From Ganoderma boninense (taxonomy: Eukaryota; Basidiomycota; Agaricomycetes; Polyporales; Polyporaceae): 64,000 nt of DNA. Positions 1 to 64,000 of this stretch are shown piece after piece. The position numbers were made by a program, and so were the translations under genes. The first letter of the stretch is position 1; each line of letters starts with the position of its first letter. The stretch is from the NCBI GenBank assembly GCA_002900995.3, contig CM035307.1, positions 3,286,001 through 3,350,000 on the forward strand, given 5' to 3'. Under the pieces are notes generated by a model. It was not told where the DNA came from. It did not search any database and was given only the letters and a program-made list of their open reading frames with translations.

Positions 1-1190
1 ATCATCAAACACCCTCGACATGAAAACTCCTGGTTGCAGATCTACCATGGTTTGTACATCCGGGTGACGTCATTTACAATCGAGGAAGGACATGGGAACC
101 CGTGGAACACGCGAGCATTTCGCGTAACTGTCGCTCCGACACCGCGCACTCCCATCATCGTCGGCCTGTCACCTACGAGATCGTCGATCAGCACACCTCC
201 AGCAAGATGGTTGAGATGCTTTTCACGCGGCCCACCCGCTCTGCAGCATACATGAATGTTGGTGTCATCTCTCAAGTTGCCCTAAAACGACCTATCTGGG
301 AGGCGAGCCGGTGTGTAGCTTTCCCTGCTGTTCTGTTCCGTCGGCCTAGCATCTCCGGAAACTGTGACCGCGATGGAGGCTCGTCCGTCTCGCTTGCCCA
401 ACTTGAAGTTCTCAGCGAGCTCAAGTTCATCTTGGGTCAGAAGAAGCCCGTGCCTCTCGCAAGTCCTGGCGCCTCGCAAACTCACCAAGCACCCATCAGG
501 ATAGTTCAAGGAGTCAGTTCCGTCTTCCCGTCATTCCTCGATACGGTCTGACATTGTGCAAATAGCTTTGCGATATGGTCCAGACCGATGTTCCATAGCG
601 AGCGGTGCTGACCTACTAGCTACTAAGTACGAGCGCTGACGGCCTCGTCATCTCTCCTCCCGCCGCCAGCGCTTCCCACATATCCCATAGCCGCATCGGC
701 CTCCTCAATTCAGCCCGTCCCATCGCCAATAAACCTTATCGATCTCATATACATTCACATATTCCATAGCGTTTTAGCAACCACAGCAGGAGCCAGTTGA
801 TCCTACTCGTCTCTTCCAGGCTCCTGTAGCTCCCGAAGTTCATCGACCCCCACGTCTTCCGCGCCTATCTCTGACATCGGCGGAATCTTCAGTGCCCTGC
901 GTCGAGCGCGAGTCGTCTCCATGATTGAGATAAATACTGTAGCCGATGTCATCACGATGACGATGCAGAATGATTCTTAGCGCGGGACCGAGTCCCATCA
1001 TGCCCGGGAGAACGACCTCGTCATCCCGAACTCTTGCGTGTTCTTCGCAGGTAAGACCAAGGGATATGGCGCGCTCCTGCTAGCACTGTGGGAAAGCCTC
1101 AATTTCGTCGAAATGCCCCCTCAATAAGATGCAAAAGGTGGGCGTCGCTTCGCACGCGCGTAGACAACCTCGGGGAATCAGCTTGACACT
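1..1190. other. No confident gene; possible coding remnants
   Basis: Short open frames occur on both strands (about 102-551 on + and 282-509 on -), but none has a recognisable domain and none joins into a phase-consistent spliced model that I could verify. On the minus strand about 800-960 a frame reads as a polar, basic-acidic tail after a hydrophobic stretch, which could be the C-terminus of a membrane protein, but I could not connect it to a start. Treated as unassigned. Confidence 0.4.
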
Positions 1191-1197
1191 ATCATGA

Positions 1198-1440
1198 TCA
1201 TACAAAGGGTGTCGTATATAGTACAATGGGTCGCCAGTTAACTAGCAAGATGACGCCAGCTACCTGGATGACGATAGAGAGAACCTCTAACAATCGCGAG
1301 AACAGGTAACGACGACACGGCGACAAGAAAGGAACCAACAGGGAGACGACGATCATCAGACCCAATTTCCCGGCATTTCCAAGCCACAATACATCCATCG
1401 GAATACAGGTACACTGGGAGTGAGCTATTAGAGAAAACAA
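1198..1440 (-). CDS. Short hydrophobic ORF, unassigned
   Basis: An 80-codon frame on the minus strand just downstream of the 1480-3047 gene. It has two strongly hydrophobic stretches (about residues 25-40 and 52-66) that could be membrane segments. It has no recognisable motif, and no splice partner was verified. It may be an exon of a decayed membrane-protein gene or chance. Low confidence. Confidence 0.2.
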   Translation of the reverse strand: MFSLIAHSQCTCIPMDVLWLGNAGKLGLMIVVSLLVPFLSPCRRYLFSRLLEVLSIVIQVAGVILLVNWRPIVLYTTPFV

Positions 1441-1479
1441 GTACAGGATGTCAAGCTACGGTTCGATTGACGTACCCTG

Positions 1480-3047
1480 TTAGACCTGCATATCCCCCTC
1501 CAAATCGGCGTACAAGCCAGCCGTTATCTGTCCGAGGCTTTTCGGAAGCTCTAGGATCGCATTGACGTGCTCGCGAGGGAAGGGAATCGTCTGGAGCGAG
1601 CTCGACAGGACGGCGTGGAGAGAGCCGAAGTAGAACGCCATGTGGTTCGCGATCATGTTGCTGTATGCGTTGAGGTTTTCAGTTTGGGTCTGAAGGAGGC
1701 TGGTGCGGGTAGAGAGTGTCAACGCCTTCGCACGCTCTAGCGCGATCGCCTCCTGGCGCCACGAGCTTTGTTGCGGGTCGGACTGCCCAGGCCACTGGCC
1801 ACGAGAACCGCCAGCGGGGGCGTTTCCACTAGGGGCTGCCTGGTTGTCGTAAAGGGGAGCTGCAGCAGCGTTGGGGGCGGGATGGAACTGGGAAGCAGCG
1901 GCCGTCGATGGATGCCCAGCGTTGCCGGTCCAGATGCTCGACGCGTCCCTGACGTGCGTCCCAGCCGCAAGGGCCCCTTCTTGCGACAGATTAGGAAGGG
2001 AGTGGGTAGAACCAAGGTGCTGGGAAGTGAGTCCTGAAGTCGTATAAGGGTCCTGGGGTGGCTGAGGGAGGGAGCGGGTCGAGCCGTACTGGGAGCGGTA
2101 TATAGCCGCGGCCGCGGAGCGGACCCCGTGCTGGCCCGCGTTCCTGGGGTTGAACGAACCCGTGCCGTCCCCCACGGCAAACTCGGGAACAGGATCAGGG
2201 CTGTCCACAGCCATGGAACTGTCGTTCTCGTACTCCGGAGGAGACGTGCTGAGCTCCACGTTCCACAGTTCAGCGGAATCCCCTAGCACCCTCAGGAGCA
2301 TCTCCAGCCATTCAGCCTCTGCCGGTGAGGCATGGACTAGATTCCGCACTACAATGACAACTTCAATCGATGCCGTGAAGAGGAATGAGAGATGACTCAC
2401 TGCCTCGGGCCTTCAGCTGTGCCGGGGTAGTTTCGAAGGGAGTATCGGGCTCGGGATCCCAAGTCATTCGCCAATACTTGAACTTGGCGATCAATCTAAT
2501 GATTGCAGAGGACGTCGGTAAATGCCAAGTAGTTACGATGACACGCGAAGAGACAAGGGACGTACCGGGTATTGAGTTTTCCCAAATTCCTTGCCGCGCC
2601 CTTGATGTCCATCGGGCAGCGAAAGACAGCTATCATGATGCTTATGCACCTCGGATCCTTGAGACGTCCGGTGAGAGTTTGGAGCCGAATCGCTATCGAG
2701 AAGGGGAGGAACTCGATGAGGTAGTTATGAAACAACACCGTCTCCTCCGAAGAACCCCATCGAGGGACTTCGAGGATAGGCGGCAGACAGGTGAAGGGCG
2801 CCGCGGAGACGGTCAACTGGATGGCGGCCTGGTAAGAGAGGGCCTCTGCGACCGGGAGGGTAACCAGTGTAGCGTTGGCGGGTACGTTGGGGGGGGGGGG
2901 CGGACGGATCTGCAAGAGAGACCGAATGGGTTACCCATAAGTCTCCTGGGCAGACTTGAGGGACATACCGGACGGCGCCTCAGGCGCACCCTGAAGAGTC
3001 TGAGGGTTGCCTTGACCTGCGGGGGATTGCTGCTGGTAAGGATCCAT
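1480..3047 (-). CDS. Paralogue of the 22.8-27.2 kb gene, frameshifted at a 12-C tract
   Basis: Spliced model on the minus strand: exon 1 starts at the ATG at 3047 (first residues MDPYQQQSPAG) and ends at 2969. Exon 2 starts at 2909, and two further exons run to the stop at 1480. The last exon is Ser/Pro/Gln-rich in the middle (repeated SLPQ/SLPN-type motifs) and ends in a helical region. The segment with AELW near the start of that exon resembles the PELW region of the gene at 22759-27155, and exon 1 is almost identical to that gene's exon 1, so the two are paralogues. Function unknown. Exon 2 enters in a frame that leads to an early stop unless the 12-C homopolymer (2889-2900) is read as 11 C. 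This is therefore either a recent pseudogene, a slippery-tract allele or a sequencing error. Confidence 0.6.
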
Positions 3048-4087
3048 CGTTGAGAGGACAGGAGCTGAGGCTTGCCGGAAGCCCCCTCCCCTCGACGATA
3101 TTTAACTGCGGTCGGTCTTGGGACATTCTCGTTAGGACCTTCAACAGAGGTAAAATACTTGCTTGTGCCCTCGAGAGTCCCCGGGGTATCGCTGGCAGAG
3201 AGGCCGACTTCCTCTTCTTGACGGCAATTCGATAACGTCGCCTTGCGATGTGAGCAACGAGGTGGTTGTCCTGAAGTTCCATATTCGACCAGTTCAGCCC
3301 GAGACGGAAGAAGGGAGCAGCGACATCCTAGCGAACGGAGACCCGCGGTGAGCATCATGGGGGTCGTTCGACACGTCGAAGCTCACCTGGGTGCAGTCTC
3401 TGCCTATGAAACAATACTAGCCGGCCACCGGATGACCAGTTGGGGAGTCTCCTTGCGGCAAACTGCGCTAAGGGCATTGTCCGGCTAGCCGCAAGTTCAG
3501 ACGCGCGTCGGTAAGATGCCCAATTCATCAACCTAAGCGCCACGTTCAGACCTCTGCGGCCATGGTTTGCCGAGAGGGCCTCACACATGCAATATCACTT
3601 AATGGGACGCTCCATGAGATGGTGAATCTCCGCATGTTGCTTCTTTTGTCACTGCGAACTCGAAGGCGGACGTGGACCATCTTCGGGCGTTTGGGAAACT
3701 GTCACTGACCACCTGCTGTCACCACAAGGCTCGGCACCACGAGTCAATGTCGTCAACGTAAACGGCGCACCGTCCATTCCGGCATCATGAGCCGACGTCT
3801 TGCGGTCATGATTTGTCAAGCACTTCTAGGCACTTCTGAGACGTTCCCACCGCCTTTCGGTCGCAATAGGTTGCGGCGGACTCGGTGGGGATTGAGGGAA
3901 GGGGTCAGGCGGCCGTCTTCCCCTCGCACTGCGGCACACAGCACCCGCAATTTACGTCTACGAAGCAATGCTCTTTCCGGCGCACGCTCTCACGCAGGGC
4001 GCCGAGTGCCTTTCTCCGATCCAGATTCCAGGCGATCAGGCAGGTCTTGCGCGTCTCCAAGGCGGCTCCTGCGATCTGGGTCCAGCG
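2961..4087. repeat. Inverted duplication, copy A (promoter plus exon 1)
   Basis: About 1.13 kb that recurs in inverted orientation at 21711-22845, with only scattered substitutions and small indels. The segment contains the last exon of an upstream minus-strand gene, roughly 0.85 kb of intergenic DNA with a TTAAATAT element, and all of exon 1 of the downstream gene. Identity stops 8 nt into intron 1, just after GTATGTCC. At the other end it stops inside the intron in front of the upstream gene's last exon. Both breakpoints therefore lie in introns. Confidence 0.9.
3096..3107 (-). promoter_or_regulatory. TATA-like element upstream of the 3047 start
   Basis: TTAAATAT on the minus strand about 50-60 bp upstream of the ATG at 3047. 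The identical element precedes the paralogue start at 22759 in the duplicated copy. This is a positional inference only; no transcription start is known. Confidence 0.35.
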
Positions 4088-4202
4088 AATCTCCGTGTGA
4101 GTGGCTGTACCCTAGATCCTTGTGTATCTGACGGTCCACCAACAGTCTCTCGCCGTATCGGTCTCTTAGTAGCCAGATCTCCGGTTCATCGCGTTCGTCC
4201 AT
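3905..4202 (-). CDS. 3' exons of an unassigned gene
   Basis: On the minus strand an exon encoding a charged segment (DEPEIWLLRDRYGERL) ends at a GTACAG donor. It joins in phase to a last exon that begins after GATCGCAG and ends at the stop at 3905. The last exon encodes a basic helix followed by a short Cys-rich tail (CGCCVPQC). Only this last exon is duplicated at 21730-21893. Upstream exons probably lie at 4200-4950 (for example a frame starting MDETRTRAQ near 4930), but I could not join them without stops. Function unknown. Confidence 0.4.
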
Positions 4203-5277
4203 CGACTGCTTCCGCTTCCTTCATCATACTCCATTACGGGCCATCTCCCTGATCTGGCCACCAGAATGCCCACTGTCATGAACCTTTGGGACAGTGCTTT
4301 CTGATTCGAGTCTATCGTTCTTGACATACCACGCGAAATCTCACGGCCCTGGTTCCTCCCATCCCGAATGAAGTAGGGTTTGCAATCATCTCCGCCGAAG
4401 GTGGCGAGTGTGTCAGTGCTGGAACGGCGCGCCCACTGTATTCACATGGTGATGGCGATAAGATGATTTCTTGGTCTGCGCCGGATTGCGTGTTGGAACG
4501 AGAACAAGGCTGGCCACTAAGAAGTCCCTTCCCGTTCAATGGGAATGACGAGACGAGAAGGGTCCCAGACCGGTCATCTCGGGCGAGAAGTGCTCCTGGG
4601 CTATTGAATCAGGAGAATTTCGAAGTTTGCTGCCAACCGGGGGTCTGACACGCTCCTGACGTATGCCATTCTGCAGGGTACGACCAGCCAACCGTGCGAA
4701 TACGCTAAGACGGCCCCGTGCGTCACAGTGTACGAATCGGGAGGGAGAGACCTCCCCGCCGCTCGCAACGGAGCATCACAACCTTTACGCAACTGATGAA
4801 GCTCCTGGTAAGCGTAGAGCGTCCGGTCGACCATGCATCCCCAGTCAGAGGCATGTGCGCTGGATGTTGGAGATTGCATTATGTAAGCGAGCTCGTCTTG
4901 TGCTCGCGTGCGAGTCTCATCCATCTTATTCCGTCTTATACTGCACATTGTGTCTTAAAGTCTTGTGTATTCGTATTTGGGTACACATGCGGCGTGCTGT
5001 CCCTCACGTGTTTACCTTCAGCGTTCAAACGCGACCCGTTTCCCCCTCGTTCGCTCTCCAAGTCCGAGTCCTCCTTCGCGCCCCGTTTCCTCCCACACTG
5101 GAGCCATCGCAGAGATGGTAACGATGGAATTAGAGCACGAGCACAAGTTGGAGTACGCATCTTCCTTCACCCGCCGAAGGCTCAAGAGGATGGCGGACAT
5201 AGCCTGAGGATTGCTGCGGGTCCCATAACCCTGTGGTCAGCTGGATACATATATTCCATCAGACAGCTAGCAACGAC
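4203..5277. other. Possible upstream exons, unresolved
   Basis: Several minus-strand frames of 60-115 codons (for example 4601-4948 and 4312-4539) look coding-like in composition but have stops between them in every splice combination I tried. They probably belong to the gene ending at 3905, or to its remains. Confidence 0.3.
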
Positions 5278-5840
5278 CTATGTCGACGGAGGACAGTTGT
5301 GTGAATGATACGTATAGAAGACGTGTTTAGTAAATATCTTGCCGCAGGTACAGCACTTGCACAAGATCATTGACAGCTCCTGTTCGGTTATACCGCCAGT
5401 CACGTTGTTCAACTTGAATAGCAAACCTAGATTATTGACGTAGGTTTCTCCGGGGGGAACAATGTCGGTGGGCACTTCGCCTGCTGATGCGCAGTGAGCA
5501 TGCCTCAGTTGATGCGTCGTTAAGACCCGAACACTCACCTTGCGCCATGATCTTCGGCATGGGCTGCGTCCCTTCTGCCCGGGAAGAGCCTATGAGGTTC
5601 AGAACGTTTGAAGTGGTCTGTCAAAACTCCTCACCTTTCGTCGCCATGGTCGTTGTTCCGGAGATGGTGTCAGGAGTACGGCGACTACGCTTGCGTTTCG
5701 CTGAATCAAGCTTCTGAGTCAGTGGTACAGTCATCGGGGTGCTGCGAAAGCACATTACCTCCTACTTGCTCAAGGTCGGCAGTATCGTCAGGCGGAGGCG
5801 AAGAGACGATGTCCGGCTGTCCTTGGGTAAGGGCTGACAT
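5278..5840 (-). CDS. Small protein with C-terminal Cys/His cluster
   Basis: Four-exon minus-strand gene: 5840-5759, 5700-5635, 5589-5539 and 5480-5278. Exon phases close exactly and give 133 residues. All introns are GT..AG; the first has a CTGAC branch point 20 nt before its acceptor. The N-terminus is acidic and Pro-rich, followed by a basic patch (KRKRSRR) that could be a nuclear localisation signal. The C-terminus carries CKCCTCGKIFTKH followed by HSHNC, which resembles a degenerate C2HC/C2H2-type zinc-binding element. No known family assigned. A small nucleic-acid-binding or regulatory protein is an inference. The model is well supported; the function is not. Confidence 0.65.
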
Positions 5841-8800
5841 CTGGTAGAGTGGGGAACGAGTATTCACTGCACGGGGGACGGATTGTGGTCAATGGCGTAC
5901 CCGGCGTGCACCTTTTATGCCGAGCAGACTAAGGAGCGATCGAGCATCGCCGTCCTCAGGGCGAGATACTGTGATCTCAAGTCGACACCGGCTCACCAGA
6001 GTGGAGTCTACTCCGGGCTATTGGGGTCGGGTGCGAAGTGTCTCGGAAATACCGGATATGCGATGAGATGAGACCTGGAGTTTGTCATCCATTCCCAAAC
6101 TCCATGAGTTGTAATTCCGTTGGATGAAGATTGATTCAGAAGCACGGTCTGCCAGGCTCCCGCAAGTGCGCGATTGGACGCGCGCGATCTGACTGTCAAG
6201 ATTTATGCAAGGTCAAATCGACCGGCAGTTGCAACTTCCATGGAACGCCGTGATTCGCGGTTGGCTTGGAGAGGCCCCGCCAAACAGATCCGATCAGCGT
6301 CGCAGAGTATACTCACGTGAGCCAAACGAAGGCAACAGTAGCACCAGCCGGGGACTTGATTGTTGAATGGTTAATGGAGGAACCGGCCGTTCACACATGA
6401 CCGGAACGGGGAGTACACTGCAGCCGACAAGGACTGATAAAAAGGTGAATGACATCCGAGCTTTCGCGTCACAACACTGCCTACAGGCCAGGGACGACTA
6501 CCTTAGCAGGCTCCAGGTTAGTGGGTGTAGGACAAGTGCGAAATGGTCAACAAAATGGCAAAGAAACAGATGGATGGCGAGCGACAGTGGCGTAGATGAT
6601 GTTCGTTACTCGTGTGGGAGGAAGGCATGGAACCGGGTGAGAGCGTGGAAGCTAGTCGGGGAGGAATCAAGTTAGAAGCAGATGATCCGTGTTGTACGCG
6701 TAGGCTCTGGGCACGTGGAGACGCGGATAGGGACGTGTCCATGCTGGAAGGCGACTTCCCGGCGAGCGTCGTGCTCCGGACGCTGAGCGATGCAGACAGA
6801 CAGGTATCAAAGCCTGAACCAGAGAGAGCGGCATCGTCACGGTCCTACATTCGGAGGTCGCGGGTACTAGAACGGCAGCGCGGGTCTGCCTCGCCGTCGC
6901 GCTCGTCGGCATGGATCGCGCCGCATGAAGCGCGCTGTTCGTGTGCGGTCTGCGCGTTGACCGACATTTTGTGCGGGATATGTGCGGACGAATACCGTTG
7001 ACCTGTGAGGGAAATGCGGAGACGTTGACCCGAGAATAATCCAAGAAAGGTGTTGCCGGTCGATCACAGGTCCGGCGCGCGGGCCGGGAGCCCGCCCAGC
7101 CCAACGCAAAATAGTTGGCCAAGGGATGGGACCACCGATCCTGCAAGCGGTGTGGTGTAGAGAGTCGTCCCGCAAGCGGTGTGGTGTATGGAGTCGTCCA
7201 AATCTCATACGTTGATGATGGTCGCCTGACATGCGTCCCTGATATGGAAGGAAAAGCGGCGGGCACGCATTGCGGTTACGAAGGGGAATTTCAGGCGAGG
7301 CTTGGAGGGAATATGGCAAGGGGTCGAATGGCTGGCGCGTCGATTCAGCGAGAAGCAGCTGAAGGCCCAAAGCTGCGACCACTGAGATGAGGTGTTGGAA
7401 AGGATGCTGTGATGAAGCACTGGGGGCGGAGAGGGGCCGGCTACTTGTGGAGCATAACGCTTGCGAAAGGCATCAAGGCTCCTCAAAGGAGGCATATACC
7501 GCCTTTTTGAGAGGTCGTGCGAGGGACGGGGTAAGAGAGGGAACTGGGGGTCGTGGAATGGTGGTGACGTGCGTGGGGCAATGGCAGTTCCGCTGAAGGT
7601 GGGTTAGCCTGGCGTAGTTAGCTCCGATTTTGCGACAGAGAGAATTGAAAAACTCACCACAGACCGCCAGCTCTGCTGTTACTCAGGCGACACGGATATG
7701 CCCACAACCGTCTAGAGGACATCGTCAACGACTAGAGAAGATACGGAAGTTTCGGAGTCAGGTTCGGCAAGATTATGACGAGAGACAGAAAAGGAGACTC
7801 ACAAATTGTCCATCTCAGAGACGCGAAGAAGAAGAAAGCAATATCCGTCCTTGGCCATTGAGCGCAAGATTGCGCGTTCCAACTTGCAGGCCACCAGATA
7901 GAATGCGTCCCGGCACATCCATTGGATCAGGCGCAGGTCGAGGAAAAGCGACGCCTCGTGAGATGTGAACGCCGGGAAGATGAAATGGATGAGAACGAAA
8001 CCTGAGAAGGGCAGGAGCCAAGGCGGGGCTTGATGGTGACGAGCGATGGCGAAGGAGGGGCTTGGGAAGTGGTGTCGTGGCGGATCTCTCAGGCGCTTAT
8101 TGGCGGGAAAGGCGCGAACATTAAACTCCCTCTATCGCATCTTGTTGCTGCTCTGCGTTGTTGTCGTCCTGTCGTTGGATCTCAGACTTTGCCGAGCCTG
8201 CCTTCAGTTGCGCCACAAATGGCGTGTTCTATGTCGCCCTAGGACGATACCGGCCTTGACCTTCCTGTCCCACTATCTAGACGTCGATGCAAGGCTGCTC
8301 CCACTGAAGGAACAACGGCAGGGAGGATGGGATGTGGAGGTAGCGTAATTCAAGATGTCGGATTCGGGCTTTGTGGAATTCGATGGGTGCGTCTATCCAC
8401 GGCATCTATGCGTCCTCATATGCTCATAGCCAACGTGCAACCTGGTCTAGGACTAGCCCTGTGTATATCTGGATGCCTTTTGCTTGTTGTGCCAGGGACC
8501 AATGTCTCCACGGCGTTGAGACAGATCACAGGTGTGCGACGTCCAAGTTCGGTTGGTGCGATGTTGAAGATGCAGATCTTGTCCTCCTGCGCAAGCAAGC
8601 TTGGCCGTTGACTTCGATGTCTAACCTTGGTTCCTCCTGGTGAGTAAGAGTCGCTTGAATTTTTCTCTCCCTCACTGACTCCTCATCGCCCATTCCGTGA
8701 GCGGCCCCGTCGCATGATAGATTACTCCAGTGGGTGCGCAAACAGAGGACCCATAGGGAGCAGAAGGATTGGCTGTTTTAGCGTTGCATTGGTAGTGATG

Positions 8801-9103
8801 GTGACCCCGCAGCGCATGTTTTTGTTTTGCGTGTGCATACGCAGACCGTGGCCCACTCTCTAATTAATAATTTTGGCAAAACGTTCTGTTTGTTGGCTTA
8901 ATAGAAGTCCAGTATATTAAGATGCTTCAAGACGTACAATCAGGCCCACCTGAAGAGCGATAGAGTCAACGTAATGGAAGCATGCATGATCTTGAGATGG
9001 CTATAGCACATCCGCTACTATTGTGCAGTAGATGCCGTATGAAAAAAAGGCATGAAGGACTATCCGAAGACACCTGCGATATTGAGGCAAGGGACAGCAC
9101 AAT
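5841..9103. other. 3.3 kb without a confident gene
   Basis: The best open frame is 6612-7001 on the plus strand (start about 6627, polar and acidic, ending in a Cys-rich segment CSCAVCALTDILCGIC). Without a family match or splice context it stays unassigned. At about 7141-7199 a 29-bp unit (CAAGCGGTGTGGTGTA plus flank) occurs twice in tandem. Opposing frames at 6667-7382 on the minus strand overlap it, so at most one is real. Confidence 0.35.
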
Positions 9104-11627
9104 TCATGACTCCTCATCTGATGACGTTTTTGGGACGTCCTCAGATGCATCTTCAGCGCAAAGAATATCGTCCAGGGTATTCCGCAGCACCTCAGACGAT
9201 GCAAGTTGTAGGGCCGAGCAAATGTGGTTGCAGTTATGGGAAGAGACAAAATCGGCAAGGCCTTTTCGCCCATGGTCTCCTATTCCCGACGTCCTGGATA
9301 GAATATAATGAGTGTTACCAGCCTCGAGGAACATATATCCACCAGAGACCTACCCTTCCACCGTGTGGGTCATGGGATCAAACAAGGTAATTGATAGCCT
9401 CCCGTTTGCGTTGGCATTATTTGAACCTGCGGAGCGGAGGATCGCTTCAATGACTGAACATGTACGAAGATAATAGCAATACCTTGTATGTCAGCGAAGA
9501 TATAACGGCATGCCGTCTGTTCGGCCACATAATGAGCGTACGCGGTCACCGTCAACGACCGCAAGTCGCTGCGCGTTGTTGAACCCAGAGTGCCGCTGAA
9601 CTTGACGACAGTCGTGGTAAGTCGCAAAGGCTCAACTAAGTAAACTCCGGAGACCTCTTCGGTGATTGCGTGATCAACTTCACTGTCGTCGTCAATTCTG
9701 CTGGTCTGTTCAGATGACGAGGCTTCTGCCAGAGGACGAAGCTTGTACAACTTGATAAGAAATGCGTCGGAGACATCGAACTCTGACGACAAAGTTTAAG
9801 ATATATGTAGGGCAGAAAAAGAGGCTCTTACCAGCGATATCCACCCCCTGATCATTGGCAAGGGTCTTGAACCCTTCCGCGAAATAGGCCATACGCTTGA
9901 GACGAATAAGGTCTGCGGTTAGGACGCTGATGGCCTTGGAGACGGGGATATCCTCTGATCTACCACCGCCGATATTGACCAGCTTCTTCGCGACGAAAGG
10001 CTTGTTGCCGATACGTAGCTAGTCGACAATGATCCAGGTGAATAGCTCACTAATATGGTGTACCCGGACTCACCCCGAAGACATCCTTAGTGGTACCTCG
10101 CTCGCCGGCACTGAGGTCAAGGGGCCTTGTCTCCAAAAAGCCGGACAGTGACGAAGATTCTTCCATAAGCGTAGGACTACCAGTACCGTCAGCTATCAGG
10201 CAGATAGTCTTCTTGAATTGAATCTCCACGACAGGGATGGCAGAAGGTGTGCGGGTGAGGAGGTCTCCATCTCCGACAAATAGCGATCGAAGCGTCTTGC
10301 GCGATGGCTGTGGGCCCGGGGGAGCGGTGTCTGTCAAAACGTTCAAAACAAGACAAGATACGCATGTATTGAAGGGAGCTGACCTCGAACACGTTTGGCA
10401 CCTTGAACGTTTACGAGCGCAGCTTCAGCGCATGTGGCAGAACTCTTGCGCTTTGTACCCGCTCTTCCGGCACCAATGAGCTCCGGGTCTTCCGTCCGGG
10501 CTGTGTACTACAAGGCCATCAGAGCTTGTGCGAAAGAAGACAACCCGATGCAGCCCACCTGACCGACGTTGATATAGAGCTCTACACTGAACGCATATAC
10601 CTTCGAGTTCGATTTCCCTTTGCGATGAGTCTGTTTCGGGAGCACGATGTACGTATCGCGATATTCAGGACGGCTGTAAACCTGATACCACTGTGCGACC
10701 GTCATGACCAGACTGTCAGCGGGGAAGACGTAGTTGTTCGGGGCCCGTAAACTCGTCTCTTCCCTAGAAGTTTGGGTCATCTCAAACTGATTCTTTCGGC
10801 TCAGAGAAAGACGTACTCGAGTAGCGGGGCGGAGTAGAATTCCGTCCACCGCCCATTCACTTCCTTGACTATGCGAGATCGAAGGGCTACGACATTGGGT
10901 AAACATGGCAGACTCTTGTGGACAACACTAGAACAACACGCACCTAACATGGTGTTTACTTCGGGAAAGAAGATTACGCCTGTCCCGAGCATTTGGTCGA
11001 TATGCTTTGCTGAATCACTTCGACGACACTCGTAATATATGGTACAGTGGTTCACCAGAAGTTTCTGAGAAGCGGCGCCGAGCCCTTGAGCCGCCCGAAC
11101 CATCTGCAACTCCTCAAGGGAAGCGGCAGGACCGACAGCCCCACCATTACTCGCCCTGTCCCTGTGAAACTTGACCTCCAGGTTGGCACGACGAAGTTGA
11201 GCGGATTGATCCTGCTCGTAATCCTGCTGGCCCTTCTCGTAGTTTTCTATGATTACATCAGAAAGCCGCGCTAATTCGAAAAGACTCAGAGGGACATGAC
11301 TCACCTGCTCGACGACACGTGCCGCATGGGTCAGTGACCGTGGTGCCGCAGACGCCGCACTCGCCACACTGCATGTAGGCGGCCTAGGAGAGTGGGTTAG
11401 AGGGTTAAGGATGCAGATGGGAATATACACACGCGCATCTCATTCTTGTCCGCGCTTCCGATGTTCGGGTCTTGAAGCTTTACACAGAAAAAGCAGAGCT
11501 TCCCCCCTGGCTCCATCTGTGGAAAGACAACTTGGCAACCGTTGTTGACGTTATTGCTGCCTCCACAGGGGTCGACGTTGACTTTTTCTCGATAGTGCAC
11601 GGGTGGTCGGCGGAGAACAGACGTCAT
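9104..11627 (-). CDS. Alpha-type (MHCK/eEF2K-like) protein kinase
   Basis: Eleven exons on the minus strand: 11627-11433, 11383-11305, 11246-10944, 10886-10817, 10763-10559, 10507-10384, 10330-10074, 10018-9832, 9782-9483, 9426-9354 and 9293-9104. The coding lengths sum to 1983 nt, 660 residues, with all phases consistent. The N-terminal 90 residues are Cys-rich (including CGECGVCGTTVTDPCGTC), as in many agaricomycete alpha-kinases, and probably bind zinc. The C-terminal 260 residues are the alpha-kinase domain: KPFVAKKL carries the likely ATP-binding lysine, then VVKFSGTLG, CRYIFADIQG, LFDPMTHT, and the GIGDHGRKGLADF loop followed by HNCNHIC. The protein is expected to phosphorylate Ser/Thr residues. 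Nothing suggests a pseudogene. A TATA box lies about 105 bp upstream. Confidence 0.92.
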
Positions 11628-11730
11628 AGTAGGACAGGGGCTGATGTGCAGTGGCGAGGAGCCTAGGAGCGATTAGAGAGGATGAGAGACGGGGATACTG
11701 AGAGCGCTGCAGTCGGAAGCGAGCATTCTC

Positions 11731-11738
11731 CTTTTATA
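11731..11738 (-). promoter_or_regulatory. TATA box of the alpha-kinase gene
   Basis: TATAAAAG on the minus strand, 104-111 bp upstream of the ATG at 11627. This is a consistent distance for a core promoter element in fungi. Inferred from sequence only. Confidence 0.5.
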
Positions 11739-11744
11739 CATGGG

Positions 11745-12820
11745 GCGTTGGTCGACCATGACGGCAAGCCGACGGAAACCAAAGCGGATACGACATCCTA
11801 TGGAAGCTGCAAGGCCGTAATGGAGCTAACAGGCTCGCTAGAGGTCAAGGGCCCACGCGCTCTGGGAACTCAAGATTGGACAGCGTAGTCGAGTACGATA
11901 AACCAAAAGGCTCGCGACACGTTTCACAGGTACATCTGTTGAGCTCCAAAGATCTGCATCCTTCACGAGCCAGGGCATCCTGAGGAAGAGGGACGAATGA
12001 GCGCTGGAGATCTAGGCCGTTCACGAGAGAGTTCCCGAGTTCAGATACCTAGAGCTTTGGAGTGGATCTAGCGTGTGGCAATGTGGCTCGTTGATTGACG
12101 AATTGATTATTAATCGCCGCGGGTAACCCTGGTTTGGCCAGCACTGCATTTCATTGCTCGCTTGTTCGAACAGCACAACGGCAGCCGAAGCGACGAAACA
12201 CGGACTGCGCTGGTCTATGGACATCAAGAGATAATAATGGTGGGGGAAAGGCGACACGGACTTGCCGACACGTCCGAGGAATGGAGGGCCAGAGTGGTGT
12301 CTGGCCAGAGGTGCTGGGCGACTAGAAACGCGGCGAGCAGCTCCGGATGCAGGAATCTACCAGCCCCCACTCTTCCACAGCATTGGGGAACGGTGTGCTG
12401 TCTGCGTTAGTTGGGCGTGTGGCCGTATGCGGGAAAGGGAGAGCTCAAGGTAAGGCAGGGCGCCCGTCACCTCGCCTTGCGCTTAGTAAGCGACCACCCA
12501 GTAGCCAAACGCCTGCTTACCTGTTCATCACCCTTTATAACCGTAGTTGACTCTTCTATGCCTCAGGTTTTATTCTCACCGTTCAATATGTTACACAACT
12601 CGTGTATTGAGACAGCGTTCAAACATCGACCGTTGCCCTCGAATGGTTCGGCACCCACCAGGTCCGATCATCATGGCCGACTCGGACCGTCTTCCATTAG
12701 GAAAATCATGGTGTTATGCTCACAGGTACAATGAGAGTGTCCCTACACGTCGACGATGGTGATACACGAGATGCGATCGTCCAGGTGTCACCTCCCCTGC
12801 TAAGTCGGAGCCAGTCGACT
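11745..12820. other. Intergenic region, no gene seen
   Basis: Short overlapping frames on both strands, without domain, splice-phase support or repeats. It separates two minus-strand genes and probably holds the 5' region of the alpha-kinase and the 3' end of the 12821-16306 gene. Confidence 0.5.
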
Positions 12821-15800
12821 CTACATCTCAGGGTGCGTCGCTCCTCGCGTGTCCGCGTCGGTCAATCGAAGCACCGCCAGTGCATCCGCCAGAGCGTTGG
12901 CACCAGCATAACGGGGACGGGGGCGTGGACGTGCTCGCGGGAGATTCGGGGATCGCAAAGTTGGTGCAACCCTATATGCTTCCTGTCAAGGCCCGTTAAC
13001 CAAGTCATCGATCCTACGCAATTAGCCGCCTACCTTGACATTGTCGAGAAAACCTAGGAACCTCAACCAGACATCCCCTTCGCGCCGACCAGGTCGTGCC
13101 TCGATGGCCCTGACGATGGCATACAGCCATCCAAGGGTACGGGTGAACTGGAGGGGGGAGCTAGGATCCGGGATATCCGCCAGCCAGAGGGGAGCCTCTG
13201 GGTTGCCCTTCTCCCAGGAGTCCAGCCGCGCCGTATGAGTGCCGCCTGTGGGCAAAGGGGTTTCAACGTGCACAACGAACACACAGACAGGCGATGGTGC
13301 CATCGTGGTGTGATACGTTTCCTACGGAGGTAGGGTCACAGCTGCTGTTGTAGTTCTGATACATCAGGTTCTGGTTACGACTCTAAGTTGTTTTACATCA
13401 GGTTACAGCAAGCGATCTGATGTATCACGACGCCTCCTGGGCTTCCGGGACAGCCATCAATAACCTACCTAATTGGGGAGGCCTCCTCCGGAATTAATGG
13501 AACAGCCACCAGTTATCTCCCTGATTTGGAAGATCTACTTCCAAGCACAGCATTGCTGCTTCCCAAGCTTATCTAAGCCTGTGGGCCACTGTCCCGGGTG
13601 CCTGGGTGCCTCCCTCCATCAATTCCGGTATTCCCCCATCAATCCTGGGCTCCCTCCATCAATTCCGGGTTCTCCCATCATTCTACCAACCTCCTGCCCC
13701 TCCTGTCCCAATATAGCAGTCCCTCCTCCCTCCCGGAATTGTATTAGCTGTATCTCCCTCATTTCTGGGTGTATTGACTTCGTTTTTTTTGCATTATGTT
13801 CGCCTAATTAGCGCGCTTCTAATGCACCTAACACGACCATACAACGAGGGTCATAACATATACTAATGGCCCCTCTATAGTCGCTCTAGGGGGGAATGTT
13901 TGGCCCATATCTCGGCCGTTTTTGCACGCATTTGCTCGCGACAGGGCGCGTTTTGTTCGCGTGATCGACGCGCACAAAACGAGCCCTCTCGCGCCCAAAT
14001 CCGTCCACCCGTTCCTCCGGTGCATATATCCCCTCCTCCTGGGGAACAGGTATATGCACCTTGGGAACCACTGGACCGATTGGCTTCGTTCTTTTTGCAT
14101 CTGGTAGCTACTAATAAGTGTATTCTAGGCGTACAGACTGCATACAGGCGCACCCAGTTGCCACTGTATGAGGGAGGCATCAATAGTCACCTATAGTTGA
14201 CTTCTTCCCCCCATATACCCTTCAGTTCTTGGCCGTTTTTTGTGCCCCTTATACGCCCGGAAAGCCCTGTGTAAGGGCTTTCCAACGAGCCTACATACGC
14301 CCAAATCCGTCCACTGTAGCCCTCGGACCATAGACCCCTTCCCCTCACTACTCCCCTCCCCACTGTTTGGCCCATATCTTGGGCAGTTCTGGGCCAATCC
14401 ACTCGCTCTCTTTTGTCTCATATATGTGTACTATACCACAAGCCAATTCACCACTGAAAAGTACTATCAGGCATGTAGATCTATATACAGGTTGTTATCA
14501 GTAGTCACCAGTTTACCCCCCTCTGACAATTTTTCCATTTGCCTGATAAAACATGCAGTTATATGGTCGGATAGCAGCAAATTACAGCTATCCAATGCAA
14601 CAAAGTTGAGGGGAAACAGGTAAGAAGTCATTGAGATATGACTTGTGGAAGCCAAGGGGGACCCCTTGGTCTAGTAAGGCATTTCCGAGAGCAGTGTCTT
14701 ACTGCCTGTCTTAAAGTGTCTTACACCCCAGTGTACATTTGATCTATTAGCTATATCTCATCCATTTCTTGACCGATTGGGATGGTTTTGGGCTTGTTGG
14801 AAAGCGGCTGCAAAGGGCTTTCAAGTAGTGTGTATGATCTAGTCAGCTACCACCACTTACATATATGTCAGAGGGGGGTAGATCTAGGTACCACTGATAA
14901 CAGACTCTATATAGATCGTTGGAGAGGATAGTGGTATACACTGCTTGGTTACAAGCAGTGCTATTGCATGCATAGGACGCAAAAGAGAGCGAGTGGATTG
15001 GCCCAGAACTGCCCAAGATATGGGCCAAACAGTGGGGAGGGGAGTAGTGAGGGGGAAGGGGTCTATGGTCCGAGGGCTACAGTGGACGGATTTGGGCGTA
15101 TGTAGGCTCGTTGGAAAGCCCTTACACAGGGCTTTCCGGGCGTATAAGGGGCACAAAAAACGGCCAAGAACTGAAGGGTATATGGGGGGAAGAAGTCAAC
15201 TATAGGTGACTATTGATGCCTCCCTCATACAGTGGCAACTGGGTGCGCCTGTATGCAGTCTGTACGCCTAGAATACACTTATTAGTAGCTACCAGATGCA
15301 AAAAGAACGAAGCCAATCGGTCCAGTGGTTCCCAAGGTGCATATACCTGTTCCCCAGGAGGAGGGGATATATGCACCGGAGGAACGGGTGGACGGATTTG
15401 GGCGCGAGAGGGCTCGTTTTGTGCGCGTCGATCACGCGAACAAAACGCGCCCTGTCGCGAGCAAATGCGTGCAAAAACGGCCGAGATATGGGCCAAACAT
15501 TCCCCCCTAGAGCGACTATAGAGGGGCCATTAGTATATGTTATGACCCTCGTTGTATGGTCGTGTTAGGTGCATTAGAAGCGCGCTAATTAGGCGAACAT
15601 AATGCAAAAAAAACGAAGTCAATACACCCAGAAATGAGGGAGATACAGCTAATACAATTCCGGGAGGGAGGAGGGACTGCTATATTGGGACAGGAGGGGC
15701 AGGAGGTTGGTAGAATGATGGGAGAACCCGGAATTGATGGAGGGAGCCCAGGATTGATGGGGGAATACCGGAATTGATGGAGGGAGGCACCCAGGCACCC

Positions 15801-16306
15801 GGGACAGTGGCCCACAGGCTTAAATAAGCTTGGGAAGCAGCAATGCTGTGCTTGGAAGTAGATCTTCCAAATCAGGGAGATAACTGGTGGCTGTTCCATT
15901 AATTCCGGAGGAGGCCTCCCCAATTAGGTAGGTTATTGATGGCTGTCCCGGAAGCCCCAGGAGGCGTCGTGATACATCAGATCGCTTGCTGTAACCTGAT
16001 GTAAAACAACTTAGAGTCGTAACCAGAACCTGATGTATCAGAACTACAACATATGGTGAGGGTCAGGACGTGTCCAGGAATATATGGAGAACACGAGAAA
16101 TCCACCTCGATGTGCAGTTTCAAAAGGACATTGGTATTGGCACCAGGACATAGGACGCCCAGCGCCCAGCCAGTCTTCTCCTCTGCGCGAAGCGAATGCA
16201 TAAAGAACTCGGAGGGTGTCGAAGGACAGATTGGAGGCGTCTGCGCCAGGGTACTCGAGGAGCTCTGCTGCTGACGGGGAGGGCGATCGTAGGAAAACGT
16301 GGCCAT
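12821..16306 (-). CDS. Unknown protein; intron 1 carries a 2.7-kb foldback element
   Basis: Three exons on the minus strand: 16306-16106, 13321-13034 and 12982-12821. They give 216 residues with every junction in phase. Intron 2 is 51 nt. Intron 1 is 2784 nt because it contains the element at 13339-16058; without the element and one target copy it would be 57 nt, with a CTGAC 11 nt before the CTCCGTAG acceptor. Its donor GTGGAT is weak. The start MATFSYDRPP was preferred because it sits in an AGGATGGCC context and follows a TATA-like box. An in-frame ATG further upstream (16357) is possible. The sequence has an N-terminal low-complexity segment, an aliphatic strand-rich core (VLLKLHIE, PVCVFVVHVET), a helical segment and an Arg/Pro tail. 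No family recognised. Confidence 0.65.
13332..13338. repeat. Target-site duplication of foldback element 1 (left)
   Basis: AGGGTCA directly abuts the element's left end (CAGCTGC). The same heptamer follows the right end at 16059-16065. The base 5' of each copy differs, so 7 bp rather than 8. Confidence 0.75.
13938..13992. repeat. Nested hairpin 1 in element 1
   Basis: An imperfect palindrome of about 25 bp per side: GCGACAGGGCGCGTTTTGT pairs with the reverse complement of ACAAAACGAGCCCTCTCGC, and the tip contains GATC. A hairpin in the same relative place occurs in element 2 with a different sequence. Confidence 0.75.
14011..14068. repeat. Nested hairpin 2 in element 1
   Basis: GGTGCATATA pairs with TATATGCACC across a CCCCTCCTCCT-containing loop, and outer GTTCC pairs with GGAAC. 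The counterpart in element 2 has a changed stem sequence with pairing largely kept. Confidence 0.7.
14416..14979. other. Loop of foldback element 1
   Basis: A 564-bp unique centre with no open frame of note. It shares short motifs with the 563-bp loop of element 2 (for example GTGTCTTACAC), indicating common origin. Confidence 0.7.
14980..16058 (-). repeat. Element 1 right terminal inverted repeat arm
   Basis: Reverse complement of the left arm. It ends in ACTACAACATATGGTG and is followed by the second AGGGTCA at 16059-16065. Confidence 0.9.
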
Positions 16307-16390
16307 CCTAGCAGTTCGAACGAACCGGACACGAGTGAGTTTTCCCATGCCGAGCAAGAAGACATCCTTCCAAGAGCGGGAGTTAGCTCC

Positions 16391-16397
16391 TTATAAA
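16391..16397 (-). promoter_or_regulatory. TATA-like box upstream of the 16306 start
   Basis: TTTATAA on the minus strand, 85-91 bp upstream of the chosen ATG. It supports transcription starting downstream of the upstream in-frame ATG. Confidence 0.4.
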
Positions 16398-16409
16398 CCA
16401 GGTTTAAGG

Positions 16410-17317
16410 CTGCGATCCGAGAACGGGCGGTGCTGCCCTATGCTGCCGCGCAAGTGTGGAGGGGAGGATCCCAAGGGAGGAATGAGATCTCGAGCAGTAC
16501 ATCGCTCGGACCAGCGATCTGCTGTGCTAAGTAAGCTCCTGCGCGATACTTATTACAAGTTCCAAGGCCGCCCACCAAAATCTGCATGCTGTCATCCAGA
16601 TGTCATCTCATAAAGATCCGGCTGAGATCGACCTTAGTTACGTTGTCACGAAGGTTATTTTCAGGACTGAGTATCCCCACGGCAGCACTTCGTGCAGCTC
16701 ATAGTCCCAGGTCTGGCATGACTTTCCGCCGACCACCGCCAACGTCAGAGTAGATCAAACTCTTCCAATTAACCTCAACTACATAGCTGCTGCCACAGAT
16801 CTCCTGTCTTAGGTTGAAGAACAATACTTTCCTTCCCAGTTGGGTTTTGGGCCTAGGCGCCCTTTCTCTCGAAGAAGCGGTTGCTGGGCGGCTTTGTACC
16901 TTCCATTCAAATCAATCTGCCGCCTTAGACGAAATGCCAAGACCAGAATACGAATATATTTATCGTCAGAGCCTGGGGTGGCGAAAATTTCCTCCCACCC
17001 TATTCTTGGCTGCCTCTCCATGGGCGGTATACGAAACGATACGGAGCAATGGAGGAGTACACAGAGGGCCACAGGAGGTGTCAACTCAGGCATACTTCTC
17101 GAGAGGATCTCGCTGCTTGTACCCACTGAGGCAAGTGAGCTAGAGGCGTTTCCCAGGAAGGCCATGGCCCCGGCATCTGCCGGGAGTGACACGTTTTAAG
17201 TGGGGGTCCCTGTGCCGCTCTCTGCTCTCCTCCCCCTCGCAAGTCCAACACACTCCCGCCTTTAGCCCTAGTCCTCTCCATAACGACTCCCCACCCATTT
17301 CCCCCTCCCCTCCTGGT
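16410..17317. other. Region between divergent genes, no confident gene
   Basis: Overlapping open frames exist on both strands at 16809-17199 (127 codons on minus, about 119 on plus). Neither has a motif, and they are complementary shadows of each other, so I leave both unassigned. The frame of the downstream gene is open back to 17186, but its first ATG is at 17318. Confidence 0.4.
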
Positions 17318-18470
17318 ATGCGGTTATGTCCATCGCTTCTGCGCCTACCTGACAATGCAGATAACAGGCCCAGGGGTGCAACCTTGCCGCGCAGTCCTTC
17401 ACCATTCCCCAAACACTCGATGCAAAGGTGTGTTGGGATACTGATTCTACTCAAGTTTATACTGAATCATTTGCATTGCGGCTACGTAGAGTGCGTAAGC
17501 GACTGAATAGATGGCTTCGTTGGGTTCTCGTCAAGATGGATGTTTGCAACTCATCTCCGTCCGACGATGTCATCAGTTCCCGGGAACAAGCCCGTAAGCA
17601 TCTAAATTCCTACGATTCTGCGATGGCCCTGAACATTTGGCAGTGGGGAGTGTAAGGACCAAGGGAGACGACGAATCAAGAACGTCATCACATATTGCGC
17701 CCTCCGACGTCTCACGAGATGTTCGTGTTCTTCCCAATGACGGCATCCCCAGTCATTCCAACCGAATGGCAGTCAGTTCATCATTGGACGGCAGCGAGGT
17801 TCCTCAATATTCATCAGAAGATGTTGTGCCCCACGTTCATCCTCCCAAGGCCCCCATATCGCAGCGAGCTGAGCTCGAGCCGCACCTCGTTGACAGTGCC
17901 ATACTTCGCGACCCCCATTCCGATTCAACATTTCCACCTCTCCGCCAGCCCTCCTCTCCTTGGCCGCCGCTGCCGACTTTTGGCGTGACCCACGCTCCTT
18001 CGGCTTCTCCGCGACTACATCTCCCTGCCTACCCTGCTTTCGTTGGCCCTGTTCGTCCCCTATTCCAGATGCCGTACGACCCCGGTTGCTATCCCTACCA
18101 GTCACCCAGTGGCTACCAGCCACGCTTTGCATCAGATCCCGCTCTATCGTCACGCCTCTCGACGCCGGCGCCGTATGGCTGGCCCGAATCTGAGCGGGAG
18201 AGGATGATCATGCTCAGCAACCTCGGCTCGAGGGCGCCGGAAACGGTGTCCGTCTTCGCCATGCGTCCGACTCTCGACCGGATGTTGGTGCCGACGGAAA
18301 CCAGTTCCTCGTTCCACGGTCCGGGGTCGGCATCCGGTCGTGACGCCCTAGGTGGGAAGGCTTGGGCCAGCAACGACCGATCCAGGCAGTTTTCGACGGA
18401 TTTGAGCCTTCGGTCGCTCTCCGAAGCGTGGATGCACGGATCACAGACCTATGCAGTAGCATCAACGTGA
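17318..18470 (+). CDS. Pro/Ser-rich protein of unknown function
   Basis: Three exons: 17318-17427, 17490-17593 and 17644-18470. Joins are in phase and give about 346 residues. The first ATG in the open frame is 17318; a second candidate is 17420. Introns are 62 and 50 nt. The short second exon encodes a basic, Trp-containing helix (RKRLNRWLRWVLVK). The long third exon is rich in Pro, Ser and aromatic residues (MPYDPGCYPYQSPSGYQPRF) and lacks recognisable domains. The composition is what one sees in disordered regulatory proteins. Function unknown. Confidence 0.55.
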
Positions 18471-18606
18471 CCTTAGGAGGCAACTATTACGAGGATCATT
18501 GTGAGTTTTAGCAATCCTTCCTCGAGAACGTCGCCTTTTCCATCCCATTTTTTCATCTCATAAACGCATCCCATTCGTCCTCCCTTCATCGCTTTATTGT
18601 CGCTCA

Positions 18607-18700
18607 TGCTACCTCGTCTACGATATCCTTCGTGCTACCTCGTCCACGATATCCTTCGTGCTACCTCGTCTACGATATCCTTTGTGCTACCTCTTCTACC
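18607..18700. repeat. 26-bp tandem repeat, about 3.6 copies
   Basis: Unit TGCTACCTCGTCTACGATAT plus CCTTCG. Three full copies (18607-18632, 18633-18658, 18659-18684) and a partial one, with single substitutions. It lies about 140 bp past the stop of the 17318-18470 gene, probably in its 3' untranslated or downstream region. Confidence 0.85.
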
Positions 18701-19608
18701 ACGTTGTTCAGCAACGGCCGTGCCCGCCCTGTACCATGTATACGCCGAGGACTATTTATGTAGTTTATCTCGCTTTCGTGGGGATTTTATGCACATCTCC
18801 GATGAGTTTGCTCTATGAACGATGAATCATCTTGTGTGCAATGCCACAAAAACGATCACCCGCTTCTTCCGTCATTCTCGTTACCTCCCTAGCAAACCCG
18901 TTCCTGCTATGCTCGTGAGCAGTGCTGTTAGTCAGTAGTCTGCAAGCCTTATGTATTTTGCGATGGGTGTGCATGCAGCGGGCAATACCCTGTCCACTCC
19001 TGTCACATTCTTCGCAATTGTGGCTGAGTGGGATGAAGAACGCACCTTGTCGACGACGGAGCGAGAGCATTTGGACGCCGTTTCTCGTTCCGCCTTTACA
19101 GCGATTCTTCAAGCTGGTTTGTGGTCGACGCCCTATCCGATGACATAGGGTGAGTGTAGAAAGAGAGAAGGTCTCTATGGAAGGGCGGATGGGATAGGTG
19201 ACCGGTGCATGGTAGCGACACTGCGCCGGAAGAAGCTTTCGGCGTGAGCGGGGTGGGCTGTACTTTCAGCTCCCAGGCTCAGACTTTACGGCGGTGGCAC
19301 GGCAAGCGACATATTGAATGCCGCTACCGCGTACCCTAGAAACGGCTGTGTTCTAGCTGCTCGGCTTGCACAGGACAAGGCGGTGGCCGCAGTATGGGAC
19401 GCTGATCTAATATAGTATGTATGCATGGCATTGTGAACAGAGGCGCAGCAGGTAGGGGTGATGCACGACGAAGTGACGACCACCACGTTACACTTCAAGT
19501 TGCCTGTAGCTTACGGTAACAAGGTTAAGCAACTTACGTTTTCCGTTGGGAGTTTCTCCCCCTCTGCTGGAGGCGATCAGGATGTTCAAGAGGATCAGCA
19601 CTATTCGA
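18701..19608. other. Intergenic region, no gene seen
   Basis: Only short overlapping frames. The 3' ends of convergent genes (17318-18470 on plus, 19609-21489 on minus) face each other across it. Confidence 0.5.
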
Positions 19609-21489
19609 TTACTGAGAAGCCCGTAACGTGTCTACAACTGCTGAGAAAACCTTCCAAGCAGTCACGAGAGTGATGCGAGGATGCCCAAGATCAGCGTAAG
19701 CACCGTCAGCGGCAGCCTGGAATTCCGGCGTCACGAACTGGTAAGCCCGACGACGGTCCTCCTCGCCTCCGATTTCCTCGCGAAGCTCACGGATCATATC
19801 TTGACGCACATGCACCCGACAGTCCTTCGCAGTGGCTCGCATATGCGTAGGACAGGTCCAAATATGGAGGGGGGAAGTCCCAGAGGGAAGGTCCTTCTCT
19901 CGCTGGCGGCGAACGGTGTGGTTATTCCAGTATTCACGATATTCGTCAAGACGTTCCTGGAGCAAAGGAGGCCATAGCCAGTTAAACACTTTACTGTATC
20001 CATGTATTGAAGTCAATATGGTGTTATATCAACGAGAAGATGGACGCGCCACGCACACATGTAGAGGATCTTCTGAATTGAATATAGGCGCGCCACTGAG
20101 GATTGCGTCCCGAACATTGTGTCCCTCACCCTCGCGCAGCCAGAGCCAAAAGCCCTCAATCGGTGTGTTATGCTTACTCTGAACCCGAACCCATGGCCTG
20201 AACTCCTCTTCAGGGATCTCAGGCGCTGCGTCACGTCTGGATATACCCGCCGAAGACATAGACACAAGTCAGCAGAGGAGGAACGGACATTTCTGGTGAT
20301 GTCGCGCACCTGAGTAACTTTTGGAACTCCATCATTTGACCAGTCTCCGAACCTTTGTCGCTAACCATGGTCAATGGAATCGCTGCCAGAAAGAGGACTG
20401 CGTTGGATAGTTGATGAGAACGACTAGGTCAAAACTTACCACCACGGTCCTCGACAAAATCAAGGTAAAGATGTGCGCAAGTGGACGCGAGGCGAACATT
20501 CGGAAGTACGACCAGTACGAAGACGAATCCTCCCCACAAGTCCCGATAGGCGTAAATAGGGAGCGTCACTGACCCAAGGCGGAGAGCCTGAGAAGACAGC
20601 TTTTCATGGCCATCGACGTGGACTTGATGCATGGGACCAATGCAGTCCAACGGTACGCGAGGAATGGAGCGAACTTTCCCGGGGAAACGGAGATCGAATT
20701 CGTGGTCGAAGTGGTCGTGCAGTATTGCCCTGAGTTCGTCGCTACCCCCGCCGTCAGCGGGACGACGTTTAAACAGGCGATAAGACCCACCGAGTTATGG
20801 ATATTCCTTTGTTTGCCAAACGTTGTCGTACCTGAGCAACTCCCCAGCGGCCCTGGACGTCGCTTTGTTTGAGGTCCAAGACAGCCTGCAAGCGCTCTGC
20901 TGTATTCCCTAGCTTGATCCTGTTTCGTACGGTTGGCACACCAAGCCGAGCGCGGAGCTTGTACATTGACATACGGCTACGCGGGCATCCGGTCAGGGCG
21001 TAGGAAACAGCGGGCAGAGTTGTACTACGGCGACGGACCTCATCGGACAGCCCAGGGCGCGGAGTCTAGCCAGCTGTTCACCAACAGATAACCCAGCGCC
21101 ATCCTTCTCGCAATTGAACTGCTTGAATAACGTGGTCAAGGTAATGTCGTCAAGGGTGAGAACTGGGCGTGAGCACGTCCCATAATCAGCTCGTTACTCT
21201 GGGGGGAATCACGGGAGTCGGATAACTGACTCACCTAGCTTGCCGCCGTACTGATTGTGTCCCTTAGTATTTACCATCGCGTTGGGCTCTACGAAGGCTA
21301 TGGGGTAGGACAATGGAGTGAGCAGACACCACTGCTCAGCTCAGCAAAATACTGACGTACGCACCACGATGATGGTTGACAAGGTCCGGGCCAGGCGATT
21401 GAGGGCGGGCTCTGCCAGTGGGGCGGGTGAGTAGTCCAAGTGCGCGTGGGCGTGTCAATCAACTGACCGGCGTCCGTGGGGACCGCCAT
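19609..21489 (-). CDS. Integrase-core (DDE) transposase-like gene with introns
   Basis: Multi-exon minus-strand gene, likely start 21489 (MAVPTDAGQL), stop at 19609. In order: a segment with NTKGHNQYGGKL, a helix-turn-helix-like region (MSMYKLRARLGVPTVRNR), then the retroviral-type integrase core. The three acidic residues are visible: HVDGHEKL (first Asp), VSDKGSETG (second Asp) and NTPIEGFW (Glu). Downstream FNWLWPPLLQERLDEYREYWNNH matches the usual helix after the Glu in this basidiomycete family. Most junctions close in phase, for example GGIPLTMV rebuilt across an intron. The reading frame appears uninterrupted, so it may be an active transposase or a domesticated copy. I did not find flanking terminal repeats. 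Confidence 0.75.
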
Positions 21490-21710
21490 GAAAAATGCTT
21501 CATTGAATGACTTCCTTGCAGGAGAGAAGTGGCAGCCGAGATCAAGGAAGGTGGATGCTCCCAATCTCGCCATATCTCAGCGAAGCCGCCACGCGATGAC
21601 TTTCACAAGCTTTGGTTACCAGTAGAACTCATCTGCAGAAGGCCGAGAAACGCTAGATTCCGAGAGCAAAGCCGCGCTCTTCAGGCTTGTCAATGTTGCC
21701 ACCGAAGGTG

Positions 21711-22845
21711 CGCTGGACCCAGATCGCAGGAGCCGCCTTGGAGACGCGCAAGACCTGCCTGATCGCCTGGAATCTGGATCGGAGAAAGGCACTCGGCGCC
21801 CTGCGTGAGAGCGTGCGCCGGAAAGAGCATTGCTTCGTAGACGTAAATTGCGGGTGCTGTGTGCCGCAGTGCGAGGGGAAGACGGCCGCCTGACCCCTTC
21901 CCTCAATCCCCACCGAGTCCGCCGCAACCTATTGCGACCGAAAGGCGGTGGGAACGTCTCAGAAGTGCCTAGAAGTGCTTGACAAATCATGACCGCAAGA
22001 CGTCGGCTCATGATGCCCGAATGGACGGTGCGCGCCGTTTACGTTGACGACATTGACTCGTGTGCCGAGCCTTGTGGTGACAGCAGGTGGTCAGTGACAG
22101 TTTTTCCCAAACGCCCGAAGATGGTCCACGTCCGCCTTCGAGTTCGCAGTGACAAAAGAGAGCAACACGCGGAGATTCACCATCTCATGGAGCCGTCCAT
22201 TTAAGTGATATTGCATGTGTGAGCGCTCTCGGCAAACCATGGCCGCAGAGGTCTGAACGTGGCGCTTAGGTTGAAATGAATTGGGCATCTTACGACGCGC
22301 GTCTGAACTTGCGGCGCTAGCCGGACAATGCCCTTAGCGCAGTTTGCCGCAAGGAGACTCCCCAACTGGTCATCCGGTGGCCGGCTAGTATTGTTTCATA
22401 GGCAGAGACTGCACCCAGGTGAGCTTCGACGTGTCGAACGACCCCCATGATGCTCACCGCGGGTCTCCGGTTCGCTAGGATGTCGCTGCTCCCTTCTCCG
22501 TCTCGGGCTGAACTGGTCGAATATGGAACTTTCAGGACAACCACCTCGTTGCTCACATCGCAAGGCGACGTTATCGAATTGCCGTCAAGAAGAGGAAGTC
22601 GGCCTCTCTGCCAGCGATACCCCGGGGACTCTCGAGGGCACAAGCAAGTATTTTACCTCTGTTGAAGGTCCTAACGAGAATGTCCCAAGACCGACCGCAG
22701 TTAAATATCGTCGAGGGGAGGGGGCTTCCGGCAAGCCTCAGCTCCTGTCCTCTCAACGATGGATCCTTACCAGCAGCAATCCCCCGCAGGTCAAGGCAAC
22801 CCTCAGACTCTTCAGGGTGCGCCTGAGGCGCCGTCCGGTATGTCC
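21711..22845. repeat. Inverted duplication, copy A' (promoter plus exon 1)
   Basis: Inverted partner of 2961-4087. It supplies the upstream region, 5' UTR and exon 1 of the 22759-27155 gene and carries a stranded last exon of another gene at 21730-21893. Confidence 0.9.
21730..21893 (+). pseudogene. Orphan last exon duplicated from the 3905-4202 gene
   Basis: Encodes the same basic helix and Cys-rich tail (CVPQCEGKTAA then stop) as the last exon ending at 3905. The preceding exons are absent; the sequence to its left (the integrase gene region) is unrelated. The 3' splice site GATCGCAG is kept, showing that the breakpoint fell in the intron. Confidence 0.6.
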
Positions 22846-25800
22846 ACAGTGCTGCATCGGAGACTCAACTTCATGGCGTGCTGTGCACAGCCCGTCCCCA
22901 CTATACCGGCAGCGACGGTACTTGGCCCACTTCGGCCTCTGCGGATTCCTCCCGACATAGCGCTCCGAAATCCGTTGCCGATCGGGCATGCTCGAAGCCT
23001 CCCGGGTCCCATTCCAACGCTCCGCTCGCCATACAATTCTCCGCAAGATTCCCGCAACTTGCGGCAAAATTCGCTGCCCATTGCCGCACGCTGACTGCCA
23101 TGGAGAAACGCCTAGTTTTCCACTCCATGGATTCGGAGATGGTTCAAGAAGTCGCTATCGCTGTCTTCTCGGAAGATATTGACAAGGGGCTAGCGTACGA
23201 AGATGTCTTCAAGCAGTTCGCCGCCTTCCAAACACAGTACGTCGCTCCGGTTAGGCCGTTTCTGCCCTCACCCACCCATCGATCTCATATATCGGCCTCT
23301 AGCTTCATCCAGGAGTTCTCGACATGGCATCTCTCCTGCGTCAGTGTCGTCACCGAGGGCTTGTCGCCGCAGCAAGCCATTAAGCGACGTTGTGACGCAG
23401 CCCGTAAGTTGTCATGCCCTTTTCATCCCAGCACCTACAGCAGCTGTGGTAAGGATAATGTATTATTTACCGGAGATAGCCTGGCACTGCAATGCAATAT
23501 AAACCGACTCTGCTTGTAATGTAATACGAAGCCCCGGGATAATGCCCGGAGTTTCCTAATACAGTAGGCAGCCTCCGGAGGGCCTGTTATCAGTGCCCGG
23601 GCTGGCGCTTTTTTGCTTATCAGCTTAGATAACACTCTCCGGGCTTATCTGCCATCACTCCGGGGCTTCCCCCATCAATACTGACCTCCCATCAGCCACC
23701 CGAGCCCCTCCCGCCCCGCCACTGCCCAATATGGAAAGTGCTCGGGTGCCTGCACCTGGGCACTTTGCCCTTGCCATATCTCTGTCAAATCTTGACCGTT
23801 TCCCATGATCTTAGGTGCGTTTTAATCGCATTTTTAATGCGCTTCTAACGCGTCTATTGCGCCATACTAATAGTGTCTACTAACATGTGTATATAGGTAT
23901 CTATGGTCGCCCTAGGGGGCAGTAAATTGGCCATAGCTCGGGCGTTTTTGAACGGAACAGGACGATCTTGGGCGCGTTCTGTTCGCGTTGACAACGCGCA
24001 CAGAACGAGCCCAAGATCGTCTGATTCCGTCCAGCCGTTCCTCCGGTACACATACCCCCTCCTCCTCAGGGACAGGGTATATGTATCTCAGGAACGGATG
24101 CACCGTTTGGGACGATCTTTGGTGCGTCTGGTAGGTGTACAGTAGTACTAATTGGAAATATAATTTGTTTGAACAGATATAACCTAATAAATATACTACA
24201 GGGCGATCAATAATCAGCCACAGCACCATTCCACCCTCCATAACTCAGCAACCGCTCGACCGAAATTTTTGCCCGTCATACCACTGGAATGGGGCGATCA
24301 GCAGCTTTCAAACGAGCCCAAGATCGTCCCAGTCCGACCACTAGAGCCTCCGGAATGCCCATCCCCTCCTCCTGCCCCCACCCTGGCACTGTTTGGGCCA
24401 TATCTCTGGCAGTTCTTCGCCAAATCACGTCGTTTTTTTGTCTTACACTCCGAGATACAATGGCTACCTTGTCGCAAAATTCGACTGTCCTATTCACTCT
24501 GAATCCCATGTGACAGTGGTATCAGCAATTACAGTTGTACCCCCTCTCGACGTTTTTCTGTCTCTGTGGTTATTGTAATCTATGTGTGATTCAATAGCCA
24601 TATACACTAGCTATCAAATGAAAAAAAGTTTGAAGGAAACGGACAAAAACTGGCAGAGATATGAATTTATGATTTCTGAGTGTCTTACTGGAGGACTGCT
24701 TGGCTTCCGAATAGGCTGTAAGACGTGTCTTACACAGCTTATCTAGGCTCACTCGGAATAAATACCATGTATCCTAGGCATTTCTCAACCGTTTTTTGTG
24801 ATCTTTGGTGCGTTTTGAAGCTGGCATTTAGTAGCATTCAGTCCACACCACAATCAGAAGGTATTCATTCACAACAAAGAGTGACTCAGGAGACTATTTG
24901 CAGCACAGAGAAGCATGTAGCAATTGCAATTGAAAGTGGATGAGTGTAGTATTTCATGTTTATATACAGGCCAGTAAAACAAATATAATACAACAAGAAC
25001 GACGTGATTTGGCGAAGAACTGCCAGAGATATGGCCCAAACAGTGCCAGGGTGGGGGCAGGAGGAGGGGATGGGCATTCCGGAGGCTCTAGTGGTCGGAC
25101 TGGGACGATCTTGGGCTCGTTTGAAAGCTGCTGATCGCCCCATTCCAGTGGTATGACGGGCAAAAATTTCGGTCGAGCGGTTGCTGAGTTATGGAGGGTG
25201 GAATGGTGCTGTGGCTGATTATTGATCGCCCTGTAGTATATTTATTAGGTTATATCTGTTCAAACAAATTATATTTCCAATTAGTACTACTGTACACCTA
25301 CCAGACGCACCAAAGATCGTCCCAAACGGTGCATCCGTTCCTGAGATACATATACCCTGTCCCTGAGGAGGAGGGGGTATGTGTACCGGAGGAACGGCTG
25401 GACGGAATCAGACGATCTTGGGCTCGTTCTGTGCGCGTTGTCAACGCGAACAGAACGCGCCCAAGATCGTCCTGTTCCGTTCAAAAACGCCCGAGCTATG
25501 GCCAATTTACTGCCCCCTAGGGCGACCATAGATACCTATATACACATGTTAGTAGACACTATTAGTATGGCGCAATAGACGCGTTAGAAGCGCATTAAAA
25601 ATGCGATTAAAACGCACCTAAGATCATGGGAAACGGTCAAGATTTGACAGAGATATGGCAAGGGCAAAGTGCCCAGGTGCAGGCACCCGAGCACTTTCCA
25701 TATTGGGCAGTGGCGGGGGCGGGAGGGGCTCGGGTGGCTGATGGGAGGTCAGTATTGATGGGGGAAGCCCCGGAGTGATGGCAGATAAGCCCGGAGAGTG

Positions 25801-27155
25801 TTATCTAAGCTGATAAGCAAAAAAGCGCCAGCCCGGGCACTGATAACAGGCCCTCCGGAGGCTGCCTACTGTATTAGGAAACTCCGGGCATTATCCCGGG
25901 GCTTCGTATTACATTACAAGCAGAGTCGGTTTATATTGCATTGCAGTGCCAGGCTATCTCCGGTAAATAATACATTATCCTTACCACAGCTTGTGGCACC
26001 TACTGACATCGGCGTGCAGGCGCTGCTGCGCAGCAAGGTGCCGTAACTTGGACGTCGGTACTTGATGTATTTGGCGACACCCCCGAACTATGGGGGGTGC
26101 AGGTCCCCTTCCCGTCGGAAGCCCACAGGAAGGGTAAGGGTCGTGGCAGGTCCTCCGCGGATTCGTTTCGACCCGAGCCCTCTGGGAACATGTGGTCTGC
26201 CGCCTCGTCGCCCGCTCCTAGCGCCAATACATCGAAATTGCCTCCAGCCAAGCTCGAGGTCCAGCCCTCAGTGGGCTACTCCATCAACGCTGGTACGGAC
26301 TTCGAGGATGTCGGCCCATATACCTCTACCAGCCGCCAGTCGGTCACTGATGCTATTCCCGATCATGGGAGTCCGGGCTCCTACGACTTCGTTCCCTATC
26401 TTGACTTCCAAACCGCCGCCACAGTTATGTCTCCCGACAAAGTCTACGAATCTGGCACCCCGTCGTCCACTCACTATGTCCCTCCCACTGTGGCCATCCC
26501 AGATCCTGGGGCTGCTACCACAACGCCTGGTCTCCCTCAGCCGAGCGAGACTGGGCGGCGCATCGCTCCGTCCAAGGGCGTCTCCAAGGGTGTCAACTAT
26601 TCCACTGATGCCAACGACTTCGTCTCCGTCCTTCTCAACCACCCTGACGCGTTCGCATTCCTTGAAGCATTCGGCCATTCATCGCTTCTTCCGGGCTTTG
26701 AGCTCTCCGAGCTGCTTCGCGATGTGCTGCGCTTCGATGAGCCCCCCTCCCTCCCATCTCGCGCGGGCTCCAATACGCACATCGACAACGTTGCGAGCCG
26801 CTCTGGTGGCGATCCTGCCCTGTCGTTTCGGCCCTTGGGTGAAAACTCTACCCGGGATCCGCTGACGATAGCAATCCACGAGAAGCTCATTCACCTTCAT
26901 GAGTTCAAGGAGGTCCACAGGGTCCACGTCGAGACGCTTTGGGGCATCGTGCGCCACATGAAGCAGTGGCATACATCGTGCTTGGAGATCCAGTACCTGC
27001 ATGAGAGACGCGGGACCTTCCTCTCCGAGGAGCTTTTTCAATTGCAGCGCGATCTCATGATCATCATCGACGGTTTCACCGCCCTCGTTTTTCAGTTGCT
27101 GGTACAGCAGGAGCGCTTCCGGCCTCCGGAGCTGCTGCTGCTGCATCCTTATTAG
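22759..27155 (+). CDS. Unknown 553-aa protein; intron 3 carries a 2.6-kb foldback element
   Basis: Four exons: 22759-22837, 22891-23236, 23303-23403 and 26020-27155, total 1662 nt with all phases closing. Introns 1 and 2 are 53 and 66 nt. Intron 3 is 2616 nt because it contains the element at 23438-25995; the empty intron would be 51 nt, with GTAAGT donor, CTACTGAC branch point and GTGCAG acceptor. The N-terminus is Gln/Pro/Ser-rich. Residues about 60-200 are helical and acidic (LAIQFSARFPQLAAKF; SEDIDKGLAYEDVFKQFA), then a PELW motif, a long disordered middle, and a helical C-terminus rich in His and Glu (EKLIHLHEFKEVHRV) ending in PELLLLHPY. It is a diverged paralogue of the 1480-3047 gene. 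No domain recognised. Confidence 0.75.
23431..23437. repeat. Target-site duplication of foldback element 2 (left)
   Basis: GCACCTA before the element and again at 25996-26002 after it (8 bp, GCACCTAC, if the element's first C is counted). It lies directly 5' of the CTGAC branch point in the empty intron. Confidence 0.8.
23961..24021. repeat. Nested hairpin 1 in element 2
   Basis: GACGATCTTGGGCGCGTTCT pairs with AGAACGAGCCCAAGATCGTC with a single mismatch; the tip is CGCGTTGACAACGCG. Same place and partly shared core (CGTT..TGTTCGCGT) as the hairpin at 13938-13992. Confidence 0.8.
24035..24097. repeat. Nested hairpin 2 in element 2
   Basis: CCGTTCCT pairs with AGGAACGG outside; GGTACACATACCC pairs with GGGTATATGTATC inside, using G:U pairs in the RNA. 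The loop has CCTCCTCCT as in element 1. Confidence 0.7.
24435..24997. other. Loop of foldback element 2
   Basis: 563 bp, AT-richer than the arms, no coding potential. Contains GTGTCTTACAC as in the loop of element 1. Confidence 0.7.
24998..25995 (-). repeat. Element 2 right terminal inverted repeat arm
   Basis: Reverse complement of the left arm, followed by GCACCTA at 25996-26002, then the CTGAC branch point and the 3' splice site of intron 3 at 26019. Confidence 0.9.
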
Positions 27156-27159
27156 CGTT

Positions 27160-27693
27160 GTAGCAAACCCTGCTGTTTGGCGGACAATTTCCACTCCTCG
27201 TATCCATGTGCCTGCCTTGTCCCTGCTTTTATCGCCTCGCACCACCTTGTACGTTATTCTTGGTCGTGTAGGAGTCTCGCTGTGTACGAAATGCCTCCCC
27301 GACGCCTGTGGGCTGTATATCTGTATCGCCATACAATTCTTGTAACAAGCTTATCGTGATGTGTACAAAGCCAGATGGAATGACAATGACACAACGCCCT
27401 TGACATGCTTCTCCAGTTTCCCTCGGCCGGAAGTACGTGCTTCCGCAGCTAACCGGGTCCATTGTCGAACATGCGGTCGAACATGCGGCAAGACCGTAGG
27501 GGGCGACGGGAGCCGGATAGAGCAGAAGACAAAGGTATACCTCCCCGACTTTCCTGCATACGGAGAAGCTTACCGTTCACAGAGAAGTGGATAAGGAAGG
27601 AGCAATATCTTTGTACATCACAACGGCCAATTTCTAGCAATAGACAACCAACATTCAACGGAACTAGTAATGAAGGGAACAACGCCGTTGTGT
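27160..27693. other. Convergent intergenic region
   Basis: 3' ends of the 22759-27155 (+) and 27694-29225 (-) genes face each other. A 12-bp unit (TCGAACATGCGG) is tandemly duplicated at about 27464-27487. No gene seen. Confidence 0.5.
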
Positions 27694-29225
27694 CTAGGCT
27701 GCAATTGGAAAACGAGCGACTCCTTGCTGTATACGCTGATGAGTAGCCGCGTGGTATTTCCGCCTATCTGCGGGCGATAAGCTACCCACGGTGCGGCCAC
27801 CGAGGTCATAGTACTGGAACAGAGATCCGTTGCTCCACAGGACGAGAGAGCCGCGAAAAGAATCCACCATCAGCGCAGTATTGCTGTGGGTAAAGAGCGC
27901 CGACGGAATAAACACAGGAATACCGGGGCCGGCTTCGACCTCGACGCCCGCCTCTTGCAGTACGAGGCGTGCTGACTCGGTAGGGTCAAACCTCCCAAAC
28001 GGGACAATGCAGCAAAGTCCGGGCCCGAAATTGATGCTGTCGATATGCGGCTCGCAGATTACCGTCTCATGGTTCACCGCATACGACGCAAAAGGGAAGA
28101 ACGGTGCGACGAGATCAGAGCCTGGCTCTTCCAGGATGTATGTTAGCACTTCGGCGTAGTGCGCGCGGAGCTCCGGGAACTGGCGTTGAAAGACGTCTAG
28201 AGCAAATGATTTAGATTTGATTTGCTAGGAGCCGCCCACTGCACTAACCGTCAACCAGTTGCTGTATGGGTTTCATGACGGCGGCCGCATACAAGCCATG
28301 GGCTATGTGCTTCATGAAGTACGAATGCATGCGCGGACGCTACATGGGACCTCAGACCTCCTAGAGCGAACATAATCCAATGGGGCATACCTCTTGACTT
28401 TCCCGGTGAAGAATGAAGTAGAATTGGTCAAAGTTACCTCGCTTGCCGTTTCTTTCGGAGGGCTGGATCTGCGATTCTGCTAAGAACGCAGCGGCAGCCT
28501 GGGCGCAGCGGTTGGCGACCTCTGTGGCTGCTCCTTTGGCGGCCCTGTACGCAAATATTCTGCCCCTCTTGTCGACAACGCGACCAGCACTCCTGCGAAT
28601 AGACATCAGCAATAGAGGGCATCACTGAAGGCCAGCTACGCACCCCCCATTATATGGGACAACAACCACCGCTGAGGCGGGATGTCCTCCTTCACGGTGT
28701 CCGACATATCCTCCGCCCATCTTCATGCCGTCCATGCCAACCAGGCTTGATGTGACGACAGCGTCGCGCTGCCTCTTGGCGATCCACTTCTGAAGTCGGC
28801 GCGTGTCCCGTGCGCGTTCGTATTGCATCGACCTTTTGACCGCCCGTTTCGTTGAGCCCGACTCACTCGACCCGCCGGCGTTCGAGCCATGCCGTTGCAG
28901 CGCAGTGCCTCTACGAGATCAGGGGGCGAAGAAAGGCCAGCATTGTCGCACCCACCCATCCTGCTCTGGAGACGTGGCCTCCTTGGATGAAACTTCGACC
29001 GCCCCCGCCAACCCTCCATCCATCACCAATCGCGCGCGCTTCGGTCGTATCTCAAGGCTACGTTGACCCAAAGGAGTGAGCACATAGCCGCCGACATCAT
29101 AGCCCTCACCTCGCTTGTTCTTCCGAAGCACAGTCGCCCAAAGGAGCTCCGAAGGACGGCTCCACCTCCTCCAGCAGCCCTTGCACGCGCTCCGCGATGG
29201 ACACGTCCCGCTGAACGATTAACAT
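27694..29225 (-). CDS. Putative 2OG-Fe(II) dioxygenase (HxD..H..R type)
   Basis: Six exons on the minus strand: 29225-29110, 29057-28956, 28910-28644, 28592-28391, 28339-28249 and 28196-27694. Sum 1281 nt, 426 residues, all phases exact. The last exon holds the likely double-stranded beta-helix core: CEPHIDSINF gives HxD, GPGIPVFIPSALFTHSN gives the distal His, and DSFRGSLVLWS gives an Arg that could bind 2-oxoglutarate. Known biology: basidiomycetes have expanded families of such dioxygenase-like proteins, some related to TET/JBP enzymes and linked to transposons. Placing this protein in that group is my inference. The N-terminus (exons 1-3) is charged and may be regulatory. A dispersed repeat abuts the start, so a further upstream exon may have been lost. 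Confidence 0.6.
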
Positions 29226-29288
29226 TATCCTGTGCAACTCGCAAGCCCCGTCAGACCATCCGACATGAGTCCATTACGAAATAATGGC

Positions 29289-29560
29289 CGACGATGCACG
29301 CACCGAGACGAGAGAGTCCCTGAGACGAGACCCCCACGCCGACGCGCACGCCACGGCCCACAGCGCGTGTACCGAGGATGGGACCTCCCCCATCGGCACT
29401 CACGCGGAGCCGACGACGCACGCACCGAGACGAGAGACTCCCCGAGACGAGATTCCGTCGCTGATGTCTTCGCGGATCCCAGAGGAGAGTGCTCACCTTG
29501 AGGTGCTTCCAGAGTAAGGACGTGGGTGGGTGGGGGCATGCATATGTCGGCATATCGCTG
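29289..29560. repeat. Dispersed repeat with 122-bp internal tandem
   Basis: CACGCACCGAGACGAGAGA begins two tandem units spaced 122 bp apart (29289 and 29411). A diverged single copy lies at about 37625-37830, including the shared ATATCGCTGTGAGC at its end. It sits just upstream of the start of the putative dioxygenase gene, in a promoter position. Confidence 0.7.
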
Positions 29561-31050
29561 TGAGCTGTATTATCCTTGCACAATTTCTTCATAATACCGT
29601 ACTTATGGCTATGAGGAGGAGGAGGAGGATCTGACGAACCAACCCTGACAGAGAAGCGGGAAGAGGCTGCGGAGCGCTCGGATGTCATGGGAGCCACTGT
29701 TGCCCCGCTGATCTATCAACGGGATGAACGCCCTAGTGGCTACCTTACCAAAAGTGCTCGCCAGACGTTGAAACTATAGCAGTACATATTACATATAGTG
29801 AGTGTATTCAGCGGCCGTGGCGCACGTTTTGTCTCGGGCATTCGGCGCCGTCTCCGCCTCGTGCGTTGCATGGACCGGCCTCAGTACTCAGTCTTCAGAG
29901 GCCTTTGATAGATCTCAGGCTCGATGCCTACCAAAGCGGACGCCGGGACGGCGTATGGAGCTACTGCTCAATGTGACTACTCAATTTGATCATCGCGCGC
30001 CCATCTGTCGAAAATTAGGAGATGGGAAGAGAGCTCACGAAGCTTGAACTTTTTTGGTGTGCTGTATGCCCAGCCTAGACTGCAGAAGTTGCGCCCACTT
30101 CCTCAGGACCCTTGTTCGAAGGGAGGGCTGCGACTAGCGCATTGAAGGATGAGGATTTGGGATAGAAACCAACTAGATGACTTGGCATGACAACAGAAGG
30201 CGAGATCGGGGGCCGGCCAGCCAGCCCTAATTCTTGCTTAAGGCATGTGCATGAGGCCTGAGGCCTGAGGGCCAGCCCTATGGCGGAAGAACCGAACAGG
30301 TGTGCGCAAATAGTGGTCGCGCCAGCTCAGCTGCCGCACGAGTGAAGCAGGAAAAGAATTGCTGCTGAGGTCGAGGTTGCAAATGCTGAAGGCCACGGTA
30401 CGTTTCCGTGTCTACCATTTCGGCTTTGATGAAACCATGGCGTCCACTTTCGTTTCGCCTTCTCGTCCGACCCTTCCCCAGGCCTCCCCTTCTGCACGCA
30501 ACGCCAACCATAGCTGCCTGCTCAGCGCTGGGCCCCTAGTACCGTTCTGTCACTCCGAATTCCAATCGGTGACTTCCCGTGGGAGGTCTGACTCTGAGGA
30601 GGTCCGATGTTCGCCGTGTTTGTAGATGCGAGATCCTATATCAGAAAAGATCCACCTTCAGCTTTGCATCCCGATAAAGGTCAGCCACGGAGACTAGCGA
30701 GATCGGCGGTATCTGAGGCTGTATCTGCCAAGAGATGGCAAACCCGACACGGGCTATGCACAGGGCTAGGCGCCGTGCAGTCTAAATGTAGACAGCTAAA
30801 TCTAAATCAGAACGTGCTCAGCGACGGACACCTCATCGCGGGCGTCGCCAGCGCCGCCTTCGGTTCTCCCACCCTTAGCTTTCACTGCTCAATGATGTGA
30901 GACAAATGTGGGATTGGAACTTACAAATTCGAACTACGAGACAACTCGTTACAGCGTGATTCAACGGAGTCCGGAAATGGACAGATGAAGAACGCGACAG
31001 ACCAGGCCAGGCCGAGGCTAGGAATGGAGATCAACGTAAGAGCGGAAGCT
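29561..31050. other. 1.5 kb without a confident gene
   Basis: Short frames only; the longest (30359-30625 and 30607-30900, plus) lack domains and splice support. A short direct duplication GAGGCCTGAGGCCTGAGG occurs near 30251. Confidence 0.45.
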
Positions 31051-31062
31051 ACTGTTATAGTA

Positions 31063-31148
31063 GGTTCGGAGCAAGCCCCTTGCTCCGGCGCTCGCTCCGC
31101 AGCGGACCATCGGCGCACGAAAATTCGTTCGGGCTTGATCCGAACCTG
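31063..31148. mobile_element. 86-bp MITE
   Basis: Terminal inverted repeats GGTTCGGAGCAAGCCC and (reverse complement of the right end) AGGTTCGGATCAAGCCC enclose about 50 bp. Direct repeats CTGTTATAGTA flank it at 31052-31062 and 31149-31159. If the TSD is taken as the first 9-10 bases, a Mutator-like origin would fit. Too short to code. Confidence 0.65.
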
Positions 31149-31907
31149 CTGTTATAGTATAATAGGACACGGGCCGGGAGACAAATGAGAGCATGCGCGA
31201 CAAATGGAGACACTGACGACTGCCGTCCTCTGCCTTCATGCACGATGGTCGTGGACAGATGGGGATGCAGATGGCAACGATGTATGGGTAGGTGGTAGAG
31301 AACGTACTGGAAAATCTGAGGACTACATTGACGACGGCCGACCGACTTAGACCGAGAGAACGTAGAAACAGTATATAGAGGCGTCCCATGTCTGGCATGT
31401 GAGGAGTGTAAGGACGGACAGAGGAGGCGCCGCAAGACCGCGTAAGGCACTGTTCTCGCGCACAGCCCGACATGGCACCGCATCCGCACAACTAGTCACG
31501 ACCCGCTGAAGCTGCTCGTGGGGCGACAATTGATCGTGCACATGCTCGCCTATGCTCGCCGGGAGACGATGCGCTAGGCTCACCGAGCGACGATGATCGA
31601 CGCAGAGGTCCCAGCAACCATCGCACACAGCACCCCGATGGGCGATCGCTGCGCGTTTCACGGAGCTGCTCATGTCCCTCTACCCAGGACCAAGACATTA
31701 ACGTGGCCCGCTGAAGGAAAGCGACGACGAGGGAAACGTGATGAGTGCAGCGAGATACCGACGCAAACGAGAAAGAATGGGGGTCGAGAGTTGAGGCGTC
31801 TATAGGCCGCAGGGATGGCGGCGAAGCAAGTCCGAGTCCGGGGTGCCTGAGCAGAGCCTATGGAACAAGGGCGCGACTCGTGAACGCTGAGAACACCAGC
31901 CGTATGA

Positions 31908-34000
31908 CTTGCTCTTGGTGTATTGCGGGAGGTGTTCGTCCATCGGGACGAACCCGTAGTTGGGTGCGTCTAGGTATGAACGCGAATTGATGTCAGTCAC
32001 ACTCGCTCCCGGATGTCGCGTTGCGAAAATGCACCCCACCGTGTCAAGCCGGGTAACGCGTCTATGAAGGACCGCCACCCGGTGGAGGAGACTCACACAC
32101 CGGGTGATATCCACGTCTCCCACACTGTTGCATAGCCGTCTGCTCCGGGGTTGTTCGCGTTGAAGACACGCGGTCCGAGTACTTACCATCCTCATCGACC
32201 GCGTACGCGAAGATCGCCATGGGTGGGACTAACGCTGTATTTATCAGCCGAAGGGAGCTAGATAAGGCATAGCGCTCAACCCGTGTGACCTTGTGGAGCG
32301 CGAGGAGACATCGAGAAACGCAGCGGAGGCGGCTTCGAGAATGGCGAAGGGTACGGCGACATCGCTTGACCGTGTCACCGCTCACGGTGAATGCTCAGGT
32401 AGCCGTCGCTTCCATACGACTTGGATGAGGACGACGGTGCACATCGAGAGGTCGTACGATGCCGTCTTGGCGGGGCTCTCCCCAGTGACGAGGCGGCGCC
32501 AGGCCTCGTGGCACTCGTGGATGATCTCGGTCGCGTACTTCTTGTTCTTGGCCTCGCCAGAGAACGCGAAGTTGTTCTCGGGCTTGCCGTCGGGGATCTT
32601 GTAGATGCGGAACCACTCGTTGGTGGCGCGGATGAGGCCGGGGAGCTGGCGCTCGACGTCCTCGATGCCGTTCATGCGCGACGCGAGCGGGTCGCGCACG
32701 TCGATCACGATCACCTTCCAGTCCGTCTCGCCCTCGTCGAGGAGGGCCATGATGCAGAGCACCTTGACCTGCTTCACCTGCCCGACCTACTCGCCGATCT
32801 CGCACACGCGTCGAGCGGGTCGTTGTCGCCCTGCGCGTTGGTCTCGGGGTGCGTCTGCTGCGGGTCCTCCCCGCTCTGCCGTGCAGGACCGGAGCGCATA
32901 TGGGGAGCGGGTGCGAATGGACACGACGTTAGGGATGGTAAGATCGCAGCCGGATACAAGACAGTGCGACGCGCGCGAATAGAATCAGACTGAATGCTTC
33001 GAAACGGAGCAGGGGTGACCAGGGCACGCACCTGGGGAAATGTACCGTAGTTCCAGATGCAGCCGTGGTGGGGGAAGCAGTTGCGGACGAAGCGGAGACG
33101 GCCCTTCTTGACGCCCTGCTTGATGGGGTTGAAAGGCTCATCCTTGGAGATCTCCATCTTGGCGTTGGTTCAGCAGGGGACTTCGACGACCATGTTCAGG
33201 ATGCCATTGTTCTGGTCCGCGAAGAGGGGGATGTCGTGGAAGGACGAGACGATGCTCCCGTTCTGCTCGATGTACACCGTGTGCTCTGCGGGGTGCGTTA
33301 GCGGGACGGAACGCCGATACGAGAGAGAGACACGTCGGTGGGCGCGGGTGGAAGAATGAAGGCAAAGTAAAAGATGTAAGGGGTATGCGTTAAACACGGA
33401 TAGGAGTGGGGTGACCAAGCCCATCTGGGTGAACGATAAGGATGTGTAGAGATGGGCAGAGACTCACCGAGGGTCTTGGGTGCGCCAACGAGACGAGGGT
33501 TATATTCTGGGAGGGCGGTGAGGGGAAAGCACTGGACGGAGAGGAGGCAAAGGAGGTGTACGGGTCATGGTGGAGGAAGAGAAAAGACGGGCGTGGAGGG
33601 CAAGGCGGCGGAGGTACCTGGTCGCAAGTATTTACACGAGAAGTGCGGACTCTGGTCTCCATACGGCGCAGCCAACGTCGATCGACGACCCTGAGCAGCC
33701 AGAGGTCAGGTGGTAGTCAGACGGCATAGGATCCGCGCTGTGGTGGCCCCGGCTGGGCGGGGAGTAAGAGGACGGTGGGTACGTGCGGCTGATGGCGGCG
33801 ATGCAGACGTAAGAAGCCTGAATGAAAGCCAACAACGCACGTGCTGCTGTCCATGGAGTTGATGACACCGATAAAGACACCAGTCGAGCGCGTAGTCGTT
33901 GTTCTGGAGGAAAACGACCAATTGCTCCTCTAATCAGAGTACTGGTCCTGGGCAGATAGGGAGGGCAGCATCGTGGGATCACGTCCAGAGGACGAATAAT
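31908..34000 (-). pseudogene. Degenerate Ser-rich gene, copy I
   Basis: The minus strand encodes pieces matching the gene at 39761-40762: the C-terminal motif PNYGFVPMDEHLPQY at about 31925-31970 and parts of the Ser/Pro-rich N-terminal exon at 33700-33980. The stop that ends copy II is lost, frames are shifted, and a 1.2-kb segment interrupts it. Function unknown. Confidence 0.6.
32440..33568 (-). pseudogene. Inorganic pyrophosphatase pseudogene, introns retained
   Basis: The minus strand reconstructs a family-I soluble pyrophosphatase from the start (33568) nearly to the C-terminus. Recognisable segments: [91 protein letters not shown] and [11 protein letters not shown]. At least four exons with GT..AG introns remain, so it arose by DNA duplication, not retroposition. 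Inactivating lesions: the conserved RW after EVP reads Cys-stop; a 2-nt insertion follows DNDPLD and removes the frame of the metal-binding region; the following CEIGEQ reads into TAG; HHGY is HHGC; LGIM is LCIM. A functional copy presumably exists elsewhere. It is embedded in a duplicated unknown gene. Confidence 0.9.
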
Positions 34001-34569
34001 TTATGGAAAAGAAGGCGGAAGCCTGGGTATCATCAGTGGGTGTGTGTAGGGTATGCGAAGAGTGAGTGTACTTACCTCCGTGCGACAGGAGGGGAGGTCC
34101 AAAGGGACACCCGGCTAAGTAAAACGGGTCGTTAGCATCCCACCATTGACCTGTCTGAGTGGCGTGAAGGATCTGGGCGAAGAGAAAGACCTACGACCAG
34201 ATAACGAGGATGGAACCCGAACTAATCGTAGTGGGCGGTGGCATCTGGGGAACATCGGGTTATTCTTGCGTTGGAGAGACGAGGCGGGACACAACGCTTG
34301 AAGTTCGCAACGACTTCGGAGGGCAAGTGGGGGTTGGAGATCAGGTGCGCAAGGCGTTCCAGATGTTCTACAGTAAAGCATTCTCCCGAAGGATCTCATT
34401 GGGGTAAGTGGTGGTTCTCTGGGCGTTCGAGTGCACTACATTGGGTGAACTTGCCGGGGATGTCAACGAAGTACAGGATAAGACGTCGATGGGACGTACA
34501 CTTCGAGCTTGGTGGGGAGACTGGCGTGCAGCTTCACCGCGGCTGGTGGGCCAACCTGTCGCTTTGACA

Positions 34570-35780
34570 CGGAAGAGTCCTCTTCCTGGGGGAGCTCTAA
34601 GTCTTGAGTAACGAGGAGGAAGTGTCGATAGACTGGAGTGAGACGCGCACCATGCTCTTAACAGTGTCTGAACGTAACACATGAGATCTGACTGGGATAT
34701 GGTAGGGCAGGACCGAGGACGCGAAAATTGTAAAGCAGAGCAGATGTCAACCGGAAGCCTCGTGATATGCCCAGCACAGTGCCCGGCAAATTTGAACTCC
34801 GATATGACGTCATTTACTGTGGCCCGAAACTGACCGATAGCAAACAAGCCATAGGTTCTTTCGATAGCCATGACACCACTCAGGCATATTCACTTGATAT
34901 GACCCCAACAAAAATATATTTGATGATTCTACAGAAGTACATGGTATATAACTACATGCCTGCGGCCTGGAAGGGAAGAATAGGTAGAAGACAGCAAGTA
35001 CGGCGCCCATCCCAGTATAGTCCAGTAGTTCCCTATAGTACAGTGTGTGTGTACGGCTCACAAATCGCCCCAGCTTTATACAGTTGGATTCATGCGTATT
35101 TATCGGTGTGAGATGATGTGATGAAGAGAAGTGCACGGAGGGGGATATCAGTAGGGAAACGAAATGGAGGCAACATGACGACAAAAAGCAGCAACAGCAC
35201 AGCAATCAACCAAAAATATGAAGGGGAATTGGTACTCGAAGAAGTTCTAAGGCATCACAAATGTGACTGTTGCAGAAGCAATGATTCGACAACTCTCTTC
35301 TCATCCCGTCAAGGTCCCTGAAAAAGGATAGAGTCAGTGGCCTGCGTCAAATGTTTTGGTAGTGGATGGCGCTCACCTATGAGTACGTTCAGCCAGAACC
35401 ACGCGCGCCTGACATACTGTTAAGGGAGGGTAAGACCTAACAACGTGGCAAGAAATGCAACGTACCTCCCAACTAATCATCGGCTGAAAATGATGGGGCA
35501 TGAGACTTAGCACGGTGTCGAAGGATTGGATACGTACCATGCTGTTCGCTGACCTCAAGTGGAGGCATCCACACCGAGCGCCACGCCGTCCTCGACCGCA
35601 CCATACACCTCTAAGGTGCCCGCGTCGTCGCCCGCGCCAGTCTCTTCCAAGCCATCCGTGCCGTCGACTACGCCGAGCGTGCCGCTGCCCTCTACCGAGC
35701 CAGTCAGATCCACGACGCCCGCGCCATCGGCGACGCCGGACTGGTCCACAGCACCAGCGCCGTCAGCCGAGACGGTCGCG
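34570..35780. other. Unassigned region
   Basis: Short frames only. On the plus strand about 35560-35890 three GC-rich frames are open at once, one Ser/Thr/Pro-rich (35559-35792) and one reading ARVVARASLFQAIRAVDYAE near 35600. This may be decayed coding sequence, but I cannot choose between the frames. Confidence 0.35.
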
Positions 35781-35789
35781 ACACTGTGT

Positions 35790-35990
35790 TGAACAGCGTG
35801 TATCACCTCCAATTCGAGGGCTTGGGGGGTTGGGGGCTTCCGGGTCAGCCTGCCGAGCGCGTTGCTGGTTGCGCCGGATCACTGCGTAAGTGCCGCCTCC
35901 TCCAGCCATGAGAATCAACGCCGCCGCCGCCGCCGCCGTCGCCGTCGTGCTGTCGATGAAGGAGAGGTGGAAGTCGAAGATGGAGGGCAT
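35790..35990 (-). CDS. Possible first exon of a small membrane protein
   Basis: MPSIFDFHLSFI leads into an Ala-rich hydrophobic stretch encoded by a GCC/GTC microsatellite, then a basic stop-transfer-like segment (RRNQQRAR). It could be a signal-anchor exon with donor GTGATAC near 35807, but the downstream exon is not established. Low confidence. Confidence 0.25.
35917..35945. repeat. GCC/GTC trinucleotide microsatellite
   Basis: About nine to ten triplets CGC/CGT in a row. Codes for poly-Ala on the minus strand. Confidence 0.8.
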
Positions 35991-36420
35991 GGGGGCGGGG
36001 AATACGTCGAAAGGAAGTGGATAGGTGGTGGGGGAGATGGTGGTAGGAGACGAAAGGGAGGGAGAGAGAGAACACGCATTCTTGAGTCAGGAAACCTAAT
36101 ACAGCGATTTAGACGGCGCTGCAATTCGTTTTGCGAACAAACGGGCCATGGAGCATAATGCGTGCTCTTATGAGGAGATCGGAGATGGATCGAAGTGAAG
36201 TACGATATCGTTTCCTTTTTTGAACAGCTTACAAACGCATATAAACGTGACCGTGGGCCAAGAAAAGCGTGACCGTGTGCCAGGGCCCGAGAAGCGGAGA
36301 CCGAAAAATGCGGGGAGAGCCGGCATCCAGTCTTGTTCGGGCTACGGGAACCGCTGGGAACCGGTGGAAGCTGAGCGCTTTCACTGATAAGATTATGTCA
36401 ACGTCCGACCCATACCGGAC

Positions 36421-36560
36421 CGCCCACCGCAGCTGCCACGCCACCGCCCACCGCAGCTGCCACGCCCACCGCCCACCGCAGCTGCCACGCCCACCGCCCA
36501 CCGCAGCTGCCACGCCCACCGCCCACCGCAGCTGCCACGCCCACCGCCCACCGCAGCTGC
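36421..36560. repeat. 24/25-bp minisatellite, about 6 copies
   Basis: Unit CGCCCACCGCAGCTGCCACG plus CCCAC. The first unit is 24 bp, later ones 25 bp, so the frame changes each unit and it cannot encode a simple peptide repeat. Nearly perfect units indicate recent expansion. Confidence 0.9.
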
Positions 36561-36672
36561 GCGGACTGCCTAACACGGCTGCCAAGAGGCGCGGATGTCC
36601 TGTCCTCAGCAATGGGTCCGTATACGGATCCGTCGCTGAGGAACCAGCAACCCCCCGCAGTTCAGGCTCGTA

Positions 36673-36838
36673 GCGCCGTCCGGTATGTCCACAGTGCTGC
36701 ATCGGAGACTCAACCTCATGGCGTGCTGTGCACAGCCCGTCCCCACTATACCGGCAGCGATGGTACTTGGCCTTACTTGGCCCACTTCGGCCTCTGCGGA
36801 TTCCTCCCGGCATAGCGCTCCGAAATCCGTTGCCGATC
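36673..36838 (+). repeat. Fragment duplicated from intron 1/exon 2 of the 22759 gene
   Basis: Matches 22828-22983 with a few substitutions and an 11-bp tandem insertion (CTTACTTGGCC). It begins 10 bp before the exon 1 donor, contains all of intron 1, and stops inside exon 2. No reading frame is kept. Confidence 0.85.
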
Positions 36839-36844
36839 AGGGGC

Positions 36845-37217
36845 CCGTCGGCACACCACATGAGAGACACGTGCGCAGCAGCAGGCCTGGGGGATGGACT
36901 GACCGTGTTGAAGAGGACGACGCCGACGGAGTCGTTCGGGCCCACGAGGACCTTCCGTTTCTGGATCTGCATGGCGGCTTCGAGGGCGACCATGAGGTTT
37001 GAGGTCTGGACGTCCTCGTAGCGCGGGTCTTCCCTGAGCTCGAGCATGGACGGGGAGCAGTCGATGCAGAAGAGAATGACGTCTCGCTTCTCTTCATAGA
37101 ACTGTCCGGGGATTGAGGGAGCGTTCTGTACCCTCAAGGCGTGCTGCTTACCGAGTAGTCCTGGAGCTCCTCATCCTCGTCATCGTCGATCTTGTTCCAG
37201 TCGTCGTATGGTGCCAT
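36845..37217 (-). pseudogene. Truncated 5' fragment of Ku70
   Basis: Exon 1 37217-37152 (MAPYDDWNKIDDDEDEELQD) joins in phase to exon 2 37101-36904. Exon 2 encodes the start of the vWA-like domain: RDVILFCIDCSPSMLELRED, then LMVALEAAMQIQKRKVLVGP and SVGVVLFNT, followed by a GTCAGT donor. Ku70 is the DNA-end-binding subunit of the non-homologous end-joining heterodimer and is normally over 600 residues. Only about 88 codons remain; the rest (bridge, core ring, SAP) is missing, and the sequence runs into an unrelated duplicated fragment. The retained intron indicates DNA-level duplication. It cannot make a working Ku70; an intact gene is presumably elsewhere. Confidence 0.88.
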
Positions 37218-37385
37218 CGTAAGGCCAGTCACGCGTGTCGTATCAGGCTTCGCAGTGGTTCTGTCTTCTCTTCGGATAGAATGGCTTGGTGTGGCTTGGA
37301 CGCAGACAACAACGCCTGGGCTGTGGTGAACGCAGTGTCAATTGTGGCGAGGGGAGGTGGTAGAGGGTGGCGAGCAGTTGCGAGT

Positions 37386-37620
37386 CCCCTCCCTCCCATC
37401 TCGCGCGGGCTCCAATACGCACATCAACAACGTTGCGAGCCGCTCTGGTGGCGATCCTGCCCTGTCGTTTCGGCCCTTGGGTGAAAACTCTACCCGGGAT
37501 CCGCTGACGATAGCAATCCACGAGAAGCTCATTCACCTTCATGAGTTCAAGGAGGTCCACAGGGTCCGCGTCGAGACGCTGTAGGGCATTGTGCGCGGCA
37601 TGGAGCAGTGGCACGCACGC
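37386..37620 (+). repeat. Fragment duplicated from exon 4 of the 22759 gene
   Basis: About 230 bp matching 26744-26975, same orientation, with few substitutions; one makes a stop (GAGACGCTGTAG versus GAGACGCTTTGG). Directly followed by a copy of the 29289-29560 repeat. Confidence 0.85.
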
Positions 37621-37835
37621 GAATGCCCACAAGGCGTGTGCCGAGGATGGCCCCTCGCCCATCTGTACTCGCGCGGAGCCAACGACGCACGCACCGAGAC
37701 GAGAGACTCTGAGACAAGATTCCGTCGCTGACACTGTCGCGGACCGCAGGGGAGAGTGCTCATGTTGGCATGCTTTCAGTAAGGACGCCGGTGGGTTGGA
37801 GCATGCGGATGTCGGCATATCGCTGTGAGCCATGT
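37621..37835 (+). repeat. Dispersed repeat, second copy
   Basis: Diverged copy of the repeat at 29289-29560 (GACGCACGCACCGAGACGAG; ATATCGCTGTGAGC). Confidence 0.7.
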
Positions 37836-39029
37836 ATATTAAGCTGCTTATATTGCATTGAACGAACGCTCTCGAGGGGCAAATGCTTGGGAGAAACGAG
37901 AGGCAAGAAGGAAGAGGGCAGGAACAAGGCCCTGTCGCAGAGCGCGCAAAACTAAATTGCTGTAATCGGCTGCCAGATGTAAAATGTCCGCTCACTAATT
38001 GCAGAGCTGTTCGTAAGAACTTAACGTTCAGAGAGGGACGTTAAAAGATGCGACCTGGGCCAAGCAGAAGACATGGCATCGAGCTCGTTAATGGAGGGTG
38101 GAGGGACATTGTGAACCCAGCTGAAAGTCAGATCAAACCGGAGTCGAAAAGCGGTGGAAAGTCACAGGGCGACGAGAGACAACAGCAGGGCGTTACCTCC
38201 ACGCCTGTTCTCTCCAGTGCGACCGTCCGAATGCTAAGATGTACTCGCATTGTTGTTATTTCTTGGCTTCATTCATGGGGAATGGGTACGGGTACGGATA
38301 GTGATCACGTAGGGGATACCATCACACAGGTTGGTCGCTGACAGATCATCAACACTCCCTGGGTCTATGACAAGGGTTGCCCTTGCGCATGAAGCCGTGA
38401 TAAAAACTGGGGAAAACATGGGGCGCGAGTTGTTCCGGACGTCATGGTCTCCCACAGGGTCCCAGGAGATCGCGTGGTAGTTATCTGGACGTTCGGATAA
38501 CTAGAACAATATGCCGTTAGCCTCCAAGAAGCGCAGATCCCGTCAAATGGCCGTAGGTGAAGACCCTGGCCAGGAAAATAGGTTGAGACCTCGCGGGCAG
38601 TTACTGTCCAGGTTTGGCACGAAGTGGCCCTTTTTCTCTTTGGAGGACTAGAATTGTGACAAGAGGAGTGAAATACTGATGACGCACACCATGACCACCG
38701 ACCAATGAAGATGAATGAGGATGGATTGAGAAAGCAAATTTATGAGAGAAAGATATAACTATGCCACGGAGATGGAATAGACGAGCAGGGAGTGGGCGGA
38801 AAGGACAGAAACGTGCGAGAGAAATACAGTTATCGGCGACGAGAATGAGTACACAGGCACAAAGCAGCGACAAAAAGCGCGACAGAGCAGACCGAGCCTA
38901 CGAGACATGGGGTGGGGACATGATACAGAGACGACAAAGGTGAACGCTAACGCCACATCCATCATATGATACTACACGTGAACGGAACCTGGCGATTAAA
39001 GCAGGTTCAGGGATTGGGAACAGATGCGG
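37836..39029. other. Unassigned, partly repeated
   Basis: No gene supported. The stretch at about 38440-38700 resembles both 34380-34440 and 41490-41720 (right-hand part of the segmental duplication), suggesting a third, partial copy. Confidence 0.4.
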
Positions 39030-39760
39030 ACGTCGACGACATGCATGATGCACGATGGCCACCAATAGACGCAGATGCAGATGGGGAGGATGGATGGACA
39101 GATGGCAGGGACAAAGGAACGAAAAACTCCGGGCGGGAAGATGCAACTAAAATGGAAGAAACTCCGTCCACGCCCGACCTAGGGAGGGGAAAAGGGAAAG
39201 GGTAATAGTCATGAGAGTAAACAGAAGGGTCCAACGTCTAGATCAGAAGCCCGCGCGACGAAAGACATCACCCAGCCGCCATCGCCGTTGACAGCCCCGC
39301 ACAGCAGCGCATCTGCACAACCACTCGTCGCGCGTGCATCTACTCCCGCAACGAACATCTGATCGTGCACATACTCGCCGGGAGAAGGTTGCGGGGGTTC
39401 GCCGGCGAGAACGGCCGACGGAAGAGGTCGCAGCGACCATCGCACATCGCACCCTCGACGGCGATCACTGCGTGCTCCACGGAGCCGCCCATTTTGTTTC
39501 GGGATCTTCTTCCTATCCCCTCGAACAAGCGGCCCACAAAGTCCATTAGCGAGGGTAAAGCCATAGCAAGGGAAACCTAACGCCGAGTGCTGCGAGATAC
39601 CGATGCAGGCAAGAACGAACGCATAGAGTTACCGAATCCGAGCTGAGACGTCTAAGGGGCGAGGCAGGGACAAGGGTGGAATGGGGCTGCGGAAGTCTGT
39701 GGCACCGAAGTAGTGTCTGCGGAACGAGGGCACATGTCGTCCATGTCGAGAGCAAAAGTC

Positions 39761-40762
39761 CTACAATTCGTTCTTAGCGTATTGCGGGAGGTGCTCGTTC
39801 ATCGGGGCGAACCCGTAGTCGGGTGAATCTGATCACAAATGCGAATTGATGTCAGTCAAATTCGCTCCAAGACGTCGCGTCGCACAGATGCACCCCAGCG
39901 GGCTGAGGAGAGAAGAGTGCATCCTGCCAAGGCCGCCACCCAGTGAAGCAGACTCACTCACATCGGGTGATATCCGCATCTCCTGCACCATTGGCGTAGC
40001 CATCCGCTCTGGGGGTGTTCGCCGCGGAACTAGTCGTGCTCTGCGAAGACGCGGGCGTCGAGGGCCGCACGGTCCGGGAGCCATACATGCCGTTGGTGTG
40101 GTTTTGCCGCTGCTGTTGCTCATTGACCGCGTACGCGAAGTCGCCGTGAGCGAGATAGAGCCATAGTTGTCGATGGAGGGGAGCTGGATCATGCAGATTG
40201 CACCGCTACCGGTGTGGTCTTCCGCAGGGTGAGGAGACGTCGAGGGGCGTTGCGAAGGGTGCTCTGAGTACGGCGACAGGTACAGAGACATTGCATGACT
40301 GGTGCCTCCGCTCACGGCGAATGCTCAGCGAGCCGCCGTTTGCATACGACTTCGAGGACGGTGGCCGCGAAGAGGAGGAGCTTAGAGGACGGTGGTGACC
40401 GGAACCGGGTCGCGAGGTCATGAGAGAAGTGTGTGTTCTGACGTAGGTAAAGTCGACATCGACGACGCCGAGTAACCAGAGGTCGGGCGGCTGTCAGGAG
40501 GCACAGGACCCACACTGTGGTATCCCCCGCTGAGCGGGGCGTACGAGGAAGACGCGTATGTGTTGATGGCCGCAGGCTGGGGACACCCGAGTGACCGCTC
40601 GCTGCTTGAAGTGGAGTTAAGGAGACTGGAAAAGGAACCGGTAGAGTGCGCGTTCGACGCGATGGAAGAGAAGGACCAGTTGCTCCGCTGATCGGAGTAC
40701 TGATACTGGGAAGACGGGGGCGGCAACATCATGGCGTCATGTCCGGAGGAAGAAAAATTCAT
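39761..40762 (-). CDS. Ser-rich unknown protein, copy II (possibly degenerate)
   Basis: Minus strand. A first good exon starts at 40762 (MNFSSSGHDAMMLPPP) and is rich in Ser, Tyr and Pro. Coding-like stretches follow (SRPPSSKSYANGGSLSIRRE; LSPYSEHPSQRPSTSPHPAE; AVNEQQQRQNHTNGMYGS), and the last exon ends DSPDYGFAPMNEHLPQYAKN..stop at 39761. These pieces use more than one frame and I could not close all junctions, so either there are unrecognised introns or the copy has frameshifts. The composition resembles disordered parts of fungal transcription regulators, but no DNA-binding domain is seen. Confidence 0.4.
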
Positions 40763-40902
40763 GGAGCCGAAGGCAGAAGACTGGGTATCATCAGTGCGCG
40801 TGTGTAGGGTATGGGAGAAGTGGGCGTATATGCTCCTATGTGACGGGATGGGATGGAAGGAACACTCAATGGCGGCAGGGTAGAACGAGGGTAACTAGCA
40901 AC

Positions 40903-40924
40903 CCCCACCCACCCACCCACCCGG
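40903..40924. repeat. CCCA tandem microsatellite
   Basis: Five to six CCCA units, just upstream of the copy II gene. Confidence 0.7.
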
Positions 40925-41560
40925 TAGCACCAGGCTGGCTGAGTGGTGTGAAGGATCCGGGCGCAGAAAACCCTCGCGCAAGACCACCTTTATAAGGTGA
41001 TTTATCACCTGTAGCCATAGAGAAGGGGACGGGATTCGTACCAATCGCAGAACACAGCAGTGGTATCTGAGGAACCTCGGGGTCGTTCTTGCGCGGCTTA
41101 GGGAGGCGCGGAGGGACACAACGTTTGGAGTTCGCGACGACTTCGGGTGGCGAGTGACGATGGAGGGTCGGGTGCGCTAGGGAACAGTTATTAGTTGAAA
41201 GTCAAGAGCGGTGATAAAATGGCCACGATGCCTACACCAAGTGCTGGCGTCGGGGTGGGGTCCACGTTGCGAAGGTCGACTTTGTACATGAAGCCATAGA
41301 TCTAAGGCACGCGAGCAAAGGTGTCAGGGTCATGGAGAACCACGATGGGGAGGGGAGTGCTGCGTAGAGGAGAAGGAAGGAGGTGCTTACGTTTAGTTAC
41401 CAAGAGAAGGAAGCAAAGCGCAACTGGCAGTAAACGCTGGGAAGGACATGGAGCGCGAGCTGCTCTGGACGGCTCTACGATGATGTGCTCTCCAGCGGGA
41501 TCTCATCAGATCATGTGGTGGTTCTGTGGAGGTTCAAGGAGACTGAACGCGCCGTTAGAT

Positions 41561-43433
41561 TTCGAAGAAGCGCGAAGAGGACACGTCAAATTGACATACG
41601 CGTAGAGGTTTGTGAGGCGGTCTCGCAGGCTGCTGCAGGAACGCAGCATCGGATTTTGTTAGAGAAGGGCCCTCCTCCTTTGGAGACTGGCAACCACGGG
41701 GAGAGGGGTGCGAGGACGCGTCGGTGGACTGGCCCTCCAGGATGGGCTGCTGGGAGGGAAAGAGCTAGGGCAGGTCGACGATGGCGGAGGTGTATGAGAG
41801 TACGTACTGCTGGTCTGAGTGAGGTCCGGGACAAAAGGAGCGAAAGGTATATACTACTGAGGAAAGAGTTCAACGTTTCAACCGTGTACTACGCTGAGGG
41901 AAGAGGGTGAGGTGTGAAGTGAACTGCTGAGTCAGCCGATCGCTCTGGCCCACTCGGCTTGACTATGCCGAGAGCGCCTAGGCGACAAGAGGGGCGGGTA
42001 TCAATTTTTGATTTCATCCATGTACGTCTCGCCAGCCGTATCCAGACGGTTGTCGGCTGGGACACATCTGAGGGGGCGAAATTGTGAATCAGCATCCGAG
42101 TCGAAATAATGTTCGTTCCCCCGTAGTAGTAAGAAGTGCAGGTGTGCCGGCTAACACCAGCACATCCGCACGCACGTATATGGATGGATAGGAGTCAAGC
42201 ATTTGAGGTCGGGCCTGGCGTGAGGCTCGCGCGTCGGGCGTAGAGGTCCCGAGAACGTACCGCTCGAAGAAGTAGAATCATCCCGATGAACATAGTGCTC
42301 ATAGTAGCTTCGTCTTCTGCTGTATGTAGCTTACATCTGTTAAACCCATTTGTCTTTCGCGTCCCCAGTTCACCCGCTAGAAGTTGCGGATCTCCGCGGC
42401 CCATGAAACGTTTGCCGACCGCCTTGGATGATACTTGCATAAGAGAAGCACGTACGAGATACGATTATCGGAGGACTGCTACGTCTTTCACGTGAAAACT
42501 CGTCACCTGTGCCTCGAATGAGCTGGGGCGGCCAGAGAGACAGGCGGTCGTGCAAGTCATCACCACGAAATCTGGGCCGGGAACAACAAGAACTCCAGAG
42601 AGTTTCTTTTCGCTATGCTGTTCGTGACAGCGAGAAGAACCCATACGTATGAGCGATAGAGAGATAGAGACGTACATTATTTGAACAATTTTCTAAAGAT
42701 GGGCTAAAAGCTCTTCTATCTCTTGCCGCATGACGGTGGCACAAGTGTCAGGCTGAGAGGTGATGATCAGGTGAGTCTACAGGCCGCGTAAACAGCGACC
42801 GTACGATCGGCCAAGGGCCGCCAGAGAAAGCCACCGAGAGTTGCTAGCAAGCAGTGTATCTATAGTCCGATTCAGAAGCCCGAGAAATGTAAACGCACCT
42901 TGAGCGCAGAGGAACAAGCTATAGACACCGAGACGGCCCGAATGTTACCGTACGCTTGTGTACGGCAATTCCCGTGATCGGTGATGTCACGATCGGACGT
43001 CCGGATGAGGTAAGTGTGGCGCCAGCATTCAAAACTCATTCAAACCAAACGACGACGAGCGCGCGGTGCTTCAAAGTTTGGCTTTCGCTAGCCAAGTGTT
43101 CTCATCCGAGCCCTCACCATGGCGGCATGTCCTAAGTAGTTACATGTAAGTCTTAGTACCTTACTAGTAGCTCTCATAATTCTCCTAATGGGCTGCGCGT
43201 GGCACACCAGCCGGACACGTCACCGCCGTCTTGGTGTCCACGTCCCTGACGGCCCCCTTCGGAAAACCCCAACCGAACCAAATTCGTGTTCGGCCTCTAA
43301 CTCAGAACGGCGCGTCACAAACAGGACTGATATGCCTCGAATAGCTTTGTTTACCCAAGGTATAGCATGCGCTCATACCCTCCGCGTTCAGCGATCGTGG
43401 CGGCGATCCTTGGGGATGATTCAGACTTATGTA
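41561..43433. other. 1.9 kb without a confident gene
   Basis: Opposed frames at 41485-41910 (+) and 41586-41873 (-) shadow each other; neither has a motif. The rest has short frames only. Confidence 0.45.
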
Positions 43434-44115
43434 CTATTCCTGTACCGGTTTTGCAAAATCCTCAGATTTTGCAAAACCCCCAGTTCTCGCTCTTCCCCTC
43501 CAGTATTAATATTGTGGCTTCAATGTCTGATACCTACCAATCCTTAAAACATGTTGATGTACGTTTTAAAATATTCGAGTGGAGTGAGGTGTTCGGAGAG
43601 CGTAAAATATCTAGTTACACCTCTCGACCAGCCGGCGCTAATTGAGATCTACATAGAACGAGGGCACGGACGCTCAGAATTTTTTCTGAAAGTGAGTTTA
43701 ACTCGCTTTACTGGCTATGGAGTCAGCCCGATTTTTCGCATGGTGGATGGGAGGGTAGAGGTTGCAGTTGTGCAAAACCAGCCACCCTCGAGCGTGACTT
43801 TACAGTGATGGTTTTAATCTCCGCTGACTGGCGCTTAGCTGATCCGGCTGAGGCTCGAGGGCAACAGCAGGGCAGCCATCAATTGTGCCGATGTGACCCC
43901 GGCGTGACGAATTTTGCAAAGCTGGTCTGCTGTACGCAAAATCCAGGCACACTTCGTGGATCCCCCCTCCCGCCATTGAATTTTTTGGATAGCTGGGGCT
44001 AGGAACGACCTCACAAGCACCTATCGAATGAGCCTAAAAGCGCCCGATTCTGGGCAATAACGCGCGAGAAACGGCCCAATTGGTGGTGGGTTTTGCAAAA
44101 CCGGTACAGGAATAG
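43434..44115. mobile_element. 682-bp TA-flanked MITE
   Basis: Ends are perfect 25-bp inverted repeats starting CTATTCCTGTACCGGTTTTG and continuing CAAAA, flanked by TA on both sides (43432-43433, 44116-44117), as in Tc1/mariner-type insertions. TTTTGCAAAA-like motifs recur inside (43466, 43912, 44093). Internal frames of up to 85 codons show no transposase. Probably non-autonomous. Confidence 0.75.
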
Positions 44116-44119
44116 TACA

Positions 44120-46458
44120 AGCTCCTGAGACCCGCACGCAAGCCGCGCCGCCTTTTCCGAAATTGACGTCGCTTCGCGCTCGGAAGGCGTTTGGAAACTG
44201 GAACTTGAAGACGAGCTCCATTCGGTCCCAGAACCGCGCCGATGCCGGTCTGGAGGTTGGGAACACGAAGGTCGGGCAATTCCGTATCGCGACAGAACAG
44301 AACAAGCTACCGAGCGCTGGCATTCACAATACTTGCGCGTACGCATAGGCAGCCGTGGTACGAGCAATCCCGGATGGTTTTCATGGTATCGGACGCATTC
44401 GGGAAGACTGGCTAGTGGGACGTGGCACAACACGAGTGCCTGACTATCCTGGACGTCAACTTGGAGCTGTAGTGCGGACTTAGCCAAGAGCCGGGGGTTT
44501 TAGGTTGAATGGACTGACTGCGGCGGTCCAACGTGCGTACCGCAGCGCCAGGGCCACCGGCATCCCCCGCGCACCCTCCAAGACAGCGCACAACGCACGT
44601 TAAACGTCGTCCCGGACGAGCCGACGCGCCCGTCGAAGCAGCTGCAGTTGCACAGTCCTGCCAAGTCGCCGACTCGCGACTCGCCGAGTGTCCCGGTGCG
44701 CCTGACTTACGTGTCCGTGCTCCACTCGTTCCAGCGGCACTTGCTCCAGCGAGACGCGGTGAGAACCCTTGAGATCTTGAGAACCTTGAGAACCTCCGCA
44801 CAGTCGACGTCGACGTCCGCGGGCGGCTCTCGGGACTCGGGAAGCTCGGGACCCGTCCGCGCCGACGCGCTCTACATGCATTCAGTCGCAGTACATTCAG
44901 TAGGCACCGGCGGAAGCTCCAAGAAGAACGAGGTGTGCAAGTGCAGTGGCGCGGGGGAATATTCGACCAGGAAGACGTCAGTACATACACATACGGTCGG
45001 CGTCCTACGGCCTAGGAGCTGGTGGCAGCCCATACTCCGCACGGACAGCTGAAACGAGTTCGCCGAGCTTGTCAGTGCGCTAGCGCATTCAGAATTCGAG
45101 GTAGGTTATTCAGCCGCAGGTGCGGATCGGAAGGAGGGCCACGTTGTGTGGCACGCGCGCCCCGGCCGGGGTGGTCATCTGCGCGACGTCGAGCTCCCGC
45201 TGTAATGCGTCCGACGTCGTGTGCGGGCGTGCATCAGCGCATCGAACGTACGCGTCCTGCGGAGGTTAGATATCGCGTCGAAAACGTGCTGGGGTGCTCA
45301 CTGGACATTACACGTACTTACAATGTGAAGGACGACCGACGACGACGCTCGAGTGAAGGCGATACTCTAGAACTGCTCGGCTCGAAGCGCTGTAAGAAAA
45401 TGCCATGGAGATCATGAATCACGGTCATACGGACCCCGTGAAGGAAGGTCACGATGCAGGAAGATCCAGAATGTCATGCTTATTGAGAGCGGAGACCTGT
45501 AAGGCGCGGCGGCGTGTGAGCGGGGAGTGCTGGTGGGAAACAACATTGAATGATGCTCGGAGCATGTGTGCAATATATAGATGTGCGTGTGATGAGTGGG
45601 AGTCCGACACGGCGTGATACGAGGCGCAGCAAGTGCGGAAGCCTGTAAGGAGAAATGAAGGGGAAGGGAAGGGAAGCCCGGCATTCAGGACGGCGCGCTG
45701 GTATACAGTCAGTTGCGAGTGTGTGGAAGCGAACTACGGTGGGGGGTGTTGCGTACAGTACTTCATGGAGTCAAAGTCACTACAATCACAATCAGAGAAC
45801 GAAAACTGGGTAGGGACTCTTCGAGGTAGAACGCAATGCAAGACGCAACACGACGACTGAAGCCAAGGTATGCGATATGATAATGTATGCAGGGGACAAA
45901 GGAGCCAGATGAGGAGATCGAGGCGATGTAGCTTTCAGAAACCCCGACGATCCATATGCGAAGCCAGGCGATAGACCAGTGCCGTGTCAAGTGACGAGAA
46001 GCTGCTCCAGTGTCGTGAGGATGAGATGACCCAAGGTGATTCTGCACGCCGCAAAAAGCACCGGAATCCCTGCAGGCGCCGGCCCCGACCTCGCAATCAG
46101 CGATTCCGCACCGCCCTGCTCCGAAACTTGGCACTGCTACCCCAGACTTCCACCGCCCACCTCCACCCCCCTGGCGAGAATCACGCTCGGGACTCGCCTA
46201 GGAAAGCTGTCGCCAGGGACACAATCGGCGCGATGCGCCTTCGCCAGGGCCCGGACCCGGGGGAGCGTCCGCGGAGGAAGAGATGGATGGTGTAGAGGTC
46301 GGACGAGCGTCGCCGTGCCGTATGAAAGTTGTGCGAATGGTGATTAGGTTATGATAGCAATACACTGATAGTACACTGGTGAGGTGATGCCGATGGGAGA
46401 GGGGGGCAATGCTTCTGTGATATGTACGGAGAAGACAGTGGTGGCGTGCGGAGCGCAC
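44120..46458. other. 2.3 kb without a confident gene
   Basis: Very GC-rich stretch at 44530-44900 leaves several frames open on both strands (up to 192 codons on minus), with Arg/Ser/Ala-rich translations that look like composition artefacts. No domain or splice-consistent model was found. 45984-46295 (+) is likewise unassigned. Confidence 0.4.
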
Positions 46459-47240
46459 TCATGAAGTGAACGCCGCGGCGGTCGCGGCAAACATGTTGTG
46501 GTGCGGCTGGTGGTCGGGGGGCACGGCCTGGAAACCGTGGCCGAACGCGCTGTACTGCATGTGGTGCTTGAGGAAGGGAGAGTGGGCGGCTGGACGGCCG
46601 GCTTGCGCGAAGACCGAGGTCGCAGGGGCGTGGCTGTGCCCACTCTGCAAGGACGCGAGGTAGAAGGGATCGGTGGTGGCGAAGAGGGAAGTGTTGGGGG
46701 AGGGGAGCTCGTAGTGCGAGTGGTCGAGGGGAATCATGTGCACGGAGAGGCTTGTTTTGCGCGGGCGGTATGTCGAGGAGGACACGGGGGGATGGCACAC
46801 ACCTGACACAGACGATTGTGGCGTGCGTGCAGGGCTCGCGGGGGATGCGGGGGAAGTAAGGAGGTCCTCGACCATGCGCTCGTCCTCGTCCATTTCGTCG
46901 GTCTCCTGAGTCTCATCAATCGAGCACCTCATTCTCGTGCTCGAGACGCTGGAATGTCGAACCCATGCAGCTTCGGTGGGGTCGAGGGAAATGCTGGCGG
47001 AGGGTGTACGAAGCACGGGGGAGTTGAGAGGGCCACCACGAGAGGCAGGATGAGAGATGTGAGCGGACATCTGTTGAGCAAGAAGGGCTTGGTGGAGTTG
47101 GGCCTGGAGATGCCTTTGTGAATGGCTTGTGTGGGGAAGTGTGGCGGGCCGGGACGCACCTGAAGAGCAGCGAGCTCGATAGCTTCTTGGCCAATGTGAT
47201 TGGCGTTGAGGGAAGCGACGAGGTCATCGACAGAGGCCAT
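46459..47240 (-). CDS. Compact two-exon gene, unknown function
   Basis: Exons 47240-47160 and 47103-46459, phase 0 junction, 241 residues. The 56-nt intron runs from GTGCGT to CTCCAG. The N-terminus (MASVDDLVASLNANHIGQEA) and the next 20 residues form a likely amphipathic helix. The middle has a Thr/Ser-Pro-rich, then acidic segment (DETQETDEMDEDE). The C-terminus is His/Phe-rich (HHMQYSAFGHGFQAV) with several Ala. No domain recognised, and the frame is intact. I have the impression of a conserved agaricomycete regulatory protein but cannot name it. Confidence 0.7.
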
Positions 47241-50080
47241 GGTGCGGGGGCGATGGATGATGGTAGTGGTATATGGAGGTGTGGGGGAGAGGGGTATGCG
47301 GGAGGAGCGAGAGGGGAAAGACGGGGAAGGATTCAAATACTGGTGGAGATCTGGGTGAGATCTGAATCCCGGTCCGGCCCAGATACCAAATACGGGACCA
47401 TCGTTCCGACGTTAGGCGACAGTCGCGCCCACTCCGCTCCCCCGTGTGGCCGCCTCTGGTCTCTCCTGGCTTGGCCTTACGCTTTCCGGCTCCTCCTCCA
47501 TTCCGTGGCTTCGTCACCAACACGCACACCATCTCGGTAGCTCATTCTGTATGTCCGAACGCATGCACATCGCACACCGCTCTCGCTGGACCCTGGATCT
47601 GACGTTGGGCCGAGGCCTTGAGTAGCAGTGGCACAACCTGTCTCGCTAGTACTCTAGTCTCGTCTTGGGGTTATGAACCCTATCGTGCCCCAGTTAGGCG
47701 GGGTGGCATGGTCGAAGCGGATGAAAATGCATGGATAAGGATAAGGTACGAACGGTCCACGCACGGCAGACCAGCACGCCCCTTACACGCTCGGCATGGT
47801 CCTCGATTCTTCCGCCCGGATGATGCTGATCTCCTGTCCGTTTCCTCTTCCCATCCTCTGTTCCTTCCCCCCTCGATGACGAGGATCTGCACCCCCGTCC
47901 TGGCCTCGACCGTCGAGCTCGTCACGAACAGCTTGCCTCGCTGCTGCTTATTTCTGAGCAGGATCTCCCGAGGGGCGAGGCCGCGCGCGTGCACTTAGTC
48001 TTGAGGGTCAGGCGAGCGGAGAGTCACATGTGATAGCGTTTTCGGTAGCTGATATTCCTCCGGGAAGCTTGTGAGCGTTCTAGAAGTCCCGTGTGGCAGC
48101 CGGGGAAGTGGGAGCATCTGAATCGCAGACGGCAGAACGTCTGCTGCCGCCGTCGTATAGACCCGTACAGTTCACACCAGGCCACCTGAGCATCTCCCTC
48201 CCAGGCTCCGCCTCGCATCCCCATCGACTGTGCTCCATTCCATGCCTCCCTGGCTCTGCTCGTCCACTCGGAGCCCTGCTTTTTGTGTCCGGAGATACGG
48301 CGAACCACTGCGGACGTCATTGCGGTGACGAACAACGGCGACGTCTCATAGCCTCATGCCTTCCTGGGACCGTCCCCACACCTTGTCGTCGGACTCGCAA
48401 CCCAGAAGGCTGCCCCGACGCGGACGTCGACGCTGTTGTCCAGCAGGGAAGTGGCTTCGCTGTGGACTAGTCTCCGCCTGGCTGGTCGCCCGTCGCCCGC
48501 TTCTGCTTCCTACGACAAGACTCTTCGCCCTCCGATCGCGTGATCCCTTAGTGCTTTCCTTGCGCTGGTCGCCGCTTGAGCTCACTACAACGTCCGCTAT
48601 CGGGATGCATCACTGATGCATCTTCCATTGTTGTCCGAGGAGGCTTTTTGGCTGGCCCGCGCGCGGGCCGTGTGGGCGGGCGGGAAGCGGGATCAGCTTC
48701 AGGTGCCTGGCTTCCGTATGGAGGCACGACGAGCCCATGCACGAGCGGAATTCGAGCGGCCGGAAGCTGGAGGCCCTTCCAGGCCGGCAGCGACACTGTT
48801 CCCGAGCGCACTCCTGCGCATTCCTTGCCCTCTGCAGTCGCTTCGAAATTCCAGGAGGATGTTCGCCAAACGTTCGCCCGCTTCTGCAGAAGTCGAAGCT
48901 GCCACGATTCAGTTCCAGGTGCACGCGCACCGCGACGCCCGCTTGCGCTTACCCGACGTGCGCCCTCCTTCCTGAACCCGCAACGGCATTCCAGGGGCTT
49001 GCACTTGCGGCAACTCACCGGCAAAGTGGAGCCTCGCGTCTCCCCCTCGCGACCCTCCAAATTGCCGACCAGGCGGCGATAAGACGCACGCTCAGGGACC
49101 AGCAAGGCCTCGGAGAGTTGGTGTGGTCCGGGGTCGCTGATCCTCCGCGCGAACCTCGAGGCCGGATGGGTCTCGGTCGTGTCGTGTGCAGCGTAGCGCT
49201 CCGGTGGCGTTCGCTGCTGGCGACTCGCGAGTATCCTGATGATCTGTCCTTCTCCTGGGTCGTCTCATGTCTCAGACTCTCGTGTTCTGCAGGCAGATCT
49301 TTTACGCTGCACGTCTGTTTGCGTTGCACGTATGTTCGACGACGTCATGCACGCAGGGGTATTCGAGATGTCGTAAACGATGGTGGATGCCAATCGCTTT
49401 CACAAAATGGGGACACGATCCTCGGCGGGTGACGAACTTGTCGACATCCGGATACTCAGTAGAGTACAGACTCTCTCATGTCGACACCGAGCGTTTGGCA
49501 ACCGGAATGCCCAAACAAGCCTGGGGCGATCTACGATGTTCCGGGTTCTCGATGCAGACGCGATGTGCTGGAGATTGGGTCGAGCGAGGCCTGGGCTCCT
49601 CGATCCCGCCCACCCGTCTTCTTCTTAACTTCTTTCGACTTTTCTACATATCGTCCCACCATCTTCTCTTCAAAGTGAGTGATCTCAGACTGTTTCACTG
49701 TGATCGGGTTGCTCAGCCTCAGCGGATACTTATCCTGCCCACCACCAGCATGCAAGTACGTTGCTGTTTCCGGCCGACGGCCTGGGGAGGGCCCCCTGCC
49801 GCCTGCGTCTCCAGCGGTGATTCAGAAGCATCGGCGCGGGCGTTCAGCCCGCGCGTTTGCGTCCACAGTTGACCGCTCCTCGTCAAAATCGAAGGGACCG
49901 CATCCACCAGGACGCACAAGAAGAGGCTATCTGTTGCGCCCAAGCCCACAAGCGGTGTACTATCAACATGCCGACGCGCCCGCTGCACAAGGTTTTGAGC
50001 TCACAAAGAGAGCGTGAGCTGTCGCCGTCGTCTGTGGTGCCCCCCTTCTCCAGCTCAGCTCCCTACGGCTGTTGGACGAG
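47241..50080. other. 2.8 kb without a confident gene
   Basis: Long GC-rich overlapping frames on both strands at 48548-49105 (-) and 48576-49432 (+) compete and show no motif. A minus frame at 47680-47994 reads REILLRNKQQRGKLFVTSST, which looks more coding-like, but no partner exon was found. It may hold long promoters for the flanking divergent genes. Confidence 0.4.
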
Positions 50081-51640
50081 ATGTCTCCTCTGCTGCTTTT
50101 CAGCCTGATCTCCGTCGCTGCCGTCTCTATTCGCTTGGCTAGAGCACAGTTCAGCAACATAACGTGCACCTCTCAGCATGCGTGGGTAAGTGTTGAGTTC
50201 CTACGACCTCCATACGCGTCGATCAACTGTCGCGTCACCAGATGACCAACAGCAGAGGCCAGAACCCCTGCTTGGTTGCTGCGTACCTCTCCGTTCCATG
50301 CGTTGGTGAAACAGGTAGGCTCTGTCTGGGGTGCCTACATTCCTGTGGTCGCGCCTCTCACCATCATCTCGCACAGCTGCCGTCGATGAAGCGTTAGACA
50401 ATCCGGGCCAATATTACGACGGACCGCTCTTCGGGCCCGACGATTGCTCATGCAACACGGTCATGTACTCGATAGTCGAGGCATGCCAGCTATGCCAGTT
50501 CGACAGCGGCGGGGGACCTCAGGCGTGAGTCTGAGTTTCCGTGTCACACCTGTTATATCTAACCCATGTCTTCTCTCGATGCAGCTGGACTGCGTGGTCG
50601 AGGAACTGCACAACGACACAAGCAGGGTCGTGAGTCTGGCCGTCGCTTTTCGGATTGTAGCGTCCCACTGAATGCTCTGATCGTCCTCCAGATACCCGAT
50701 GGCGATACAACCTGGAACCGCCGTTCCAGCCTGGGCCTATCTCGACGTTGTGGTACGTCGCGGGGTCCCCGATTCTCTCTACAATATACATAGTCGTCAC
50801 CTCGTCTGATATTGATCATTTCCATAGAAAGCAGATAGATTCAACGAGACCGCTGCGAGCTTGGTTGCAGCCGCAAGTGAGCCATGTCCTTACCCCATGG
50901 CCAGAGACAGAGTGTGTGTTTGTACTGATAAGCAAGCTCGTCCTCCTAGATGTGCCCGAATCAACAGCCGTCTCCAGCTCCTCGTCGACGTCGACAACAA
51001 TCACAGCCACCTTCTCGACGACGTCCCAGGCTCCCACCAACACCACGTCCAGCAGCCAGCCGACCGCCACAGGCCTCGGCGCGGCAGCCGGCTCCGGCTC
51101 CAACCATGCAGACTCCAAGGGCCCCCTCGTCGGCGGCATCGTCGGCGGCGTCCTGGGCCTCCTCCTCGTCGGCGCACTCGTCGCCTACATCCTCCTGCGC
51201 CACCGCAGGCTCACCGGCGCAGCACACAGTGCCCAGCCCGACTCTGGCAGTGGGGGACCCGCCGCGCTCTCAGCCGGGGGCACGCTGTCGCGCGCCGGGA
51301 CCCCCGGACCGTACGGCCATCCCGCCGCGTTGAAGGAACGCATGACGTCGCCGACGGACTCGATGGTCTACGTGCGTATCCGTGTTTTTTTTTCTCTCTT
51401 GCGTTCGAACTCGGGGCTCACAAGTTGCGCCTGGTCTCGTTTTGTTCATGTTTTGCTTGGCAGGACCCGGACGACCCGCGCACGTTCCCGCCGCAGATGG
51501 GCATGGCTCCGATCGGCGGCTCGGTCGACGGGCATATGCGCGAGGCGACCGTTGCCTCGGGGCACTCTTCGAGCCTCGGGGTACCGTCCGACCGCGGTGG
51601 GGTCGATCTACCGCGGCGCGCCGGAGGTGTCGCCGTGAAT
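50081..51640 (+). CDS. Secreted-ectodomain, single-pass membrane protein
   Basis: At least eight exons; exon 1 is 50081-50185. Residues 1-23 are a signal peptide (MSPLLLFSLISVAAVSIRLA). The ectodomain is Cys-rich (NITCTSQHAW, GQNPCLVAAYLSVPC, DDCSCNTVMYSIVEACQLCQ) with N-glycosylation sequons. A Ser/Thr-rich stalk follows, then a Gly-rich transmembrane helix (GGIVGGVLGLLLVGALVAYI) and a cytoplasmic tail. This architecture is common in agaricomycetes; the role is unknown, possibly wall or surface sensing. Near 51582 the tail frame slips: removing one G from the GGGG run would end the protein in YRGAPEVSP at 51640, a typical ending as I recall it. As read, the frame continues to 51874. So a 1-bp indel or sequencing error is suspected. 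Confidence 0.75.
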
Positions 51641-52083
51641 GACGGATGTGCCGGTGGTACGAGACGAGACAGGGCCCGAGCGGCGTGCGCGCGGCGCGGT
51701 GCGCAGTCGTGCTGCCGGTACCGGGTGTTGCTTCGGGATGAGAGGCTTGCTTGTTTTGGAACTCAGAACAATGAGAAATGTTGTTCATGGAAAACAAACT
51801 CCGCGAGCCTGATTATGTGTTGGCTCGGCGATCAAAACTTCGGGACCCATAGGCCCACATACAGTACGACATAGTCAGAGAGGCCGGAACGACGGACAGG
51901 TAACACACACTACTAATCTCTTGCGATGGACTGGGTACAACAGAAGCCGATCGCGATCCAACCCCGACTCTGGAAACAATGACAGGGGCCCGGGACGCAG
52001 CCGTTCTCCCACCACTGAACCAAACAAGAGCGTACAAAGTGTCCGACAAACAACACCAAGTTTAATTTCCTTCTTCATGCCTG

Positions 52084-54183
52084 TCAGACTAGCAAGGACG
52101 GTTCGATCCCCATCTCCTTCATATCCTCCTCGCGCATAAACGGGCAGTAGAACTCGCCCGTCTTGCGATGCTTCTTGTACAAGATGCGATCCAGCTCCGC
52201 CACTGCAGCGTCGGACGGCACGGGGCGCCCCTCGCTTGCCATGCATTCCAAGAAGCCGCGCAGGTCGTAGAGCCGAAGCGAGTATTCCAGTTGCTTCGCG
52301 GTGTCGCCACCGGTACAAGTTGCAGCCCCATCATTGCAGACGCCTTAGAGTCGCCAGCGCAGTGTTCCTGGGACCGCATGATGTGCACGAAGCCCCACAT
52401 GTTCTTCCTATTCTTATTTTTCTCGAGGATGTAGTGATGCTTAGATGCGCGATATACGGCGAAGACCCAGAAGTCCTTTTGGCCCCGAGGGAGTTGGGGA
52501 GAGAGGAACGGGACAGAGACGACAGCTCGCCGACCGAACCCCTCGTTCGGCGTGCGGGCAGCACCATGGAGCGCGGAGAAGCCCGTCATGGGGTCTGTGT
52601 GGCACCCATATCCACTATTGAGTTTTGCATCCTTCCACGGGAGGACGTCTATCAACGCCTGGACGACTTGGGCTGGGGTGAAGAAGGTCACGGAGGCGCA
52701 GGACAGACCATCAACATCCACGCCGACAAGGGTAAAGGTGATTGGATACGCATCCGATTTCTTTGTGGTATGAAATACAGGATGAAGAAGCCCCTCCAGG
52801 GACTTGAAGCGATATGGCTCGTTTTGGACCAGGGTGAGTATATGCGCGTCGACGATAGAGGGACATCCGATGATCACAAGGCGACGAAGCGTGGGGGCGG
52901 CCTCAAGCAGTTTCGGAATATCGTCTGCGACGAGGATATGGTTGAATGATGCATCTAGGAACGAGATTTCGCCGCAGTTGGAAAGTACCTCGACAAGCTG
53001 GATTCCAGCAAGTTGAAAGCCAGAGAGGTTGACGCGGACCACCTCCATTAACTCCGATAGTACACGGACAAGTAGTGGAATACCAGAGTCAGGGAATGGA
53101 TTGAGGCTGCGAAGGATTTTCATGATGTCCTGGGCCTTCCCAGGGAGCAAAGCAAGCTGTTCGACATCGAAGGCGCTCCCTGTGTTGAGCGTGTGCTTCA
53201 CGGCGGATCCAAAGGTCAAATCCGCAAGAGACGGAACACCGAGCGATGTATCAGCAGCCATGGATAAGGCCCCTGTTGCTGTTGTTGTCGCGGCCGGGTG
53301 GTCCGGTAGCGTCCTAGTCTCCACGAAACGAATGTATGACCAGGCTTCCTCCAAGATGTTCGCCCGGATGATGGGCACATCCTCGAGACCGTTGATGGCC
53401 TGCAATCTGAGTCGTTGGTACCATCGTTCATCACGTTCGAACCGAAGCTCTGGGTAAGCCGCGTTTCGGTGCTTAATATCCACCTGTACTTTATTGAGGG
53501 AGTAAGAGTACTCACTATCCTGATTCTCGCTCTCGCTTTCGCTTTCGGTATCGTACTCGCCCTCATCGACGGTCCTGCTTATGGGCAAAAACGTTCTGTA
53601 CCCAACGATGGGATCGTATGGTTTCAGGTAGCCGGATGCGTCGAGGACATCGTCGGCTACTGGTAGGAGGAAGCAGTATGCCAGGCGGTCAGGTTGAGTG
53701 ATGTCTATGATAGAGATACCATCGTCGTTCTCTGCGTTAGTCCAGAGACCCTGATTAGCAACAGCTTTGGGACTGAAAGGGACATGAGGACGTACGCATG
53801 CCCCAACAACTCGCAGAAGCATGGATGATGTCCTCCATTGTTCGGCCGGAAATGTATATTTCCTGACCCGCCTCCAAATCGACAGAATACGCCGAAAGCA
53901 ACAGAGAGGCGGCGTAGGGGCAAGGCACATCCGGAATTGCGGGTTCCTCATCACCATGGCTTCCGTACAGTCCGTCGATGGCCCGTAGCTCAGCCCGAAC
54001 CACGGCGGCGTTCTCTGGGTGGCTCATCAACATGATGAGGCGACGCATTGCAAGCAACGGGCGAAGGCCATAACACCACTGGTGATGGATGGCCGCCACG
54101 CAACGTCTCTGCCCCGGGTCGCCGTGAGGAGCACCATGAGGGCGAACGCGGGCGATGAGAAAGGCTTGGTGTCTCTGGCCCAT
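52084..54183 (-). CDS. MGQRHQ-family protein, copy A (C-terminal frameshift)
   Basis: Starts MGQRHQAFLIARVRPHG at 54183; an intron separates exon 1 from the long last exon. The middle has leucine-rich-repeat-like strands (VNLSGFQLAGIQLVEVL; ISFLDASFNHILVADDIPKL; LRRLVIIGCPS). After residue about 560 the main frame is lost: the family C-terminus (LYDLRGFLECMASEGRP, YKKHRKTGEFYCPFM) continues in another frame and stops at 52084, while the uninterrupted frame runs to 52119 as nonsense. The slip lies around 52340-52355. The copy may therefore be slightly damaged, or the assembly has an indel. Same family as the array members at 54.6-58.6 and 63.9 kb. Function unknown. Confidence 0.7.
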
Positions 54184-54599
54184 CGATGTCGTTTCCAGCG
54201 AGGAGTAGAGGACTGGCAGAAGCGGTGGTGCTGTTCCAAGCGGGGGCATTGACTCGGCGTGGCCTTGTTTCCTTTAAGTTAACCCACGTCAGCGGTTCGA
54301 ACTCACCTTCTCCCCAAAATGGCACAGGACCTGTCCATTAAAGTTGGGCTTCTGCGATAGCCAATCAACGTCAGAGGCAGCGGAACGCAGTGAGTGGATG
54401 ACTTCGCATTATCATTTCAGCCTCGAAAGACAGCATAACCGAAGGCAAGACATCCGTGGCTTCCAGTCGGAGTCCAAAACAGTCCCAACAGAGGCAACTC
54501 TGCTGACGTTTCCCTCCAAGATTGCACCCAGCGGTCGACATTGCAGCTCCCGGTAAAGGATAAACATTTGACAGGCATATCCAACACAGAACGTTCAGG

Positions 54600-56110
54600 G
54601 GCCGACATGGTGCCGATTCCCCAGACGATATCCTGAAGCCAGGCGTCCCCTCATAATGCTCACCCACCAGGATCTTCTTCTCCAGCTCTCTCACCGCACC
54701 CTCAGACGGCAGTGGGCTGCCATATGCTGCAAGAAGCCTCGCAGGCCATACATCCGACCTGAGCACCCCAGTTGACGGACTTGCGTCTCTGGCGGAGTTG
54801 GCGTCGTCAGGCCTCCACGTAATATTGTCGACTCAGGGCCTGGACGACTTGCGCTGTGGTGAAGGGAGGCACAGATGAATAGGCGAGGTTCATATTGTAC
54901 CTCACAGATGTGATCTTCTTGGTAATGAAGGCGGGGCGGAGGAGACCCTCAAGGGACTTGCGCCGAGACGGCTTGTTTGGGACCAGGGAGTGTAGGTGCT
55001 CGCCGGTGAAGGAGAAGCACCCGATAGCGATAACCACCAGGCAATGAAGTGTAAGGACTGCCTCGTGCAGTGTCGGAATGTCGTCCACAACGAGGACGTT
55101 GTTGAACGAAACATCCAGGAAGGTCTTTGCGCCACAGCTAGGAGAGTGCCTCAACCAGCTGAGTACGAGAAAGTCGAAAGCTCGAGAGGATGATAGAGGC
55201 CTCCTATCACAATTGCAATAGCATGTCGACAAGTAGCTGGAAACAGAAGCAGGGAACGGTTCAAGGTCCTGTAGGAATTCCTTGCTTCAGCCATCCTTGC
55301 TTGGAAGGCAGATGAGTCGCTTGGGGTCGTTCGTGTCCTCTGTATCAGGGGGGTGTTTGATGCCGGCATCCAAGGTCAAGTGGGCAAGCGAGAGAAGTCT
55401 CGAGGGGATATCAACATCCACGATTGTCGTCGACGAGGGAGCATCCTGAAAACATCGCGCCAAGCTTCTCGTAAGACTGCACAGACCGCGGAGACATCCC
55501 AAAGAGCCTGGATCGCTTGTGACTCGTCGTTTTGTGTCCTCATCCACGCGTGGCATTGACGCCCTACGTTGACTGTCTTTGAGCAATGAGTACCGTCCAC
55601 ACTTGATGAGGAGGTACTTACCAGTTTCCTCGTCAATTTCGCTGTTGTGGGCACTGAACCTTAGGTCCGCCACGTTGCAATATCAGCTCGCAAATAAGTA
55701 ATAAGTACTCAGTGCCCTCCTCTTCCGTGTCTGGTTCAGTGTCGTAAGTAAAGAGGTTTGGATTTTGGGTCTATGCACTGAGGCACCCTTATGTGTTCGG
55801 AACGCCTTCCTCCTCGGGCAATCCCATCAGCCCATCTAAGCAGGCAAGGAGCCTTGCTTCAATGTGTCCCCAGAGACGTAGATCCTCTTCGAGTCGATGG
55901 TCCATACGGAGCCCAAGAGACGCAGTGCACGGGAAAGGGCTGGCTGCCGCCGTGTGGTGAAGCGCGCCATGCCGACCGTCAGCTGCCCGGAATCCGGATG
56001 ACGACGGCGTTGTTGTTTGGGTGGGTGGCTCACGAGCCTCGAGGATGATAGGGGCCACGGTGAGGAATGGGTAAACACTAGCATGTTGGTGGAGGAATTG
56101 TCGCTGCAGC
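54600..56110 (-). pseudogene. MGQRHQ-family, copy B, degenerate
   Basis: Pieces in several frames match the neighbours: part of the exon 1 region (SGDTLKQGSLPAWMG-like sequence about 55840-55900), LDAGIKHPPDTEDTNDPKRL at about 55320-55380, FLDVSFNNVLVVDDIPTLHE at about 55060-55130, SLEGLLRPAFITKK near 54930, and PFTTAQVVQAL near 54850. Many stops and frameshifts separate them, and the end is truncated. Clear pseudogene. Confidence 0.75.
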
Positions 56111-56483
56111 GCTCGAGCCTCGAGGGCGGATGCGCCCGCCCTCTCGGCGCTCCAACGGCCCGGCGATGGACTGCAAGCGCCAATTGCTTCGACTACCTAC
56201 TGTCCTTACTCTGGGAAGCCAACTGGAAGACTAGCGATGGCCTCACAACTTCGGGAATCGGCAGCAACGAGGAATACACAAGGGCGATGCACATTCGTTA
56301 CTCCCACCATCGCCATACAGTATACATAGTTCAACATGCATCATCAACTCGTCTCCAATGGTGGTACAGAGCGTGCGCGACGACCAGCCTCAAGACGATG
56401 CACTAACGCCCTCCCCCTGTCCCACCAGAAAATGACGAGAAACCCGATCCTGGTATACAACAAAAGTACACATACCTACTGCA

Positions 56484-58583
56484 TCACAATCTGAATCCCA
56501 TATCGTCATACCGTTCTCCGAAGAAACTATCGCTCCCAGTCGGCTCGATCTCCTGCGCATCCTCTTCCGTCATGAACGGGCAGTAGAACTCGCCCGTCTT
56601 GCGATGCTTCTTGTAAAGGATTCTTTCTAGCCTCTGGACAGCAGCGTCAGACGGCATGGGGCGCCCCTCGCTCTCCATGCACTCCAGGAAGCCCCGCAGG
56701 TCGTACAGCTGACCCGAGCATCCGAGCGGGCGAGCGGGCCCCCGGAGTCGGGTCGGCGTCGGGGCGCTTTCGTTGTCAGTGGCTGGAGTCAGAGGAGCGG
56801 CCGCGGAGGGCTCGTCCTCGGATCGCGTGAAGTGCACGAAGCCCCACATAGGCTTCTTCATACCGAACGAAAACTTGGAGGGGCGCGAGACGACGAAGAC
56901 CCAGAAGTCATTCTGGCCGCGGGGGAGTCGAGGTGAGAGGAATGGCACGGAGACGACTGCTCGTTGACTGAACCTCTCGCCAGGTGCGCGCGCCCCGCCA
57001 TGAAAGGCGGAGCATCCCACGAGGGGCAGGGATGTGTCCATGACGTTGCGGTTTGATTTTGCGTCCCTCCACGGGAGAACGTCGATTAGCGCCTGAACGA
57101 CTTGAGCTGGGGTGAAGAAGGGCATAGAGGCACAGGCGAAATTGCCAGTGTTCCTCATATTCACGAACGTAAAGGCCGTGGGGTACGGGTCGGGCTTCTC
57201 GATAGTGAGGAACGCAGGGTGGAGAAGTCCCTCGAGGGACTTGAACCGAGATGGTTCATTCTGCACCAGGGAGAGTAAATGTGCGTCGAGGACAGAAGAG
57301 CAACCCATGACCACGAGGCGACGAAGTGTGGGAGCAACCTCGAGAAGCTTCGGAATGTCGTCCACGGTAAGGATGCTGTTGAACGATATGTCTAGGAACG
57401 CGATTTCGGCATAGCCAGACACAATCTGGAGAAGCTGGGCGCCCGTGAGCTGGAAACCAGAGAGATCGACTCTCGAGCTCTCCTTCAACTCAGACAGCAC
57501 GCGGGTTAGAAGCTGGGTTCCAGAATCAGGGAACGGGTTGAGGTCCCGCAGGATCTGTTTGATCTCGCTAGCCTTGCCTGGAAGCCAAATGAGTCGCTCG
57601 AGGTCGCTTGTGTCCTGGGTGTCAAGAGCGTGTTTCACTGCGACATCCAAGGTCAAGTCGGTAAGAGAGAGAGGACCCAGTGGGATGTCTGCTTCTGGAA
57701 CAACCGTCGCCATCGAGGCAGTATCCCGAAAACGAACCTCAGGCCAAGCCTCCCGTAATTGGTCAGCACGGATGATGGGGATACCATCGAGAGCTTGGAC
57801 GGCTTGCAACAGGCGACGATTGTGACCCGCATCGTCGCGTCGATAACGATACCCTGGTTTGGGCCGCGTTTCAATGTCTGCTCACCTGTCATTGAAGAAG
57901 TACTCACCGCCTTCATCGTCGGTGTCGCTCTCTCTATCGTCATCAACTTCCTCCATCTCTGGGCCCTCGTTTTCGCGATCCTCAGGCAGAGAGGGCTTGT
58001 ACTCACCAATGCGGTAGTACGCATTGAGATATTGATGCGCGTTGAGAACCCCTTCCGACCGCAGGAAGCAGTAGGCAGGGTGATCGGGCTCGGTAACATC
58101 CAAGATAGAAATGCCATCATTGTTATCTGCATGATACGATACCAGATCGTGTTATGAGCTATCATCGTAACTGACAGGATACAGTTACTCACCACCGTCC
58201 CAGCAGCCCATCCAAGCAGGCAAGAGCGATTGTTCCAATGTGACCCCCGAGATGTACATCTCCTGACCCGCCTCCAAGTCCGTGGTCCATGCGGAGCCCA
58301 AGAGAGAAGCGGTGTATGGGCAAGGGACGTTTGGTATGCAAGGCTTCTGTGCGCCACACTGCCCGTATTGACCGCCGATCGCCCGGAGCTCTGCACGAAC
58401 TACAGGGGAGTTGTCTGAGTGGCTCACGAGGGTAATGAGACGGCGCATGGCGAGGAGCGGGAGACTGCCATAGCACCACTGATGGTGGAACGCTGCTATG
58501 CAGCGCCTCTTCCCTGGGTCGTCAGGCTGAGCACCATGAGGGCGAACACGAGCGATGAGGAAAACTTGGTGCCTCTGGCCCAT
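56484..58583 (-). CDS. MGQRHQ-family protein, copy C (intact)
   Basis: Three exons, 58583-58193, 58126-57908 and 57877-56484: 2004 nt, 667 residues, phases exact. The N-terminus MGQRHQVFLIARVRPHG is followed by a conserved block with RRCIAAFHHQWCYG. An acidic linker (EMEEVDDDRESDTDDE) leads into an LRR/RNI-like region (VDLSGFQLTGAQLLQIV, IAFLDISFNSILTVDDI, LRRLVVMGCSS), then VVSVPFLSPRLPRGQNDFWV and the C-terminal LYDLRGFLECMESEGRPMPS and YKKHRKTGEFYCPFM motifs. Cytosolic or nuclear by sequence (no signal peptide). It may be a recognition or scaffold protein; the biochemical function is unknown. Best reference copy for the array. Confidence 0.85.
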
Positions 58584-60378
58584 CGATGTCTGCTACAAGA
58601 GGCGGGGTGGCGGTAGTAGAAGGGAGTGGCGACAAGGATGGACGCAGTTCGAGGTCAACCTAGACAGATTTGCCATCGTTAACTTTGTTGGCTCTTCGAT
58701 TGTTCTTCTTTTTGGGCAAGAACCTCACCTCTTTTCACCGCTGGTCCTGCCGTGCCGACGGTCCGAACGGTGTCTAATCCCAAAATGGTAGTTTCACATC
58801 CTTCACCAGAAACAAGTCAGAGCTCCATAACGGGTAGAGAATGCGAGTGATGCGCTCGATAAGACCAGGACAGAGAGACTGAACTAACTGACGAGTACAG
58901 GACCTCTCTTGAAACTCCTGCGAGGGACCGAGCCGGTTGCAGGGCAGATCGGCAAACGCCGACTACTGTTCCGGCTAAATCCGAAGGTACTACAACTGCG
59001 TTTCAACGTCCACCTCGACCTTGAAGCATCCTCTCTTAAGTATGCTCTTTGGAACACAACCCGATCAGCATTTGTTCTGCTTGCTCATTTCACTTGGACT
59101 TGTGACCGGACAGAAAGGGAATCCCAGGGGGAGGCTTCTTGCACGACTCGGAGTCTTAGATTCTCTCGGTATCAATTCCCCTCAAAGGCTCTTCTTGGAC
59201 AGTTTAAATGTACAGGGTCCCTTGTTCGTGGTTTCCAGCAGGTCTTCCCGGAACATCATCCTGCAGCATCCACATGAACGGTTGTTCGCGTCTCCGGAAG
59301 GGGTGCCATGGTCAAATTGCCAACCCAGGTTCCTTTAGCTCCACCCGCTGAGCCGCTCTGTGCGTGGAACAAGAACCCAGCTGTACGTCATTCATGCGAC
59401 GTCTCATCAGCTATCCACTTTCCCAGGGAACGCCGTTGAGTACAAAGAGATAGAGGTCGCTTACGGTAGCGACAACGACCCGCAAATACAACAGTCCGTG
59501 ACTCCTCTGCACCGCCCGATGTTCATTGAGGTTGCTTCTATATGGCGGTAACGGTTATAACCCATTCCACTAATTTATACCGCTTCCATCTATCGAGCAA
59601 GGCCATCGAGCCCAAGTCTGCATGGTCAGGCGAGTTGCCTCATGGTGCTCGTAATGTTCAGCTTGCCGTTCAAGTCGTCCAAACCCCAACGTCGTGCAAC
59701 ATCAACATGAGGTATACTGCGGTTAGGTCGGTCTATCAGCACCCAGTAGCACTCCAGTCATGGTGCGTTCTCCGCAGCCTCGCATTCTGTGTTCTACCGG
59801 GAGGATCTGGAGCTTAAACAAAGCTCCCTTGTTCCCCTTTCATCGTCTTTGAGCACAGGTTCACCACCTCGTCAGAAACCCCGTCTTGTGTGCCTGGAGC
59901 ACCTGGGATTCCCATCGGCCTGCAGCAAGGTTGAAATTCGTTGTGGGTGCTCTTCGGAGCTGCCATCTCGCGCGCAATTCTGGGAGTTCTTGATCAGGCT
60001 TAGGAGCAATCGTCCGCCGCTCACTACGTAACATTAACAATTGCATGGCGGGGCTTTGCGGGTCAAATGAAGATGCTGGGAATGGCGATTGGAGAGGTGT
60101 GGAAGTGGGGCCCCTGGAGATGGGACCCGTTTGACAATGGCATGAGAAACCCTGTCACCTGCGACTTGTGGGTAGGTGGGGCCACAGCCCACTGTGTGGT
60201 ACACCTTGTACGTCTTTGGAACATTTATTCGAGCCGTTCATGATTATTTCTCTCATTCCATCCATTCCGAAAAGCAGAGCAGTAGGTAGTACAGCGATGC
60301 TACAATCTCGATAGCGAGTGACAACAACAAGAGTAATAGCAGCGACAAAGAGAAACTTCTCGGTGCCCCGCACCTCGA
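58584..60378. other. 1.8 kb without a confident gene
   Basis: Plus-strand frames 58909-59277, 59360-59551 and 59542-59817 show coding-like patches (EYKEIEVAYGSDNDPQIQQS) but no start-to-stop splice model or family. Confidence 0.4.
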
Positions 60379-61744
60379 CTAGCGATGACCGGCACTTCGA
60401 CTTATAGAAGAACCAAGAATAGAAACCTGTAGATGATATAGAGCTTGGTCGTCAGGCATCAATAAAACGAAACCGACTCGTAGCAGTGAACAGGGATGGA
60501 CTCACCAAAGAAAATGCGTCGGCGACCGCATGAACAACAATATTTGAATCGCGAGGTCGGGGTCGCCAGAGGCGTTGGAGAGCCCATGTGCTGTTGCTCA
60601 GCCTCTTCCACTGTTGGAGTGCGTCAGACGCGTTCGGACGGCGGGCTGGATCTTCGTCAGTCATTTGGCGAACCAGCGGGTCCAAGAAGTTTAAATTCGT
60701 AAATTTCTAGTGCGGGGATTAGGTCCATAATACGGCACAGAAACGAAGGTTGTACTTACCCCGGTGAAGTGCTGGCGGAAGAAATTTCCCAGCACGAAGA
60801 TGTCAAGCTTGAATGGGTCGTATGGAACGTCATTCGAGAGTTCTGGTGCGTCTTGATCAAGACCAGAAGTGCCCAAGACGAGTCTGTGGGCCTCATTCTG
60901 TTGAAACCAGGAAGAAATGCCGAAATCGACCAAATAGTAAACGACGGTCGCATCCGCTCGAGATCGGATTGGAGCAGACCGCCGCAAGTTCTGCGGCAGC
61001 TGATCAAAACGGACAGGATGAAAGCCCTGAGGATACAGCATTGTAGCATCCATCATGAGATTCTTGTATGCACAATCACTGGAGGCTAGTCAATATCGGA
61101 CATTCTTTCAACAGCAACCACATACCGGTGTGCCACATCATGCTCGTGCATGAATGCCAGGCCCTGTTGTGACATGAATACTAGGACAGAATAATGAGAT
61201 GGGATGTACCTCGAGAAGTTGCTCCCCACAATCGAGCATGCTCTGTATCGACTCAAAAGGTGGTCGATCCACGTAACGTAAGAAGGGCATTACGAGGTAA
61301 CACTTGTTTGGGTCGTCCTTGTCAGGAATGACGTCCAACACCGGTATGCAATGGTTGCGGGGATCCTCTCGTATCACTGGAGAGGAAAAATATGAAGCGA
61401 TCTTCACCTCCATGGAGGACGCGGCAACTCTCTTCAAAAGGACGAGCTTGCCGTCGGACAACCTCGTGGCATCTATAAGATGATCCCGAAAAGCCTGCAA
61501 GGATTCAGTATTCGATTTACGCAACCGACGCAGACTCACTCACAGGGGCCCTGACAAAGTCTTCGGCGAAGAAAGGCCTTATACTGGCATCCGACCTCCA
61601 AGAGGGAATCCAACCTGGCCGGTAACGAGGCCGGAGAACGTAGCCGCGCGATTCGAGATAAGTGTAGCGCTCGCGCCAGGCAAGCTCGGGGGCCGCAAGC
61701 TCAGCACCAACATCGCCGAAGTCCTCATGGAGTTTCTGAGCCAT
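60379..61744 (-). CDS. Protein kinase (agaricomycete orphan family)
   Basis: Six exons: 61744-61544, 61494-61210, 61163-61126, 61078-60760, 60706-60506 and 60426-60379. 1092 nt, 363 residues, all phases exact. The N-terminal WRERYTYLESRGYVLRPRYR block precedes the kinase fold, as in this expanded family. KLVLLKRV has the likely ATP-binding Lys; PRNHCIPVLDVI and YLVMPFLR cover the hinge; FMHEHDVAHRDCAYKNLMMD has HRD with the catalytic-loop Asn (the motif is split by an intron); YYLVDFGIS carries DFG. The region after DFG is short and lacks a clear APE, but DPARRPNASDAL matches the C-lobe end. Catalytic residues are present, so activity is plausible; substrate unknown. Confidence 0.85.
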
Positions 61745-62493
61745 GTTGGGAGGCGATTGAAGGAGTGTTGGGAGGCTGGAGCGTCGCTATGGGGGGGGGA
61801 GGGACATTCAGGCCAAGGATACGTTGACGTGATGGTCCCGTCGAACCTCCAGGTTGAGGTTCAAACTCAGAACAATGCAATGGGGCGGACTTTAAAGGCT
61901 GACGGCAACCGAGAGTAGAAAACTTTAACTCCGACATCGCTGAGCTAGCAGTGGACCCACTGACACCCATCTTCTTCAACCCACGCGCCGCCATATGACA
62001 GACGGATGTTCTCCTGCTACTCGTCCTTCCATGGACACACAGCTTGCTCTGGCAACGATTTATTGTCTCGATTGCGGCCTTTGTACTTGGACGCTCGCGG
62101 TGGTGGACCCTTCGACCGGCTCTGTCCGGCGGCTAAAATGGTACGTAACTGTTGTGGGCGCGTGTGAACGCCTTCTGCGCATCGGAGGAAGTCAGACATG
62201 GCGTGTCCCAGCAACCTACTGAAGCTTGCGCGCGGTCTTGTCTGCTGTACACTGGCATGAATATTCCCTTCTTCCATACAAGGGGAGGGTTCCTTCCAGC
62301 TCCTACGACACATAAAAGCAGGCCCTGCCCGGTGAGGTTATTCGCCAACCTGTCTATCTAACTGTGCTGCGCACAGTACTCTCACCAGCAGCCCGGCAAA
62401 CACCCTTCTCATCCTTAATTACCATCTGCTGTTTTCTTGAGGTACGCTGACGCACATAACCTTCACCCCGAATATTCACATATATCCGTGTAG
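61745..62493. other. Divergent promoter region
   Basis: Between the divergent kinase (-) and 62494-63294 (+) genes. Short frames only. A homopolymer of 9 G lies near 61792-61800. Confidence 0.5.
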
Positions 62494-63294
62494 ATGTCGA
62501 GCATCTCAGACCCCCGGATCGGCTTTACGACCAACACACTTACGCTTTGGTCCTTCACCATCAGCGTCGCACTCGCCGGGGCCAAATACTACTCTTCTTT
62601 TTGCGCAACCAATAACCGGCACCAAGCCATCATCGGGATCTTGGATCGCTGGGAGAATTACCTGCGATTGCAAAATCCCCAAGACAGGGCGTCCTTCGAG
62701 CAGACCCACCCGGGAGAGTTAGATCGCATATCTGACGCAATCCAATTGTGAGCCATACCCTCCGTTTATCGCTACACTTGTGAACAGTTCCTCACCCCCG
62801 TTCAGGCTCCGGCGCGACGCGGCAACCATGGCTTTGGAACTCCATCGCCATCGTTGGTGGATGCGGTACTTCCCTTGGTCCGAGGTTTGCGCAGAGTTCC
62901 GAATTTGGGATCAAATTATGCAGGAGTCAGACGCCGATTTTTATGTGAGTCGAGTGTTCATACGTCGTTGATCGTTCTCAGGCTAATGCACATTTTGGAC
63001 TGGTAGACGACCACCGAAAGGATGCACCGAGCACAACTGCCGAGTGCAGTGCGAGCTCGGGCTCAAGCAGCGGCTCTTCCACCTCCAGCTGCCGGAAATG
63101 CCGGAGGTCCTCAAGGGCTACCTAGGATAGACAGAAACAGGGCTGTCACATGGTTGAACTCCGTCAGGGCTCATCTGCCTGACGTAAGGCTACAACGGAT
63201 CGTAGATAGCCTCAATGGTAAGACGTACGACTTTTTCTCTGGGACGGGTGAGTCTAAATGCTATCCAACAGCTGTTATGGTCTCCCAGTATTAG
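62494..63294 (+). CDS. Unknown 226-aa protein
   Basis: Exons 62494-62747, 62806-62944 and 63007-63294, phases exact. Residues about 14-34 are hydrophobic (LTLWSFTISVALAGAKYYSS) and could be a membrane anchor. Next comes a helical region (QAIIGILDRWENYLRLQNPQ; ALELHRHRWWMRYFPW), then an Ala/Pro linker and a C-terminal helix (TWLNSVRAHLPDVRLQRIVD). No family recognised. Divergent from the kinase gene. Confidence 0.65.
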
Positions 63295-63878
63295 CCGTCT
63301 GCGCATTGCGCTTCAAAGCAGAGCTGTTTGGGCGAAGCACACTGTATTCACACACTGTAGTACTGTAATATGTATGAGTGTTTCATGCGTATCTTGGCGG
63401 GAACTGTTAAATGGTCTGTGACTCAGGCGACCGGTATTGCGGCGCAATGCACTCCATGACCTCTACGCGCATGAATGTTTCATAAAGCTGCAGCGTAGCG
63501 AAACATCCTGAAGCCCTGCCTGTTCACGTCTCCGAACCATAGTGCTGCAAAGCAAATAGGACTCATAAACCTCGCTCAGTTTAGTTCTAAAGGTAGCAAT
63601 GGCCCAGGCCATGAGCTCAAAATGCAGTACTGCGATTGAAATTTAGGTATTCACTACGGTAGTATACCGATGCCGCACACCATAATGTCATACGTGTAAG
63701 GGACGATATGCACGTCACAAATCAATGCATCACTACTAGCGTCGGGCGACAAGAGACCGAACCACGGACATGATTGCACCATCTGAAAAGCATACAGACA
63801 GCATACAGAAACATAAGCGACAAATCACCAACGCAACCGTCCCCAGCGTTCACTTTCTATATCTCGCCGTCATACGAT
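63295..63878. other. Intergenic region, no gene seen
   Basis: Only short frames; convergent 3' ends of 62494-63294 (+) and the partial copy D (-). Confidence 0.5.
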
Positions 63879-64000
63879 TCACAGCCATGAGACGAGGATG
63901 TTTTCCACATCCTCCTCCCGCATGAATGGGCAGTAGAACTCGCCGGTCTCGCGATGCTTCTTGTACAGAATGCGTTCCAGCTCCTTCACCGCAGCCTCAG
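63879..64000 (-). CDS. MGQRHQ-family, copy D, C-terminus (cut by window edge)
   Basis: The minus strand encodes KELERILYKKHRETGEFYCP followed by an FMREED segment and a stop at 63879, matching the C-termini of copies A and C. The rest lies beyond the window, so the array continues to the right. Confidence 0.8.
   Translation of the reverse strand, partial: EAAVKELERILYKKHRETGEFYCPFMREEDVENILVSWL

Follow-up and report, generated by a model that had tools for sequence, protein, structure and literature searches.

Foldback elements consist almost entirely of their inverted arms and carry no transposase gene. Closest to them in structure are Galileo and Foldback of Drosophila, which in the excerpts of PMC2775673 combine long inverted arms with a short middle, and Galileo also makes 7-bp target duplications. 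Duplications of the same length, together with CA..TG ends, are described for the Kyakuja families of Laccaria, which in PMC12730594 (two families) are without TIRs and encode a transposase and TET/JBP. Zisupton, also of the KDZ group and with a KDZ transposase, differs from the elements described here in its 8-bp duplication and other ends. Another class of relevance are the introners, non-autonomous DNA transposons that act as or lie in introns and that, in the portion of PMC9860276 we could use, create the intron. In the literature returned by our searches, as far as its accessible parts go, no KDZ foldback element was recognised.

The window analysed here, a stretch of 64,000 nt from Ganoderma boninense, holds two foldback elements, one from each of two families whose arms have internal blocks in common at 75-81% identity (Table 1). 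Element 2 had been described as a foldback relative of element 1, and this observation proved right to the base. Its arms, of about 1 kb each, are complementary over 276 nt at 100% and 733 nt at 99%, and the 557-nt loop is its only non-arm part, so that it appears to carry no transposase gene. The left end reads CAGC followed by AGCTGTGGTAAGG, while the right end, read inwards, is CACA followed by the same AGCTGTGGTAAGG.

Table 1. Positions in the window of the two foldback elements, the parts of element 2 and its host gene
Feature	Position	Strand	Details
Host gene of element 2	22759..27155	+	exons 22759-22837, 22891-23236, 23303-23403, 26020-27155; 553 residues
Host intron 3	23404..26019	+	2616 nt; 5' splice site at 23404; branch-point-like CTGAC 26003-26007; CAG 26017-26019
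Foldback element 2 (family 2)	23438..25995		2558 nt
Element 2, left arm	23438..24437		0 differences to right arm in 951 compared columns behind the ends, one indel
Element 2, loop	24438..24994		557 nt
Element 2, right arm	24995..25995		about 1 kb
Target duplication GCACCTA, left copy	23431..23437		7 bp
Target duplication GCACCTA, right copy	25996..26002		7 bp
Foldback element 1 (family 1)	13339..16058		2720 nt; duplication AGGGTCA at 13332-13338 and 16059-16065

The host gene of element 2 is fungus-like, and its four exons close in phase, as had been proposed, and are free of internal stops; none of the 7995 database candidates scored against its protein reached E <= 0.001. When the element and one copy of the duplication are taken out, intron 3 shrinks to the 51 nt of the original prediction (GTAAGT...CTGAC...GTGCAG). 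The same 51-nt intron is called by the unsupervised gene finder in the emptied sequence, and the site has a higher candidate-intron score than its surroundings (share of flanking positions that score as high: 0.000). A search of the genome with the last exon returned nine further matches, the best of which is 47% identical over 279 residues (C10:970300-971205). At this paralogous locus, a stretch of 1,051 nt that lies upstream of the match and runs into it (L073) has an intron of 49 nt in which TACTGAC and CATGCAG occur, and the intron position is equal in the two proteins (LLEAAR / GELPNIGEVDWSPVLDVFGDVPELWG against CDAAR / AAAQQGAVTWTSVLDVFGDTPELWG). Therefore, the host intron is older than element 2.

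The intron that houses element 1 belongs to a gene on the minus strand and has its 3' splice site at 13322-13324. Two-exon matches to paralogues of that gene in C16, C10, C1 and C2 flank short, element-free intervals at the same position, which break the reading frame (four loci, L074-L077); judged by these paralogous sequences, element 1 is also an insertion into an ancestral intron. Its own donor is degenerate (GTGGAT or GTGTTC) and weaker than the paralogue donors. Thus the emptied sequence and the paralogue loci agree with the earlier view that both elements lie in short introns that already existed, at a place close to the branch point. The two host genes form a duplicated pair, the arrangement of the window recurring at two other places, where their relatives lie about 8 kb apart (C10:962467 and 970300; C16:64063 and 71619). 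Within the window, an inverted duplication of three blocks (315, 154 and 331 nt; 99-100%) at 2961-4095 and 21703-22845, about 19 kb apart, takes in the first 87 nt of the coding part of the element 2 host gene, and fragments 92-96% identical to this gene, one with a stop, are found at 36673-36842 and 37386-37613.

An older intron is what sets this locus apart from introners, in which the insertion creates the intron: here the paralogues carry an element-free intron. One could still argue that family 2 is introner-like and brings its own splice sites, G/GTAAGG and CCTTACCACAG/, so that 11 + 6 nt and the 7-bp duplication, 24 nt together, would be left in frame. These signals are indeed found in the ends of element 2 (window 23438-23454 and 25985-25995) and in the 49 genome ends of a pattern scan (19-base end pattern, at most 2 mismatches; 0 places when read backwards). 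The 17 retained nt are stop-free in any frame and in both orientations, with the reservation that a stop could arise where their final TG meets an A, and an Aureococcus introner is described as leaving 12 nt in a like manner (excerpt of PMC9860276). However, the donor stands at the 19th percentile of predicted introns and the acceptor with its branch point at the 11th, the ends of family 1 are without the signal, and both window copies lie in older introns. We consider the introner-like reading very unlikely.

The position of both window elements had led to the suggestion that the family targets introns, or else that a strong survival bias is at work. This notion can be measured on relatives in the same genome (55.6 Mb in 74 contigs). 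Of the candidates, 40 of 67 for family 2 and 40 of 66 for family 1 were scored, and hence copy numbers are lower bounds. Among the 32 reconstructed sites the 7-bp duplication is exact in 28, has one mismatch in the contig-8 copy and is missing in three. The site counts rest on 26 sites beyond the window pair (duplication exact in 25, one mismatch in one), after exclusion of L047b, C47 and C10b (no matching duplication), L034 (same site as L033, in a duplicated locus), L032, L044, L050 and C44 (a single usable end) and C45 (left end not recognised). Also left out were C41, C1:3361499, C1:715488, C2:211254, C10:3573109, C12:2930275 and 14 one-ended matches of 70-76% identity. These fourteen (C8:687890, C8:3570137, C1:634788 and 11 others) match the family-1 end, and in sequence they look as though they are perhaps a third family with a different other end. 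The unsupervised gene finder was trained on 175,542 bases (the emptied loci and the window) and predicted 145 introns with a median of 57 nt; it makes no call for the intron of element 1 and declares L036 non-genic despite its 423-codon open frame.

Exons take 15 of the 26 other sites by this gene finder; a further 9 are not in any gene model, and the remaining 2 are in intron calls, both weak. Of the flanking bases, 48% are exon and 4.9% intron. Neither the intronic share (P for at least 2/26 = 0.366) nor the exonic one (P for at least 15/26 = 0.214) departs from this background, and target choice looks close to random. Most of the testable relatives are thus found in exons, in other transposons or where there are no genes, which is the distribution that the original prediction had itself set against targeting, and element 2 therefore seems not to aim at introns. 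In this way an observation of two out of two in introns becomes a measured null.

Intron targeting could operate, for example, via a branch-point-like sequence or via the chromatin or RNA:DNA structure of introns, and some data do point in this direction. Element 2 was inserted directly 5' of CTGAC, just as had been stated, and a CTGAC also overlaps the duplication of element 1, which reads TGACCCT on the gene strand; each insertion would, however, come to lie 7 nt or less from a branch motif of 5 nt with a chance of about 0.35 (n = 2; intron lengths 51 and about 57 nt). In one relative, C10a, no candidate intron of the flanks scores better than the one at the insertion (52 nt, score 0.5), and the duplication, ACACCTA, is similar, but a supporting coding frame is absent. 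When the two window elements are added to the two weak calls, 4/28 sites are intronic (P = 0.046), a count that includes the sites that raised the question. The candidate score of L045 is matched by 27% of flank positions and that of L047a by 11%. Over all 28 sites, the candidate-intron scores, which do not depend on annotation, are not raised: scores of at least 0 are reached at 3 (1.80 expected), of at least -2 at 8 (7.33 expected) and of at least 2 at one (0.22 expected), which is element 2; a branch-like CTRAY lies within 10 nt of 5 sites against 3.1 expected. C12a, like C10a, is in the best candidate intron of its own 1.3-kb flanks and is called exonic. No motif that holds is common to the duplications (per-position p >= 0.11), and the best pattern, TG-N11-CA (48/112), was chosen after looking. 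Taken with the 15 exonic relatives, this makes intron targeting extremely improbable.

Survival bias would mean that insertion is random, that exon copies in needed genes are lost and that intron copies are tolerated as the hairpin folds away. Both window copies do lie in introns of genes with open frames, and many exon insertions are in dispensable genes: a Pfam scan of 12 of the 17 hit gene models (ten whole and two as unjoined pieces; L035, L046, L047a, C12a and C11a were left out) found transposon domains in 7 (L031, L037, L040, L045, L048, C51, auto7), the insertion in L045 being outside these domains. On the other hand, exon insertions are not depleted overall (15/26 against 48% of flank bases), one is in a fungal transcription-factor gene (C20), and L036 is in its open frame of 423 codons. 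The copies also look young, so there was little time for selection. Survival bias is thus possible, although we find it doubtful as the explanation.

The intron that carries element 2 is presumably still spliced. The element was inserted 24 nt before the exon, and the host intron outside it amounts to 34 + 24 = 58 nt, which is near the median intron length. One reason could perhaps be pairing of the arms in the transcript, with just these 58 nt left unpaired; the paired arms would bring the splice sites to about their normal distance. A gene whose 51-nt intron has grown to 2.6 kb through a perfect hairpin lends itself to testing if a short-intron spliceosome copes by way of arm pairing.

What remains after the targeting null is a class of foldback elements with a link to KDZ ends. 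Both families have the CA..TG termini of Kyakuja, and an element of 13.5 kb on contig 7 (C7:1297170 to about 1310724) has family-1 termini at both ends, the left one 89-90% identical over about 100 nt, and the exact 7-bp duplication GAGAAGC. Inside it lies a KDZ domain (C7:1299212-1299997, E 2.7e-31). The match has two stops, which may be introns or damage, and the KDZ gene could be nested, as the interior was read up to 1299300 and from 1310660 onwards. The strand of this match also has an open frame of 500 codons, with its stop at 480 nt from the left end; we take this frame to be the C-terminal part of the transposase. A source of the enzyme is plausible because the genome has at least 150 scored KDZ matches (152 in the count); such an abundance, together with the short introns, also points to a basidiomycete. 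For family 2, no transposase-bearing element with its ends was found among the scored copies, and a Kyakuja-like transposase would move it too if the structure and the partial arm similarity that link it to family 1 are a guide. A contig-8 stretch with KDZ domains between family-2 ends (C8:2234204-2247913; 13,710 nt) was tried as its autonomous parent and rejected, as the arm of element 2 continues across two insertions. This nest (L071, L072, L030) is a family-2 foldback copy holding two other elements, a Plavaka-like one of 1.78 kb with CATCAG..CAGATG ends and a KDZ element of 9.5 kb with 760-bp TIRs, CACCTGATCC ends and the 8-bp duplication GCCCATTT; in the length of its duplication the latter is like Zisupton.

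As a whole, the data are in our opinion probably best read as non-autonomous foldback DNA transposons that depend on a Kyakuja-like (KDZ) transposase acting in trans, with little site choice. A KDZ transposase of the Kyakuja type, encoded elsewhere in the genome, would bind the two slightly different ends (CAGC.. and CACA..), excise the element and insert it at a 7-bp staggered cut with little preference for the site, and one copy would have landed by chance in an existing 51-nt intron. We call the elements only Kyakuja-like, since the copies here are transposase-free hairpins with TIRs of about 1 kb, in contrast to the TIR-less described families. One could argue that another superfamily with 7-bp duplications is responsible, hAT7 (available part of PMC12730594) or one like P/Galileo, Galileo itself being foldback-like (excerpts of PMC2775673). 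However, the contig-7 element contains a KDZ domain, and the Galileo duplication consensus GTAGTAC, as given in those excerpts, is absent from the 28 sites. Thus a different superfamily is unlikely.

The comparison of arms covered 17 family-2 copies at 16 independent sites. In 14 of the 17, a copy's own arms are closer to each other than to those of any other copy, typically with 0-4 differences in about 950 positions; L041 is nearly tied, and the exceptions L033, L043 and L049 have 41, 15 and 61 differences. The nearest relative of element 2, whose own arms are identical over the compared columns, is L045 at 1.6%. Contrastingly, one end is CAGC and the other CACA in all 17 copies, so that terminal bases 3-4 differ. 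It follows that the two arms of a copy change in concert and its ends are kept distinct, and the copy set allows arm homogenisation to be studied against a fixed end asymmetry. The arms may be kept alike by gene conversion, or transposition itself may reset them. A bolder scheme, to which we give little credence, is that the arms are born identical by such a reset or made so by later hairpin repair, that bases 3-4 are kept different for left/right recognition by the transposase, and that the splice signals in the ends remove exonic copies and leave eight in-frame codons, which would hide the family from selection in introns and exons alike. L033 and L034, about 9 kb apart on contig 2, represent the same insertion with the same flanks; the element was therefore copied with its surroundings, and the arms of L033 have diverged (41/926).
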